Source of the DNA: an uncultured Marinomonas sp.
GTDB lineage: Bacteria; Pseudomonadota; Gammaproteobacteria; Pseudomonadales; Marinomonadaceae
DNA length: 59,485 nt
Reading direction: 5' to 3'
Assembly (NCBI GenBank): GCA_938009755.1
Contig: CALLIL010000097.1
Location: 1 to 59,485, forward strand
The notes under the pieces are model-generated. The model saw only the letters and a list, made by a program, of their open reading frames with translations, searched no databases and was not told the origin of the DNA. Shown here one piece after another: positions 1 through 59,485 of this stretch (position 1 is its first letter; each line of letters opens with the position of its first letter). Both the position numbers and the translations under genes were made by a program.

Positions 1-86
1 GCATCTTTCCCTGTAGCGTGAGCGGTCAATAAACTAGCTAGATAACTGACCTTTTCAAAATCCGTTTGTAAAAATTCGATGCTCAT
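1..86 (-). CDS. N-terminal fragment of an unknown cassette-type protein (partial)
   Basis: An open frame starts with ATG at 86 and leaves the window at its left edge, so only about 28 residues are visible. A GGGAG Shine-Dalgarno sits four bases before the ATG, so the start is well supported. The visible N-terminus (MSIEFLQTDFEKV, then YLASLLTAHATG) resembles my memory of the N-terminus of abortive-infection family proteins, but this is weak evidence from a short stretch. It lies on the same strand as the neighbouring small unknown genes. Confidence 0.5.
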   Translation of the reverse strand, partial: MSIEFLQTDFEKVSYLASLLTAHATGKD

Positions 87-133
87 AACTCTCCCAGATT
101 ACGCCTTATTTGATAGTGTATTTAACGCCGGAT

Positions 134-673
134 TCAATGGCTTTCTCGCTGCAATGCCTTGCTAGCTCTATACTGTTTATATGCCTCAAGCATTTCTGGG
201 TCGAGGTTTTTTATATGTTTTTCAACTTCTTCATCTATGTCAATAAACAAAGGTACCATTACTGAAAGATGGCTTCTGACAAGCATCCCAAGCATCAAGA
301 ATAGCAATGATATATATGAAATGGCTTCAAGTGAAAAAGGCTCAACACCATCAATCTTTATTCGTACGGTTATCCATAAAAACAGACAGGTAGATATAGT
401 AAGCAATATGACAATCTTTGACTTTTGAGATGAATAGTAAGCGTCGAGTTTGTTAGGGCTGGCTTCTAGGTAAAACTGTATTTGACTTTTAATCCCTGGA
501 GAGAGGCTAAAAACAACCACTTTTGCCGCTGTAGTCTTAACTAATGCATATAACTTAGGGGTCATAATCTTAATGAATTTATTAAGTCCAAAAATTATTG
601 ACGCAGCCAAGATACTTCCAATAGCTCCTAGTAGAATTATTCCAGTAATCGTCTCTTTAAAGAATGCTTCCAA
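134..673 (-). CDS. hypothetical membrane protein
   Basis: This 179-residue protein has no family I recognise. It has a hydrophobic segment near residues 10-30 and two more near 85-103 and 113-135, so it is probably an inner-membrane protein with charged soluble ends. The first codon appears to be TTG, preceded by GAGGA at a suitable distance; no better ATG is available. The long repeat at 709-1080 lies directly upstream. The AT-rich composition and small size match the other unknown genes of the cassette-like regions. Confidence 0.6.
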   Translation of the reverse strand: MEAFFKETITGIILLGAIGSILAASIIFGLNKFIKIMTPKLYALVKTTAAKVVVFSLSPGIKSQIQFYLEASPNKLDAYYSSQKSKIVILLTISTCLFLWITVRIKIDGVEPFSLEAISYISLLFLMLGMLVRSHLSVMVPLFIDIDEEVEKHIKNLDPEMLEAYKQYRASKALQRESH

Positions 674-708
674 AATTTAAATCCTCTTAATCTGATAATT
701 TAGAAAGC

Positions 709-1080
709 TAACATTTTTAATAGTGCGCATGCGCGTTTACATATTTTAGAAACTCTTTAAATATCTCTATAACTAGCTGAATTTTCAGTGTTTTATAAAG
801 CTATTCTCAAAATCAAAAATTGGCAAAACGAGCGTGCGCGTTATTCTATCTTTTTATCAAGCACGCACTGCGCGTTATCTCAGCACGGCGATTTCTTAAT
901 CATTGATGTTATGACGATTTTTTATTTCCTGCCAGTGTAAACGAGCAAAGAACGGGCCGAATCTAAAATTAAAGCAATTTTTCGCACTAAAGTGCGACCT
1001 ACCCTTGAGGTGATTTTGAGAAAATGAAAACGGCGTTTTCAACGTCAGATCACGGTCGTGCCTCCCTCATCATGACCTAC
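709..1080. repeat. Long intergenic repeat, copy 1 (attC-like palindrome plus conserved tail)
   Basis: About 370 bp are shared with 12421-12822 and, over the first ~230 bp, with 15531-15762. The first part (709-855) forms a long imperfect palindrome: CATGCGCGTTT near its left end pairs with AAACGAGCGTG near its right end, and a perfect CTGAA/TTCAG hairpin sits at its centre. The tail holds the hairpin CGCACTAAAGTGCG (983-996) and ends with CCTAC at 1076-1080, which overlaps the stop codon of the next gene. Identity was judged by eye. Confidence 0.8.
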
Positions 1081-1421
1081 AACGATGACACTATCATTTG
1101 AAATAACCAGTTGATTAAGAAATACAAGGGTACAGCAATAAAACCTGCGGGAATCAATGGAAGAAGTAATACAACTAAATTGGCATAAAAAAAAGTGTGC
1201 ATCGTCTCATCTCGTAGAGCGGAACCTTTAGGGTAAAGCGTTTCTCTCGTTATTTCTTCTGGGCCAGTAAAATATTCTTTAAAATCACTTTTAAATTCTT
1301 GTTTATAACCTTTGGCAAACTCTAATTTATTTTGCTTAACAACGCGGTACATGTATTTAAAAAATGGCCAGTAAATAGCACATCCGATGAGTACTGACAC
1401 GATTAGAATCCAATAATTCAT
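1077..1421 (-). CDS. hypothetical small membrane protein
   Basis: About 114 residues with hydrophobic segments at the N-terminus (roughly residues 3-25) and the C-terminus (roughly 78-112) flanking a charged central region rich in Lys and Glu. This suggests two or three membrane passes. I recognise no family. The ATG at 1421 is preferred because GGAG lies five bases before it; a GTG at 1427 is possible. Its stop codon falls inside the conserved end of the repeat at 709-1080, as if gene and repeat were moved or shaped together. Confidence 0.55.
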   Translation of the reverse strand: MNYWILIVSVLIGCAIYWPFFKYMYRVVKQNKLEFAKGYKQEFKSDFKEYFTGPEEITRETLYPKGSALRDETMHTFFYANLVVLLLPLIPAGFIAVPLYFLINWLFQMIVSSL

Positions 1422-1734
1422 AAACACTCCGTTAAAAAGAATTTCTATTAAAATAAAAGAAACGCAATACCATTAAATTACATAATCCTCTCTAACGATG
1501 GAATAGCACTTTGATAAGTAGGGCCAAAGCCCTTTTCAATTGGTTCTTTATTCATTACAAGTTTTGCAGATAGAAAAGGGGTTCGACCCTTGGAATGCAT
1601 CGTAACCTACGGAAAGACGGTCTACGACGGAAGATGAAGATTCGTTTTTTTGGGGTTGAAGCAATGTCTGCTCTTACAAAGTTTTACGATGTGTTTTACT
1701 CTTGGACTTTGGTCATTTTATTAAGGATTACTCA
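1422..1734. other. Intergenic region before gloA, no convincing gene
   Basis: These 313 bases hold no frame that looks coding. A hairpin-forming AAGGGGTTCGACCCTT (around 1576-1592) is followed by CCTACGG, which recalls the hairpin-plus-CCTAC arrangement in the long repeats. It presumably carries the gloA promoter, but I could not identify clear -35/-10 boxes. Confidence 0.4.
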
Positions 1735-2265
1735 ATGTCTCGTTATAGCGAATCACCGGAGCAAATCGCGCAAGCCACTGAAGGTTACGTGATGCAGCAA
1801 ACCATGTTGCGAATCAAAGACCCTAAAGTGTCTGTCGATTTTTACACTAAGGTTCTTGGTATGAAGTTGTTGGGAAAATACGATTTTCCTGCAATGAAGT
1901 TCACGTTGTATTTTCTTGGTTATGAACAAGAGATTCCTGAAGGCGATGACAAGACAAAAACAGAATGGGTATTTCGTCGCCCTGCGTTGATTGAGTTGAC
2001 TCATAACTGGGGCAGTGAAAACGACGAGAATTTCAAAGGCTACCACAATGGCAACGAAGACCCTCGCGGCTTTGGTCATATTGGCATCAGTGTTCCTGAT
2101 GTATACGCTGCCAGTGAGCGCTTTGCTAAATACGATGTGGAGTTTGTGAAAAAGCCAGACGACGGTTCCATGAAAGGTTTGGCGTTTATCAAAGACCCAG
2201 ACGGTTACTGGATTGAAGTCTTGTCAGCAGAAGGCATTACCGAGATTATTCTGTCTCAAGAATAA
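1735..2265 (+). CDS. gloA: Lactoylglutathione lyase (glyoxalase I)
   Basis: The enzyme converts the hemithioacetal of methylglyoxal and glutathione to S-lactoylglutathione in cytosolic methylglyoxal detoxification. The 176-residue protein matches the eukaryotic/long type closely: [26 protein letters not shown] and KDPDGYWIE occur in order. They supply the metal ligands Gln22, Glu, His and Glu, as in the zinc-dependent human enzyme, instead of the His-first short E. coli type. I chose ATG 1735 because AAGGA precedes it; upstream in-frame ATGs would add unrelated residues. A strong terminator follows at 2311. Confidence 0.93.
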
Positions 2266-2310
2266 TTCAACGTAAAACCAGTTCAACACATAAACTTGTC
2301 ATTTTTCTAT

Positions 2311-2341
2311 AAAGACCCACAATTTAGTGGGTCTTTTTTTA
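2311..2341 (+). terminator. Rho-independent terminator after gloA
   Basis: The stem AAAGACCCAC/GTGGGTCTTT with a short AT-rich loop is followed by a run of T residues, about 45 bases past the gloA stop. Confidence 0.9.
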
Positions 2342-2400
2342 GACGAGACAAGGAAGCAGCACAATACACTCTTAACAAAAGCACTCAAAGGGAAAATACT

Positions 2401-3201
2401 ATGAACAACACCATCAAGTTTGTTGCCACCGACATGGACGGTTCTTTGCTGAATGACAACAAACAGCTTCCTGATGATTTTCACTCTGTTTTTGAAGCGC
2501 TCCACTCTCGAGACATTTTATTTGCCGCCGCTTCAGGTCGCCAATACGCAAGCTTGCTTCACACCTTTGATGCCATTAAAGACAGAATGTTATTCATTGC
2601 CGACAATGGCGCATTAGTCATGCATCAAGGAAAAGAGTTACACAGCTCTACCATAGACAAAAACAGTATTCATGAGATTTTGGCTCGCGTTCAAACCATT
2701 GATGATTGTTATATCGTACTTTGTGGAAAAGGCACGGCTTACATCAATACCAAGGACGAACAAGCCATCACGGAAATGCGTAAATACTACGCCACGATCA
2801 CTTATGTTGAAGACTTATTTGCCGTCGAAGACGAATTTATCAAAGTCGCTGTACTCAACTTTCATGGCACAGAAGAACATGTTTGGCCTGTTGTTGAGCC
2901 GTTATTTTCCAACAGTCATCAAGTGGTTGTCAGTGCGTTTATCTGGTTAGACTTTATGGAAAAAAGCGCTTCAAAAGGCACAGCGATAAAGCATTTACAA
3001 ACAGTATTCGACTTCACTTATGAACAAAGCATCAGCTTTGGGGATTATTTTAATGACATCGAAATGCTCAAAGAAACACACCACAGCTACGCCATGGAAA
3101 ACGCTCATCCAGAGATTAAAAAGCTCGCAAGGTTCATTGCACCAAGCAACAATGATGGCGGCGTCACCAAGGTCATTAAAGAAAAAGTGCTTGCCGATTA
3201 A
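2401..3201 (+). CDS. Cof-type HAD-IIB family phosphatase
   Basis: A 266-residue cytosolic haloacid-dehalogenase hydrolase that probably dephosphorylates sugar phosphates or nucleotides; the substrate cannot be read from sequence. Motif I is ATDMDGSLL, with nucleophile Asp11 and Asp13. The class IIB cap occupies the middle, and motif IV is the GDYFNDIEM segment near residue 215. Length and layout fit the YbjI/SupH/Cof group. The ATG at 2401 is preferred to one about 100 bases upstream because the upstream extension would span the gloA terminator; AGGGA lies before the chosen start. Confidence 0.85.
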   Translation: MNNTIKFVATDMDGSLLNDNKQLPDDFHSVFEALHSRDILFAAASGRQYASLLHTFDAIKDRMLFIADNGALVMHQGKELHSSTIDKNSIHEILARVQTIDDCYIVLCGKGTAYINTKDEQAITEMRKYYATITYVEDLFAVEDEFIKVAVLNFHGTEEHVWPVVEPLFSNSHQVVVSAFIWLDFMEKSASKGTAIKHLQTVFDFTYEQSISFGDYFNDIEMLKETHHSYAMENAHPEIKKLARFIAPSNNDGGVTKVIKEKVLAD

Positions 3202-3231
3202 AGCGCGTTTTGCTGCTTTCTGGCCAGCGGA

Positions 3232-3786
3232 CTAGAAGAAGCTTTCCGTACTCAACGTTGAGTGCTCATCAATGATGTCGGCTTCGCTGGCGCTATGAAA
3301 TGTCACTGTGAACCAGTCTTCACTGTCATCGGCGACAGGAAAGTGCCAAGTGTTTTCAGGCACAACGTCCCAAGCATTTTCAATATTCATCTGAGCGTTT
3401 GGCGCTGGGCTTGAAATTGCGCACGCTTTGAAGGTCATGTCGACACCGCCAGAAGACGCCGAATGAATTGCGCCTTTGCCTGTAAATGATACCAATCGCT
3501 GTATGCTGTTTCGGTGGATTTCAGGGTTAGGCATTTTACATCCCGCTCGCAGAATAAACACTCGACACAAGCCAACCATCCCTTTTTGCTGGTCTGCGAT
3601 ATTGTTTTCAAAATGCTCGATTGGAATATTGTAAGACGCAAAAGGCTGTGCATAATCCGGCTGATCAAACATCGCTAACGCCTCTTTAAAAGCGGCGTTT
3701 AGGATGTCTTTCGATTCAGGGTGATGAAACACTAAATGATGCAGCTGCTCAATTAACGCTGCGTCAGTATGGCTAACTTTTGGCAA
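3232..3786 (-). CDS. hypothetical protein, possibly cupin-like
   Basis: A 184-residue protein of unknown function, likely soluble, without signal peptide or membrane segments. The second half (near residues 90-170) is rich in small residues and beta-prone segments, including RNSIQRLVSF and ENTWHFPV. This is compatible with an RmlC-like cupin barrel, but I see no clear metal-binding cupin motif, so that is a guess. It starts with TTG at 3786, with AAGGAG eight bases before. It converges with the HAD phosphatase gene on the other strand. Confidence 0.65.
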   Translation of the reverse strand: MPKVSHTDAALIEQLHHLVFHHPESKDILNAAFKEALAMFDQPDYAQPFASYNIPIEHFENNIADQQKGMVGLCRVFILRAGCKMPNPEIHRNSIQRLVSFTGKGAIHSASSGGVDMTFKACAISSPAPNAQMNIENAWDVVPENTWHFPVADDSEDWFTVTFHSASEADIIDEHSTLSTESFF

Positions 3787-4074
3787 ATGATACGCTCCTT
3801 TCTCGCGGTCAATATCCTCTGCTTCAATTCAGCTTTGAATTGAGAGAATAAAAACGGCTCATATTCATAATTGAAATACCTGTTGAAAACGAGAATACCA
3901 CGATCCTCACAAAGCACGACATAAGTTTAAACGCACTGTTTTTCTTCTCCAACTATTTCAATTATTTATAAAAGCCTTGATGTGCGTCGGTATTTGAAGC
4001 GTTCTGCCACTCTATAATTTCCCACTTAGACAGACCTTACAATCAACCAGTTTTACAAGAGGCAGAGCGCCATA

Positions 4075-4941
4075 ATGAGCCATACAAAAATCGAGCTGAG
4101 TTCTGATAAAGACCACATGGAAAGGCCGCAAAGCACCTTAGACAAAGTGGAAGAATACGGTTTTCAGAAAGTCCAAAAGTCCTTTGCGACGTCCTTTTCA
4201 TTGGCCATTTATGCAGGCATGTTTATCGCCATCGCCTTTGTTTTCTACATCACCGTCACCACAGGCAGCGGCGATGCACCTTGGGGAATGGTTCGTTTGC
4301 TTGGCGGCATCGCGTTTAGTCTTGGTTTAATGTTAGTGATTGTCTGTGGCGGGGAGCTTTTCACAAGTACCGTATTAAGCACCGTTGGCTGGGCGCAAAA
4401 ACGCTTCTCTACAAGCCAGTTATTACGCTGCTGGGGACGCGTTTATTTGGGTAATTTAGTGGGTGCTCTGGTTTTGGTCGTGCTTGTCATAATGGCAAAA
4501 ATGCATTTATTAAACGGTGGCGAATGGGGCATTCACGCCATGCAAGTGGCGTTACATAAACTCGAACATGACTGGTCTCAGGCGTTTGCACTTGGCATTT
4601 TATGCAACCTTCTCGTTTGCCTCGCCACGTGGATGGCTTTTACCAGTAAAGACACAACAGGCAAATCTCTTCTTGTAGTTCTCCCCGTTGCCATGTTTGT
4701 CAGCAGCGGCTTTGAGCACAGCATCGCCAATATGTTTATGGTGCCACTTGGCGTCGCCATTAAAGCGGTAAGCGATCCTGCTTTCTATACAGCTCACGGC
4801 TTACTCGCTTCTGACTTTGAGCACCTAACCTTGTACAACTTTCTCGTCCACAACCTCATTCCCGTTACGCTTGGCAACATCGTTGGCGGTGGCGTGTTGG
4901 TAGGCCTTGGTTATTGGCGTATTGAGCATAAAAAAGATTGA
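4075..4941 (+). CDS. Formate/nitrite transporter family channel
   Basis: A 288-residue inner-membrane pentameric channel of the FNT family, moving formate, nitrite or similar small anions. After a ~35-residue hydrophilic N-terminus come six hydrophobic segments; GELFTS and the GNLVGA segment are typical FNT signatures. The stretch NLLVCLATWMA and the later SGFEHSIANMF carry the conserved selectivity-filter neighbourhood, including His in SGFEHS. No pyruvate-formate lyase or nitrite reductase gene lies nearby, so the substrate is not determined. A strong hairpin terminator follows. Confidence 0.9.
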   Translation: MSHTKIELSSDKDHMERPQSTLDKVEEYGFQKVQKSFATSFSLAIYAGMFIAIAFVFYITVTTGSGDAPWGMVRLLGGIAFSLGLMLVIVCGGELFTSTVLSTVGWAQKRFSTSQLLRCWGRVYLGNLVGALVLVVLVIMAKMHLLNGGEWGIHAMQVALHKLEHDWSQAFALGILCNLLVCLATWMAFTSKDTTGKSLLVVLPVAMFVSSGFEHSIANMFMVPLGVAIKAVSDPAFYTAHGLLASDFEHLTLYNFLVHNLIPVTLGNIVGGGVLVGLGYWRIEHKKD

Positions 4942-4970
4942 GACCACACGGGCGAAAAGCATCCATAAAA

Positions 4971-4999
4971 AAACCAGTTTGCACAACAAACTGGTTTTA
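4971..4999 (+). terminator. Hairpin terminator after the FNT channel gene
   Basis: AAACCAGTTTG and CAAACTGGTTT form a perfect 11-bp stem around a five-base loop. A-rich sequence lies on one side and TTTT on the other, so it could serve both directions. Confidence 0.85.
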
Positions 5000-5073
5000 A
5001 AGAATTGTCCTCGTCATTCTGCATTGCTAATCGAATCCGACCCTATACATAACAAGTAAAAGTTCACCGAACA

Positions 5074-5298
5074 TTATAAATTAACCATACTCGTTAATAC
5101 CTTGGCGACAAAGGTAGGAAAGAAAAAACTCAGCGCGGTTGTAAACATAATGGCGAAAAATACGAAGAGCAAATAGTCAGAAAAGCTTTTAATGCCTTGA
5201 AAGTAAAAAGACAAAAGCCAACAAAGGATAACGCCTCCCAATATAGCTAATGGAATTGAAAAAATTGAATAGATAACCTTGTCCCAAAAACCAACCAT
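5074..5298 (-). CDS. hypothetical small membrane protein
   Basis: A 74-residue, very hydrophobic protein with two predicted membrane helices (about residues 9-32 and 42-65) and no recognisable family. An AAGGA ribosome binding site lies before the ATG at 5298. It is the only gene between the FNT channel terminator and the decarboxylase gene. Confidence 0.6.
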   Translation of the reverse strand: MVGFWDKVIYSIFSIPLAILGGVILCWLLSFYFQGIKSFSDYLLFVFFAIMFTTALSFFFPTFVAKVLTSMVNL

Positions 5299-5479
5299 AA
5301 ATCCTTCTTTTTATTTCAGTGTAAAACGGTTTATTACTACAAAACGAATCACATTCTATCAACCTTACCGCTATGAGCAACTTGCATTCAGGCCTGAATT
5401 CAAGTTGGGAGTGCGACACAGTAAACAAGCTGATTTTATAGATAAGGCACGTTTAATAATAGATCTCCATCAAATAACA

Positions 5480-6217
5480 CTATGCCATGTAATCATGAAC
5501 AACCTCACCCCAACTCAAAGTGAGGTCAGCGATAATATGTTGAGCAGAAATAACTTTCCTAACAGGTAAATCGGCCATAGGAGCAAGCGCATGATTAAAC
5601 AACTCTAATGCTCCTGGGCCTGACCACGCTTCTTTTACAACCACATCCTCCATATAATATCTCACCAACTGAGCGATCATCGGCGTGTTATCAACATCAG
5701 GAATCACTTTTAAGAGAAAGCCCGGTTCAGTCTCCATACTGCGCTGAACCTTATCTAAATCCATTGCATGCCATTTGTATGGCATCGTCGCTCTCGCTAT
5801 TTCACACTTCCCAAAGAACACCTGTCCTAACACACAATCAGAATCATACGTCAGCTCTGGCTTGGCGTATTTCTTTGGGAAGCCCCAGATTTCTCGCCCA
5901 GCAGCAATAGCAGGGAAATTATCCAAATACATCTGATGAACATATTGACCCGGCTTGCCATCATAATTCACGGGAATAACTTGACCAGACTCCGTAAAAG
6001 ACCCCAAACCGCGGAAATCATCCATCTTAATCACTTCAAATTTAACGATAGGCCTATCAAGCATCAGAGGCTCTGGCACCACTTCCTGCAATTTTTCCAT
6101 ATCCGTTTCATAAGACACAATAAAAAACTCTCTATTCACACAACGTACTTTTTCACCACTCACAACAGATGCACTTGGTGGCATAGAAATTAAACGTTTG
6201 ATTTTATCCATCTTCAT
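5480..6217 (-). CDS. Acetoacetate decarboxylase family protein
   Basis: A 245-residue cytosolic enzyme of the acetoacetate decarboxylase fold. The clostridial enzyme decarboxylates acetoacetate to acetone through a Schiff base on Lys115, activated by Lys116. Counting from ATG 6217, this protein has Lys115 and Lys116 in the motif REIWGFPKKYAKP, exactly in register, and RCVNREFF near residue 25. ATG 6217 is chosen over an upstream ATG because AAGGG precedes it and the length matches the family. No CoA-transferase or acetone genes adjoin it, so its physiological substrate is open. Confidence 0.88.
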   Translation of the reverse strand: MKMDKIKRLISMPPSASVVSGEKVRCVNREFFIVSYETDMEKLQEVVPEPLMLDRPIVKFEVIKMDDFRGLGSFTESGQVIPVNYDGKPGQYVHQMYLDNFPAIAAGREIWGFPKKYAKPELTYDSDCVLGQVFFGKCEIARATMPYKWHAMDLDKVQRSMETEPGFLLKVIPDVDNTPMIAQLVRYYMEDVVVKEAWSGPGALELFNHALAPMADLPVRKVISAQHIIADLTLSWGEVVHDYMA

Positions 6218-6236
6218 AAACAACCCTTTTCTATAT

Positions 6237-6449
6237 CTAAATATCTGCACTGTTAAAAAACTTAACTAAATCCCATATACCATTGTGCTCCATAAGACAT
6301 TGCTCTTCGGTATCAAAACCGACAAGTTTGTGGCTATCTTCCAACATCATAAAATAAGTACAACATCGAAAAAGCCACCTTTTGAAGTAAAGACGGTTGC
6401 TTTTTAAGTCGTTGGAAGTGCTGATTTCAACCCAAGGTTTTGAAACCAA
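6237..6449 (-). CDS. possible small hypothetical protein
   Basis: A 70-codon frame rich in Trp, Cys and Phe that would begin with TTG; the segment GFDTEEQCLMEHNGIW looks protein-like. There is no convincing ribosome binding site and no family I recognise. It may be a small gene, a remnant, or noise upstream of the decarboxylase gene. Confidence 0.3.
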   Translation of the reverse strand: MVSKPWVEISTSNDLKSNRLYFKRWLFRCCTYFMMLEDSHKLVGFDTEEQCLMEHNGIWDLVKFFNSADI

Positions 6450-6586
6450 TCCTGATCACTTTCTACCACATGTCGGTCAAATAAATTAACGATTTTCCAG
6501 ATCTATCCTAATCTAATAATAGTGGCGTTTATGTTTCTTAGAAATGAGCCAAAAAAGCGCCAGCGATTGGGTACTTTATATCATCT

Positions 6587-8872
6587 ATGAAAAGGAAGAC
6601 TGACGTGAATTTAAGCAATCAAACAAAAGAGCATAATCGTAAGAAACCTATGATCTACATTCTCACTTTTGTCCGATCTGGTTCTACGTTATTAAAAGCA
6701 ATGATGAATAACCATCAAAAGATATTTGCACCAGCAGAGCTGCACCTATTACCTTTTGATAACCTGAATGACGCGAAACAGCAGTTTAAAGGAACCATTT
6801 TAGGTCGAGGTGTCTATGAAGCAGCTGCCAGTTTGTTGGGCTCTAAAGCTGAAGCGAAAAAAGTGTTCAAAGACTTTGAGCGAAACAACACCCCATCTAC
6901 TGAAATATACCAATGGTTTCAAGATAATTTAGATGACCAATATATGGTCGATAAATCACCATCGTATTTAATGAATCTAGATATTTTGCAACGCGCGGAA
7001 CAGATGGGCGCAGAACGAGGCTGCGAACCGATTTATATTTTCTTAAAGCGCCACCCTTTCGACTTATTTGACTCGGTGATTGATAATCAATTTGACGAAT
7101 TATTCACAACGCTGAATCACAATTATCATGAAGTTCAAAATGGAGAAGTGGAAACGGATAACTCAGACTTCTTCACCCCTTATGTCAAAACCCCTGAAAA
7201 CCCCTGCCATACCGCACTTGAAATAGCCGAAGGCTCGTATATCAACACCATGAAAAATGCGATGCTGTTTCTAGATACGATCCCGCAAGAGCGATTTATT
7301 GAGTTAAGTTATGAAGAATTAGTCTCTCGCCCTGAACAAGAACTCACACGCTTATGCGATTTCCTTCACTTACCCTTTGATGAAAATATGCTAACGCCGC
7401 ATCAAGCGGTTAACGGCCAAGCCACCTGTAAAGAACGTGTTCGTGATCCAAACTTCCATAAGCATGAAAACGTAAACACCAGCATGAAAATGAAATGGAA
7501 GAAAAACGAAGAACATTGGAACCAACAAGTACTTTCCAGCGCAACCATCGAACTATCCAACCACCTTGGCTACCAACTACCTAACGCGTATCGCTCAGCA
7601 TTAACCCCCGCCCAAGCGGTTTTTTGTAAGGAGAATCATGAGCAAACGTCTTTGTTATTAGAAATGCATTATGATCTGGTATTCGACGAGGACAAATTTG
7701 CGCTTGAAACCTTAGATCAATCAATGACGCATCTCGCGAAAATCCACCCAGCGCTACGCAGTCATTTACAAAAGCAAGATGGCCAATATTTTCAATACTT
7801 TGAAAAAGAGCTCACTGCGAATCCTATTATTTTTCATGATATCAGCAACGACAATCAAGCTGCGCAAGTTGCTCGTATAGCAACCTTCAAAAGCCAAGCT
7901 AAATCGATGATTTCATCCTCCACATCCACATTACTTTTCAGAGTGCTCGTCTGTAAAACAGCGCAAAATCACTATCACGTTGTTTATATGTTTCATCACC
8001 TTATTGTGGATGGTTGGGCGATTCAGCTGTTTCATAAAAAGCTGTGGCAGCAATATTTTATGTGGCCTGAAAAACTCATACACAAACGTAAGTTGTCGAT
8101 GGATACCGCAACGGAAATGTTCTTCTTAAAAGAGAACTATGATTTTCAGCGCTGTAAAGCTCGATGGCAGCCACTTCTCTCCAGAGCGGGTGAATGGTCA
8201 AGAAGACTGTTAGCCAATAAAGCCTTAAATACAGTCAGCACATTAAAAGAACAATGCGCTCAGGTCAGTATTGAAGCCGCACGTCCAAGTTATAATTTCC
8301 ACCCAATAACCATGGCCTTGTACCATACTATTGGCGAGCTAGATAACACTTCTGAACCTGTTTTAGTGCATCGATTTGACCGTCGTAAATTGACGAAAAA
8401 ATATAACTTTGCCGACCAATTGGGTTGGATCGCAGGCGATGCACCAATCTCGGTGAATCTCGCCAGCTCAAAAGACGAAGCAGTAAAAGAGCTCAAACAG
8501 AAGTTAAACGACCATCCACTCAAAGGGACAAGTTACGATTGGTTGTATTTGCAAGATGAGCTACCGGCTCTGCACGCCGCTTTCCCAGTGAGACTGAACT
8601 ATTACCCAATGCGTGATGTTAATGTACTGACGGGAGCGGAATTCACAGACGTAGAAATAACCTTACACCAAGACGAAAGCGCCCAGCGAGACTATATGAT
8701 CGACTTTATTGTTCGTGACTATAAATCTCATTGCATCATTTATGTACGTTATTCCTCTGCCATTATTTCGCAGCAAGAAATCACCAGCCTACTCAATAAG
8801 TGGATGGCGAATTTTGAGGCGTTAGGCATGGCTGACAAGTACACATTAACACTAGAGGAGCGCGTTAAATGA
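6587..8872 (+). CDS. Sulfotransferase fused to an NRPS-type condensation domain
   Basis: A 761-residue two-domain protein. Residues ~20-300 are a PAPS-dependent sulfotransferase: the 5'-phosphosulfate loop is RSGSTLL (Arg30-Leu36), and a typical C-terminal ELSYEELVSRPEQEL segment precedes CDFLHLPFD. Residues ~340-750 resemble an NRPS condensation domain: LTPAQ start, HPALRSHL, and the active-site motif HHLIVDGW (His470, His471, Asp475, Gly476). There is no adenylation or carrier domain. I infer that it sulfates and acylates or amidates one product. The next gene overlaps by ATGA, so they form an operon. The start is ATG 6587, or GTG 6605, which has a better GGAAG site. Confidence 0.85.
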   Translation: MKRKTDVNLSNQTKEHNRKKPMIYILTFVRSGSTLLKAMMNNHQKIFAPAELHLLPFDNLNDAKQQFKGTILGRGVYEAAASLLGSKAEAKKVFKDFERNNTPSTEIYQWFQDNLDDQYMVDKSPSYLMNLDILQRAEQMGAERGCEPIYIFLKRHPFDLFDSVIDNQFDELFTTLNHNYHEVQNGEVETDNSDFFTPYVKTPENPCHTALEIAEGSYINTMKNAMLFLDTIPQERFIELSYEELVSRPEQELTRLCDFLHLPFDENMLTPHQAVNGQATCKERVRDPNFHKHENVNTSMKMKWKKNEEHWNQQVLSSATIELSNHLGYQLPNAYRSALTPAQAVFCKENHEQTSLLLEMHYDLVFDEDKFALETLDQSMTHLAKIHPALRSHLQKQDGQYFQYFEKELTANPIIFHDISNDNQAAQVARIATFKSQAKSMISSSTSTLLFRVLVCKTAQNHYHVVYMFHHLIVDGWAIQLFHKKLWQQYFMWPEKLIHKRKLSMDTATEMFFLKENYDFQRCKARWQPLLSRAGEWSRRLLANKALNTVSTLKEQCAQVSIEAARPSYNFHPITMALYHTIGELDNTSEPVLVHRFDRRKLTKKYNFADQLGWIAGDAPISVNLASSKDEAVKELKQKLNDHPLKGTSYDWLYLQDELPALHAAFPVRLNYYPMRDVNVLTGAEFTDVEITLHQDESAQRDYMIDFIVRDYKSHCIIYVRYSSAIISQQEITSLLNKWMANFEALGMADKYTLTLEERVK

Positions 8873-9783
8873 AAAACATCACCACCCTATTTCTAGGCTA
8901 TCTCTCATACGCGTTTTATAAACTGGTAGTAAAAGTCACCAAGAAAACACGAAAAGCCGCCTTTTGGCAAAATGCAAACCAGCAACAAGAAAACAAGGAT
9001 GCCGTTTGGCATCCTTTATCTCAATGGCTAACGAATGGTAAACATAATTTGTTGGCGATGATGATGATGGGGCCTCGTTGGAACTGCAATGCCACCTTGG
9101 CCATTTCTGACATGTTTTATGTTGAAGGCAACCTTCAGCTCGATATAGAACAGGCGAATAAATCGGCTAAATTTTGGACCGCCGTTATCTATAACATGAA
9201 CTTCAAAACGATTGCTCACATGGGGAATACAGAAGAAACAGCCAAGTCTGAAGGAAAACTGTCAGTACCCAAAGGGCATTATTTTATTGCCATTCGTTAT
9301 TATGAAACGTCTCAAATAAGTGAATTTCCAGCCGTCAGCATTGATGGTAAAAGCGCGATTGCTTCTCTAAACAGTGACGAAGAAAGAGTACGTTATGAAA
9401 AGTATTTAACCATGCTATCAGGCTACCGTTCTTGGTTATTTTTAGCCATGCATTATCATGCTTACGCTTTCTTAAAAAACCGTCAAAAACTGGATGCAGA
9501 ATGGGTCAATCAAACCTATTTACCAGTGGGCAACCCAGAAACTAAGTTCACGTATGGCACGATAAAAAAAGGCCAAAAGCTCAGAGTTTCCTCATTAGAA
9601 TACCCAGCCAAACGGACTTATATTTCAATCTACAATAAAGCGAGTTTGCCAATATATTGGGCGGAGTTAACAGAGCAACAAGAAACGCCACCTATTGATA
9701 CCTCAGGGACGTTTGCCATTAGGCAAATATCGAATGCATGCTTACACAATCAATCAACCGCATTGCAAGTTGAACTGGTGTAA
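8869..9783 (+). CDS. Conserved protein of unknown function paired with the sulfotransferase-condensation fusion
   Basis: A 304-residue protein whose ATG overlaps the stop codon of the preceding gene, implying translational coupling. The first ~25 residues include a hydrophobic stretch that may anchor it to the membrane. A GPRWNCNA motif near residue 64 and a domain with AKFWTAVIYNMNF and GHYFIAIRYYE follow. This recalls cyanobacterial proteins I associate with DUF6208, remembered with low certainty. Function unknown; its location suggests a role in the same sulfated product pathway. A terminator follows 20 bases after the stop. Confidence 0.7.
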   Translation: MKNITTLFLGYLSYAFYKLVVKVTKKTRKAAFWQNANQQQENKDAVWHPLSQWLTNGKHNLLAMMMMGPRWNCNATLAISDMFYVEGNLQLDIEQANKSAKFWTAVIYNMNFKTIAHMGNTEETAKSEGKLSVPKGHYFIAIRYYETSQISEFPAVSIDGKSAIASLNSDEERVRYEKYLTMLSGYRSWLFLAMHYHAYAFLKNRQKLDAEWVNQTYLPVGNPETKFTYGTIKKGQKLRVSSLEYPAKRTYISIYNKASLPIYWAELTEQQETPPIDTSGTFAIRQISNACLHNQSTALQVELV

Positions 9784-9802
9784 CCATGAATGCTTGATTA
9801 TT

Positions 9803-9839
9803 CTGGGCTGTTAATCATTGATTAAGCAGCCCAGTTTTT
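9803..9839 (+). terminator. Rho-independent terminator of the sulfotransferase operon
   Basis: CTGGGCTG pairs with CAGCCCAG, extended inward by TTAAT/ATTAA pairing, and is followed by five T residues. Confidence 0.9.
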
Positions 9840-9874
9840 ATTACAATTCAGGCTCAGGTAAAACGGCTGGCGTA

Positions 9875-10201
9875 CTATCCAGTTTGACCTTCAACAATCG
9901 TACCTGATTTCTCCAAAGCTGAAAAAACATGAGCCATTAGCGTTTTACTCGTAGACGAAATGCTTGTGCCGCAATCCTCTTCATATCCTTCAAATACACT
10001 TTTTATATTTATTATCCCCAGATTGGTCGAGATCTCACGGTTAAGCTCCAAAGGGGCAATTGAGCGATGGGCTGTTTTTTTCTCTAGAATCTTAAGCTCT
10101 GAATGTCTTTCTAAAACGCTTAAAAACGTCTCTTCAGAAAACGGTTGATCAATATTTATCCATATAAAATCAGCGCTTAATTTTAAATATTGGCAAGTCA
10201 T
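9875..10201 (-). CDS. hypothetical protein, first gene of the cassette array
   Basis: A 108-residue soluble protein of no recognised family. It begins at ATG 10201, just inside the attC-like sequence at 10211-10299, as expected for a gene cassette. Its C-terminal ~20 codons overlap another reading frame on the same strand that continues to a stop at about 9841 and looks like the tail of a different protein. The true 3' end may therefore be a junction rather than a native terminus. Confidence 0.5.
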   Translation of the reverse strand: MTCQYLKLSADFIWINIDQPFSEETFLSVLERHSELKILEKKTAHRSIAPLELNREISTNLGIINIKSVFEGYEEDCGTSISSTSKTLMAHVFSALEKSGTIVEGQTG

Positions 10202-10210
10202 GCAGTGTGA

Positions 10211-10299
10211 ACCTAATGCTTTACTAAGCAGTAATAAAATAGCTGGCTAAAATAAGCGACGAAGGCGCAAAAGCCAACGCTTTTTGTCCTTAGTTAATA
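10211..10299 (-). repeat. attC-like recombination site
   Basis: Read on the minus strand, TTAAC near 10294 and GCATTAGG near 10212 bound an imperfect palindrome. ACTAAG pairs with CTTAGT, and GTTGGCT pairs with AGCCAGC. Its place between two minus-strand small genes and the core-like ends fit an integron attC, but the cores are weaker than at 11977 and 14519. Confidence 0.5.
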
Positions 10300-10304
10300 T
10301 TTTG

Positions 10305-10571
10305 CTATGTTGTTCGTTTACTGCGTAGTTCTTGTATTCTTTGAGCTCTGGGAGATACGTACTTTAGCCAACCACGAAAAGCATTATCTGGCGGAGACAT
10401 TTCCCATTTTGCATTACAATCCATACACAAATAAGTAAAGGTACTTTCAACCACCAATTGATTCGATTTACTTAGCTTTTTGAGCAGATCCTCAGCTTTC
10501 ACAAAATCTAATTCGGTTGTGAAGCCTCTAGAAGTATATGGTTCGATAATATTACAGGTGTGACATTTCAT
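10305..10571 (-). CDS. hypothetical small zinc-ribbon-like protein
   Basis: An 88-residue protein with two Cys pairs, CHTC at the N-terminus and CMDC in the middle, about 45 residues apart. This spacing suggests one four-cysteine zinc site. I recognise no family. The ATG at 10571 begins six bases after the core-like end of the attC-like site at 10577-10656; only a weak AGGT is present as ribosome binding site, as is common for cassette genes. Confidence 0.55.
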   Translation of the reverse strand: MKCHTCNIIEPYTSRGFTTELDFVKAEDLLKKLSKSNQLVVESTFTYLCMDCNAKWEMSPPDNAFRGWLKYVSPRAQRIQELRSKRTT

Positions 10572-10576
10572 AAAAA

Positions 10577-10656
10577 CCTAATGCCTCGTTAAGAGGCGAG
10601 CAGTAACGAGTTCAGCCCACATTTCTGTGGGCGATTTTTCATGTGCTTGTTATGTG
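10577..10656 (-). repeat. attC-like site carrying a terminator-like hairpin
   Basis: On the minus strand it runs from ACATAACAAGC (which contains the stop codon of the acetyltransferase gene) to GCATTAGG. The inner region holds a perfect hairpin, GCCCACA/TGTGGGC (10615-10632), and a second TCGTTA/TAACGA pairing. Placement of the gene stop inside the first core is the usual cassette arrangement. Confidence 0.65.
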
Positions 10657-11096
10657 CGTACTAAAGACATTGGTACGAACCTAATTCCATTGAACTCAGC
10701 TTCTGCACCTGTTGCTGAGAAACCATTACGATTGTAGAACTCAACAGCGTTCAACGATGAACGCAGACTAACTTCACGAGCATCAGTCTGATTGAGCAAA
10801 TGATTCAATAATGTACGACCTAAACCTGAACCCTGCTGTGATTTAGAAACAAATAAATGTGTTAGATAATTCCCATCGCGCAAAGCAGCAAAACCAAGAA
10901 CCTCGCCACCCGATACCACCTTAACAGATGAAAACTCCTCATTGTTAAAAGCAGTCGCTAGGTCTGGTAAAACTCTGTCCTTATACTCCTGCTTTCCCTG
11001 TTCATTAAACAATGGAAGCACATCCTTGTCTGAGACCTCTGAAACAAGCCTTGTTACTGCCTCTAAATCCGATTTTAGGACCTTCTGAATATCCAT
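10650..11096 (-). CDS. GNAT family N-acetyltransferase
   Basis: A 148-residue cytosolic acetyltransferase that would transfer acetyl from acetyl-CoA to an amine; the acceptor is unknown. The acetyl-CoA binding signature is visible as VSKSQQGSGLGRTLLNHLL (Gln/Gly-rich loop), followed by the conserved FYNRNGF near the C-terminus. ATG 11096 is chosen because GGAGG lies just before it; the frame extends further upstream but only through the attC-like site at 11110-11174. Such enzymes are frequent integron cargo. Confidence 0.88.
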   Translation of the reverse strand: MDIQKVLKSDLEAVTRLVSEVSDKDVLPLFNEQGKQEYKDRVLPDLATAFNNEEFSSVKVVSGGEVLGFAALRDGNYLTHLFVSKSQQGSGLGRTLLNHLLNQTDAREVSLRSSLNAVEFYNRNGFSATGAEAEFNGIRFVPMSLVRT

Positions 11097-11109
11097 TTTC
11101 CCTCCGAGT

Positions 11110-11174
11110 ACATAACGCTGCAATAACCGGAGCGAGGTACGAGCATCCGGTGCCGTAGGCGCGTAGTTAATTGC
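11110..11174 (-). repeat. attC site
   Basis: On the minus strand, AATTAAC near 11165 and GCGTTATGT near 11110 are the outer cores. Between them ACCGGA and TCCGGT form the stem. The 65-bp size and the position right before an acetyltransferase start fit a short attC. Confidence 0.7.
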
Positions 11175-11187
11175 CTTTTTATGTGTT

Positions 11188-11448
11188 TTACGCACGATGC
11201 ACCACCTTATGCACTGCACTTTTTATTTTATTTAGTTCGGAACCTTGTTGCTCGGAGAAAGTGGCACCGTAATTATTGTTAGCGGTATTTACGGCGTCAA
11301 GCAATAGTACCCAACCATCAGTCAGACCATTTAGGTTCGACAAGCCTTCCGAGAGCAACTCTCCTGCGGCTTCATTACCAGACGACGAAAGACTACTCTG
11401 TAGCTTTTCAATAGCCTCAAATAAATCTGTATTTGATTGAAATTCCAT
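11188..11448 (-). CDS. hypothetical small cassette protein
   Basis: An 86-residue, probably soluble and helical protein, acidic overall, with no recognised family. Its C-terminus is basic (HKVVHRA). It starts at ATG 11448 with only a weak AGAAAG upstream. It sits between the attC site at 11110-11174 and the core-like CGTTATGTG at about 11461, so it has the structure of a one-gene cassette. Confidence 0.55.
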   Translation of the reverse strand: MEFQSNTDLFEAIEKLQSSLSSSGNEAAGELLSEGLSNLNGLTDGWVLLLDAVNTANNNYGATFSEQQGSELNKIKSAVHKVVHRA

Positions 11449-11453
11449 ACTTT

Positions 11454-11612
11454 CTACTTACACATAACGAGGAAATACATTTTCCATTGGGTATTCACTT
11501 TTTCGTGGCCGCGCAGCGTGAATTTATTCATACCTTTATTGTCTGTGATCTTGCCAAACACCGGTTCGATAGCACCATAAAAAGGCCATAACGGAGTTTT
11601 TCCGTCCGCATC
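11454..11612 (-). pseudogene. C-terminal remnant of an IS1182/IS5-like DDE transposase
   Basis: The minus strand encodes a ~52-residue fragment ending in a TAG stop: DGKTPLWPFYGAIEPVFG, then NKFTLRGHEKVNTQW. The order (x)EPVFG...RFTLRG..KVN.QW is the C-terminal signature of IS1182-like transposases. No N-terminal part exists here; the fragment begins immediately after a CATAACAA core-like sequence. It is a decayed or captured piece, not a functional gene. Confidence 0.75.
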
Positions 11613-11624
11613 GATTTGTTATGC
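11461..11624 (-). repeat. attC-like boundaries enclosing the transposase remnant
   Basis: GCATAACAAATCG (minus strand, ending at 11624) contains the stop codon of the DUF6508-like gene and looks like an R'' core. CTCGTTATGTG at about 11461 looks like an R' core. The ~140 bases between are mostly transposase coding sequence rather than a clear palindrome, so this may be a site whose centre was replaced, or a cassette of its own. Confidence 0.4.
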
Positions 11625-11960
11625 ATTGCTAAGTTGCTTTAAACGTTTGATTACAGGATCTAGCATTTTTTCATTAAAAATCTTTGCCCACATACCATCA
11701 CCAAACCTTTCGGATCTTGCTGCTGCGGTCAATACCCATCTCACCTCTTTAAAAGACCCACTTTCAATAGACATCAGTATTTCTTGAATCTTAGATGGCT
11801 GATAATCGTTTGCCACCCATGGGGCTGACTGCAAGATTCTCATAAAATTTGATATTGCTTCAGGATATACTGGATAGATGTTACTCATATCAATGTTGGG
11901 TGCTTCGGAGATTGCTAATTCATAAGCTGAAATTAGGTTCGCTATATCTTCGTTATTCAT
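11619..11960 (-). CDS. DUF6508-like cassette protein
   Basis: A 113-residue soluble protein. The C-terminal half, VRWVLTAAARSERF followed by GDGMWAKIFNEKMLDPVI, resembles the conserved RG(E/D)RFC(E/D)G region of DUF6508 proteins, with Ser-Glu-Arg-Phe-Gly-Asp-Gly here. Function unknown. ATG 11960 is preferred to ATG 11975 because GGGAGA precedes it at proper distance and the upstream ATG lies in the attC core. Confidence 0.7.
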   Translation of the reverse strand: MNNEDIANLISAYELAISEAPNIDMSNIYPVYPEAISNFMRILQSAPWVANDYQPSKIQEILMSIESGSFKEVRWVLTAAARSERFGDGMWAKIFNEKMLDPVIKRLKQLSNA

Positions 11961-11976
11961 GTTCGCATCTCCCATT

Positions 11977-12092
11977 GCATAACGCCTTTATAAACTGCAC
12001 AATATGCGGAGCTAACTTGGTGTAAAATTCGCGAAGCGCAATACCAAGTTAGCGGAGTATATTGCGTCGGTTTTAATAAACTTTGTTATATT
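11977..12092 (-). repeat. attC site (clear)
   Basis: On the minus strand TATAACAAAG (12090-12081) and GGCGTTATGC (near 11978) are canonical outer cores. Inside, CGCTAACTTGGT pairs with ACCAAGTTAGC, and flanking GCAATATAC pairs imperfectly with GCATATTGTGC. The stop codon of the next cassette gene lies in the first core. This ~116-bp site is among the two best attC candidates in the window. Confidence 0.88.
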
Positions 12093-12400
12093 TCAGTTGA
12101 TGCTGAGTCACACCAAAATTCTGAATAGCAACCATCTACCCATAATTCAATTCTAATAGTTCCAAATTCTTTATTGGTATTTATTTCTCTGGAAACTATT
12201 ACTTTTTCGGCAGATAATAATTCACTAATTGATTCAATTAAATCATCAGAACCAGTTAAATCAATATGCTTACTTTCTTCATTATTTGATTCAACTTGAA
12301 ACCAAACACTTACCTTCTTATTCAACTCTAACTGATTAAATTGTAAGTCACTTATAAAATCTGGTTTTGAAAATTCTAGAAGCTTTACAAATTTGGCCAC
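12086..12400 (-). CDS. hypothetical cassette protein
   Basis: A 104-residue acidic soluble protein, no recognised family, with a beta-rich second half (TIRIELWVDGCYSEFWC). It starts with GTG at 12400, about 20 bases after the TAACATTTT end of the long repeat copy 2. Its stop codon is inside the attC site at 11977-12092. The gene is strongly AT-rich. Confidence 0.6.
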   Translation of the reverse strand: MAKFVKLLEFSKPDFISDLQFNQLELNKKVSVWFQVESNNEESKHIDLTGSDDLIESISELLSAEKVIVSREINTNKEFGTIRIELWVDGCYSEFWCDSASTEI

Positions 12401-12420
12401 AATTTTATACCTATGAAATA

Positions 12421-12822
12421 TAACATTTTATTAATGCGCATGCTCGTTTAGACACTTTTTAAACCCTTTCAGCAACTCTATAACATACTGATTATAAAGC
12501 TATTATTTGAGATATTAACCAGATCAAAAATTGACAACACAAGCGTGCGCGTTATTCCATCTTTTTATCAGGAACACACAGCGCGTTATCTCAGCACGGT
12601 GAATTCTTAATCATTGATATTATGACGATTTTTTATTCTCTACCAGTGTAGACGCGCAAAATCGAGTTATTAAAAAGGTGTAAATGAGCAAAGAATTGGC
12701 CAAATCAAACAAAAGTAATTTTCCTCACTGAAGTGCGACCTACTATTGAAGAGTTGTTGTCTAAGGTGAAAGCTGTGCTTTCTGTGTCAGATTACGGTCG
12801 TTCCTCCCTCATCGTGACCTAC
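12421..12822. repeat. Long intergenic repeat, copy 2
   Basis: Corresponds to 709-1080 over its whole length, with about 30 extra bases near 12655-12690. It keeps the GCGCATGCTCGTTT / AAGCGTGCGCGTTAT ends of the palindromic part, the GCGCGTTATCTCAGCACGG segment, the hairpin-like TCACTGAAGTGCGACCTAC and the final CTCCCTCATCGTGACCTAC. As with copy 1, it lies immediately upstream of a minus-strand gene and downstream of another. Confidence 0.8.
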
Positions 12823-12869
12823 GAGGTGAGGCGTTTGAAAGGTGGTACTCCGACGAGGAAGCCGTCTCT

Positions 12870-13244
12870 TTAATAAGAGCGATTCAATGGATGCAATTCG
12901 CCAGAATCAGGATCAATTGAGAAATACCAATCAAGAGCATTACCTTTAGATATACATACAACAGCCATTTCATAGTTCACATGTGACGCTAAATAATAAA
13001 ACCAATAGTCGCTCGGTTCTGTCACATCAAATTTAATCTCTCCATTCTCTTTTAAAGCAACCAAACGATTGGAACATGTCGCTTCACCAGACTGCGCTAA
13101 AAGTAATACCAGATTATTTTCAGGACTGTACGCTGAACAAGTAATTTTATCTTCCGTTTGAAAGGTTCCGACGACGCTGCCAATTTCCCAAGTTAGCGAA
13201 TGTAGATTTGCTGCCACTTTTCCAAAATTCCCAATCAGAGACAT
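12870..13244 (-). CDS. hypothetical cassette protein
   Basis: A 124-residue protein of unknown family, predicted soluble and beta-rich. The segments WYFSIDPDSGELHPL and LVALKENGEIKFD suggest a repeated beta-strand layout similar to SMI1/immunity-type small proteins, but this is not a firm match. ATG 13244 is preferred because an in-frame ATG at 13376 would translate the attC-like site at 13272-13322. Confidence 0.55.
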   Translation of the reverse strand: MSLIGNFGKVAANLHSLTWEIGSVVGTFQTEDKITCSAYSPENNLVLLLAQSGEATCSNRLVALKENGEIKFDVTEPSDYWFYYLASHVNYEMAVVCISKGNALDWYFSIDPDSGELHPLNRSY

Positions 13245-13271
13245 ATCTGTTCCTTTAAATTTACGAAGATG

Positions 13272-13322
13272 CGTATAACGCCTCCACAAGTCGTGAGCAG
13301 TGCAAGCATGATTTGTTGCGCC
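13272..13322 (-). repeat. attC-like site (short)
   Basis: On the minus strand GCAACAAATC and GAGGCGTTATACG, about 50 bases apart, look like the R'' and R' ends of a compact attC. The inner pairing is weak, so this could be a partial site. Confidence 0.5.
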
Positions 13323-13412
13323 TGTGTTCTTTGCAACCAATATGAACGTGTAACGAATCAGTTTAATGAGTTTCACAATTAAAGTGATTCTTTTGCAAGC
13401 CCAAATTTTGTA

Positions 13413-13453
13413 AACATTACATTTTATTAATGATCATGCACGTTATTTTCTAG
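13413..13453. repeat. Partial copy of the long repeat (left end only)
   Basis: ACATTTTATTAATGATCATGCACGTTA matches the left end of copy 2 (ACATTTTATTAATGCGCATGCTCGTT) and then diverges. Confidence 0.6.
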
Positions 13454-13576
13454 AAATAAAAAGAAGGGATTTACGAGAGTTAACCATCCGCTAGTCCCTT
13501 TGTTTTCATTCCATTAAGGCATTCATGTCGCTTGGGGTAATTGGGATTTCCAGATTAAGGCCAGAGCCAAAGAATA

Positions 13577-13607
13577 ATTGTCGAACTAAAGTTCGACCTA
13601 CGACAAT
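13577..13607. repeat. REP-like nested palindrome
   Basis: ATTGTCG and CGACAAT flank an inner hairpin TCGAACT/AGTTCGA, with CCTA on one side. The inner hairpin followed by CCTAC recurs in long repeat copies 1 (983) and 2 (12724) with different stem bases. Confidence 0.7.
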
Positions 13608-13760
13608 AAGGTTGAAAGTGGAGCGAAGCGAGGTCAAGCGCAGTCTGTTGCAATTGCACATGACAGAGGTACACTTAATTCACATCTTAGCCTCTGGTAA
13701 CTCCTCCCACAATCCGGGAAGTGACGACCCAGAGGCTTCTTACATTATAAGGATATAGAA

Positions 13761-14171
13761 ATGGCTCAAAGGACTGTAGCTATCTTTGTTGACGCTGGAT
13801 TTTTCATTCGAAATTTCACCAATATTGCAGACCCAGATATGTCTGCTGAACCACAACAATTAGCGAAAGCTATGTGGCATTATTGGATAAAGCATGTGGA
13901 CAGAAAAAATGACGAAGAATTATATCTTATCTATTTCTACGACTGCCCTCCTCTCTCTCATAAAGCACATCATCCAATAACCAATCAACTCATTGATTTC
14001 TCTAAAAGTAATATCACACAATATAAAAATGCATTGCATGAGGCACTCCTTCATCAACCTTATGTTGCTTGCAGAATGGGACAATTTCAGACTGTCAGAT
14101 TGACTGCGCTTGTTATGTTTTTTCATGAAAACCTACTTGGCAATTCATTATTGCTTGCTAAGGCCTCATAA
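13761..14171 (+). pseudogene. NYN (PIN-like) domain protein truncated by the cassette array
   Basis: Only the first ~108 residues look native: AIFVDAGFFIR carries the first conserved Asp of the NYN nuclease fold, and YFYDCPPLSHKAHHPITN and VACRMGQF follow as in full-length relatives. Those relatives are longer, with the later conserved acidic segment (the VAGDSDF region) that is missing here. From about 14095 the frame runs into attC-like sequence and the end of a cassette gene on the other strand. The start has AAGGA upstream. Likely inactive. Confidence 0.75.
14099..14118 (-). repeat. Half attC at the NYN gene junction
   Basis: On the minus strand CATAACAAGCGCAGTC follows the stop codon of the cassette gene at 14123, matching an R'' half. 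The second half is absent and NYN coding sequence takes its place. Confidence 0.55.
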
Positions 14172-14503
14172 ATTTTATCAGGGTCTGATTGACACCAATA
14201 CCTGAAAATAAGTTTGGAAGAACCTTTACCGAAAATTGAGCCAACAGTCTCTGATGTATGAACTAGAAGCTTAGGCGCCTGCCACTGTTGTGCAACGACA
14301 CCTAGATATTGTTTTGGCTCGGAGTCTATATATGCAAACCATGTAGCTTTCCCGCCTGATATTTTTGGTAAGGTGCAGACTTCTAATGCCTCTATTAAAA
14401 GCTGATAGATGCTCATTGTATCTTTTACGATTATCGCAACAACATGGGAAGACATATCATCTCCTGCATGTACGCTGTCACGGTCAATTTCTAACGTAAG
14501 CAC
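14123..14503 (-). CDS. hypothetical cassette protein
   Basis: A 126-residue soluble protein with no recognised family. It contains a Trp-rich mid-region (KATWFAYIDSE, VVAQQWQAPK) and FRYWCQSDPDKIYE near its end. GTG 14503 is chosen because AAGGAG lies five bases before it; an ATG at 14521 falls inside the attC core. Both its flanks carry attC-like cores, so it is a complete cassette inserted beside the NYN fragment. Confidence 0.6.
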   Translation of the reverse strand: MLTLEIDRDSVHAGDDMSSHVVAIIVKDTMSIYQLLIEALEVCTLPKISGGKATWFAYIDSEPKQYLGVVAQQWQAPKLLVHTSETVGSIFGKGSSKLIFRYWCQSDPDKIYEALASNNELPSRFS

Positions 14504-14518
14504 AATCTCTCCTTGAAA

Positions 14519-14617
14519 CATAACGCCGCCATAAGCGGTGAGTGACTGTTGGCTATACTGTGTAGCGAAGCGAAACGTAGCCAACTGTTACGAATCCGAC
14601 TTGATGGCCTTGTTATG
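14519..14617 (-). repeat. attC site (clear)
   Basis: On the minus strand the site runs from CATAACAAGG to GGCGTTATG. CAGTTGGCTA pairs with TAGCCAACAG across a ~20-base loop rich in GCGAAGC-type sequence. Stop and start codons of the flanking genes lie at its edges. Length (99 bp) and cores are typical. Confidence 0.9.
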
Positions 14618-15488
14618 ATTTTATTACTCTACGGTTTATAATACTGCCATCTTTATGATATGTCGTTTCAATTATTGAACCATCATCTCTTACTTCTCTG
14701 CGCCTTTTAATACTATTTTTATCACGCATAATATATTCGGGTGCAAAAGATTGTCGGGGAAAAGATCTTCTTGAACTTCTTGTTTGCCACATTTGAACAC
14801 CAGCTAAAAAAACGGCTATAAATGCAGAAACGATTGAAACAACTAAACTAGTTTGCGAGTCGGAAAGATACTCATTAACTAACTTATTTTTATTACTTAA
14901 TTCATTTGAAAGTTTATTTACATCATCCTCGACTGTAGAATAATTCCCGTTAAGCTTTACTCTAATATTTTCAAACAGATCTTTTTGACCGGATTCAAGT
15001 TTATCAAACGGGTTTGATTCAGTGTATTCCCTTATAATCAAATCCAACTTATCTAAAAATTCTATATCGGGCGTACCATCTAAGTATTGATCTGTTCTTA
15101 GTTGCTCAAGTACTTCTGAAAGTGCTATTTCGTATGGATAATATAGATTAAGGTCTGTTTTAATGGTAAATAGAATATCTCTTTTTATAGTAGTTCTATG
15201 ATCATAATGAAACTTAACAGCTCTCAATCCTGCGCCATTATTGACAAGAGTTGTAATTTCTTTTTTTACTGCTGCCTTCTCAACGTATTTATCACCCAAC
15301 AAAAAACTATTCGTTAAAAATGATACGAAAATAGTGATAAATATGACTGGGATTACTTTCCCTGTCATTTCCCAAAAAAACTGAAAAGAACCCTTTTTAC
15401 TTTCAGGAGCATTTTCATCTAAATTTTCTTGAGCATCATCCAATACACTATCTTCTGGTGCTTTTTTACTTTCATCCGTATTTGTCAT
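14613..15488 (-). CDS. hypothetical two-helix membrane protein
   Basis: A 291-residue protein: an acidic, Glu/Lys-rich N-terminus (~1-35), a membrane helix near 45-65, a long hydrophilic presumably periplasmic domain (~70-205), a second helix near 212-233, and a basic cytoplasmic tail ending in GSIIETTYHKDGSII. No family recognised. Start ATG 15488 has only weak upstream GAGAA. The long repeat copy 3 begins about 45 bases upstream. It is the largest gene of the array and very AT-rich. Confidence 0.6.
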   Translation of the reverse strand: MTNTDESKKAPEDSVLDDAQENLDENAPESKKGSFQFFWEMTGKVIPVIFITIFVSFLTNSFLLGDKYVEKAAVKKEITTLVNNGAGLRAVKFHYDHRTTIKRDILFTIKTDLNLYYPYEIALSEVLEQLRTDQYLDGTPDIEFLDKLDLIIREYTESNPFDKLESGQKDLFENIRVKLNGNYSTVEDDVNKLSNELSNKNKLVNEYLSDSQTSLVVSIVSAFIAVFLAGVQMWQTRSSRRSFPRQSFAPEYIMRDKNSIKRRREVRDDGSIIETTYHKDGSIINRRVIKS

Positions 15489-15530
15489 GCTACATTCTCA
15501 TTAATTGGTGCAGGCTTATTCAAAAAATCA

Positions 15531-15762
15531 TAACAGTTTAATAGTGCGCATGCGCGTTTACACATTTTAAAATCTTTCTAAATATCTCTACAACTAACTG
15601 AATTTTCAGTGCTTTAGAAAGATATTCACAAAATTAAAAACTGGCTAAACGAGCGTGCGCGTTATTCTTTTTATTCACAGCGCGTTATCTCTGCGCTGAA
15701 ACGTTTATTCATTGATACTAAAAGACTTTTTATTTATCTACCAGTACAAACGCGCAAAACAA
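15531..15762. repeat. Long intergenic repeat, copy 3 (palindromic part and short tail)
   Basis: It corresponds to the first ~230 bp of copies 1 and 2: TAACAGTTTAATAGTGCGC start, the CTGAA/TTCAG central hairpin, AACGAGCGTGCGCGTTATTC, CAGCGCGTTATCTC and the final CTACCAGTACAAACGCGC. The REP-like tail is missing. It again lies directly upstream of a minus-strand gene. Confidence 0.8.
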
Positions 15763-16260
15763 TGATTATTTTTTAGACAAAACGCGCAAAAATTTGGCTA
15801 CTTCAAAAATAAACTGTATATACCAACATAAAAAATAAGACTTATTCACAACCCTTTTAAAATGGTTTTATGCCGTTTTTCATATCAATTCAGACCACCG
15901 AAAGTTAGAGTCTTGGTAAAAGCTCTTTAAGTTTTACGAGATAATCAGTGCACCAATCAAAATCATTCGATTCAATCCCGATTGAACGACTCTAAGGTCT
16001 TGGCGTAACCGTGTTCGGTAAACTCTAACCTTTCCAGATAAGTCCTAAACACCTTACGTAAAACAACTCCTAGGAAATACTCAGCCTCTAAAACAACATC
16101 CCTACGCTTGTGTCTTAAAAGCGAATTTTTGGTTACTTTTTGGGCGCTAGCAAAAAGTTACCCGCCCAGCAGGGCGGAAAAATGCACCCAACTTCAAAGC
16201 GTTTAAATGGAACATAAAGTACTTTTTGATTTAAAGGTTCGCACTGCAATATACAGGCAA
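15763..16260. other. Non-coding stretch between the cassette array and cbiX
   Basis: About 500 bp with no convincing gene. Near 16125-16195 lies a sequence that translates to short stop-interrupted peptides and contains a perfect CCGCCC-AGCA-GGGCGG hairpin (16162-16177). Similar GGTTACTTTTTGG...AAAAAGTTACCCGCC sequences recur in many gammaproteobacterial genomes, by memory. The region may be a decayed boundary of the array. Confidence 0.45.
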
Positions 16261-16265
16261 AAAAA

Positions 16266-16293
16266 TGCCCAGCATTTCTGCTGGGCATTTTAA
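16266..16293 (-). terminator. Terminator after cbiX
   Basis: ATGCCCAGCA and TGCTGGGCAT form a perfect 10-bp stem with loop TTTC. On the minus strand the stem is followed by a run of T residues. Confidence 0.9.
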
Positions 16294-16309
16294 GTTCAGT
16301 ATCACACTT

Positions 16310-17497
16310 TTATTTATTGTGCGCCAAGGCGGTTTTGGTGCAGTCGCCGTCGATACGGTGTTTCTCTTCTTCCAAGATCTCATCCGTAAATTGCCCCATG
16401 AAACAGCAGCAGATGCCTTCGCCTATCATGGTTCTTGGTCCCATTGGATGTCCAATGTGTTTGTACACTCCGTGAGAATGCCCGTGCCCATGGCTGTGAG
16501 AATGGCCATGTGAATGATCGTGACTATGAGAATGACCGTGTGAATGTCCGTGGTCGTGGCTATGTGAATGACCATGCGCTTTGTCTGTTGCTGCAATGCC
16601 TTGGGTGTCGTCTTCTGGGTCGACGTATTCTGCATGATGGTGATGAACATCCACTTCACCAGCGGCTAAGCGACGCTTGAAGGAATTCATTAGGGTTTCT
16701 TCGCCAGAATCCAATGCGCCTTGCATGATTTCTTCCACGCGATGTTGGAAAGCATCAATGACTTTCGGATGGTCGCTCAGATAAGGCGTGTTAATAAATT
16801 CAATTTCTGGATTCGCTTGAGCGACTTGGTTCACATAGCCTTGAATACGCTTGATCAATCGACCAGTGAATAAGAAGTAAGGCGCAACCACGATGCGCTT
16901 ATAACCTAGCTTCATGAGCTTTTCTAACCCAACACCAACGGATGGATAAGTGACACCAGAGTAAACGGTATCGGCCCAGCCAAAGCCCATGTTTTCATTG
17001 ACGATACGAGTCAATTTCGCGGCTTCCGCATTCGCCGAGGTGTCTGACGTTCCGCGGCCAACCACAACTAACATGGTGTCGTATAAATTTTCAGGTGGGT
17101 TTTCTGGGTCCAATCCTAACGACTCATAAATACGCGCTTGGAAGGCATCGATCATGTCGTCCTGCAAGCCCAGCTCACGACCGTAAGTCACTTGAAGACC
17201 TGAGTTCTTTTCTTCGTAGGTTGTGAGTACAGACGGAATGTCGTTTTTCGCGTGTGTCGCAGCGAAAAGCATGCCCGGAACGGCGTAGATTTCTTCCACA
17301 CCTTGGTCAAGCAAACTGTTTAATCCCATGTGGATATTGGGTGCAGAAAATTCAAGAAAACCGTATTCAACAGGCAAATCAGGAAAGCGCTCTTTTAGGC
17401 CTTTTGCCACTAGGCCAAACTCGCGTTCCGCATCTTTATCACGGCTTCCGTGACCACAAATCATAATGCCTTTTTTGACTGTCTTTGTATTACTCAT
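16310..17497 (-). CDS. cbiX: CbiX-type sirohydrochlorin cobaltochelatase with His-rich tail
   Basis: A 395-residue cytosolic chelatase that inserts cobalt into sirohydrochlorin, the early step of the anaerobic cobalamin route. Two CbiX domains are visible: the first opens with MICGHGSRD (catalytic His) and LFAATHAKNDIP; the second has VVVGRGTSD and VAPYFLFTG. After residue ~300 comes a ~35-residue His/Gly/Ser stretch likely storing or delivering metal, then GICCCFMGQF, whose clustered Cys recall the iron-sulfur site of long CbiX proteins. ATG 17497 follows a GAGAGAG site. It is the last gene of the cob operon. Confidence 0.88.
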   Translation of the reverse strand: MSNTKTVKKGIMICGHGSRDKDAEREFGLVAKGLKERFPDLPVEYGFLEFSAPNIHMGLNSLLDQGVEEIYAVPGMLFAATHAKNDIPSVLTTYEEKNSGLQVTYGRELGLQDDMIDAFQARIYESLGLDPENPPENLYDTMLVVVGRGTSDTSANAEAAKLTRIVNENMGFGWADTVYSGVTYPSVGVGLEKLMKLGYKRIVVAPYFLFTGRLIKRIQGYVNQVAQANPEIEFINTPYLSDHPKVIDAFQHRVEEIMQGALDSGEETLMNSFKRRLAAGEVDVHHHHAEYVDPEDDTQGIAATDKAHGHSHSHDHGHSHGHSHSHDHSHGHSHSHGHGHSHGVYKHIGHPMGPRTMIGEGICCCFMGQFTDEILEEEKHRIDGDCTKTALAHNK

Positions 17498-17575
17498 TCT
17501 CTCTCTCTTTATTGTTTGGCTTCTGCCCAAGCCCACTGTTTTCATCGATTAGGGACTAAAGCCCTTCATGATAGT

Positions 17576-20500
17576 TTATCTTGCTTGCTCCTGCTGCTGA
17601 TCTAAATCAAGCAACAGAGACTGAATTTTGCCTTCATAATCATCGGCATTTTGCCACATGCCGCGCTGGATTGCTTCCAATAAGCGTTCCCCCATTTCTT
17701 CCAATGCATGAGGATTATTATCACGCATAAAAGCTTGGTTTTCTGGGTCGAGCAACAAACGATCGGTCACTTGTTCGTATTGATAATCGGCAACCAAATC
17801 GGTTGTGGCGTCATAGGCAAACAGGTAATCCACCGTGGCGGTCATTTCAAACGCGCCTTTGTAGCCGTGAGTTTGCATGGCTTCAATCCATTTAGGATTC
17901 AAAACTCTAGAACGCACCACTCGATTCAGCTCTTCTTTTAAGGTACGAATTTTCGGTGAACTCGGATTCGAATGATCGCTATGATAAACGCTTGGCGCTT
18001 GCCCACTGAACTCCGTCACCGCGTTCGTCATACCGCCTTGGAACTGATAATAATCGTCCGAATCGAGAATATCATGCTCGCGGTTGTCTTGGTTTTGCAC
18101 CACAGCATCGAGCTGAGACAAGCGTTCGACAAAGGCAGATTTCGCCTCGACGCCATCTTGCTCGCCGTTATAAGTATTACCATCGTAAGCGTAACCGCCC
18201 CAATTCACATAGGCTTCAGCGAGGTCGGCTTTGGTGTCCCAACAACGCTCGTCAATCAAACCTTGTAAACCTGCGCCATAAGCGCCCGGCTTGCTGCCAA
18301 AAACGCGATACGTTGCTTGGCGATTAGCCTGCTCTTCGTCCATGCCTTGATCAAGCAAGGTTTGCTTTCTGGCTTGTACATTGGCGCGAATGGTATTGCT
18401 TGTGCCCGGCTCTTCATACTCAGCGATGGCTTGAACCGCCGCGTCATAAAGTCGCATCACATTGGCAAACGCATCACGAAAAAAGCCAGACACTCGCAGC
18501 GTCACATCGACTCTAGGACGACCCAATTGCATACTCGACATGACTTCAAAATCCGTCACGCGATTTGATCCCGGCGCCCAAATAGGACGAACGCCCATGA
18601 GCGCGAAAGCCTGCGCAATGTCGTCTCCGCCAGTTCGCATGGTGGCGGTTCCCCACACAGACAAACCTAGGTCTTTTGGATAATCGCCGTGCTCTTGAAG
18701 GTGTCGTTGAACCAAGGCTTCTGCAGATTCTTTGCCAATCGCCCACGCCGCTGGCGATGGAATGGCGCGATTGTCTACCGAGAAAAAGTTGCGCCCTGTT
18801 GGCAAGGTGTCTAATCGACCTCGAGTTGGCGCACCGCTTGGCCCAGGAGGAATAAAGCCGCCAGACAACCCTGTGATGAGCGCTGATATTTCATCGTCTG
18901 CACTTTGTTCTAATGCCGCCATCAAGGTCTTTTTACTGTGAGCTAAAAGCACCGCCGTTTCAGGCAACAAGACTTCGATCTCATTTAAAGATTTCCCTTG
19001 AATAAGGTGTGTCATCACTAAATTTTGTGCGAGTAATTCCAAGCGTTCTTTGGTGTCCGCATGCGTTCGCCATTGAGCATTTGCAACCGATAAAAGTACT
19101 TCTGGCTGTTTCCCAAGCCAAGGCGTACGAAGGCTTTGCATAGGATCAAAGCCGTCGCTCTCCAAATTCAAGTCTTTGGCTAAGGCATGAAGAATGCCTT
19201 GGCTGGTCAAGTCGCTGCCACGAGGCAAACGCAATAACGCCACCAGCGTGTCGGCCAATTTATCGTCTGCTGGTAACTCACCAAGACGATGCAAACCATG
19301 GCGAATTTGCGCTTCTTTTATCTCACATAAATAAGCGTCTAAACCTTCTAAAACCGAGGTTTCGTCTTCTGTGTCTGTGTCGGTGAGTTCTTCTAACAAA
19401 TGGTTGGTTTGGACTTTTTTAAGAATCTGCTCTTTTAACCAAGTTTCCCGTCGAGCATCCATTCCCATGGCTTGGTAATATTCGTCCACCAAGTTTTCTA
19501 ATTCCGCCATGTCGCCATAGGTTTCGGCGCGTGTCATTGGCGGCATCAGGTGATCAATAATGGTTGCTTGCGTACGGCGTTTCGCCTGCGCACCTTCACC
19601 CGGATCATTGACAATAAAAGGGTAAAAATTCGGCATTGGCCCAAAGGCAATATCAGGCCAACACATGTCAGACAAGGCCGTTCCTTTTCCCGGTAACCAT
19701 TCGAGGTTGCCATGTTTGCCCACATGAACAAACGCATCCACTTTATAGACATGGCGCAACCAAAAATAAAACGCCAAGTAACTGTGTGGCGGAATCAAAT
19801 CTGGATCATGATAGTTAGCCACCAAGTCGAGATTGAAACCGCGCGCAGGTTGAATGCCAACAAAGGTTTCGCCTAAGCGAATGCCAGCCAACATGATGCG
19901 TCGTTGACCATTTTGCTCTCGGCATTTGTGGTCGTCTTCTGGCGCCCCCCAACGATCCCAAACCGCATTTTGGCTTTCTAACGGCAACTGATAAAAGTAA
20001 GTTAAGTAGTCTTCTAAAGACAAACTTTGCCAACAACCACGCTCATGAAGTGTATTTGGATTGTTCGTCACCGCGCCTAATAATGCTTCAATTAGGGCGT
20101 TGCCGTTTTCAGGGATTTGGTCAATTGGGTAGCCCGCTTCCTGCAAAGCCGACAATAGGTTTACGGTAGAATGAGGCGTATCAAGACCCACGCCATTGCC
20201 GATTCGTCCATCTTTGGTCGGATAATTCGCCAACACAAAGGCAATGCGCTTTTCTTTATTCGGTTTGCTCGCTAAGTTCGCATAGCGTTTCGCCAGTTGC
20301 GCCACAAAACGCGCTCGCTCTTCATGTAATTCATAACGCACCAAATCCACTTGAGCGGTTTCATTGTAATGACTTAAGGCTTTGAAGCTCACCGCGCGAG
20401 TCACAATACGGCCGTCCATTTCTGGCAATACAATTTGCATCGCCACATCACGGCTTCGTAAACCTTGTGTTTGTGCTTGCCAATCTTCTTGCGTACTGCC

Positions 20501-21466
20501 AGATAAAATGAGCTGTAATACAGGAATAGGAGAATCAAAAGCGGATTGAAAATCGGTTGGTTCAGACGCCAGATCTGGGCTGCCCACTCGATTCGCGGCA
20601 AAGCCTGTAGTGTTTAAAATCACTTTGGCCTGAGTTTGTTCAGCGAGGTTTTCGACCAAACCCACCGACACAGGATCTTTTAAAGAGCTAACCGCAATCG
20701 CCAACGGCAACAAACCTTCTTGTTCCATAATGCTCAGCAGCGCATCGAACATGGCGGTATTTCCCGATTGCAAATGGGAACGATAAAACACCACCAGCGC
20801 CACAGGTTGATCCTTTAATGATGACGCATAATGACTGCGCCATTCATTCAAACTGGCCGCGCGTCCTTGATTCTCGCCATTCCCTCGACAATAAATCAAT
20901 GCGCTAGGCAAAGGCGCAGGTTCAAGCCAAGTAAGCGGTTTATGAGCGGACGTTTGATTAAAAAATTCTTGTGTCAGAAAGCGCAAACATTGTTCGTTAT
21001 TCGCCTGACCACTCTCCCGTAAATATCGCCATACACGATGGGCGTTTTCCATTGAGCACGTTGACGCCTTCATCAGCTCAACATCAGGCGTGTCGTCTCC
21101 GGGCACCAAGATCAAGGTACGATTCGATTTGGCGTTTACCCAAGCCTGTAAACGCTGAAAACCGTAAGGCCAATAATGTTCGCCGCCCAACAGGGAAACG
21201 ACCACTACTTTGGCCTTTTCTAGTACCTTGTCTTCATAAAGGTCATACGCGGCTGGCTTGGCTAATTGCATCCAATTGGCAAGTCGAACGCTGGGCAAGA
21301 TTGCGGTAAGTTCATCTATTGAATGCAACGCATCCAAGGCGTTTCCAAGCGCGCCAAGCACAGAATCCGCCGCAGCCAAGATCACCAGATCCGCAGGGCT
21401 TTGTCCTAAATCGACAATGCCTTCATCGTCTACAAATCCGCCCGGTTTGGCTGCCAGTAAATGCAT
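17576..21466 (-). CDS. cobN: Cobaltochelatase subunit CobN
   Basis: The 1296-residue large subunit of aerobic-type cobaltochelatase, which inserts cobalt into hydrogenobyrinic acid a,c-diamide with ATP, normally together with CobS and CobT. The length fits full CobN. The conserved block VHVGKHGNLEWLPGKG is present near residue 570, and YHDPDLIPPHSYLAFYFWLR precedes it. No cobS or cobT lies in the window. It follows cobW by 14 bases and is followed by cbiX, so transcription is probably common. No truncation or frameshift is seen. Confidence 0.93.
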   Translation of the reverse strand: MHLLAAKPGGFVDDEGIVDLGQSPADLVILAAADSVLGALGNALDALHSIDELTAILPSVRLANWMQLAKPAAYDLYEDKVLEKAKVVVVSLLGGEHYWPYGFQRLQAWVNAKSNRTLILVPGDDTPDVELMKASTCSMENAHRVWRYLRESGQANNEQCLRFLTQEFFNQTSAHKPLTWLEPAPLPSALIYCRGNGENQGRAASLNEWRSHYASSLKDQPVALVVFYRSHLQSGNTAMFDALLSIMEQEGLLPLAIAVSSLKDPVSVGLVENLAEQTQAKVILNTTGFAANRVGSPDLASEPTDFQSAFDSPIPVLQLILSGSTQEDWQAQTQGLRSRDVAMQIVLPEMDGRIVTRAVSFKALSHYNETAQVDLVRYELHEERARFVAQLAKRYANLASKPNKEKRIAFVLANYPTKDGRIGNGVGLDTPHSTVNLLSALQEAGYPIDQIPENGNALIEALLGAVTNNPNTLHERGCWQSLSLEDYLTYFYQLPLESQNAVWDRWGAPEDDHKCREQNGQRRIMLAGIRLGETFVGIQPARGFNLDLVANYHDPDLIPPHSYLAFYFWLRHVYKVDAFVHVGKHGNLEWLPGKGTALSDMCWPDIAFGPMPNFYPFIVNDPGEGAQAKRRTQATIIDHLMPPMTRAETYGDMAELENLVDEYYQAMGMDARRETWLKEQILKKVQTNHLLEELTDTDTEDETSVLEGLDAYLCEIKEAQIRHGLHRLGELPADDKLADTLVALLRLPRGSDLTSQGILHALAKDLNLESDGFDPMQSLRTPWLGKQPEVLLSVANAQWRTHADTKERLELLAQNLVMTHLIQGKSLNEIEVLLPETAVLLAHSKKTLMAALEQSADDEISALITGLSGGFIPPGPSGAPTRGRLDTLPTGRNFFSVDNRAIPSPAAWAIGKESAEALVQRHLQEHGDYPKDLGLSVWGTATMRTGGDDIAQAFALMGVRPIWAPGSNRVTDFEVMSSMQLGRPRVDVTLRVSGFFRDAFANVMRLYDAAVQAIAEYEEPGTSNTIRANVQARKQTLLDQGMDEEQANRQATYRVFGSKPGAYGAGLQGLIDERCWDTKADLAEAYVNWGGYAYDGNTYNGEQDGVEAKSAFVERLSQLDAVVQNQDNREHDILDSDDYYQFQGGMTNAVTEFSGQAPSVYHSDHSNPSSPKIRTLKEELNRVVRSRVLNPKWIEAMQTHGYKGAFEMTATVDYLFAYDATTDLVADYQYEQVTDRLLLDPENQAFMRDNNPHALEEMGERLLEAIQRGMWQNADDYEGKIQSLLLDLDQQQEQAR

Positions 21467-21480
21467 ACTTCGACTATTTC

Positions 21481-22560
21481 CTAAGAAGTAAGAGCATTAT
21501 GCAGAGCACTTTCGATGCTCTCTTTTGTGATGCCTTTACCAATAAACACCAATTGCGTTTGGCGGATTTCATCGGCTTGCCATAAACGATCGAAATAGCG
21601 GTCTAAACGTTTACCAACCGCTTGAAACACCTGTCGCATTGGTTTGCCATGAACGGCGGCAAACCCTTTGATACGGAAGATATTATGCTCTTCCAACAAC
21701 TGAGAAAGGGTTTCTTGCAATAAGTCAGATTGCACTTCACCAAGGCTCACCACAAAAGAATCAAAATGGTCGTGGGCGTGATCATGATGTTCGCCGTGAG
21801 CGTGATGATGGTCATGATGGTTGTGCACTTCGTCAATTCGACTCTCTGTCGCGGCATCAATACCTAATAAAGCATCCAGCGCCACTTCGCCATTTTCGAT
21901 GTAGGCAGTCTTCACGCTTTTTGGCACTTCATGACGAATGATGCTTTGCACTCGTGTGCGAGCATCGTTGTCCAATAAATCGTTTTTCGTCACCACCACA
22001 AGATCCGCGGCGCTTAGCTGATCATCCAATAACTCTTGCAAACTTGGGTCATGATCCAAGCTGTCGTCTGCTTCTCGCTGAGCTTGTACTTTGTTTTCAT
22101 CGTGAGCGAAACGACCTGCGGCAACCGCCGCGCCATCAACAACCGTGATCACCGCATCGACTGTGCAATGTTCTTTAATGCCCGGCCAATTAAAGGCTTG
22201 CACCAAAGGCTTAGGCAAGGCCAAACCGCTGGTTTCAATTAAGATGTGATCGATGTCGTCACGACGCGCCACCAGCTGTTCCATCACAGGTAAGAACTCT
22301 TCTTCTACCGTGCAACAAATACAACCGTTCGCCAGCTCATAAAAACCATCGTCACTGCGCTGGCCGCTTTCTTGCTCGTCGTCACAATCCAAAGGACAAG
22401 AACGAAGCAACTCTGAATCTATGTCCAGTTCGCCAAATTCATTCACAATCACCGCGATGCGTTTGCCTGCGGCTTGCTTTAACACATTCGACAATAAGGT
22501 GGTTTTACCGCTTCCTAAAAAGCCAGTAACAATCGTTGTTGGAATTTTATTAAGTTGCAT
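21481..22560 (-). CDS. cobW: CobW-family GTP-dependent metal chaperone
   Basis: A 359-residue cytosolic P-loop GTPase of the COG0523 family, thought to supply cobalt for corrin synthesis. The Walker A motif GFLGSGKTT spans residues 13-21; the metal-binding CxCC motif is Cys80-Ile-Cys82-Cys83 in NGCICC. A His-rich loop (HNHHDHHHAHGEHHDHAHD, near 245-263) separates the GTPase from the C-terminal CobW_C domain. It lies between cobM and cobN, supporting the cobalt role over zinc. Confidence 0.92.
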   Translation of the reverse strand: MQLNKIPTTIVTGFLGSGKTTLLSNVLKQAAGKRIAVIVNEFGELDIDSELLRSCPLDCDDEQESGQRSDDGFYELANGCICCTVEEEFLPVMEQLVARRDDIDHILIETSGLALPKPLVQAFNWPGIKEHCTVDAVITVVDGAAVAAGRFAHDENKVQAQREADDSLDHDPSLQELLDDQLSAADLVVVTKNDLLDNDARTRVQSIIRHEVPKSVKTAYIENGEVALDALLGIDAATESRIDEVHNHHDHHHAHGEHHDHAHDHFDSFVVSLGEVQSDLLQETLSQLLEEHNIFRIKGFAAVHGKPMRQVFQAVGKRLDRYFDRLWQADEIRQTQLVFIGKGITKESIESALHNALTS

Positions 22561-22562
22561 GA

Positions 22563-23354
22563 TTAACCCTGCTCTTTGGAGTTTTTGTTTTTAGGTTTAT
22601 GTATTTTTCTAAAGATATGCGCTTGCCCTTTATCGTATAAATAAGAGTCTGCGAAATCGTCGGTATCCAGTACTTTCCCGACCAGAATCAAGCTGGTGCG
22701 AGTGAATTTTTTCTCACGAACTTTCGCAACGATATCCGCCAAGGTGCCAATCACATAATCTTGATCTGGCCAGCTGGTTCGATAACACACCGCCACAGGG
22801 CAATCTTCACCATAATGGGGAATCAGTTCTTCAACGATTTTATGAATTCGTGTGATGCCTAAATGAATGGCCAAGGTCGCGCCACTTTGCGCCAACGCGG
22901 GCAAACGCTCTCGTTCTGGAAACGGAGTTTTGCCTTCATAGCGCGTCATAATGACAGTTTGTGATACGCCTGACAGTGTCAGCTCTTTTTTCAATAAGGC
23001 CGCGGACGCTGCCACGGCGCTGACTCCAGGAATCACTTCATAGTCGATATCGAGTGCTTCCAAGCGACGAATCTGTTCACCAATAGCACCATATAAAGCC
23101 GGATCGCCAGACTGCAAACGCGCAATGTCTTTGCCCTCTTTCGCGGCTTGTTCAATGACAGCGGTGGTTTCCTCTAGGTTCATTTCAGCGGTATCGTAAA
23201 TGGCTTCCGCCGTGCCACGAACACTGTCAATCACTTGCGTTGGAATCAAAGAACCCGCGTATAAAATGACCGCGCAACGTTCGATTGTTTTCACGGCTTT
23301 CACTGTCATTAAGTCAGGATCACCCGGCCCTGCGCCAATAAAATAGACTGTCAT
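22563..23354 (-). CDS. cobM: Precorrin-4 C11-methyltransferase
   Basis: A 263-residue cytosolic SAM-dependent tetrapyrrole methylase. YFIGAGPGDPDLMTVKA is the N-terminal glycine-rich motif; LQSGDPALYGAIGEQ and VIPGVSAVAASAA are typical of the CobM/CbiF group. The same residues would fit cobalt-precorrin-4 methyltransferase (CbiF); the name is chosen because CobN lies beside it. It is spaced only two bases from cobW. The final ~35 residues are basic and look like a lineage-specific tail. Confidence 0.9.
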   Translation of the reverse strand: MTVYFIGAGPGDPDLMTVKAVKTIERCAVILYAGSLIPTQVIDSVRGTAEAIYDTAEMNLEETTAVIEQAAKEGKDIARLQSGDPALYGAIGEQIRRLEALDIDYEVIPGVSAVAASAALLKKELTLSGVSQTVIMTRYEGKTPFPERERLPALAQSGATLAIHLGITRIHKIVEELIPHYGEDCPVAVCYRTSWPDQDYVIGTLADIVAKVREKKFTRTSLILVGKVLDTDDFADSYLYDKGQAHIFRKIHKPKNKNSKEQG

Positions 23355-23387
23355 GTATTATTACTCATTCAGTGTGCGATGGATTTC

Positions 23388-24164
23388 CTAGAGTTTTTTC
23401 GAATAGCCGCGAGGTGTGTAAATCCATGCTTTCTCGCCGTTTACTATGTGTTTGGTATCAGAATTCCCCACGCTCACCATGGTAAACATGTCCACGTCTT
23501 TGGCGTCTAATTCTCCCAGCGTCGTGAAAGTAATGTCTTCTTCTGGTCTGGTTAATTGACGGCCAATCATCACAGGCGTGCTTGCAGGACGATATTGCAA
23601 CAAAACATCACGGGCGTGATTCAATTGCCAGTCGCGCTTTTTAGAAACAGGATTATAAAAAGACACAACAAAATCGCCCATGCCACAAGCATGAAGGCGT
23701 TTGTCTATGGTTTCCCAAGGGGTTAATAAATCCGATAAAGAGATCGTACAGAAATCGTGGCCCAACATGGCACCAACTCGGCTTGCGCCCGCTTGCATCG
23801 CGGAAATACCTGGGATCACTTCAATCTCGACATCGAGCCACTCTGGGTGATTTTCTTTGCCTTGAAGCTGTAAGTCTAATAATTCAAACACCAAGGTCGC
23901 CATAGCATAAATGCCAATATCGCCACTGGAGATAAGCGCCGTATTTTTACCTTGTGCCGCAAGTGTAAGTGCCAAACGCGCTCGACCGATTTCTTCGCCT
24001 AACGGCAAATCGTGGAAGGTTTTGCCGTCACTTAACTCACCCAGTAACTCTAAATAGTAACCATAAGCGACCCAGTCACTACAGGCGGTTAATGCTTTGG
24101 TTGCATTCGGCGCAACCAAACCTAAATCACCGGGCCCCATGCCCATTACAAATAACTTGCTCAT
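23388..24164 (-). CDS. cobJ: Precorrin-3B C17-methyltransferase
   Basis: A 258-residue SAM-dependent methylase that drives ring contraction in corrin synthesis. Family marks are VMGMGPGDLGLVAP at the N-terminus, ISSGDIGIYAMA, VIPGISAMQAGASRVGA and FYNPVSKKRDWQL near residue 170. It corresponds to CobJ/CbiH. It is the first gene of the leftward cob operon visible here. I looked for a cobalamin riboswitch upstream (24165-24300) and saw none. Confidence 0.92.
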   Translation of the reverse strand: MSKLFVMGMGPGDLGLVAPNATKALTACSDWVAYGYYLELLGELSDGKTFHDLPLGEEIGRARLALTLAAQGKNTALISSGDIGIYAMATLVFELLDLQLQGKENHPEWLDVEIEVIPGISAMQAGASRVGAMLGHDFCTISLSDLLTPWETIDKRLHACGMGDFVVSFYNPVSKKRDWQLNHARDVLLQYRPASTPVMIGRQLTRPEEDITFTTLGELDAKDVDMFTMVSVGNSDTKHIVNGEKAWIYTPRGYSKKL

Positions 24165-24297
24165 TCATTCTCTACATATAACAGAGCGCAACCTGCGCGA
24201 ATGGCGATATTGTACACGGAATAAAGATGGGAAGTGATGAAAACACCAAGTTTTAAGATGAGTCGTATTCAGGTATCAGCCGAAAAAAGACATAAAA

Positions 24298-24322
24298 AAA
24301 GCATTCCAATGAATGCTTTTCG
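24298..24322 (-). terminator. Terminator after the MliC-like lipoprotein gene
   Basis: AAAGCATTC and GAATGCTTT form a perfect 9-bp stem with loop CAAT; on the minus strand it is followed by at least seven T residues. Confidence 0.9.
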
Positions 24323-24342
24323 TTTGCTAAAGAACGCTCGAA

Positions 24343-24705
24343 TTAATAGTCGATACGAATTAATTCACAAGAAACGGCTTCGCCTTCAGCCTTCATTAAT
24401 TCAGCGTCTTCACCTTGGATGGAAAGAGACAAACCATCACCTGAATACAAAGTACCGGATTCGCTTTCTTGTTGTTTAAGTGAGTAAGTATCGCCTTTCC
24501 AAGTCACCTTTGCTTGTTCTGCATGGAATAAAGCGCCAAGCGGTTTATTATCACAATTGTAAACAGCCGCATCAGTTTGAGACAGACTTTCAATATCGAA
24601 ATTATCACTAGATAGATCCTCTTTCGTTACTGACGTACAAGCAACCAAACCAAGAACAGCAGCGCCTAGAATGGCGGTGCGTGAAAGTGTCATTGTCGTT
24701 CGCAT
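24343..24705 (-). CDS. Lipoprotein with MliC-like lysozyme-inhibitor domain
   Basis: A 120-residue lipoprotein: signal peptide with lipobox LVAC (Cys near residue 23) followed by a small domain. The domain pattern (VYNCDNKPL, AKVTWKGDTYSL, SGTLYSGDGLSL, EAVSCELI), with two Cys that could pair, resembles MliC/PliC inhibitors of c-type lysozyme. It would act in the envelope. ATG 24705 is chosen because AAGGAG lies upstream and the signal peptide then starts with a basic segment. Confidence 0.75.
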   Translation of the reverse strand: MRTTMTLSRTAILGAAVLGLVACTSVTKEDLSSDNFDIESLSQTDAAVYNCDNKPLGALFHAEQAKVTWKGDTYSLKQQESESGTLYSGDGLSLSIQGEDAELMKAEGEAVSCELIRIDY

Positions 24706-24940
24706 TTTAAGAGACTCCTTTCTGATTATTCTGTTACGTATTGGCATTCAAGGTGATGTTTTCCGCAACAGATAACGATGTTTTAAGATGTGTCTATCTT
24801 ATATCGACAAGGCTCCGTCAACATGTAGTAAAGCGATGTTATTAGTTATGTTTTGTTAACTCTGTCTTGAAAACATCCTGTCTTTGTTAGTGTTTTGTAA
24901 AGCTTCCTAACTATCGTCACATTTTGACGCCTTTCAAGCT

Positions 24941-24970
24941 TTGACACCGATGGATTAAAAAACGTATATT
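24941..24970 (+). promoter_or_regulatory. Sigma-70 promoter for the riboswitch transcript
   Basis: A perfect TTGACA at 24941-24946 and TATATT at 24965-24970 are separated by 18 bases. Transcription would start about 24977, just before the riboswitch. Confidence 0.75.
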
Positions 24971-24995
24971 TGCCCTGTCGAATTTTTCGATTTCG

Positions 24996-25160
24996 TTCTC
25001 GGGGCGGGGTGAAACTCCCCACCGGCGGTAAGGATTTATCTGATAATCAGTAATCTAAGCCCGCGAGCGCCTTTAGCTCATAGATATTTCAATGGTTTAA
25101 AGGGTCAGCAGATCTGGTGTAACTCCAGAGCCGACGGTGATAGTCCGGATGATAGAGAGC
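24996..25160 (+). promoter_or_regulatory. FMN riboswitch (RFN element)
   Basis: The conserved FMN aptamer is easy to read: GGGGCGGGGTGAAACTCCCC, ACCGGCGGTAAGG, AGCCCGCGAGCGC, GGTCAGCAGATCTGGTG, AACTCCAGAGCCGACGGT and TAGTCCGGATGATAGAGAG occur in order. It senses flavin mononucleotide and represses downstream flavin genes when FMN is abundant. Here it precedes a lumazine synthase gene by ~130 bases. Confidence 0.97.
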
Positions 25161-25177
25161 GTGTCAGACAAAACCTC

Positions 25178-25214
25178 AAGACAAAACCGTGTTTTTTCAC
25201 GTCTTTGTCTTTTT
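25178..25214 (+). terminator. Intrinsic terminator in the leader (riboswitch expression platform)
   Basis: AAGACAAA-ACCGTG pairs with CACG-T-CTTTGTCTT around a T-rich loop and is followed by TTTTTA. Located between aptamer and gene, it suggests control by premature transcription termination. Confidence 0.8.
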
Positions 25215-25290
25215 ATTGGTATGCCATTTTATTGTGGCGTATTTGCCTGTCCGTTCGCCCTGATTCACCTTATATTTATAGGATTTTACA

Positions 25291-25785
25291 ATGAATCAGA
25301 GCTCAACGAATGTTACTTCTTCCTTTACACCTAAAGGAAAACGCATCGCCATCTTCCACGCCACTTGGCATGAAGAGATTGTGATGAATACAGTAGAAGC
25401 GTTCCAAACAGAACTTATTGCACGCGGATACGATACATCGTTAATCGATGTTATTTCTGTTCCCGGTGCATATGAAATTCCATTACAAGCGAAACTGCTT
25501 GCGAAAAGCGGTCAATATGACGCCATTGCAGCCAGTGCATTGGTAGTGGATGGCGGTATTTATCGTCACGACTTTGTTGCACAAACTGTGTGCAGTGCTT
25601 TGATGCAAGTGCAGTTAGAAACAGAAGTACCTGTTTTAACTGCTGTGCTGACGCCACACAACTTCCATGAACATGACGAACACAAAGATTACTTTAGCCG
25701 TCATTTTGTGAAGAAAGGCACAGAGTTAGCAAACGCTTGCGATCAAGCAATTCAATTAACGGAGAAAGCCAAAGCTCTGCTTTAA
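25291..25785 (+). CDS. ribH: 6,7-dimethyl-8-ribityllumazine synthase, RibH2 type
   Basis: A 164-residue cytosolic enzyme of riboflavin synthesis that condenses a ribityl-pyrimidine with dihydroxybutanone phosphate. SVPGAYEIPLQAKLLA and ALVVDGGIYRHDFVA are family hallmarks. The C-terminal HNFHEHDEHKDYF (His-rich) is typical of the decameric type II enzyme known from Brucella and Mesorhizobium, not the usual RibH1. It is the sole gene behind the FMN riboswitch here; other rib genes are not in the window, so this is probably a second, dedicated copy. ATG 25291 follows AGGA. Confidence 0.92.
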   Translation: MNQSSTNVTSSFTPKGKRIAIFHATWHEEIVMNTVEAFQTELIARGYDTSLIDVISVPGAYEIPLQAKLLAKSGQYDAIAASALVVDGGIYRHDFVAQTVCSALMQVQLETEVPVLTAVLTPHNFHEHDEHKDYFSRHFVKKGTELANACDQAIQLTEKAKALL

Positions 25786-25816
25786 GCGCTTTTATTCGTA
25801 AGAATTGAGTCTAGTT

Positions 25817-25845
25817 CCTTCCTCTTTAAACCTTAAAGAGGAAGG
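25817..25845 (+). terminator. Hairpin after ribH
   Basis: CCTTCCTCTTTAA and TTAAAGAGGAAGG form a 13-bp perfect stem with a three-base loop, 31 bases after ribH. The T-run behind it is short, so termination is likely but not certain. Confidence 0.65.
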
Positions 25846-25877
25846 TTTAGAATGATGCGGTTTGTTCGCTGATCGTT

Positions 25878-27140
25878 TTATCCTCGTTCAAACACTCTTT
25901 CTGTCAATGCCTGATAGCCTTCACTTTCTTTGTCCCTTTCATGACACAAACCGAGCATGTCGTCGATAAAATGTCGCACGGCCCGTTGCTCGATTTTTTC
26001 GATGCCTTGTTGCTGCGCTTCCGTAAGGTTTTCATATTTAGAAGCGGCACCAAAGTCGCCGAAAAGTAGGTGTCCACTTTGATTGATTAAAGCATTATGT
26101 GCGTATAAATCACCGTGACTCACTTTTCTGTTTTGAAAATGCTCAACCAATTGATCAATTTGCACGACCATATTAGTAATCTGTTCTATTGAAAATGATT
26201 GTCCTTCTGTAAAAGTATCTCGTGTGCAGGTAACAAAGCTCGGTGGTTGCCCAAGGTTTGTGTAGTCTTCTGGAATACGCTCCATAACTAAGGCTGAACA
26301 ATTTGGCTCGGTAATTTTTGCTAAAGGTTTAACCAAATTATTGTGACCTCCCACGGCAAGACAAGCATCCAGCTCGTCTTCTGGGTAACCATCGCTGGTG
26401 ACTTCACCTTTAAAGACTTTAACCGCCACAGACTCAGGAAAAGCATAAATATTCTTTTCCCAAGTCGCTTGAGAAATAACACCAGAGGCGCCTTGTCCTA
26501 ATACATGCTGCCAAGCAAGATCTTCTGACTGAACTGTTTTAAATTTACTGTGTGCCTCACGCTGAGCACAAAACGGATTCCCCGAAAATGCGAGCCAAGC
26601 CAAACGCGATAAAGCGAGAAGTTGATTTGGAAATTCGATGAGTTGATTGGCCGCAAGGCGAATAAGTTCCAGACTTTCACATGCTTTTATAGAGTCCGGC
26701 AAACGGCTAAGACGGTTGCCAGCTAAAGCAAGCTTTTGTAAACGTGTGAGTCGACCAAAATCCTCTGGCAATGAGGTGATCTGATTGTCTGTCAAGATAA
26801 GCCAACGCGTCCGAGCCGGTAAAGATTCCGATGGCACAGTGTGAATTTGATTACTTTTAAAACCAATCATTTCGAGCTGCGGGCATTGACCTAGCACACT
26901 GGGCAAGGTGGTAAACACATTGTTCGAGCAAAAAATAATTCGTAATTTTTTTAACCGATGAAGATCATCAGGAAGTGTACTGAGCTGATTGTTCGATAAA
27001 TCAAGAATTTCTAATGTGTCTGAAAGTTCAAAAATACTACGAGGAAAAACGGTTAACCCCTCAGAAATCTGAAGGCGTGTGATGCCTTTTAGTTCACCAT
27101 TATTAAGTTGGGAAAGTGTCTGCAAAATAGGTCTCATCAA
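25878..27140 (-). CDS. Leucine-rich-repeat protein kinase
   Basis: A 420-residue cytosolic protein (no signal peptide or membrane helix) combining about six leucine-rich repeats (residues ~20-195, such as LEILDLSNNQLSTLP and LQKLALAGNRLSRLP) with a Hanks-type kinase domain (~210-400). Kinase residues: glycine-rich loop LGQGASGV, Lys241 in VAVKVF, catalytic loop HGDLYAHN (Asp344, Asn349) and GDFG (Asp362). All essentials are present, so it is probably active. The catalytic loop has HGD rather than HRD. Its partner or substrate is unknown; it stands alone between ribH and the chemoreceptors. Confidence 0.88.
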   Translation of the reverse strand: MMRPILQTLSQLNNGELKGITRLQISEGLTVFPRSIFELSDTLEILDLSNNQLSTLPDDLHRLKKLRIIFCSNNVFTTLPSVLGQCPQLEMIGFKSNQIHTVPSESLPARTRWLILTDNQITSLPEDFGRLTRLQKLALAGNRLSRLPDSIKACESLELIRLAANQLIEFPNQLLALSRLAWLAFSGNPFCAQREAHSKFKTVQSEDLAWQHVLGQGASGVISQATWEKNIYAFPESVAVKVFKGEVTSDGYPEDELDACLAVGGHNNLVKPLAKITEPNCSALVMERIPEDYTNLGQPPSFVTCTRDTFTEGQSFSIEQITNMVVQIDQLVEHFQNRKVSHGDLYAHNALINQSGHLLFGDFGAASKYENLTEAQQQGIEKIEQRAVRHFIDDMLGLCHERDKESEGYQALTERVFERG

Positions 27141-27572
27141 TTAGTTTTTATTATTTTAATCTCTTATAAATATCGGAAACAGCTTTTCGCCCCTCTGAAA
27201 CACTTCTTTTCAAAAAAACTCATGAAGAAAAACACATTTATACACGCAATTTAACAGCAAAATAAACCAGTCGAATCTAAATTTATTGTTGTACGAAAAA
27301 CATAAACAAAAGAGAAAAGCAAAAATACAAACATCAACTGAAAACAAATTAACATGACATATGTCATGCTTTATAAAATGAAATATTGAAAATTCTTTTT
27401 TTTTACACCTTATGTAGTCTTTTTCCTACAAACAAACATTGGCTAATTAAACACCTACTAATATAATTCTGACCGACTGTATATTTTTTTACAAAAATAC
27501 ACATACAAAATTCAATTTGGACTCGCATCATCAGATCGAATTGAGTAAACCGATTTTAATGTGGATTTAACT
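27141..27572. other. Long AT-rich regulatory region before the chemoreceptor pair
   Basis: About 430 bp without a gene. It is very AT-rich and holds a perfect 16-bp palindrome at 27353-27368. It separates the divergently transcribed kinase and chemoreceptor genes, so promoters for both must lie here. Confidence 0.5.
27353..27368. promoter_or_regulatory. Perfect 16-bp palindrome, candidate operator
   Basis: CATGACATATGTCATG is a perfect inverted repeat without spacer, about 205 bases before the first chemoreceptor gene and 213 bases before the kinase gene. It has the shape of a dimeric repressor or activator site; the regulator is unknown. Confidence 0.45.
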
Positions 27573-29069
27573 ATGACTGCTCAACAACAAAATACCCTAA
27601 AAAACGATCTATTCGTTTACCGTGCTCTAATAGCTCAAGCCCCCGTACTATTAATCAGTGGTTTATTAGGTGAGCAGCTGTTCACCTTCACTTTGATCGC
27701 TTCTGCCATTCTACTTATTGCGACACAAGCGGCTTATAGCCTTTTTAAAGGCTCAATCACTTTTGCAATTCTAGCTGGCATATTAATGATGCTTGTCTCT
27801 TCCGCCCTGATTCAAAGCCAACTGGGTTTGGTTGAAATGCATTTTCATATATTTGCAACAATGGCCGTTTTTTTGATTTATCAAAGATGGCAGCCTATCT
27901 TGGCCGCATTAGTGACAACAGCGATTTACCATATCGGTTTCATGTTTGTACAAATGGCAGGGGTGCACATTGGCGATATGCCTATCATGGTCTTTTCTGG
28001 CCACCACGATATAGGCATTATGATTGTTCATTGTATCTTTGCCATATGTGAAGCTGTGATTTTGATTTACATGGCGTCTTTGATGAAGAAAGAATCGTCA
28101 GCGAACCTTAATATTGCGAACATTATTGAGCAAGTTTCCAATAATAACGACTTAAGCGTTCGCATTTCTCAGCCAACATCAAATGCTGAGCAAGCCTTAA
28201 ATACTCTATTAGAGAAACTCTCTAGTCTATTTTCTGACTATCGAAACATCGCAAGTATCTTAGTCAGTTCAAGCGACCAGATACAGACAGCAACAGAAGA
28301 AGCAACAATCAGCGTGGAGAAAAGTAAGCTACGCACACAAGATACTGCGGTTGCTTCTGAACAAGTATATCGTTCAACAAAGTTGATATCAGAGAACAGC
28401 TTAGCGTCTGCTGAAGTGGTTCGTGCATTTGAAAAAGAAACCATTCAAGACAGCGAACAAGCCATGATAATCATGAAAGACATGAAACTGTTGGCAGAAG
28501 ACACGGCGTCTGTTTCTGATTCATTACAAGCATTAACTTCGGATGTCGAAGCAATCACTCAACTTCTTCAATCCATTCGTGGCATTTCAGAACAGACAAA
28601 CTTGTTGGCTTTAAATGCCGCAATTGAAGCCGCAAGAGCCGGTGAGACTGGACGTGGTTTTGCCGTGGTTGCCGATGAAGTAAGAACACTGGCTAAACGC
28701 TCAAGCGACTCGACCGATGAAATTGAAAAAGTCTTAACGAACCTAAATGAAAGTGTGAATAAAACAGTTGAATCTATGGCATCAGGCCAAGAAAGAACAA
28801 CGATCAATGTCAACCATACGCTTGAGATATCTGACGGCTTATTACAAAGAGCGAAAGACATCGCCAGCATCATGGTATCCAGTCAAACAATTGCAGAAGA
28901 TTCAAAAGAACAAGAAAAAGTGGTTTCCTCTATTAGCGATAAAGTGGCTGAAGACGCCCAAGCTATTCAACTGCTCGCCAGCCTGATGCAAGAGCTTTCA
29001 AAAAACAGTGAAGAAGTCCATACCGTCACCAAAGACTACGAGGAAAAGGCCAACTTATTTAAGATATAA
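27573..29069 (+). CDS. Membrane methyl-accepting chemotaxis-like transducer (copy 1)
   Basis: A 498-residue inner-membrane signal transducer. Residues ~10-185 form about six membrane helices with conserved [10 protein letters not shown] and [13 protein letters not shown], His-rich motifs that may bind a metal, heme or other ligand. The cytoplasmic part is coiled coil with the MCP hairpin tip [20 protein letters not shown], then [19 protein letters not shown]. There is no periplasmic sensor domain and no C-terminal CheR tether. ATG 27573 makes its length equal to that of copy 2, supporting this start over ATG 27561. Confidence 0.9.
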
Positions 29070-29317
29070 CTCCAATTAGGATCAACGCTACAAAAATAAC
29101 GAAATGTCGTATTTAGTATTTATGCAGGCTAGATATGGCATTTCTTATTAAAATTGAAATAACCGATACCTAGACATCGATTATGTCTAAAGATTAACCA
29201 TAAAAACTGAGAGCTTTCTTGCAATTTTCCTCAGCCAGAATAAAATCAGAAAACTACAAGAACAAATCAAAAAAGTACCAACAAAAACCATTAGCATTTT
29301 AAAAACGGACTAAAAAA

Positions 29318-30814
29318 ATGACGAATTCAAAACAGCAAACCCTAAAAAATGATCTATTCATTTATCGAATTTTAATGGCACAAGTTCTTGTTTTACTTTC
29401 AAGTGGACTCATTGGAGAAACACTTTTCTCTTTTACTTTAGTCGCATCCTGCGTCTTAGTTGTGGCTACTCAAGTGGCTTATAGCTTATTCAAAGGCACA
29501 CTTACTTTTTCCATCTTAGCTGGCGTATTAATGATGTTGGTATCTTCCTCATTAATTCAGAGTCAACTAGGGTTAGTTGAAATGCATTTCCACATCTTTG
29601 CTTCCATGGTGGTGTTTCTTATCTATCAGAAATGGCAGCCAATTATCGCCGCGCTCATAACCACAGCGGTATATCATGTTGGCTTTATGTATGTGCAGAT
29701 GGCAGGCGTTCACATTGGCGACATGCCTATTATGGTGTTTTCAGGGCATCACAATATGGGCATCATGGTCGTTCATTGCGTATTTGCCATTGTTGAAGCT
29801 GCCATACTTTGTCATATGGCTCACTTAATGACCAAAGAGTCTTCCGCCAACTTAAACATCGCCAATGCCATTGAAAAAGTATCAAATAATAATGATTTGA
29901 GTATTCGCATTGAAAACCCCGTCACCAATGCGGAAAAGTCTCTAAACAGTTTATTAGAGCAACTCTCGAGTTTATTCTCTGACTATCGAAACATTGCCTC
30001 TGTACTAGTCAATTCAAGTAATCAGATACAAACAGCAACGGAAGAAGCAAGCGTCAGCGTTGAAACGAGTAAACTTCGTACTCAAGATACCGCCGTCGCT
30101 TCCGAGCAAGTACACCGTTGCATTAAGTTAATTGCGGAAAATAGCTTAGAATCTGCAGAAGGGGTAAGAGCCTTTGAAAAGGAAACCATTCAAGACAGCG
30201 AACAGGCGATGGTGATTATGAAAGACATGGAGCTTTTAGATCAAGACATCACTTCTGTTTCCGAGTCATTACAAGCGCTAACCTCGGATGTCGATTCTAT
30301 TACCCAGCTCCTTCAATCTATCCGAAGTATCTCTGAGCAAACCAATCTTTTGGCTTTAAACGCCGCCATTGAAGCCGCGAGAGCGGGTGAAACGGGGCGA
30401 GGTTTTGCAGTGGTTGCCGATGAAGTGCGAACACTGGCTAAACGTTCAAGTGACTCTACCGATGACATTGAGAAAGTCTTAGCAAACCTAAATGAAAGTG
30501 TGAATAAAACGGTTGAATCCATGGCTTCTGGTCAAGAAAGAACCACCATTAATGTCAACCACACTCTTGATATTTCTAATGGCTTATTACAAAGAGCAAA
30601 AGACATCGCCAGCATCATGATATCCAGTCAGAAGATTGCTGAAGATTCTGTAGAGCAAGAAGAGGTCGTCTCTTCCATTAGTGACAAAGTGGCTCAAGAT
30701 GCCCAAGCGATTCAACTACTAGCGAGTCTCATGCAAGAACTTTCCAAAAACAGTGGCGAGATTCACTCGGTAACAAAAGAATATGAGGAAAAAGCGAATT
30801 TATTTAAAATTTAG
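29318..30814 (+). CDS. Membrane methyl-accepting chemotaxis-like transducer (copy 2)
   Basis: Also 498 residues and aligning with the preceding gene from end to end without obvious gaps, with most residues identical. The His motifs [10 protein letters not shown] and [13 protein letters not shown], and the MCP tip [20 protein letters not shown], are conserved. Differences are spread through the transmembrane segments, so the ligand range may differ. A tandem duplication is the simplest origin. A 248-bp gap separates the two, so copy 2 may have its own promoter. A terminator follows. Confidence 0.9.
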
Positions 30815-30843
30815 CGCGATAAGCTATCCATAATACAACTCAT

Positions 30844-30880
30844 GAAGCCCAATGTTTTGCATAAAATATTGGGCTTTTTG
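30844..30880 (+). terminator. Terminator after the chemoreceptor pair
   Basis: AGCCCAAT pairs with ATTGGGCT, extended by the flanking bases, and is followed by TTTTTGCTTTT. It also lies just beyond the stop of the convergent small gene at 30890. Confidence 0.88.
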
Positions 30881-30889
30881 CTTTTATCG

Positions 30890-31039
30890 TTACGTAGACG
30901 ACTTCAATTTTTCTTCAAAATCAGCCAGCACAATCTTTAACGCCTCCACTGCGACTTGATTCTCGATCTCATTGGTTTCAAGTAATTCAATCAAATCAAC
31001 CGCTAGTTGAATGTGCTGTGGTGCATTTTCTAAAGACAT
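30890..31039 (-). CDS. ybaM: YbaM family small protein (DUF2496)
   Basis: A 49-residue protein. Its start MSLENAPQHIQLAVDLIELL closely follows E. coli YbaM ([20 protein letters not shown] by memory), and its predicted two-helix shape also fits. Function unknown in all organisms. The ATG at 31039 has GGAAATATT upstream. It converges on the chemoreceptor gene and is divergent from tpm. Confidence 0.85.
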   Translation of the reverse strand: MSLENAPQHIQLAVDLIELLETNEIENQVAVEALKIVLADFEEKLKSST

Positions 31040-31193
31040 AATATTTCCGTACTTAAAATGACGTAATGGACGTGTAAAATGGTTTCAATATTACCCAATA
31101 AATAACACACTAAGTTTATACTGAGTTGAAGCTGGCAAACAGCACCTTTCATCCGCTGTCTACTTTGGTTCTATTTTAAATAAAGAGGTTACC

Positions 31194-31841
31194 GTGATTA
31201 CGAATGACTTTTGGTTAGATCGATGGCAAACAGGCCGTATTGGCTTTCATCAAGAAGGCGTTGATTCAAAACTGATTGAATTCTGGCCGGCGTTACCGAA
31301 AAACAGCCGGGTGCTTGTGCCTTTATGTGGAAAATCAAACGATTTGATTTGGTTAGCCGAGCAAGGTTACCAAGTAACTGGAGTGGAACTGTCGTCTCTC
31401 GCGGTGATTCAATTTCTTGGTGACAACGATTTCACCTATGAGACACACCAAGAAGGCGAGCTAAAAATATACACAGTCAAAGAACTTCCTTTACGCATCA
31501 TCGAAGGCGACTTTTTTCGATTTACAGAAAGCGGATTTGACGCCTGTTACGACCGAGCAGCAATGGTTGCCATGCCAAGTTCAAAGCGAGCAGATTATGT
31601 CGCACATACTGTCGCGCGCTTATCTCCAGATGCGTTTGTGCTAGTGATTTCTTTAAGATATGACGGCGATAAAAACACACCACCCTTTTCTCTTGAAGAC
31701 TCAGAAGTAAGAAGCTTATGGGGAAGCCAAATTCAAAAGATTGCTTGTGAAGATTTAGCGCAAACAAACCCAAGATACACAGAGCAAGGCCATACTTTTT
31801 TTGAGGAAAGTGCTTGGCACATTCCAGTCAAAAACGAATAA
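31194..31841 (+). CDS. tpm: Thiopurine S-methyltransferase
   Basis: A 215-residue SAM-dependent methyltransferase of the TPMT family, which in bacteria methylates thiopurines and selenium or tellurium compounds. NDFWLDRWQTGRIGFHQ at the N-terminus, VLVPLCGKSNDLIWLAEQG (SAM-binding) and ACYDRAAMVAMP are diagnostic. It starts with GTG at 31194 behind GAGG. It is the only gene of its transcription unit, about 130 bases before ygiQ. Confidence 0.95.
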   Translation: MITNDFWLDRWQTGRIGFHQEGVDSKLIEFWPALPKNSRVLVPLCGKSNDLIWLAEQGYQVTGVELSSLAVIQFLGDNDFTYETHQEGELKIYTVKELPLRIIEGDFFRFTESGFDACYDRAAMVAMPSSKRADYVAHTVARLSPDAFVLVISLRYDGDKNTPPFSLEDSEVRSLWGSQIQKIACEDLAQTNPRYTEQGHTFFEESAWHIPVKNE

Positions 31842-31997
31842 GACAGACAGCAATAGGATTATCCAGCAGGTATTCATATTAAACCTGTCTACAAAGGCCT
31901 TTTTCTGGGATAATGCGCCACAATTTTTTAGCGATTTAACCCTGTATTCCCATAACGATTACTTATAATGTGATTGCTGTGCCAATACCAAGAGCAA

Positions 31998-34268
31998 ATG
32001 ATGATTAAACGACATAAAACCGCCAAGCAACTCTTTTCTTACCCACTGTATTGGGCTGAGTGCTACGGTGTTTCACCTTTCCTTCCTACAACACGTGAAG
32101 AAATGGACGCGCTTGGCTGGGACAGTTGTGACGTTATTATCGTTACTGGTGACGCTTATGTGGATCACCCAAGCTTCGGCATGGCGGTATTAGGTCGTTT
32201 ATTGGAAGCTCAAGGCTATCGCGTCGGGATTATTGATCAACCAGATTGGCGTAACACTGACGACTTTATGCGCCTTGGTCGACCGAATTTGTATTTTGGC
32301 GTCACCGCCGGAAACATGGACTCCATGATCAATCGCTACACGGCGGACTTAAAAGTCCGTAACGACGATGCTTACACGCCTTATGGCGCAGGCGGAAAAC
32401 GCCCAGATCGTGCAGTCATTGTTTACTCTCAACGCTGTAAAGAAGCGTTTCAAGATGTGCCAGTGATGATCGGTGGCATTGAAGCCAGCTTACGCCGTAT
32501 CGCCCAATACGATTACTGGAGCAACGAAGTTCGTCGCTCGGTATTGATTGATTCCACCGCTGACATCTTACTCTACGGTAACGCCGAACGCGCCATTATC
32601 GACGTCACTCATGAAATCGCCATGGGCAAAACCATGAATGAGTTAACCAGCATTCGTGGCACAACCATTGTTCGTGATACGCCACCGGGCGGTTTTACAG
32701 AAATTGATTCAACGCGAGTGGATTGGCCGGGCAAAGTGGACCAGATTTACAGCCCTTACGAATACATTCCTGAAGGCAAGTGCCAAACCAAAGAGGAAGA
32801 ATCGGATGTGATGCCGATTCGAGTCATTCCTGCGCCTTTACGTCGCGGGCAAAAACTTGACCCGGAAAAAACTTATATTCGTCTTCCCTCTTTTGAAAAA
32901 GTCTCTAAAGACCCTGTTTTATACGCTCATACATCGCGTATTTTGCACCTTGAATCCAATCCACATAACGCACGAGCTTTGATTCAGAAACACGGTAAAA
33001 AAGAAATTTGGGTAAACCCGCCACCAATTCCATTGGAAACACCGGAAATGGATGGCGTGTTTGATTTGCCCTATGCGCGCGTTCCACACCCTAAATACAA
33101 GAAAGCGCGCATTCCTGCTTATGACATGATCAAAACATCGATCAATATTATGCGTGGCTGTTTCGGTGGTTGTACTTTTTGCTCGATCACAGAACACGAA
33201 GGTCGCGTGATTCAATCTCGCTCTCACGAATCCATCTTGAACGAAATTGAAGACATAAAAGCCAAAGTACCGGGGTTCACTGGCCATATTTCAGACCTTG
33301 GTGGCCCAACATCAAACATGTACACCTTGAACTGTAACGACGACGAAGTACAAGCATCTTGTCGTAAACTGTCTTGTGTTTACCCAACGATTTGCTCGAA
33401 TTTGAATACCGACCACAGCCCAACAACAGACCTATACCGTAAAACACGTGCGGTTGAAGGCATTCATACCGTGTCTATTGCCTCAGGTTTACGCTACGAC
33501 CTTGCTGTAGAAGACCCTGAATACGTTCGTGAATTGGTGACGCATCATGTGGGTGGTTTGCTAAAAATCGCACCAGAGCACTCAGAAACCGACACATTAT
33601 CAAAAATGATGAAACCGGGAATGGGAACCTACGACCGCTTTAAACGCATGTTTGATAAGTACTCTAAAGAAGCGGGCAAAAAGCAACATTTGATCCCTTA
33701 CTTCATTGCGGCTCATCCGGGCAGCTCTGATACGGATATGATGAACCTTGCTCTTTGGTTAAAAACAAATGACTTTAAACCAGATCAGGTTCAAACCTTC
33801 TACCCATCGCCGATGTCTTTGGCAACGGCTATGTACCATTCTGGCAAGAATCCATTGAAGCCCGTCACTTATAAAAGTGAAGACGTTTATACACCGAAAG
33901 ACTATAAACAACGCACGGTTCAAAAAGGTTTCTTGCGCTATCACGACCCAAGCAACTGGAAAGATCTCCGCAATACCCTGATCCAAATGGGTCGACCAGA
34001 CCTAATTGGTAACGGTGCAAATAAACTGGTTCCTTCGGCTGATAAAGATGTGCAAACGCCTCGCCGTCCGAGAAAAGCGCAACCCGGTCAAAGCACTGGC
34101 GCGTCTCATACTTCAAATAGACCAACCATGGCCAAAAATGCTGCGGCGGATAAAGCGCGCCGCAAGAAAGCAAACGCAGGATCTTCAGCTCAGCCAACAG
34201 GTCGATCTTCTGGCGCACCAACCAATGGACAAGCAAAACGTAAAAAACCTAAGGCTCGAACACGTTAG
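31998..34268 (+). CDS. ygiQ: YgiQ family radical SAM protein
   Basis: A 756-residue protein of the YgiQ family. The radical SAM cluster motif is Cys388-x3-Cys392-x2-Cys395 in [10 protein letters not shown]. The N-terminal ~350 residues hold a cobalamin-binding-like domain ([17 protein letters not shown]), and the C-terminal ~80 residues are a basic Ala/Lys/Gln/Ser-rich tail likely disordered and perhaps RNA-binding. The reaction is not established. A start at ATG 31998 or 32001 is equally possible. Confidence 0.9.
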
Positions 34269-34306
34269 TTTTCGAACCTTAGGCTTTGTCTTCTAGAAAG
34301 AGAGGT

Positions 34307-34936
34307 TTAGACGCTTTGAGCGTGGTAAATCTCTTTTTCCTGACGGCTTCTTTTTAAGCAAACCAATACCAATTCAATCGCAGCAATCAGAATCAAAGAG
34401 TAACCAAAGGTTTCAACACCTTCTTCTACAATATTTTTCACCACTCTCATATAAGAATCGCCCATCACAGCTTGCCAGAAAGCGCCTCTTCCCATTAATC
34501 GAGAGAAAGCCAATATGGCAACAAAACCGCCAATAAAGATCCCAAAACTCGCTTGTAAGGAATATTCTTTCAGTGACTCATAAGCCTCAATAAATCGACC
34601 CCATGTTAACACAACAAGATACGCCAGAATCAATCCGACGATTAGCTGCCACGCACCATCAAACACATAAGTATCTAATAATGAATCGGATTCACGAACA
34701 AACATCATGGCCATAAGCCCTGCTAACAAAGTCGCAGCCATGCTTAATTTTTTGTCTAATCGAGCCGCATAAAAAAACAACACACAACTTGAAAAAGCCA
34801 TGATGTCTTGCATGTACTCGGTCAAAGAATGCTCATTGTAAGAAGCGTTAGAAAGAGAGGCATAACCTTCAAGTGAAATAAGCTGTGCCACACCAACCAC
34901 AGCAAGTAGGTAAATAAAACCACGTAGAATAAACAT
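34307..34936 (-). CDS. hypothetical membrane protein
   Basis: A 209-residue inner-membrane protein with about five to six hydrophobic helices and no family I recognise. A conserved-looking NIVEEGVETFGY segment precedes the last helix. An AGGT precedes the ATG at 34936. It is separated from the adjacent desuccinylase-rimK pair by about 200 bases. Confidence 0.6.
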   Translation of the reverse strand: MFILRGFIYLLAVVGVAQLISLEGYASLSNASYNEHSLTEYMQDIMAFSSCVLFFYAARLDKKLSMAATLLAGLMAMMFVRESDSLLDTYVFDGAWQLIVGLILAYLVVLTWGRFIEAYESLKEYSLQASFGIFIGGFVAILAFSRLMGRGAFWQAVMGDSYMRVVKNIVEEGVETFGYSLILIAAIELVLVCLKRSRQEKEIYHAQSV

Positions 34937-35140
34937 AATGAACCTCGAAAAATAATGTCGAGATTGTATGAGCGAAAAGTGAATGAAAAATGAATCATTT
35001 TAAGATGACACGTTAGTTACTCAGTTATTGCAAAAAGGCTTTTTTTACAAACAAACCGTTACAAAAAAAGAGCGGTAAACCTTTATTCCATCAGGCTTTC
35101 GCTCTTTTCTATTGCTAGATTTTCTCAATGCTTTGTTTCA

Positions 35141-36184
35141 CTAACCGTAATCGACCAAACGCAAAGACGCCTCGTTGTCCATTAATTCGTCTTGCATGGT
35201 TTCCACGTTTTCCGCCACTTCATTTGGCGCGGAATAATGTGCAATGTGATACATGGCATCACCTTCTTGAACCAGTGGGATATTTTGCTTACCTATGATG
35301 ATTCCGCCATTTTTACACAAGACCTTGTCCAAAATATCGCCATAAGGGTCTTTGATTTCCGCTAGTACATCTCCCGCCTCAACTAAATCTCCGAGCGCTT
35401 TGATATGACTCGTAAAGCCACTGTCCGTTGCTCTCACCCAACTACTACTGCGTGCAATCTTGGCTTCTGGCAATGCTTTTTTACTACGAGATTTTGGCAA
35501 CATGCCCAGGTGTCGCATCACACTGACTACGCCATTGACACCAGCACGAATCGACAGTTCATCAAATCGCAAGGCTTCTCCAGCCTCATATAAAATAACC
35601 TTGGTGCCAACATCATCTGCGCACTCTCGTAATGAGCCATCACGAAGGTTTGAATTCATCACCACAGGCACACCAAATGCTTTAGCAATTGCCATGATGT
35701 CAGGATCATCAAGGTTCGCTCGAACTTGTGGCAAATTGGTTCGATGCAAACTGCCCGTATGAAGGTCGATACCGTAGTCCGCCTTCGCCACAATGTCGTT
35801 TAAAAAGCGATCCGCAACCCGCCCAGCCAAAGAGCCTCGTTTAGAACCTGGAAACGATCGGTTTAAATCCCGTCGATCTGGCAAATAGCGACTTTGGTTT
35901 AATACGCCGTAACCGTTAACAATCGGCACGGCAATTAAGGTTCCTTTCAATTTGTTCAAATATTTACTTTGAATAATACGGCTGATAATTTCGATGCCAT
36001 TTAACTCATCGCCATGCACAGCAGCACTGATAAACAAAGTAGGTCCCGGTTTTTTTCCGCGCTTCACAAACACTGGCATCGACATATTTGTGTCTGTGTA
36101 CAGCTTCACCATTGGCAACTTAATGCGCGCTGTTTCACCTAACGGAATATCCACACCACCGATGGTAAGTATTGATTTACTCAT
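35141..36184 (-). CDS. Succinylglutamate desuccinylase/aspartoacylase family protein
   Basis: A 347-residue zinc amidohydrolase-like protein of the AstE/AspA group. Zinc ligands are recognisable in AVHGDELNGIEI (His, Glu) and in the later DLHTG (His). It is coupled to rimK by a one-base overlap of stop and start codons. Similar rimK-desuccinylase pairs are common in marine gammaproteobacteria. By context it is more likely to act with RimK on glutamate-modified substrates than in arginine breakdown, but this is inference. Confidence 0.88.
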   Translation of the reverse strand: MSKSILTIGGVDIPLGETARIKLPMVKLYTDTNMSMPVFVKRGKKPGPTLFISAAVHGDELNGIEIISRIIQSKYLNKLKGTLIAVPIVNGYGVLNQSRYLPDRRDLNRSFPGSKRGSLAGRVADRFLNDIVAKADYGIDLHTGSLHRTNLPQVRANLDDPDIMAIAKAFGVPVVMNSNLRDGSLRECADDVGTKVILYEAGEALRFDELSIRAGVNGVVSVMRHLGMLPKSRSKKALPEAKIARSSSWVRATDSGFTSHIKALGDLVEAGDVLAEIKDPYGDILDKVLCKNGGIIIGKQNIPLVQEGDAMYHIAHYSAPNEVAENVETMQDELMDNEASLRLVDYG

Positions 36185-37089
36185 TAGCCTTTCCCTTTGG
36201 TTTTTGTATTACCAGTGGAAGCGGATTTTTCAATATGCTGAATAATCATCTCAGCGACGTCTTTTCCTGTTGCGGTTTCAATACCTTCTAAGCCTGGAGA
36301 AGAGTTCACTTCCATGATCAACGGGCCGTTATTTGATCTTAGAATATCCACACCACACATGTTTAACCCCATCACCTTCGCAGCATCGACTGCAGTGCGT
36401 CTTTCTTCTGGTGTTAATTTCACCAAAGACGCGGTTCCACCACGATGTAAGTTAGAACGAAATTCGCCTTCAGCCCCTTGACGCTTCATTGCCGCGATGA
36501 CTTTTCCACCAACCACAAGGCAACGGATATCCGCGCCGCCCGCTTCTTCAATGTATTCTTGTACCAAGATGTTAGCATCCAATCCCATAAACGCTTCGAT
36601 AATAGATTCCGCGGTTTTATTGGTTTCTGCTAGCACAACACCAATGCCTTGCGTGCCTTCTAGAAGCTTAATCACAACCGGAGCGCCACCGACATTTTTT
36701 AATAAATCGCCAATTTTATCTGGGCGATTAGCAAAGCCTGTTTTTGGCAACCCTAAGCCTTTGCGAGACATGAGTTGCAAGGATCGCAGCTTATCTCGTG
36801 AACGGCTAATAGCAACAGATTCGTTGATGCTGTATGTGCCCATCATTTCGAATTGGCGAACCACAGCTGTGCCGTAGAATGTCACAGATGCTCCAATCCG
36901 AGGAATAATGGCATCGTATTTAGGTAGAGGTTCACCGTTATAACGCACAGATGGACTACTACTGGTGATGTCCATATAACAATGCATGGTGTCGATAACA
37001 TCTACTTCATGACCACGTTTTTCACCCGCTTCAACTAAGCGACGAGTGGAATATAGACGAGGGTTACGGGATAAAATGGCGATTTTCAT
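36184..37089 (-). CDS. rimK: RimK-type ATP-grasp glutamate ligase
   Basis: A 301-residue protein matching the length of E. coli RimK, which adds glutamates to the C-terminus of ribosomal protein S6. The ATP-grasp region shows [14 protein letters not shown] and [26 protein letters not shown] contributes to metal and nucleotide binding. ATG 37089 is chosen because AAAGGA precedes it. It is the first gene of a two-gene operon with the desuccinylase-like gene. Confidence 0.93.
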
Positions 37090-37261
37090 AGGGTTTCCTT
37101 TGAACAAAAAAGCAAGCAAGCCAGGTTGGCTTAACTCATAAAAAGCTCAGGAGAAGTGCGAACAAACCAGAAGGTTTATGCGTATTTTTTTCTTCATTCT
37201 GTTGGCGCGAGAATAGTCAATAAATGAAGATTTAGAAAGAAATATTATCGATTTAAAGCAA

Positions 37262-37307
37262 AAAAATCCCTAGTCATCTTTCGCTAAAAAGACGCCTAGG
37301 GATTTTT
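37262..37307 (-). terminator. Bidirectional-looking terminator beyond der
   Basis: AAAAATCCCTAG pairs with CTAGGGATTTTT around a 23-base loop; on the minus strand it follows the der stop and is trailed by T residues. Confidence 0.8.
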
Positions 37308-37329
37308 AAAGTTTCGTCAGAAAGACGCT

Positions 37330-38667
37330 TTACTTCTTCGGTGCGTAAGGGTTATCAGACGATTTAAATTCAAACGAAATCGGTGTGCCTGTAATGTTGA
37401 GCACAGTTCTGAATTTGTTCTCCAAGTAGCGTTTATAGCTTCCAGGTAAAGCATGAGTTTGATTACCGTGAACCACAATACGAGGCGGATTCGATCCTCC
37501 TTGGTGAGCGTATCGAAGCTTGATTCGACGGCTGTTTACCATAGGAGGTTGATGTTCTGAAACGGCGTCTTCAAGAATGCGAGTTAAACGGTTTGTTGAC
37601 CATTTTGCATAACATGACTCATAAGTGCTTTCGATCGTATCGTATAAATCCCCTACACCTGTGCCATGCAAAGCAGAAATATAATGCACTTTGGCATAAG
37701 GCACAAAACCAAGACGACGCTCAACTTCACTTTTTATGTGCTCGCGCTCATCTTTTTGTAAGCCATCCCATTTGTTGATCGCCAATACAACACCACGGCC
37801 CGCATCTAGGACATAACCAATCATGTGTAGATCTTGCTCGACCAAGTCTTCATGAGAATCTATCACCACAATCACAACGTTTGCGTCTTGGATCGCTTGT
37901 AAGGTTTTTACGATAGAAAATTTCTCTACCGCTTCCTTTACATGCTTACGGCGACGAACACCGGCGGTATCGATCAAGGTATATTCTTTTTCATGGCGAG
38001 TATATGGAATATAGACACTGTCACGAGTCGTTCCTGGCATGTCATAAACGACAACACGATCCTCCCCAAGCATGCGGTTAACAAGCGTTGATTTCCCCAC
38101 ATTTGGACGACCAACCACGCCGATACGAATACCACGTGACTCTAAGCTAATCTGATTTTTCGCTTCTTCGACTTGTGCAGCAAATGGCAGCATAACGGTG
38201 TCAATAAGCACATGAACGCCTTTACCGTGAGACGCCGCGATTGGGTGTAATTCTCCCATACCCAATGAGTAAAAGTCAGACAAGGCAATGTCTTCATTAA
38301 TGCCGTCTGTTTTATTCACCACGACAAAAATTGGCTTATTCGCACGACGTAAATGGTTTGAAATCATTTCATCCGCAGGGTTCAAACCATGACGGCCATC
38401 AACCAAAAACAAAACCGCGTCCGCTTCTTCAATCGCTAGCAAAGATTGACGCGCCATTTTTTCATCAATACCTTGTTCATCACCACTGATACCACCGGTA
38501 TCAATCACAATGAACTCATGCTCACCAATCTTTCCATCACCGTACTTACGGTCACGCGTTAAACCTGCATAATCTGCGACTAATGCATCACGTGACTTCG
38601 TCAACTGGTTGAAAAGTGTTGATTTGCCAACATTGGGTCTACCTACCAATGCAATAACTGGAATCAT
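37330..38667 (-). CDS. der: GTPase Der (EngA), ribosome assembly
   Basis: A 445-residue essential cytosolic GTPase with two tandem G domains that assists 50S subunit maturation. Each domain opens with GRPNVGKST; the first has DTGGISGDE and the second IDTAGVRRR as switch II segments. NKTDGINED and NKWDGLQKD are the base-recognition motifs. The C-terminal KH-like domain follows. Length and arrangement are normal. It is the last gene of the rlmN-to-der block. Confidence 0.97.
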
Positions 38668-38753
38668 TTTTTTACCTATAAAAAATACAAAGCGGCCACC
38701 AATCCAAAGGAATGGCAGCCCCTTAAAAATACGCTAAAAAATCGAGATTGATT

Positions 38754-39884
38754 TTAGTAGCTCAATGCCGTGACGTTTTCGTCTGGCGTAAGAATAAATA
38801 ACTTGTTACCACTTGCGACTAATCGACTGCCTGGCGATACGTCATCGTCTGCTAATTTCTGAGCAGCAATGTCACCAGTCGTTAGGTCTAATAAATGAAC
38901 GTACCCTTCTCTATCAATCACAGACACATAATCGCGATAAAATTCAGGAGAGATCAAATCTCGTTCAACAAGACGGTCGTTTTGCCATATTTCTGAGCCA
39001 TTTCTCGCGTTCAGAAGAAGCACATTACTTTTCATATCCACAACAGCAAGCAATTCATTTTGAACAGAAACACCCACTGAACTGGCAATGTTACGTTGCC
39101 ATAATGGTCGCCCAGTCTGAATAGAAAGTGCCGCTAAAGTACCATTATAAGCCACCGCATAAACGATGCCATTTTGTACAACTAAGCGTCCATCTAAGTC
39201 GCTTAGACGCTCTATTTCATAACGTCCTTCTGGTTTTCCTACTTCATAAGACCATAAAGACTGTCCGTTTTGCAGTGAGAAAGCCGTCAGTTTTCCATCC
39301 GCAAAACCTGCTAAAACTTTACCTTCTGCAATCACTGGAGCGCTTGTACCACGCACAGTCAACGATGGCAAATCTTCTTTTACTCTCCACAGTATTTCAC
39401 CTGTCGAAGCATCTAACAAATTTAACCAACCATCGGCCGTTTGTACCGCTAACTTACCAGCAGCATAAGCGGCCTCAGAAAGCATTTCTGAACTTAACTC
39501 TGTCGTCCATAATACGGATTTTGTTGCCATAGAAACCGCAACAAATTGCCCATCATACGTACCAAAGTACAAGGTATCACCTTGACGAGCCACACCGGCA
39601 CTTGGTGCAAACTCTGTGGTCATGTAATTTATCTTTTTGCCACTTTTTTGATCAAGCTCGTAAACACTTCCCTTGTCCGTCACAAAAAACAATGAGTCAT
39701 TTTCGGCAATAAGATTAAAGCGCTCACTAGACTCCCCAAAGTTACCGTCCACACCCGTTCGCCAAGCTGTTTTCAAATTCACTTTGTTTTCTAATCTTGG
39801 AAGCTCGGGTAAATCAGGTCGACTGTTAGAGCAACCAACCAGTACCACACTGAACAATAAAGCGACAAAAAGAGACTTACTCAT
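38754..39884 (-). CDS. bamB: Outer membrane protein assembly factor BamB
   Basis: A 376-residue outer-membrane lipoprotein of the BAM complex. A signal peptide ends in lipobox LVGC (Cys near residue 18). The rest is an eight-bladed PQQ-like propeller with repeats such as SVYELDQKSGKKI and LLDASTGEILWRV. It follows yfgM by two bases, as in the usual gammaproteobacterial order. Confidence 0.95.
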   Translation of the reverse strand: MSKSLFVALLFSVVLVGCSNSRPDLPELPRLENKVNLKTAWRTGVDGNFGESSERFNLIAENDSLFFVTDKGSVYELDQKSGKKINYMTTEFAPSAGVARQGDTLYFGTYDGQFVAVSMATKSVLWTTELSSEMLSEAAYAAGKLAVQTADGWLNLLDASTGEILWRVKEDLPSLTVRGTSAPVIAEGKVLAGFADGKLTAFSLQNGQSLWSYEVGKPEGRYEIERLSDLDGRLVVQNGIVYAVAYNGTLAALSIQTGRPLWQRNIASSVGVSVQNELLAVVDMKSNVLLLNARNGSEIWQNDRLVERDLISPEFYRDYVSVIDREGYVHLLDLTTGDIAAQKLADDDVSPGSRLVASGNKLFILTPDENVTALSY

Positions 39885-39886
39885 AA

Positions 39887-40546
39887 TTAGCTTTTCACCA
39901 AGTCTTGTAATTTAATATCAAGTAATGGGTGATTCACGCCGGCACTTAATGCATCGCTTGCATTTTGGTATGCAATACGCGCTTCATCACGTTTATTCTG
40001 TGCAATGTAAATATCGCCCACAAGTTCTTGCTGCTGAGCCGTAAATTCTGCTTCTGTTACTTTTTCAGCACGCTCCATTGCTGCTGTATATTCTTCCTTT
40101 TGAAGCAACAAACGTGCTGCACGAAGATGTGCGATGGCAACAAAAGATGCATCATCTGTTTTTTCAATGGCATTGTTTAATGCGTTAATAGCCTCGTCCA
40201 AATTCCCTTTTTCTGCTTCTACGCGAGCAATGAACAATTGACCAAACATGGCATAGCCTGTATCACCGTATTCATCTGTTAATTGCGTAGCGATAAACGT
40301 AACCGTTTGTTGATTGTCTTCATCCGTTAAGTCGCCCGCCGCTTGAACAAGGTTTTGATACAAGGCTGATGCTTCACTTGTGTGGTTTTCTTGGCTTTGC
40401 TGCCAAGCATTCATGCCGAAATAGCCACCAACTGCCACCGCAATAGCAGCAATCAGCATAACGCCATTTTTCTTCCACCAAGCTTTAAATGCTTCAATCT
40501 GTTCTTCTTCAGTTTTTAATTCAGCCACTTTTACTTCCTCATTCAA
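39887..40546 (-). CDS. yfgM: YfgM family membrane-anchored TPR protein
   Basis: A 219-residue inner-membrane protein: short cytoplasmic N-terminus, one helix near residues 30-47 (GVMLIAAIAVAVGGYFG), then a periplasmic TPR domain. E. coli YfgM works with PpiD at the Sec translocon. The stretch EEQIEAFKAWWKKNG before the helix is a family signature. It sits between hisS and bamB as expected. Confidence 0.93.
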   Translation of the reverse strand: MNEEVKVAELKTEEEQIEAFKAWWKKNGVMLIAAIAVAVGGYFGMNAWQQSQENHTSEASALYQNLVQAAGDLTDEDNQQTVTFIATQLTDEYGDTGYAMFGQLFIARVEAEKGNLDEAINALNNAIEKTDDASFVAIAHLRAARLLLQKEEYTAAMERAEKVTEAEFTAQQQELVGDIYIAQNKRDEARIAYQNASDALSAGVNHPLLDIKLQDLVKS

Positions 40547-40585
40547 GTCGTGCTTCTTATAAATACACGACTTCGTTTCGTCTAA

Positions 40586-41863
40586 TTAACGTATTGTGTT
40601 CGTGATGTGTGTTGTTACTTGATCAAGCTTGCAAGACACTTGCTCACCGGTTGTCATATCTTTGACTTGGCAAACACCTTGATCAACTTCATCTTGACCG
40701 ATGATAACGGTAAAGCGAGCATTTGAACTGTCTGCTTTTTTCATCTGTTTCTTAAAGTTACCACCACCGCAATGGCGTAAAACAACCAGATTAGAGTGTG
40801 CTTCGCGTAATGTTTCAGACAGTGTGAAAGAAGCCAGTTCCGCATCATCTCCCATACTGACCATAAAGACATCTGTGGAAAATTTTGCTTGGCTCGGAAT
40901 GAGATCTAACGTTTCAAGCAATAAAATTAAGCGCTCTATTCCCATAGCGAAACCAACCGCCGGTGTCGCCTTACCACCTAACTGTTCCACCAAACCATCA
41001 TAACGTCCGCCAGCGCACACAGTGGCTTGAGCACCAAGGTGCGACGTTACCCATTCGAATACCGTTTTACCGTAATAATCCAGCCCTCGAACTAAGCGAC
41101 GATTAATAACATAAGGCACATTATTGGCTTCAAGAATGGCTTGTAAACGCTGGAAATGCGCTTGTGATTCTTCACCGATAAAATCTTCAAGATTTGGCGC
41201 GTCTTTCAAAACAGACTGAGTCGACTCATCTTTTGAGTCCAAAATACGCAAAGGATTTGTTGCTAAACGACGTTGGCTGTCTTCATCTAACTGATCTTTA
41301 AATTCAGTTAAGTACTCAACCAAAGCCGCTTTATAAGCTTCTCGTTCAGACGCAAGACCAATAGTATTAAGTTGTAGTTCAACGTGCTCTAGAAGGCCAA
41401 GTTTTTGCCACAAGCGAGCAGATAAAATAATCAATTCAGCATCGATATCTGACGTTGCCATGCCAAAGGACTCAACACCAATTTGGTGGAACTGACGATA
41501 ACGACCTTTTTGTGGGCGCTCATAGCGAAACATCGGCCCTGTGTACCACAAACGCTGAACTTGGTTAAACAATAAACCAGCCTGATCCGCCGCACGCACA
41601 CAGCTCGCCGTTCCTTCTGGACGCAAGGTTAATGACTCCCCATTACGATCTTCGAAGGTATACATTTCTTTTTCGACGATATCGGTCGTTTCACCAACAC
41701 CGCGCTTAAATAAATCGGTATTTTCAACAATAGGAAAGCGAATTTGTTGGTACCCATACGACTTAACGACTTCTGCTACCGTTTTTTCTAGGTATAACCA
41801 AACAGAAGATTGATCAGGCAGAATATCGTTCATTCCCCTGATCGCTTGAATTTTACGAGCCAC
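40586..41863 (-). CDS. hisS: Histidyl-tRNA synthetase
   Basis: A 425-residue class II aminoacyl-tRNA synthetase. [12 protein letters not shown] opens the protein; motif 2 is [19 protein letters not shown]; the histidine-binding [15 protein letters not shown] and motif 3 [11 protein letters not shown] follow. The length is typical. Confidence 0.98.
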
Positions 41864-41872
41864 AATGGATCC

Positions 41873-42985
41873 TTAATCTTTTGCAATGATGTTGGCTAAC
41901 TCTTTCTCTTTCAAAAGCGCCTTATCACGAATCATTTTTTCTAAATCATCAACCAAGGTTTCATTCTTGGTTTTACTGTCCGGTTTGCCGTCTTGATAAA
42001 TCAAATTATTAGGTGAGCCACCTGCAAGACCAATGTCTGCTTCTTTCGCTTCACCCGGTCCATTTACAACACAGCCTATAACGGCCACATCCATGGGAAC
42101 CACAATATCTTCAAGACGTTCTTCTAACTGATTCATCGTTTTGATGACATCAAAGTTTTGACGAGAACAGCTTGGACAAGCAATAAAGTTAATACCGCGA
42201 TTACGTAATTTCAGACTACGTAACATATCCCAGCCCACTTTGATCTCTTGAACAGGATCGGCCGCTAAGGAAACACGTAACGTATCACCAATGCCGTCCA
42301 TCAAAAGTAAACCAAGACCGATTGACGATTTCACGGTACCTGAACGCAAACCACCTGCTTCCGTGATTCCCAAATGCAATGGGTTATCAATTTGGCTGGC
42401 AATTTTACGATAAGCGTCCACTGTCATGAAGATGTCTGATGCTTTCAAACTAAGCTTATATTCATGAAAGTCTAATTCATCAAAGTATTCAATTTGACGA
42501 AAAGCAGACTCAACCAACGCATCCGCTGTCGGCTCGCCGTACTTTTTCTGCAAGTCTTTCTCTAAAGAGCCTGCATTCACACCAATACGAATCGGAATAT
42601 TTTTGTCTCGAGCTGAGTCGACTACGGCACGTACTCTGTCTTTATTACCGATATTACCAGGGTTAATTCGAAGACAATCGACACCATATTCAGCCACTTT
42701 CAATGCGATTTTATAATCGAAATGAATGTCTGCAACTAACGGTACAGAGACGGACTCACGAATGGTTTTGAATGCTTCAGCCGCATCCATTGAAGGAACA
42801 GACACACGAACAATATCGGCACCAGCGTCTGCTATAGCACGAATTTGCGCAACGGTTGCATCAATATCGCACGTCTCAGTGTTCGTCATACTTTGAACAC
42901 TGATTGGGGCACCGCCGCCAACAGGGACATTCCCGACCATAATTTGTCGGGATTGTCGGCGCTTAATTGGTGATTCAAAATGCAT
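41873..42985 (-). CDS. ispG: 4-hydroxy-3-methylbut-2-enyl-diphosphate synthase (IspG/GcpE)
   Basis: A 370-residue [4Fe-4S] enzyme of the MEP isoprenoid pathway. Cluster cysteines lie in [12 protein letters not shown] and [16 protein letters not shown]. The N-terminal TIM-barrel part begins with [20 protein letters not shown]. It overlaps neither neighbour; nine bases separate it from hisS. It is a client of the iron-sulfur system encoded about 5 kb away. Confidence 0.97.
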
Positions 42986-42993
42986 AAAAATCT

Positions 42994-44046
42994 CTATTTA
43001 AGCTCAAAACGAGCTAGATCTTGACGAGTAAAAGGCGCGAAATCAAACTCTTCACCTTTAAATTTAAAAGAAGAAACCGCTTTCGCATAACCCAATACAA
43101 CACGATAAGGGGCATTCCCTGTTAACGTCAGAGTACTGTTCGCTGTTTTCACACCTGAAAACAAAATAGTACCGTTGGCATCGCGAATTTCTGCCCAACA
43201 ATCTTCAATAAAAGCGATCTCAATATCGTCTAAATAAACGGCCGCAGGCTCTTCTACGATAGGTTCTGGTGCAGGCACTTCTTGAGTCGCTCTTACCACT
43301 TCATCTGGGCTTACACCTGCTTCTTCTAAAATAGCGATTGTTTCAGCGGACAAGCCCGTAACCACATTAGCATTAGATTCTGGTGCGACAACCACTTCTT
43401 GAGCTTCTGGTTCTGGTTCTGGTTCAGTCACAACAGGAACAGGTTCACTGACACTTTCTTTTGCAACCACATCCTGTTTAACAGGCTCTTCTGCTGTTTG
43501 GTCTGCAGTGGATTCGGTTAGCACTGGCGTTTCAGGTGCATTGTTTTCTTCAACCTCTTCACCTTGTAACGTGTCTGAAATAAGCGACTCGACACTGGTA
43601 TCGGCTGGCCACCAAAATACTAAAAAGCCCAGCACAGCGACAATAACAATGGTTACCAGAATGACAATAGGATCGGCTAAATTAGTTTGTTTGTGTATTT
43701 TATCGACAGGCTTAATCGTGGATTCTGTGCTTACGAATTCATCGTCAAAGGCACTCAGTAACTTACTATTATCAATGTCTAATAAACGACAATAACTTTT
43801 CAAAAAGCCGCGAGCAAATGTTGTAGAGCGAAAATACGTAAAGTTATTTGCTTCTAATGCTCGGACTTGATCAATAGGAAGTTTTAATTCTGTTGCGACT
43901 TTTCTTTCATCAAACCCAAGCTCAACTCTTTTTTCCTTGAGCGTTTCACCAATATTAATTGTTTCCTTAATAACCACCTCATTGTCAGAATTCTCTATTT
44001 CTGGCGTATCGGTTTTAGGAGCATCAATTTGAACTTCACTTGTCAT
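42994..44046 (-). CDS. rodZ: Cytoskeletal protein RodZ
   Basis: A 350-residue bitopic membrane protein that links MreB to the cell-elongation machinery. N-terminal helix-turn-helix (residues ~25-90, [19 protein letters not shown]), a membrane helix near 125-145 ([20 protein letters not shown]), a long acidic Pro/Glu/Val-rich linker (~150-260), and the periplasmic DUF4115 domain to the end. ATG 44046 is preferred to an in-frame ATG at 44064 because AAGG precedes it and it then follows the pilF stop by one base. Confidence 0.93.
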
Positions 44047-44047
44047 G

Positions 44048-44773
44048 TTAATACCTTGAGCCATTCAGGCATGAAAAATCGCTCGTAAGTGGTTGCTGTG
44101 TTGTCGCTGCTTCATCTGCTTTAAATTGCCATAATAAACAGCGATACTCATCAAAATGCACTGTTCCCCGCGCAATTTCGTTACCAGTTTGAATATTATC
44201 AAAAATAATACGAGCCTTATTAGGACTACCCTGTATTAAAACAAGATTGAGCTCTGTCATCAAACCAATCAGGGGTAAATCCGCAATTTCTTTTGCGTGT
44301 TTTAAATAGTTGCGAGCTAAATTTACGTCATTCTGACGAAGCGCACACCTTGCGAGGTTAATTTGCACAGATTGACGCTTTTTAACACTATTTCGATCTG
44401 CTTGAAAAAACACCTCACAAGCCTCTTTCCAGCGCTCTTTTAGCCCCAATAAAACACCCAAATTATTCAACAAAAAATCATCATTCGGATAGTAAGACAA
44501 AGCCTGTTTGTGTGTATCAAATGCCTCTTCATAAAGATCCAGAGTCAACCAAGATAAACTTAACAAGCGCCAATACTTTCTGTCCTGATGAATATGAGCA
44601 ATTTGATTCAATTGCCTTTTTGCTAACTCCCCTTGTCCAAGTAACAAGTGAGTTTGAGCAAGCGTCAAGCGTTTAGCATCTGATATGTCAGGAGTCGCTG
44701 GCGACACCACCTGATAAGCGCACGACGTCGTCAAAACACCAGCAAACAATATAACGCATGAAAAAAATCGCAT
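44048..44773 (-). CDS. pilF: TPR lipoprotein PilF/PilW-like (type IV pilus biogenesis)
   Basis: A 241-residue lipoprotein with lipobox LTTSC (Cys near residue 18) and about four to five TPR units, for example LLNNLGVLLGLKERWKEAC. PilF pilots the secretin PilQ to the outer membrane. Its place between rlmN and rodZ matches the conserved block. The family is diverse, so the exact role is less certain than for neighbours. Confidence 0.85.
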   Translation of the reverse strand: MRFFSCVILFAGVLTTSCAYQVVSPATPDISDAKRLTLAQTHLLLGQGELAKRQLNQIAHIHQDRKYWRLLSLSWLTLDLYEEAFDTHKQALSYYPNDDFLLNNLGVLLGLKERWKEACEVFFQADRNSVKKRQSVQINLARCALRQNDVNLARNYLKHAKEIADLPLIGLMTELNLVLIQGSPNKARIIFDNIQTGNEIARGTVHFDEYRCLLWQFKADEAATTQQPLTSDFSCLNGSRY

Positions 44774-44819
44774 ACAGACATCCTTGTCATATACAAAATT
44801 AATGAATTAGGACAATAAA

Positions 44820-45935
44820 TTAGCTTTTCACTTCGTGTAATTCAATGTATTTCTGGCTTCGGCGAGTTTTATCGTGGAAATCCCCTACCAATTGACCACA
44901 AGCAGCATCAATATCATCGCCTCGAGTGGTTCTGACAGTGACAGTATAACCTGCATCCGCCAAAATTTTCTGGAAGCGGCGTGTACGGTTATTAGAAGGT
45001 TTCTCATAGCCTGAATTAGGGAATGGATTGAATGGAATCAAATTGATTTTACATTCTAAGTCTTTTAACAGCGCAGCCAATTCATGAGCTTGCTCTTCAT
45101 TATCATTGACGCCTGACATCATGGTGTATTCAATTGTGATATGACGCTTGTCTGGCAAGTTAGCCAAGTAATGTTGACACGCTTCCAATAGCTCAGCGAT
45201 TGGGTACTTTTTATTGATTGGCACCAATTCATTTCTTAAAGGATCATTTGGCGCATGCAATGAAATAGCCAGAGACACATCTGTTCGCTTCACCAATTCG
45301 TATATTTTTGGTACAACACCAGAAGTACTCAAGGTAACGCGGCGTTTCGACATACCGTAAGCGTGGTCGTGCATCATCAGAATCATTGAATCCACAACAG
45401 GTTCAAAGTTCATCAAAGGCTCGCCCATCCCCATCATAACAACGTTAGTAACCCGACGCGGCCCATTTGGATCCATAGGCCCAAAAGATTTAATCGCGAT
45501 CCACACTTGACCAATAATTTCCGCCGGCGTTAGGTTTCGATTAAAGCCTTGCTTACCTGTCGAACAAAAACTGCAATCCAATGAACAACCCACTTGTGAA
45601 GACACACACAAGGTTGCACGGTTTCCGTCAGGAATCAAAACGGTTTCAACGCAATCGTTGTTGCCACCTTCTGTACGAATAATCCACTTTCGAGTACCGT
45701 CTTGTGAAATGTTCTGAGACACCACTTCTGGTCCACGAATCTCACAAGAACCTTCAAGTTTAGCGCGTAACGCTTTACTCACATCGGTCATTTCTTCAAA
45801 GCTTTCTGCGCCTTTTTGATGAATCCACTTCATCACTTGAGTCGCACGAAACTTCTTTTCGCCAATAGACTCAAAATACGCAATCAGTTTTTCAGGGGAT
45901 AAACCTAACAGGTTTACTTTTTTAGTATCAGTCAT
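44820..45935 (-). CDS. rlmN: Dual-specificity RNA methyltransferase RlmN
   Basis: A 371-residue radical SAM enzyme that methylates C2 of A2503 in 23S rRNA and A37 of some tRNAs. The cluster motif is [21 protein letters not shown] and a C-terminal Cys in [12 protein letters not shown] (the methyl-carrying Cys) are present. ATG 45935 is preferred over ATG 45941; either is possible. Terminator hairpins separate it from ndk. Confidence 0.97.
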
Positions 45936-45984
45936 AATCAATATCGCTTGCTACGAATAGCATTAAGTGTAAACGAAAAAAGCC

Positions 45985-46044
45985 TCTGAAAAGAAAAGTC
46001 TTTTCAGAAGCCTCTGTAAAAAAGCGGGCTAAGGCCCGCTCTTT
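45985..46044 (-). terminator. Two stacked terminator hairpins after ndk
   Basis: GAGCGGGC/GCCCGC with a four-base loop is followed by T residues on the minus strand (46023-46044). A second stem, TCTGAAAAGA/TCTTTTCAGA, lies at 45985-46010. They end ndk transcription before rlmN. Confidence 0.8.
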
Positions 46045-46078
46045 TCTTATCAAATGGACAAGAAGTCCTATCGATCAA

Positions 46079-46486
46079 TTACTTACCGAAGAAGTAAGCA
46101 ATTTCACGTGCAGCGGATTCAGCAGAATCTGAACCGTGTACCGCATTCGCATCAAGAGATTCTGCGTAATCTGCACGCAAAGTACCAACCGCTGCTTCGG
46201 CAGGGTTCGTTGCACCCATAAGCTCACGGTGACGAAGTACCGCACCTTCTGCTTCAAGTACAGAAACCATAACAGGGCCAGACGTCATGAAAGCAACCAA
46301 ATGTGGGTAAAATGGACGTTCTTTGTGCTCAGCGTAAAAACCGCCTGCCAATTCGTCGTCTAGTTGAATCATTTTTGCTTCAACAATTTTAAAACCAGCA
46401 CGCTCAAAACGAGAGTAGATTTCACCGATTACGTTTTTTCCAACAGCATCAGGCTTGATGATGGATAGAGTGCGTTCTAACGCCAT
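46079..46486 (-). CDS. ndk: Nucleoside diphosphate kinase
   Basis: A 135-residue cytosolic enzyme that balances nucleoside triphosphate pools. [13 protein letters not shown] and [13 protein letters not shown] with the phosphorylated His117 are diagnostic. It is slightly shorter than the E. coli protein but complete at both ends. It has its own leader and terminators, so it is probably a separate transcription unit. Confidence 0.97.
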
Positions 46487-46659
46487 GATATAACTCCAAA
46501 ATTAGTTTAAAAGGCGATGACTAGCATAGCGATAACCATAAAAGTCATGGCCTAGGATGTAAAAGTTCAGCGCGTGGATTATACGCACGTCTTGGTTAAA
46601 ATTGTATGCTCAAAATCAGATATTTTGCAGTTAACGCCTGAAAACATACATTTTTGCCC

Positions 46660-47814
46660 TTAACCTAACGATCTAAGCTGAACAACCGCATTTTTAATGG
46701 TTTCAATGGCAAAGTCGACATCCTTTTGGCTCGTGAATCGACCAATAGAAAGGCGTAAAGAGGCGTGAGCCAAGGTGTCTTCCAAGCCAATTTCTTTCAA
46801 CACATAAGAAGGTTCTAAGCTCGCCGACGTACAAGCGGACCCAGAAGAAACAGCCACATCACTTAATGACATAAGTAAGACTTCACCATCGACACCCTCA
46901 AAGCCTACATTCAAAACCCCAGCTACACGAGAATCACTTGCGCCATTTAAATGAACACCACCCAACGCTTGCAAACCCTCCCACAAACGATGCCTCAGTT
47001 CACTAATACGCTTTGCGTCAGCGTCCATGTATTCATTAGCGATACGAAACGCTTCGCCCATTCCAACGATTTGATGGGTTGCTAATGTACCAGAACGCAT
47101 TCCTCGCTCATGACCACCGCCATGGATTTGCGCTTCCAATTTGACCTTAGGTGAGCGACGTACAAATAAAGCTCCTATGCCTTTTGGTCCATACGTTTTG
47201 TGTGCTGTTAGCGACATTAAATCGACTTTCATGGCATTCACATCAATGGCAACTTTTCCTGTGGTTTGCGCCGCATCCACATGGAAAAAGACACCTTTAG
47301 CGCGGGTTAGCTCACCAATAGCCGCAATGTCTGTCAACACACCTAATTCATTATTACCGTGCATTAATGACACCAAGATGGTCTCTTCTCGCAGCGCTTC
47401 TTCTACTTGCTTCGGCGTTATCTCACCAGCTTCATTAGGCTGAAGATAAGTGACTTCAAAACCTTCTTTTTCAAGTTGCTTACAAGGGTCTAAAACGGCT
47501 TTATGCTCAATCTTCGAGGTAATGATGTGACGGCCTTTTTGTCGATATGCATGCGCTACACCTTTCAACGCCAAGTTATTTGCCTCCGTTGCACCTGAAG
47601 TCCAAACAATTTCCCTAGAGTCCGCACCGATCAAAGTCGCCACTTGCAATCGCGCCTCTTCAACAGCCTCTTCCGCTCGCCAACCAAACAAATGAGAGCG
47701 CGACGCAGGGTTACCAAAATTGCCATCTTGCGTTAAACACGCCATCATTTTTTCAGCGACTCTTGGATCAACCGGTGTCGTGGCAGAATTATCTAAATAA
47801 ACAGGGGTGTTCAT
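46660..47814 (-). CDS. iscS: Cysteine desulfurase, IscS type
   Basis: A 384-residue PLP enzyme that mobilises sulfur from cysteine. [14 protein letters not shown] is the N-terminus; [15 protein letters not shown] holds the PLP lysine; the active Cys is in [19 protein letters not shown] 47814 is chosen because GGAGG is at the ideal distance. No iscU, hscA or hscB accompanies it; it closes the suf operon behind sufE, so the cell has two desulfurases here (also sufS). Confidence 0.93.
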
Positions 47815-47852
47815 TTTATCCTCCAACAAAAGGATCGTTGTACATTCAAAAC

Positions 47853-48278
47853 TTAAGCCGCCGCCTGAGCGAGGCCTTTTATTCGACTCACAATGGAACG
47901 TAACCCATTGCCACGGGTTGGGCTTAAATGCCTTTCAAGATCCAACGCTTCAAAATACGCTGAGATATCAAAAGCGACTATTTCTTCAGGGGTTTTGCGA
48001 TCCAGCGCCGATAACACCAAACCCAGCAGACCTCGAACAATAATCGCATCACTGTCGACCGAAAACGTTAGGATCTCACCCTTGATAGCATCTTGTTCGC
48101 TGCCCGGTTGAATCCATACACTGCTCTGACAACCTTTTACTAAACGCTCAGGTGTACGCCATTCTTCATCAAACGCCGGCAAGGATTTACCAAGATCAAT
48201 AATGTATTTGTATTTGTCTTCCCAATCGTCAAAAAAGGATAAATCGTCGACGATATCTTCTGTTCTTGGTAAGGACAT
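47853..48278 (-). CDS. sufE: Cysteine desulfurase activator SufE
   Basis: A 141-residue cytosolic sulfur acceptor that takes persulfide from SufS. The acceptor Cys50 is in [11 protein letters not shown]. Length and the C-terminal [12 protein letters not shown] are typical. It lies between sufT and iscS. Confidence 0.94.
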
Positions 48279-48380
48279 GATTTCTCTCTTTACTTACATA
48301 CTTAAAAAATAAAACGGCACTTCGCTGCTCGCCAAGGCCGTTCTATTGTATTCGATTTTACTGCCTGTGTGAGCGAGATA

Positions 48381-48911
48381 TTAGAAGAAAAGGCCTGCTT
48401 CTAGTTGCGCTTCTTCACTCATCATTTCCCGTGACCAAGGAGGATCAAAGACCAACTCGACTTTCACCACTTCAACGTTCGGCACTTTGGCAACACGATA
48501 CTCTACATCGCCAACCAGCACTGGCCCCATGCCACAACCCGGAGCCGTTAATGTCATATTGATAACTACCGACTTCTCTTCTTGATTCAGCGTAACCTTG
48601 TAAATCAAACCAAGAGAAACCAAACTAATCGGGATTTCAGGGTCATAAACACTGTCTAGAGCTTTCCAAACTTGGTCTTCATTGATGTCATCTGTGCCAA
48701 GATCTTCAAAGTCTAAAATTTCTGGTTGCTGTCCGATTGCTTCCGCATCAGTGCCATCAATACGCAGCATATTACCTTGCCATGTGACAGTGTAATTGCC
48801 ACCAAGACTCTGATTGATGGTAATAAACTGACCATCAGGAATGCTAACAGGCTCACCACTTGGAACTCGACGCGCTGGACAAGCACGCTGTGTTACTACC
48901 ATTTTTTGCAT
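48381..48911 (-). CDS. sufT: Iron-sulfur maturation protein SufT
   Basis: A 176-residue protein with a C-terminal DUF59/MIP18 domain (WKALDSVYDPEIPISLVSLG and TLTAPGCGMGPVLVGDVE). In Staphylococcus and other bacteria SufT helps Fe-S maturation under high demand. The N-terminal ~70 residues are the SufT-specific extension. It is seven bases from sufA within the operon. Confidence 0.9.
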   Translation of the reverse strand: MQKMVVTQRACPARRVPSGEPVSIPDGQFITINQSLGGNYTVTWQGNMLRIDGTDAEAIGQQPEILDFEDLGTDDINEDQVWKALDSVYDPEIPISLVSLGLIYKVTLNQEEKSVVINMTLTAPGCGMGPVLVGDVEYRVAKVPNVEVVKVELVFDPPWSREMMSEEAQLEAGLFF

Positions 48912-48917
48912 GAAAGA

Positions 48918-49268
48918 TTAACTCACACTAAAGCTTTCGCCACAGCCACATTCAGCCACAACGTTAGGGTTGTTAAATTTAACCACTTCGTTTACGCCTT
49001 CGCGCACCAAGTCAATCTCTGTTCCTGAAAGCATCGCAGAGGATTTCGCTTCCACCGCCAAGGTCACCCCCTCAAAAGACAACACGGTGTCTTCTTCTGA
49101 TGCTGCATCAACAATATCCAAAACGTAAGCAAAGCCAGTACAACCACTCGCTTTGGTGCTTAATCGAATGAGTTTTTCAGGTTGTTTTACTAATTTTGAG
49201 GCGAAGTACTTCTGCGCAGCAGCGGTGAGAGACACGCTAGAGGCAGGATCGAAAGATGTAACAGACAT
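48918..49268 (-). CDS. sufA: A-type iron-sulfur carrier (SufA/HesB family)
   Basis: A 116-residue cytosolic carrier that passes Fe-S clusters to client enzymes. The three conserved cysteines are Cys43 (SGCTGFAY), Cys107 and Cys109 (AECGCGES). SufA is favoured over IscA because it sits in the suf operon. Confidence 0.92.
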   Translation of the reverse strand: MSVTSFDPASSVSLTAAAQKYFASKLVKQPEKLIRLSTKASGCTGFAYVLDIVDAASEEDTVLSFEGVTLAVEAKSSAMLSGTEIDLVREGVNEVVKFNNPNVVAECGCGESFSVS

Positions 49269-49277
49269 AAAAACCTC

Positions 49278-50495
49278 CTAAGCCAACATAGTTCGCACTT
49301 TTTTCAGTGCGACAAACAAGGCGTCAACCTCGTCTAATGTATTGTAAATAGAGAATGATGCTCGCGCGGTGCCAGGCACATTAAAGCGCGCCATCAAAGG
49401 CTGAGCACAATGATCACCAGTACGTACTGCAATGCCTTGTCGATCTAACAAAAAGCCAATATCTGCAGGGTGTCCAAGTTCCATAACAAAGCTCAATACG
49501 CCAATTTTATTCTTAGCATTACCAATGATCGTCAAACCATCAAAGGCTTCTGCTAATTCAGTCGCTCGATCAAGCAAGGCTTGCTCATGAGCAGCAACCG
49601 CCTCTTGGTCTAACGCGCTAAACCAACGAATGGCCTCACCCAAAGCGATAGCATCGCCCACATTCGGCGTGCCCGCTTCAAAACGGTAAGGCAATACATT
49701 CCAAGTGGCTTCTTGCAGCGTCACCGTAGAAATCATTTCTCCGCCTGTGCGCCAAACAGGCCAATCTTCCAATACGGATTCTCGCCCCCAAAGCACACCA
49801 ACGCCCATTGGTCCGTAAATTTTATGACCTGAAAAGGCATAAAAATCACAGCCAATGTCTTGCACATCCGCCCAACCATGAGCCGCACCTTGCGCACCAT
49901 CAACCAAAACCCACGCGCCAACCGCCTTGGCTTTTGCCGTCATGGCTTTCACAGGATTAATCGTGCCCAATGCATTAGATACATGTGGAAACGCGACAAA
50001 CTTAGTGTTTCCGCTCAACATACTCATGTAAGCATCTTGATCAAGTTCACCAGCATCGTTCACAGGAACCGTTTTCAGAATGGCTCCAGACGCTTTACAA
50101 GCTTGTTGCCAAGTAACAAGATTTGCATGATGATCCATTTCTGTCGCAATCACTTCATCGCCAGCCGACAACAAAGAACCTAAACCATGCGCAACAATAT
50201 TGATGCTTTCTGTTGTGCCCGTTGTCCAGATGACCTCTTCACGCTTTGGCGCATTGATAAATTCTTTAACAATGTCTCGCGCGGCTTCAAAACGACGTGT
50301 CGCCTCATCCGCCAACCGATGTGCGCCACGATGCACATTAGAATTGCACGTTGAATAGTAATCAACTAAAGCATCAATCACACATTGCGGCTTCTGTGTG
50401 GTCGCTGCATTGTCTAGATAGATCAATGGATTACCATCAATTTCACGCTTTAAAATCGGAAACTGTTCACGAATAGCCGCTACATCAAAACTCAT
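49278..50495 (-). CDS. sufS: Cysteine desulfurase SufS
   Basis: A 405-residue group II PLP desulfurase working with SufE. IYLDNAATTQKPQ opens the fold, FSGHKIYGPMGVGVLWG holds the PLP lysine, and the active Cys is in RTGDHCAQPLMARF. It is ten bases from sufA. Confidence 0.96.
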   Translation of the reverse strand: MSFDVAAIREQFPILKREIDGNPLIYLDNAATTQKPQCVIDALVDYYSTCNSNVHRGAHRLADEATRRFEAARDIVKEFINAPKREEVIWTTGTTESINIVAHGLGSLLSAGDEVIATEMDHHANLVTWQQACKASGAILKTVPVNDAGELDQDAYMSMLSGNTKFVAFPHVSNALGTINPVKAMTAKAKAVGAWVLVDGAQGAAHGWADVQDIGCDFYAFSGHKIYGPMGVGVLWGRESVLEDWPVWRTGGEMISTVTLQEATWNVLPYRFEAGTPNVGDAIALGEAIRWFSALDQEAVAAHEQALLDRATELAEAFDGLTIIGNAKNKIGVLSFVMELGHPADIGFLLDRQGIAVRTGDHCAQPLMARFNVPGTARASFSIYNTLDEVDALFVALKKVRTMLA

Positions 50496-50506
50496 CTTGT
50501 TCTCGC

Positions 50507-51769
50507 TTACTTTACTTCCATTTGCGCAAATCGCTCACGAATAATAGGTCGAACCCATTCTGCTAGCGCCGCATTTGGCATTAAATCAATCAATTCGTTA
50601 ATGAAGCCAAAATTAAGCATCACTTGCGCTTTAGAACGGCTTACACCACGCGTTTGTAGATAATACAAAGCTTGTTTATCAATCTCTGCCACGGTCGCAC
50701 CGTGAGCACAACGTACATCGTCCGCATAGATTTCAAGTTCAGGTTTGGTATTAATCTCAGCCGTATTCGACATTAATAAATTACGGTTATTCAATTCCGC
50801 TAAGGTTTTTTGTGCGTCACGGTGAATATGGATTCGGCCGTTAAAAACAGAACGCGCACGATCCGCCACAATGCCACGGACATTTTCTTCCGTTGTACCA
50901 TTTGGCATGGCATGTTCAACCGTCGCATGAAGATCAAACAGTTCTTTTCCATCAAGCAAATGCATGGCGTTTAATTTGGCGTCTGCAAACTCTCCCGCAT
51001 GAATAATATCCGTATCCAAACGCGATAAGTCACTGCCAAAACTCACAATCGTACTGTGCATTTTTGCATGATCTTTGAGACTAAAATGGCTACCACCAAT
51101 GGACACATTAGTGCCCGTTTGTAGAGCAAAACGATAATGTTCCAAATGTGCTTTCGCCGCGATATTGTATTCAACGAATGCGGTACTTAAACTCTCACCT
51201 TGCGCCTGAATGTCTTCAATAACAGATAAGCGAGAGCCTTCACCAAGCGACACTTGAACACGAGTATGAGATTCCGCACCTTGGCTCAATAAAGAGCTGA
51301 TTCGTACAGGTTCAGATATTTCAGCACCCGCCTCAACCGTTATGATCACAACGTCTTGAGCCAACACATCATTCACCAAACCAAATAAATGACGATCTGG
51401 CTTTGTCGTCGAAAATGCAGACAATGCTTGGGCTTTTTCTGAATCGCTAAGGTTTTGACCAAGAGAAATAGACAACCCTTTTGGCAAGGCGTTAGTCAAT
51501 TGAGATTCGTCTAGTTTGCCATTCACAAACGCTAACTCAATCGCGGAAAAGTTCTCAATGGCAACAGGCAACAAGCGGATCGCTGCATCGTCAATAGACT
51601 TAGCTTTGGTTCGCTCAACCACTCGAAGCGGCGTATAACGCCATGCTTCTGTTTTACGTGTTGGCCATTTCGTCGTAGACAATAGCTCAAGAGCGTTAGC
51701 ACGCTTCGGTGCGAGCCAATCGTTAATACTTTGCGCTCGAGTAATGGCGCTTTCTAACCATTCACTCAT
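50507..51769 (-). CDS. sufD: Fe-S scaffold subunit SufD
   Basis: A 420-residue member of the SufBD family and part of the SufBC2D scaffold. The beta-helix core and the C-terminal RCAHGATVAEIDKQALYYL with conserved His are typical. N-terminal residues (TRKTEAWRYTPLR) are SufD-specific. It lies four bases from sufC. Confidence 0.95.
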   Translation of the reverse strand: MSEWLESAITRAQSINDWLAPKRANALELLSTTKWPTRKTEAWRYTPLRVVERTKAKSIDDAAIRLLPVAIENFSAIELAFVNGKLDESQLTNALPKGLSISLGQNLSDSEKAQALSAFSTTKPDRHLFGLVNDVLAQDVVIITVEAGAEISEPVRISSLLSQGAESHTRVQVSLGEGSRLSVIEDIQAQGESLSTAFVEYNIAAKAHLEHYRFALQTGTNVSIGGSHFSLKDHAKMHSTIVSFGSDLSRLDTDIIHAGEFADAKLNAMHLLDGKELFDLHATVEHAMPNGTTEENVRGIVADRARSVFNGRIHIHRDAQKTLAELNNRNLLMSNTAEINTKPELEIYADDVRCAHGATVAEIDKQALYYLQTRGVSRSKAQVMLNFGFINELIDLMPNAALAEWVRPIIRERFAQMEVK

Positions 51770-51772
51770 GCA

Positions 51773-52558
51773 TTACCCCTCAAGCTCGTCTTCAGCAGGC
51801 GCTGTTTGTAACCAAGCATAACCTTGCGCTTCCAACTCATGAGCCAAAGAAGCATCACCACTTTTCACGATTTTGCCTTCAGACAATACATGAACAAAGT
51901 CTGGTTTGATGTAATCAAGAAGACGTTGGTAATGAGTGACAACAATGAAACTACGATCAGCAGAACGCTGGCTATTGACGCCTTCAGCAACCACTTGTAG
52001 AGCATCGATGTCCAAGCCCGAGTCCGTTTCGTCAAGAATACAAAGTTTTGGCTTAAGCAATAACATCTGCATAAGCTCATTACGCTTCTTCTCCCCACCA
52101 GAAAAGCCTTCATTAACACCGCGTTTCAAGAAAGACACAGGCAAGTTAACTTGCTTACAAGCCGCTTTGGCTTCTTTCAAAAAGTCAGCCGATGTAATCG
52201 CATCTTCGCCACGCGCTTCACGCTGAGCATCAACAGACGCTTTCAAAAATTCTAGATTGCTGACACCAGGGATCTCGACTGGGTATTGAAACGCCAAGAA
52301 CAAGCCAGCACGAGCACGGTCTTCCGTTTCCATTTCCAGTAAATCTTCACCATCCAGTATCACGCTGCCGCTTTCTACATTGTATCCATCACGGCCAGAC
52401 AACACATAACCCATGGTACTTTTTCCGGCACCGTTTGGCCCCATAATGGCATGCACTTCGCCTGGTTTAATTTCTAGGTTTAGGCCTTTAATAATTTGCT
52501 TTTCTTCAACGCTTGCGTGTAATTCTTTAATCGACAATAAAGTTTCGGTGTTCGACAT
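51773..52558 (-). CDS. sufC: Fe-S assembly ATPase SufC
   Basis: A 261-residue soluble ABC-type ATPase that drives the SufBC2D scaffold. Walker A GPNGAGKST, signature FSGGEKKRNE and Walker B LCILDETDSGLDID are all intact. It lies between sufB and sufD. Confidence 0.97.
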   Translation of the reverse strand: MSNTETLLSIKELHASVEEKQIIKGLNLEIKPGEVHAIMGPNGAGKSTMGYVLSGRDGYNVESGSVILDGEDLLEMETEDRARAGLFLAFQYPVEIPGVSNLEFLKASVDAQREARGEDAITSADFLKEAKAACKQVNLPVSFLKRGVNEGFSGGEKKRNELMQMLLLKPKLCILDETDSGLDIDALQVVAEGVNSQRSADRSFIVVTHYQRLLDYIKPDFVHVLSEGKIVKSGDASLAHELEAQGYAWLQTAPAEDELEG

Positions 52559-52570
52559 TTTTATAATTCC

Positions 52571-54007
52571 TTAACCTACAGAGCCTTCAAGGCTAATTTC
52601 TAGTAACTTGCCTGCTTCTACGGCAAATTCCATTGGTAATTCTTTAAATACTTCCTTACAGAAGCCATTCACTATCATGGATACGGCTTTTTCAGGGTCT
52701 AAGCCACGTTGACGGCACAAGAACATTTGCTCATCACTGACTTTAGACGTTGTCGCTTCATGCTCGATAATGGCAGAAGGATTACGACTTTCCACATAAG
52801 GGAACGTATGCGCACCACATTTATCACCAATCAACAGCGAATCACACTGAGTAAAGTTACGCGCACCATCGGCTCCTGGATTCATACGAACAAGACCACG
52901 GTAACTGTTGTTACTCTTACCTGCTGAGATACCTTTGGAGATGATCGTAGACTTGGTATTTTTACCAAGGTGAATCATTTTTGTGCCCGTATCCGCTTGC
53001 TGACGGCCACGAGTAAGAGCAACAGAGTAAAATTCCCCCACACTGTTATCGCCTTTCAAAACACAGCTTGGGTATTTCCAAGTCACAGCGGAACCCGTTT
53101 CTACTTGTGTCCAAGAAATTTTCGCATTGGTATGGCAGATACCACGCTTAGTAACGAAATTATAAATACCGCCTTTGCCGTCTTCATCGCCCGGATACCA
53201 GTTTTGAACTGTGGAGTATTTAATCTCAGCATTGTCCATAGCGACCAATTCAACCACCGCGGCATGAAGCTGATTTTCATCACGCTGAGGTGCCGTACAG
53301 CCTTCAAGATAACTCACATGACTGCCTTCATCAGCAACAATAAGAGTACGCTCAAACTGACCTGTATTTTGCTCATTAATACGGAAATAAGTAGACAACT
53401 CCATAGGGCAACGTGTGCCTTTAGGGATATAAACAAACGAGCCATCAGTAAATACAGCGCAATTCAAGGCCGCATAATAGTTGTCTTTCTTAGGAACAAC
53501 ACTGCCGATGTATTTTTTAATCAACTCTGGGTATTTCTGAATTGCCTCAGAGATTGGGCAAAATATCACGCCTGCCTCTTCTAGCTTATCGCGGAAGGTC
53601 GTCACAACAGACACAGAATCGAACACAGCATCAACCGCCACACCAGCTAACATTTGTTGCTCAATAAGAGGAATACCAAGTTTTTCATAAGTGCGTAGTA
53701 ACTCAGGATCTACTTCGTCCAAAGACTTCGGCTTGTCCTTCATACTTTTTGGTGCGGAGTAATAAGAAATCGCTTGAAAATCTATTTTTGGGTAGTCAAC
53801 CAACGCCCAATCAGGCTCTTCCATTTCTAGCCATTCACGAAAAGCGCTTAAGCGCCATTCGAGCATCCATTCAGGCTCATTTTTCATTTGAGAAATGCGA
53901 CGAATGACACTTTCATCTAAACCCGGTTCAAACGTTTCTGATTCTACATCAGATACAAAACCAGCTTCATACTCTCTCGCCAGCGCCTTATCTATCTGCT
54001 CAGTCAT
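52571..54007 (-). CDS. sufB: Fe-S scaffold subunit SufB
   Basis: A 478-residue scaffold protein on which the cluster is built. The C-terminal RCGAHTFPY-type segment (here [11 protein letters not shown]) and the later [17 protein letters not shown] are conserved, including Cys residues used for cluster assembly. It is the first structural gene after iscR and is full-length. Confidence 0.97.
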
Positions 54008-54081
54008 ATATTAACTCACTCATTATAGGAACAAACACACTGAGTATCAGCGCATTGAGTTCTACTAATTTTATTCTTTAC

Positions 54082-54570
54082 TTAATCAACAATTGCCGCA
54101 CTAATCTTATCGTTATCTAGATTCTGTTGGCGGCTTTCAAAACCTTGCCTCTCTGCGACTTCCCTTACATCGTTACGTCGAACAAGCTGCTCTAGACTAA
54201 TCTGATTCAAGAAATCGTGTATTTGATCGCTTAAATCGCACCATAAATGATGTGTTAAACAGGTTGTACCGCCCTGACAGTCACTACGACCTTTACAACC
54301 TGTGGCGTCTACGGATTCATTCACTGCGTCTACTATTTGTGCCACATAAATATCATTATTAGAGCGGCTAAGACGATATCCACCACCGGGACCTCTAACA
54401 CTCGTCACCAATGATTTCTTTCGGAGCTTTGAAAATAACTGCTCAAGATAAGAGAGAGATATTCCTTGTCGATTTGAAATATCTGATAAAGACACAGGCC
54501 CGTGATCCGAATGCAACGCCAAGTCGAGCATGGCAGTTACCGCATAACGACCTTTTGTTGTCAGGCGCAT
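54082..54570 (-). CDS. iscR: Rrf2-family Fe-S regulator IscR
   Basis: A 162-residue DNA-binding regulator that senses [2Fe-2S] status. The winged helix covers residues 1-85. Cluster ligands are at exactly the E. coli positions: Cys92, Cys98, Cys104 and His107 ([11 protein letters not shown] and CLTHH). It leads the suf operon, so this operon is probably regulated by IscR instead of SufR; autoregulation is likely given the operator upstream. Confidence 0.94.
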
Positions 54571-54613
54571 AAGCTATCCAAATTAGATTATTCTTTGAGT
54601 GCGAATAGTACAC

Positions 54614-54663
54614 AAAACCTACTATTTCTATCAAGTATTTACCCGACTATTTTAGTAGGTTAT
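54614..54663 (-). promoter_or_regulatory. IscR type 1 operator(s) at the iscR-suf promoter
   Basis: TACCCGACTATTTTAGTAGGTTAT (here shown split: TACCCGACTATT and TTAGTAGGTTAT; 54640-54663) fits the type 1 IscR consensus, with CGACT/AGTAGG halves. A second weaker site, ACCTACTATTTC then TATCAAGTAT, is adjacent (54617-54639). They overlap the likely promoter of iscR. Confidence 0.75.
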
Positions 54664-54836
54664 TTCAATCACCCTAATAACCTACGCGTATTTTACGTGG
54701 ACTTAAAAAAAAAACAAAACCTCTGATCACTTTTGATCATCGACATGTCATATAAAAATGATAGAAATAAACCAGCTTTGACAAATAACATCATTAGTCA
54801 CAAACTAATCGTATTTACAATCTGGAGGGAAATGAC

Positions 54837-55343
54837 ATGGCAGAAAAAAAAGACGATAATCAACACGAGGACGACGCACCAAAAGCAAAACTAAAAACGG
54901 TTCTGCTTGCTTCAGTTCTGGCTTTTACCTTGAGCATTACCTCTTCTACAATCATCACGCACTTACTACTCTCTTCCAATAAAACAGACCCTGCTGTTTT
55001 AGAGAAGAACGAAGACCAAGATAAAGCCATCTCAAAGCTTCAAACGACCGTTCAAGCACAAGTCGATAAAATCGCAGCACTTGAAGCTCAAAATGAAACA
55101 CTAAAACTCCATCTAAGACACAGCAGCGCCACAGCCCTCAAAAACATCCTAATAGACCAAGAAAAAAACATTCAGTCATATTTAAAAATCACCCGAGGCG
55201 CTATAACAGACCTATCACCTATTGTGCCAAGATCAACCGACTGGAGCATAAAGTACCAATATCAATTAGACCTAGCGCAGAAAAATAGCTTAGAGAGACA
55301 AGACCTACTCAAAATTTTAAAAACAGGCGAACCCAAACTCTAA
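54837..55343 (+). CDS. hypothetical membrane-anchored coiled-coil protein
   Basis: A 168-residue bitopic protein: charged N-terminus (~20 residues, DDNQHEDDAPK), one membrane helix near residues 22-47, then a coiled coil (~55-95, AISKLQTTVQAQVDKIAALE) and a helical C-terminal region. No family recognised. A strong GGAGGG site lies before ATG 54837. It is divergent from iscR and ends with its own hairpin. A regulatory or envelope role is possible but not supported. Confidence 0.75.
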   Translation: MAEKKDDNQHEDDAPKAKLKTVLLASVLAFTLSITSSTIITHLLLSSNKTDPAVLEKNEDQDKAISKLQTTVQAQVDKIAALEAQNETLKLHLRHSSATALKNILIDQEKNIQSYLKITRGAITDLSPIVPRSTDWSIKYQYQLDLAQKNSLERQDLLKILKTGEPKL

Positions 55344-55425
55344 TTAAAAAGCAAAAAAACCATACCATTAGGTAAGATTGAGAACTGTCTCTCTACGTGA
55401 TTTTATGAATAAATAGACGACGATC

Positions 55426-55452
55426 GAAAGGAGCCAAACGGCTCCTTTCCTT
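55426..55452 (+). terminator. Hairpin terminator
   Basis: GAAAGGAGCC and GGCTCCTTTC form a perfect 10-bp stem with loop AAAC, about 83 bases after the preceding gene; the T-run is imperfect. Confidence 0.7.
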
Positions 55453-55642
55453 TGTTTAAAAAACTTTATTACTAAAATCGAGTTAAATAAGAGATGTTTT
55501 ATTAAGCGCAGCTGCCACATCATCACCCTTGAAGAACTAAAAAGAAGTGAAAGCGTATAGCTCGTACCTACTTTGATATTTTTCCTAAAAGCATTTCAAA
55601 ACACCTAAAAAATATCAAAGTAAGTCTTGTAGGGTGAATGGC

Positions 55643-56593
55643 CTAATGATTTTCTGAGCGAGGCGTTTGTGTTTTAAATTCACGCTCAGCAATATGGGAT
55701 AGAAGAAGATAAGCCGATCCGATTAAACCACCCATGGTGTCACCATATCGACTGCGATTAAAGTATAAAAATTGATCGTTTTGCACTGCAAACAAACTCT
55801 TCCATTGAACAGACTCTCGAAACTCTTTTGTATCTTCTCGGCTGTCTAATAAAGGCTCATAAGTATCAATAATGATGTCAGCATCCATATCACTTATACG
55901 CTCTAAGCTATAATTAATACCTTTTTTAGCGTCAAGATAGCCTTGAGGTCGACCAAGCCCCATATCTGCAATAACTTCGTCTAATCCGCCACGGCCTATT
56001 AATTGGAAGTTATCCTCATAAATCTCTAGTGTTGTCACTGTAATTTTTTCAGGTTCAGGCACTAGTCGCTTAAACTCGCTGATAATCCATTCATACTCTG
56101 CTTGCTGGTCCTTGAAGCGCGCTGACTCACCAGACAAGTCCGCTAGTTGACTCGCCCATTCCTTTATTGATTTGTTTTTTGTTGGAAGAATAACAGTAGG
56201 AGCAATATAAGAAAGCTTCTCTTTTAATTTTTCCTGGAAAGGTAGACCAACGATCAAATCTGGTTCCAAAATAGAGATAACTTCTTCATCTGGCGATTTA
56301 TGACTACCAACATAAACCAGCTCTTCCGTATTAAAACGATGTTCCACTCCTCTAAAATAAGGTTCAGACCACAATTTTTTACGCGCCACAGAACCACATG
56401 GTCGAGCACCTAATTCAAACAACTGAATAGTCAAACTAAAATCATGCAGCGACACAATACATTGAGGCTTTACAGGAACCTCCACACGACCAAACTGATT
56501 TTCAAAAATACGCGTTTCAGCAGCGTGTAAATTAACACTGGCTAAACCAATCAAACTGATAGAAAAAGCAGTTAATACGTTAAACATTCTCAT
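55643..56593 (-). CDS. Iron-siderophore ABC transporter, periplasmic binding protein
   Basis: A 316-residue periplasmic protein of the FecB/FhuD family that delivers ferric siderophore to the permeases. A signal peptide spans ~25 residues ending LHAAE. The conserved LVGLPFQ/TVILPTKN region and a helical C-terminus fit the family. The substrate cannot be identified. It is the last gene of the operon, 20 bases after the second permease. Confidence 0.9.
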   Translation of the reverse strand: MRMFNVLTAFSISLIGLASVNLHAAETRIFENQFGRVEVPVKPQCIVSLHDFSLTIQLFELGARPCGSVARKKLWSEPYFRGVEHRFNTEELVYVGSHKSPDEEVISILEPDLIVGLPFQEKLKEKLSYIAPTVILPTKNKSIKEWASQLADLSGESARFKDQQAEYEWIISEFKRLVPEPEKITVTTLEIYEDNFQLIGRGGLDEVIADMGLGRPQGYLDAKKGINYSLERISDMDADIIIDTYEPLLDSREDTKEFRESVQWKSLFAVQNDQFLYFNRSRYGDTMGGLIGSAYLLLSHIAEREFKTQTPRSENH

Positions 56594-56612
56594 TCCTTTC
56601 TCCTTTAAAGTG

Positions 56613-57686
56613 CTACGCCTTACGTAGACGACTCATTAACAAAATAAAATAGGGTGCGCCAACCAATACAAGAACCAGCCCTGCAGGTAGCTGTAATGGT
56701 GCAAAAACAGCTCTACCTAGCGTGTCGCCCAATACAACCAAGCAAGCTCCAATAATGGCAGATAATGGGATCAATGCTCCGTGACGATCAGCACAAAAAC
56801 GTCTTGCAATATGTGGTGCAATCAAACCGACAAACGTTAATGTTCCAGCTGTAGCAACGGAAGAAGAGGTTAATGCCACACTAAGTAACAATAAGAAAGG
56901 CACAATATAACGATTATTTACTCCTCGTGAAAAAGCGACTTTATCGCCTAGTACTAACAGATTTAGTTGCCTGAAGCAGAGCCAAGCCAAACTCCCTGCA
57001 ACCACTAGCCACATCACCATAACATCAACCTGCAACCAAGAAACTTGATGTAAACTCCCACCAAGCCACATAAGTGCCGACTCGACTAAATCAATATCAC
57101 CATAAGTAATTAAGATTTCAGACAGTGCACTTAACATGGATGTAATCCCCACACCAATTAACACAAGCCGAATAGGCGAATAACCAGAGAGCGAAGACAA
57201 AGACCATATAAAAGAGGCGACCAAAAAACCACCAAGCATAGCGCAAACAGGTAACCAAAAAGCAGGAATAATGCCAGGAGCCATCACGACAAAAACCAAC
57301 ATAGTGACGCTTGCTCCCGCTTCAACGCCGATTAAACCAGGTGATGCTAAAGCATTACGGGTGACAGATTGTAAAATCACGCCAGCTATCGAAAGTGCAG
57401 CGCCGCACAAGGCAGCCGCAAATAAGCGCGGTAAACGAAACTCCCAGATAATACGCACCAATCTATCTGGCGCGGGTTCTGGTGTAGCAATAATATGCCA
57501 GCTTTTCATTAGACTCAGTTGATAACTGCCTGTTGCCGCCCCTAAAACGAGCATAAAAGCCAATAAAGCGCCGAAAAAGGTTAACCAAAAAGCGTCACTA
57601 GAACGTATATAAAAGCTGGTTCCTGGAAAGGGGCTAACCATCAAAAAACGCGTCTTAAAACGAGGTAAAAAACCAGCGTATCTCAT
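56613..57686 (-). CDS. Iron-siderophore ABC transporter permease (FecD-like)
   Basis: A 357-residue permease with about ten membrane helices. LPRLFAAALCGAALSIAGVI and GLIAPHIARR are FecCD signatures. The ATG overlaps the stop of the preceding permease gene by four bases (ATGA). The N-terminal ~30 residues are unusually polar for this family, so a start further in is possible. Confidence 0.9.
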   Translation of the reverse strand: MRYAGFLPRFKTRFLMVSPFPGTSFYIRSSDAFWLTFFGALLAFMLVLGAATGSYQLSLMKSWHIIATPEPAPDRLVRIIWEFRLPRLFAAALCGAALSIAGVILQSVTRNALASPGLIGVEAGASVTMLVFVVMAPGIIPAFWLPVCAMLGGFLVASFIWSLSSLSGYSPIRLVLIGVGITSMLSALSEILITYGDIDLVESALMWLGGSLHQVSWLQVDVMVMWLVVAGSLAWLCFRQLNLLVLGDKVAFSRGVNNRYIVPFLLLLSVALTSSSVATAGTLTFVGLIAPHIARRFCADRHGALIPLSAIIGACLVVLGDTLGRAVFAPLQLPAGLVLVLVGAPYFILLMSRLRKA

Positions 57687-58729
57687 CTCATTTTCCTTAG
57701 AACAAGCACAATAAAGACTGGAGCACCTACAAAAGCAGTGATTATCCCTGTGTTTATTTCATAAGGACGTAAAGCGACTCGAGCTGCAATATCAGAGAGA
57801 ATAAGCAATAAAGCCCCAATCAATAAAGCATATAAAAACAACCATAAATAACTGTTTCTAACCAGTAAACGCGCCATATGCGGTACAACCAATCCAACAA
57901 AACCAATAGGGCCAGCAACCGCCACAACAGAACCAGACAAAACCACAACCAAAACTAAACCACTGACTTTAAGCAACAAAACATTCACACCTAGCCCTTC
58001 TGCAACACGCGTTCCTAAATGAAATGCATTTAGCGAGCGAACCAGAGTAAAACTTAAAACCATTGCACCAATTAAATAGGGATAAACCCAATACAGTTTT
58101 TTCAAATCAGAAGCACCAATAGCGCCCGTTAACCAATGTCGTAGCTTCTCTAATCCTTGTTGATCAACAATAAGCAAGATGGCAGTCATTGCGGCAAACA
58201 TAGCGGTAACAGCGACACCAGCCAATACCAAACGTTCAGAATTTTGCTCCCAGCCGCTTAACAACATAACGAGCATGGCCGCAATACCAGCACCTAAAAA
58301 TGCAAAAATAGGTAAATACTGTGAGTCAAACATAGGTAAAAACAGCACACTCGCCACAACAAAAAATGCCGCTCCGCTGTTAATGCCTAACAAACCAGGA
58401 TCAGCCAGTGGGTTGTTACTGATCGCTTGCATAATAACGCCAGCCAACGCTAATGCAGCCCCCACAAATAAAGCTACAATAAGACGAGCCTGACGACTTT
58501 CTCGTATAATCGCTTGATCTGAATCTAACGGGTTATAAGCAACCAATGCCTGCCATATTGTTGCCCAATCCACACTTTTAGCACCTAAGCCAAGATGCCA
58601 AAATGAAGCGATAACAATAGCCAATAACAACAACGCAATACCTGTTAATTTAGCAACAGGGACACTCTTCACCTTATGACGGCTTTCTTTATTCAACGCC
58701 ATACAGGTCGCTCGCTTTTCCAACATCAT
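57683..58729 (-). CDS. Iron-siderophore ABC transporter permease (FecC-like)
   Basis: Up to 348 residues, another FecCD-family permease. RQARLIVALFVGAALALAGV, NPLADPGLLGINSGAAFFV and GFVGLVVPHMARLLV are typical. The start is uncertain: ATG 58729 overlaps the ATPase gene; ATG 58702 is the more likely because it leaves a short basic N-terminus. The two permeases form the membrane heterodimer. Confidence 0.9.
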   Translation of the reverse strand: MMLEKRATCMALNKESRHKVKSVPVAKLTGIALLLLAIVIASFWHLGLGAKSVDWATIWQALVAYNPLDSDQAIIRESRQARLIVALFVGAALALAGVIMQAISNNPLADPGLLGINSGAAFFVVASVLFLPMFDSQYLPIFAFLGAGIAAMLVMLLSGWEQNSERLVLAGVAVTAMFAAMTAILLIVDQQGLEKLRHWLTGAIGASDLKKLYWVYPYLIGAMVLSFTLVRSLNAFHLGTRVAEGLGVNVLLLKVSGLVLVVVLSGSVVAVAGPIGFVGLVVPHMARLLVRNSYLWLFLYALLIGALLLILSDIAARVALRPYEINTGIITAFVGAPVFIVLVLRKMR

Positions 58730-59485
58730 TCGTTATTAGTTTGGATGGGGAACGAGGATCTTGATCAGACAGCTCCACAACTGGCAGAGCAAGAGGTGTT
58801 CCATGATAAGGGTCAGTAATTATATTGGCATCAAGACCAAATACCGTGCTTAAATTTTCCTTAGTGAACACGTCTTTTACCTTTCCTTTTGTATACACTT
58901 CCCCCTCTTTCATCATGACAAGATAATCAGAATAGGTTGCTGCCTGATTAAGGTCATGCAATACCGCTATGATGGTCTTCCCTTTGGATTTAAGTGAGGC
59001 AATTAAATTCATCAACTCGACTTGATGGGCAACATCCAAATAAGTCGTTGGTTCATCCAGCAATAAAATAGGCGTATCTTGCGCTAAGGTCATAGCAATC
59101 CAACAACGTTGTCGTTGGCCACCTGAAAGCTGCTCCAGAGGCAAATCCAAGTAATCCCCTACTCGAGTAACGTCAATAGCATCATTGACTGCTATTTCAT
59201 CCGTTTGAGACCACTGACGCCACCAATTCTGCCAAGGGAAACGCCCTTGCATAATCAGTTCTCGTGCTGTTAGCCCTGCCGGAGTGGCGGCAACTTGAGG
59301 TAATAAAGCGAGATGCTGAGCAACGGCTTTGCGCTTAAGCGCCAATAAACTTGTATCATTTAAGTAGATATCACCACTTATAGGTTTTAATAACCCCGAA
59401 ATAGAGTGTAATAATGTGGTTTTACCACAACCATTCGCTCCCATCAGGCTAATAAAATCCCCTTCAGAAAAGGTCAGACCATCAT
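58689..59485 (-). CDS. Iron-siderophore ABC transporter ATPase (partial)
   Basis: Open to the right edge, so the N-terminus is missing. About 265 residues are visible. Walker A GANGCGKTT, signature LSGGQRQRCW, Walker B ILLLDEPTTYLD and the H-loop in VLHDLNQ are intact. It is the first visible gene of the importer operon; its end overlaps the following permease frame. A FecE/FhuC family member. Confidence 0.93.
   Translation of the reverse strand, partial: DGLTFSEGDFISLMGANGCGKTTLLHSISGLLKPISGDIYLNDTSLLALKRKAVAQHLALLPQVAATPAGLTARELIMQGRFPWQNWWRQWSQTDEIAVNDAIDVTRVGDYLDLPLEQLSGGQRQRCWIAMTLAQDTPILLLDEPTTYLDVAHQVELMNLIASLKSKGKTIIAVLHDLNQAATYSDYLVMMKEGEVYTKGKVKDVFTKENLSTVFGLDANIITDPYHGTPLALPVVELSDQDPRSPSKLITNDVGKASDLYGVE

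What the first reader, a model, noticed from the sequence alone, without database searches (positions are those of the whole stretch)
6587..9783. Sulfotransferase-condensation domain fusion coupled to an unknown protein: candidate new biosynthetic operon
Seen: PAPS loop RSGSTLL and C-domain motif HHLIVDGW in one polypeptide, no adenylation or carrier domain, and a four-base overlap with the next gene, which has a terminator behind it. Known: condensation domains normally work within carrier-bearing NRPSs. Inferred: a compact two-gene pathway that makes a sulfated, amide- or ester-linked metabolite, perhaps using an acyl-carrier protein or CoA donor from elsewhere.
Basis: partly seen in the sequence, partly recalled or inferred. 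Interest (0 to 1): 0.8.

Follow-up and report, generated by a model that had tools for sequence, protein, structure and literature searches.

The report
Sulfotransferase–condensation fusion with olefin-synthase companion
A rare two-gene unit, found here in two bacteria, fuses a sulfotransferase of the kind used to make terminal double bonds in cyanobacteria to a peptide-bond-type domain, and pairs it with a little-known protein that in cyanobacteria goes along with terminal-alkene synthases.

Summary
ORF 6587-8872 is a PAPS sulfotransferase (ST) fused to a condensation-superfamily (C) domain; ORF 8869-9783 overlaps it by 4 bp, belongs to a named family (DUF6208), and a strong hairpin terminator follows. 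The ST is of the CurM/olefin-synthase type (best solved structures 4gbm, 4gox), which sulfates a beta-hydroxyacyl carrier intermediate so that sulfate can leave and a terminal alkene forms. The C domain stands where that type has a thioesterase. It is the only C domain hit in the (78% complete) genome, whose only carrier hit is the AcpP of fatty-acid synthesis. One relative was found, in an Alteromonadaceae assembly: same pair (77% and 66% identical), same overlap, different flanks, strong purifying selection. DUF6208 tracks the olefin pathway: of 386 cyanobacterial genomes 13 carry it, including all 12 with a KR-ACP-ST-TE enzyme and none of the 11 in which the scored STs have other architectures. 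I read the pair as a self-contained chain-ending cassette acting on 3-hydroxyacyl-ACP. Whether it releases a terminal alkene (favoured) or a sulfated amide/ester is open. New variant of a known kind; the DUF6208-olefin link was not met in the paper searches named.

The parts
6587..8872 (+). ST-C fusion gene, 761 aa
   Evidence: ORF; Pfam; 77% identical homologue L026
6647..7384 (+). CurM/OLS-type sulfotransferase domain, residues 21-266 by Pfam (homology to CurM ST runs on to about residue 335)
   Evidence: PF13469 E 2.7e-19; 4gbm 1.3e-46 and 4gox 1.4e-38; ST trees
6674..6694 (+). PAPS-loop RSGSTLL, residues 30-36
   Evidence: RSGST invariant in alignments A2 and A5
7598..8815 (+). condensation-superfamily domain, residues 338-743, where CurM/OLS proteins have a thioesterase
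   Evidence: PF00668 E 2.7e-19; only condensation hit in the genome; divergent in the tree
7994..8017 (+). HHLIVDGW, the C-domain HHxxxDG motif, residues 470-477
   Evidence: invariant in L026
8869..9783 (+). DUF6208 protein, 304 aa, N-terminal helix then beta-rich body in a low-confidence model
   Evidence: PF19713 E 1.2e-55; model pLDDT 56
8869..8872 (+). ATGA overlap of the two genes (translational coupling inferred)
   Evidence: same 4-base overlap in L026, 10001-10004
9803..9840 (+). intrinsic terminator: hairpin 9803-9834 and T-run
   Evidence: fold z -4.5; stem places

Best explanation
The pair is a self-contained chain-ending cassette that works in trans on the cell's own fatty-acid synthase. 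Step 1 (ST type shown by homology, reaction inferred): the ST domain takes sulfate from PAPS and puts it on the 3-hydroxyl of a 3-hydroxyacyl group on AcpP, as CurM/OLS STs do on their PKS carriers. Step 2 (inferred): the fused C domain, in the place of the usual thioesterase, releases the activated chain through its HHxxxDG centre. The outcome I favour is that sulfate leaves during or after release, giving a terminal alkene or an alkene-ended product; the rival outcome, sulfate kept in an amide or ester, is close behind and listed apart. Step 3 (inferred from co-occurrence): DUF6208, perhaps membrane-anchored by its N-terminal helix, is the companion shared with olefin synthases and handles either the activated intermediate or the very hydrophobic product.
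For: ST best solved matches are CurM ST 1.3e-46 and OLS ST 1.4e-38. In a 21-row tree the ST lies with the 12 KR-ACP-ST-TE STs against NRPS, stand-alone and A-T-ST-TE STs (100/99), and holding it with the NRPS ST-C proteins is rejected (p-AU 0.007). Only carrier hit in G000 is AcpP, next to frames I name by eye as fabD, fabG and fabF; only C-domain hit in G000 and in G193 is this one; APS kinase is in both. DUF6208 in 13 of 386 cyanobacterial genomes, A2-type ST in 23 of 386; KR-ACP-ST-TE in 12, all DUF6208+; the other 11 ST genomes 0 DUF6208 (recount). In 5 of the 12 the two genes are over 200 kb apart on one contig and in 2 more on different contigs, so close linkage does not explain it (places). 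DUF6208+ genome G254 has an ST identical to 4gox at 282 of 291 positions, my count of the printed alignment.
Against: I know of no C domain that ends a chain with loss of CO2 and sulfate; CurM-type release needs a TE, and none is in the pair. ST followed by C also occurs inside NRPSs: L095-L098 in cyanobacteria and G1301 (L154) in a gammaproteobacterium, where sulfate is presumably kept. In the first ST tree the PKS grouping had only 89/66, and long branches meet in the second. G353 has DUF6208 but no ST hit. G000 is 78% complete, so a carrier or PKS could be missing; G193 has three small carrier frames, two of them side by side and of unknown use. At most 5-6 candidates per genome were scored. 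No activity was tested.
Confidence: 0.45

Rival explanations
1. Sulfate is kept: the ST sulfates 3-hydroxyacyl-ACP and the C domain joins the acyl group to an amine or alcohol, giving a sulfated acyl amide or ester. It would work like the mycobacterial sulfolipid route, in which a sulfotransferase and PapA acyltransferases act in turn (recalled).
For: HHxxxDG is intact and the same in both copies; ST followed directly by C occurs inside NRPSs (L095-L098 and L154); C-superfamily acyltransferases that use free donors are known (PapA, recalled). A sulfatase gene lies convergent beside the Alteromonadaceae pair.
Against: DUF6208 is absent from all 4 cyanobacterial genomes with NRPS-type ST-C proteins and present in all 12 with KR-ACP-ST-TE; the ST does not group with the NRPS ST-C type (p-AU 0.007); no acceptor-making gene in the two-gene unit.
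Confidence: 0.33
2. The C domain catalyses beta-elimination or ring closure on the sulfated thioester (for example an enoyl or a beta-lactone product) rather than acyl transfer.
For: The domain sits weakly beside epimerization domains, which deprotonate the alpha carbon (73/50), and its best-scoring stretch in bacitracin synthase 3 is one with an E-type HHLVVDGISW motif; C domains that dehydrate or form beta-lactams are known (recalled).
Against: The E-type EGHGRE stretch is missing; a profile of 44 C domains scores it higher (80 bits) than one of 9 E domains (45 bits); FabA/FabZ dehydrate 3-hydroxyacyl-ACP without sulfation (recalled).
Confidence: 0.12
3. The pair is the tail of a larger PKS/NRPS pathway encoded elsewhere and missing from the incomplete assembly.
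For: G000 is 77.9% complete in 122 contigs; several relatives of the same genus carry large NRPS-like frames with condensation hits.
Against: In the second genome, G193 (4.7 Mb, completeness not told), there is likewise no other C-domain hit and only three small carrier frames; in the stretches compared the two copies share no flanking genes beyond chemotaxis receptors.
Confidence: 0.1

Closest known systems
CurM ST (curacin A) and OLS ST (olefin synthase, Synechococcus PCC 7002); domain unit ST-TE
   Same: Same ST type by sequence; PAPS loop, DPNF-KH and the K-K of the KWK stretch shared; DUF6208 companion in the genomes that have KR-ACP-ST-TE.
   Different: C domain instead of TE; no FAAL, KS, AT, KR or ACP in the protein or in the gene beside it.
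NRPSs with T-ST-C-A-T order (L095-L098, unnamed cyanobacterial genomes; L154 of G1301 similar)
   Same: ST followed at once by a C domain.
   Different: Window ST held with the L095-L098 STs is rejected (p-AU 0.007); their C domains group apart (L095, L096, L098, L154); none of the four cyanobacterial genomes has DUF6208.
DUF6208 (PF19713)
   Same: Member by curated score (189 bits, cut-off 25).
   Different: Other members met here are cyanobacterial, save the one beside the Alteromonadaceae fusion; searched: 192 relatives, 394 genomes of G193's order, a narrow pattern scan of genome contigs, plasmids.
DUF1254/DUF1214 proteins (VPA0735 and kin; that the PDB entries belong there is recalled)
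   Same: Low-confidence model of DUF6208 ranks them first (Foldseek 9.2e-7 to 6ans; Z 8.0 over 240 residues to 3vb9); two ST-TE PKSs of a gammaproteobacterium (G1166) are each followed at once by a DUF1254/1214-type gene.
   Different: Profile-profile comparison of DUF6208 with such proteins is not significant (E 0.05).
Mycobacterial sulfolipid enzymes Stf0 + PapA (recalled; papers seen in listing only)
   Same: Sulfation plus C-superfamily acyl transfer on a lipid.
   Different: Separate proteins; the Stf0 Pfam family is not among the hits of this ST at E<=1.

Membership tests
CurM/OLS-type sulfotransferase | Sequence homology to CurM/OLS ST over the whole domain | tested here: met
   4gbm 1.3e-46, 4gox 1.4e-38; two aligned pieces, profile positions 20-178 and 216-338, round an insertion
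CurM/OLS-type sulfotransferase | Groups with KR-ACP-ST-TE STs rather than other STs | tested here: met
   100/99 (21 rows, 3 long rows dropped, long-branch warning); only 89/66 (24 rows)
CurM/OLS-type sulfotransferase | Sulfates a beta-hydroxyacyl-ACP | not testable with these tools
   needs enzyme assay
Olefin synthase pathway (OLS) | FAAL-ACP-KS-AT-KR-ACP-ST-TE in one or two proteins | tested here: not met
   window protein holds ST and C only; one carrier hit in the (78% complete) genome, AcpP
Olefin synthase pathway (OLS) | ST followed by a decarboxylating thioesterase | tested here: not met
   no TE domain
NRPS condensation superfamily (PF00668) | Profile match over the curated cut-off | tested here: met
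   69.6 bits, cut-off 30.6
NRPS condensation superfamily (PF00668) | HHxxxDG motif | tested here: met
   HHLIVDG, residues 470-476
NRPS elongation module | C next to A and T domains | tested here: not met
NRPS epimerization (E) domain | EGHGRE stretch as in the nine E domains aligned | tested here: not met
   absent in window and L026
NRPS epimerization (E) domain | Falls in the E clade | tested here: inconclusive
   beside, not inside, the 9 E domains, support 73/50
DUF6208 | Profile match over the curated cut-off | tested here: met
   189 bits, cut-off 25
DUF1254/DUF1214 fold | Same fold / profile similarity | tested here: inconclusive
   searches suggest it on a pLDDT 56 model; profile comparison E 0.05
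Stf0-type sulfotransferase | Match to the Stf0 Pfam family | tested here: not met
   one search lists three families at E<=1, not Stf0's (family name recalled)

The most novel reading that the evidence does not exclude
A PKS-free, two-gene route to terminal alkenes (or alkene-ended lipids) straight from fatty-acid-synthase 3-hydroxyacyl-ACP, in which a condensation-type domain has replaced the decarboxylating thioesterase and DUF6208 is a dedicated protein of sulfate-activated olefin formation in cyanobacteria and proteobacteria.
Probability: 0.3. Interest if true: 0.82.

Novelty: new variant of a known kind. Interest (0 to 1): 0.6.

Why it matters
If right, it shows how the sulfate-activation trick of curacin and olefin synthases can be cut loose from a PKS of some 2,000-3,000 residues and run on ordinary fatty-acid intermediates, in a unit of 3.2 kb. 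It also gives DUF6208, a family that no paper of the library names, a sharp and cheap test: a knock-out in an OLS cyanobacterium followed by GC-MS of 1-alkenes.

Tried and rejected
Other members: neither the fusion nor DUF6208 was found in near kin (93 relatives searched with the protein, 19 gave partial hits, mostly to condensation stretches of large frames; DUF6208 in 0 of 192 relatives). Class of G193, 369 genomes at E<=1e-10: 9 with a match, only G193 with the stand-alone two-domain fusion; the other 8 have CurM-like STs in PKS/NRPS-type or small proteins, a more distant ST (G1053) or a condensation hit only (G1203). G1301 has an NRPS in which a C motif follows the ST. G1089 and G1203 were not fetched further. 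Order of G193: 2 of 394 match DUF6208, G193 itself and one below the cut-off with two stops inside. Viral contigs: nothing for either protein by pattern scan. Plasmids: DUF6208 on two cyanobacterial plasmids, and no record covering 80% of the fusion. The genome-contig scan used only two short patterns and missed DUF6208 carriers that one search found, so rarity is a lower bound on spread.

Structure of the fusion: the model failed (mean pLDDT 45.6, C part mostly 22-45) and was not used. The DUF6208 model is weak (56), so its fold matches are leads only; the profile test against DUF1254/1214 proteins was not significant. Three earlier attempts at that test failed for technical reasons.

Idea that the fusion came from an NRPS ST-C pair: rejected for the ST part (p-AU 0.007; the group was named after the first tree had been seen) and not supported for the C part. 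Idea that the C domain is an epimerase: stretch missing.

Literature: no paper in the library holds 'DUF6208'. Searches on ST/condensation/PAPS, olefin synthase, CurM, gammaproteobacterial olefins and olefin accessory proteins were seen as listings; passages were read in PMC3903477, PMC6361979, PMC6274090 and PMC8661006. None of what I saw links a DUF6208-like protein to olefin synthesis. Searches (DUF1214/DUF1254; sulfolipid) were listings too. Most subscription papers are not in the library; what I say of the CurM/OLS mechanism is from the passages of PMC3903477 and PMC6274090 or recalled.

Limits of the co-occurrence test: it ignores relatedness (G254 and G279 look like near kin), so the p value (6.8e-22 for KR-ACP-ST-TE, 8.9e-16 for any scored ST) is too small; the ST profile A2 holds two PKS STs and so leans to that type; only 5-6 candidates per genome were scored. 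For G266, G407 and G279 only 1.5 kb on each side of the ST was read (L066, L068, L071). Three STs were dropped from the second ST tree for long branches.
Full report
WHAT IS THERE. ORF 6587-8872 codes for 761 residues: a Sulfotransfer_3 domain (21-266, E 2.7e-19) and a Condensation domain (338-743, E 2.7e-19), with nothing else in Pfam at E<=1 beyond a second sulfotransferase model. ORF 8869-9783 overlaps it by ATGA and is DUF6208 (E 1.2e-55). A hairpin terminator at 9803-9834 with a T-run follows (-18.9 kcal/mol, z -4.5). Upstream, on the other strand, is an acetoacetate-decarboxylase-type gene (5480-6250), and before that focA.

WHAT KIND OF SULFOTRANSFERASE. Against all PDB chains the ST part matches CurM ST (4gbm, 1.3e-46) and the OLS ST (4gox, 1.4e-38) far ahead of anything else (next 3.1e-5). 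These act on a beta-hydroxyacyl chain on a carrier; [quoted passage not shown] PMC6274090, passages). A tree of 24 STs put the window's ST with the KR-ACP-ST-TE type at only 89/66; without three long rows the same split has 100/99, and putting it with the ST of NRPS T-ST-C-A-T proteins is rejected (p-AU 0.007), though the program warns that long branches meet. The ST of the two ST-C proteins is very divergent (branch about 3 changes per column).

WHAT KIND OF CONDENSATION DOMAIN. HHLIVDGW is intact. In a tree with 44 C and 9 E domains cut from NRPSs in fetched loci, the window's domain and its relative form a long branch beside the E domains with weak support (73/50); a profile of the C domains scores it at 80 bits and one of the E domains at 45. 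The EGHGRE stretch of the E domains is not there. It is thus a divergent member of the superfamily, not an ordinary elongation domain and, by motif, not a working epimerase. The C domains behind the ST in L095, L096, L098 and L154 group elsewhere.

NO ASSEMBLY LINE FOUND. In the window's genome the condensation profile hits this gene alone and the carrier profile hits one 77-residue protein, which lies between frames that I name by eye as fabG and fabF, next to a fabD-like frame; hence AcpP. In the second genome, G193, the condensation profile again hits only the fusion and the carrier profile three small frames of 86-101 residues, two of them side by side; which of them is AcpP was not checked. 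APS kinase, for PAPS, is in both. So the donor that is surely at hand is 3-hydroxyacyl-AcpP, which is also the natural analogue of the CurM/OLS substrate. That AcpP is the donor is an inference, and the incompleteness of the assembly leaves room for error.

ONE RELATIVE, SAME UNIT. A pattern scan of the genome-contig collection with a DUF6208 alignment gave 4 loci: three cyanobacteria and an uncultured Alteromonadaceae (Gammaproteobacteria). The latter (L026) carries the ST-C fusion (77% identical) and DUF6208 (66%) with the same 4-base overlap. The stretches of its contig that I held share no gene with the window but chemotaxis receptors. Synonymous differences are saturated while pN is 0.13 (ST), 0.17 (C) and 0.21 (DUF6208): all three parts are under selection. 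Of 93 relatives of the window's genome none has the fusion, and of 192 none has DUF6208. A two-gene unit that moves alone is the simplest reading.

DUF6208 TRACKS THE OLEFIN PATHWAY. On two cyanobacterial plasmids DUF6208 follows directly after PKS proteins ending KR-ACP-ST-TE. In 386 cyanobacterial genomes drawn evenly from the phylum, DUF6208 is in 13 (0 of 14 control genomes) and an ST of this kind (E<=1e-20) in 23. Reading the architectures: 12 of the 23 have KR-ACP-ST-TE (G194, G196, G252, G254, G266, G279, G327, G341, G383, G407, G458, G555), and all 12 have DUF6208; the other 11 (four NRPS T-ST-C-A-T: G215, G238, G291, G447; one A-T-ST-TE: G339; six with STs in small frames of 318-467 residues: G385, G466, G501, G507, G523, G577) have none. 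G353 has DUF6208 beside PKS modules but no ST hit. In G252, G254, G279, G341 and G383 the two genes are more than 200 kb apart on one contig, in G266 and G407 on different contigs, so the association is not mere neighbourhood. The Fisher p of 6.8e-22 takes no account of kinship, and at most 5-6 candidates per genome were scored. G254's ST is identical to the solved OLS ST 4gox at 282 of 291 positions (my count), so DUF6208 occurs in near kin of the strain in which OLS was shown to work (that 4gox is from PCC 7002 is recalled). No paper in the library holds 'DUF6208'.

A HINT ON THE FOLD OF DUF6208. A five-sequence model (pLDDT 56) ranks DUF1254/DUF1214 proteins first (6ans 9.2e-7; 3vb9 Z 8.0, 240 residues, rmsd 6.7; that these entries are DUF1254/1214 proteins is recalled). 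A Z of 8 is not decisive by the tool's own note, and a profile-profile test is not significant (E 0.05). But in a genome of G193's class, G1166, two PKSs ending KR-ACP-ST-TE are each followed at once by a gene that does match DUF1254/1214 proteins (hhalign E 1.9e-16 for the two together; Pfam DUF1254 E 0.0017 for one of the two, under its cut-off; loci L152, L153). So a companion of this general look may sit beside ST-TE enzymes more widely. This is a lead.

MECHANISM. Shown: the two domains, their intact motifs, the type of the ST, the lack of other C domains and of modular carriers in what is assembled, the conserved two-gene unit, the DUF6208 association. Inferred: sulfation of 3-hydroxyacyl-AcpP; release by the C domain; a role of DUF6208 with the activated chain or the product. 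For the outcome I lean to loss of sulfate and a terminal alkene, because DUF6208 goes with that chemistry and not with the STs of cyanobacterial NRPSs, at about 0.45; the rival with sulfate kept in an amide or ester stands at about 0.33.

VERDICT. Real, rare in what was searched, conserved, and not described under these names in the papers searched. A new variant built from known parts. The most useful by-product is a direct test of DUF6208 in olefin-synthase cyanobacteria.

Noticed in passing
window 9875-15790: Mostly minus-strand small ORFs with short repeated ends (direct repeats at 10210/10575, 12416/13412/15526, 12420-12661 against 15530-15759, 11110/14518) and low GC (37.6% against 42.4%): looks like an integron-type cassette array; no integrase or attC test was made.
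   Followed up: partly
L152 3119-10470 and L153 5743-13868 (G1166): PKSs ending KR-ACP-ST-TE in a genome of G193's class, each followed at once by a DUF1254/DUF1214-type gene.
   Followed up: partly
L095, L096, L097, L098 (four unnamed cyanobacterial genomes); L154 4135-12603 (G1301): NRPS proteins in which a C domain follows an ST inside the assembly line, T-ST-C-A-T in the first four; L095's starts with an FkbM methyltransferase.
   Followed up: partly
L024 8042-11689 (Agrobacterium vitis plasmid NZ_AP023281.1): A-T-ST-TE protein near cysN/cysD, ectB and transporters: a small ST-using pathway with what may be its own sulfate activation.
   Followed up: no
L026 4134-5597 and 11010-12572: A FadL/TodX-type outer-membrane protein upstream and a sulfatase convergent and just downstream of the Alteromonadaceae ST-C/DUF6208 pair; link to the pair unknown.
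   Followed up: partly
L148 8565-9980 (G998) and L150 8317-9588 (G1113): Small proteins with a carrier-like stretch before a CurM-like ST.
   Followed up: no
L056 and L109 (G353:C56 126000-165604): DUF6208 next to PKS modules like those of G458 but with no ST-TE module on the stretches read nor an ST hit: a possible decayed or split olefin cluster.
   Followed up: partly
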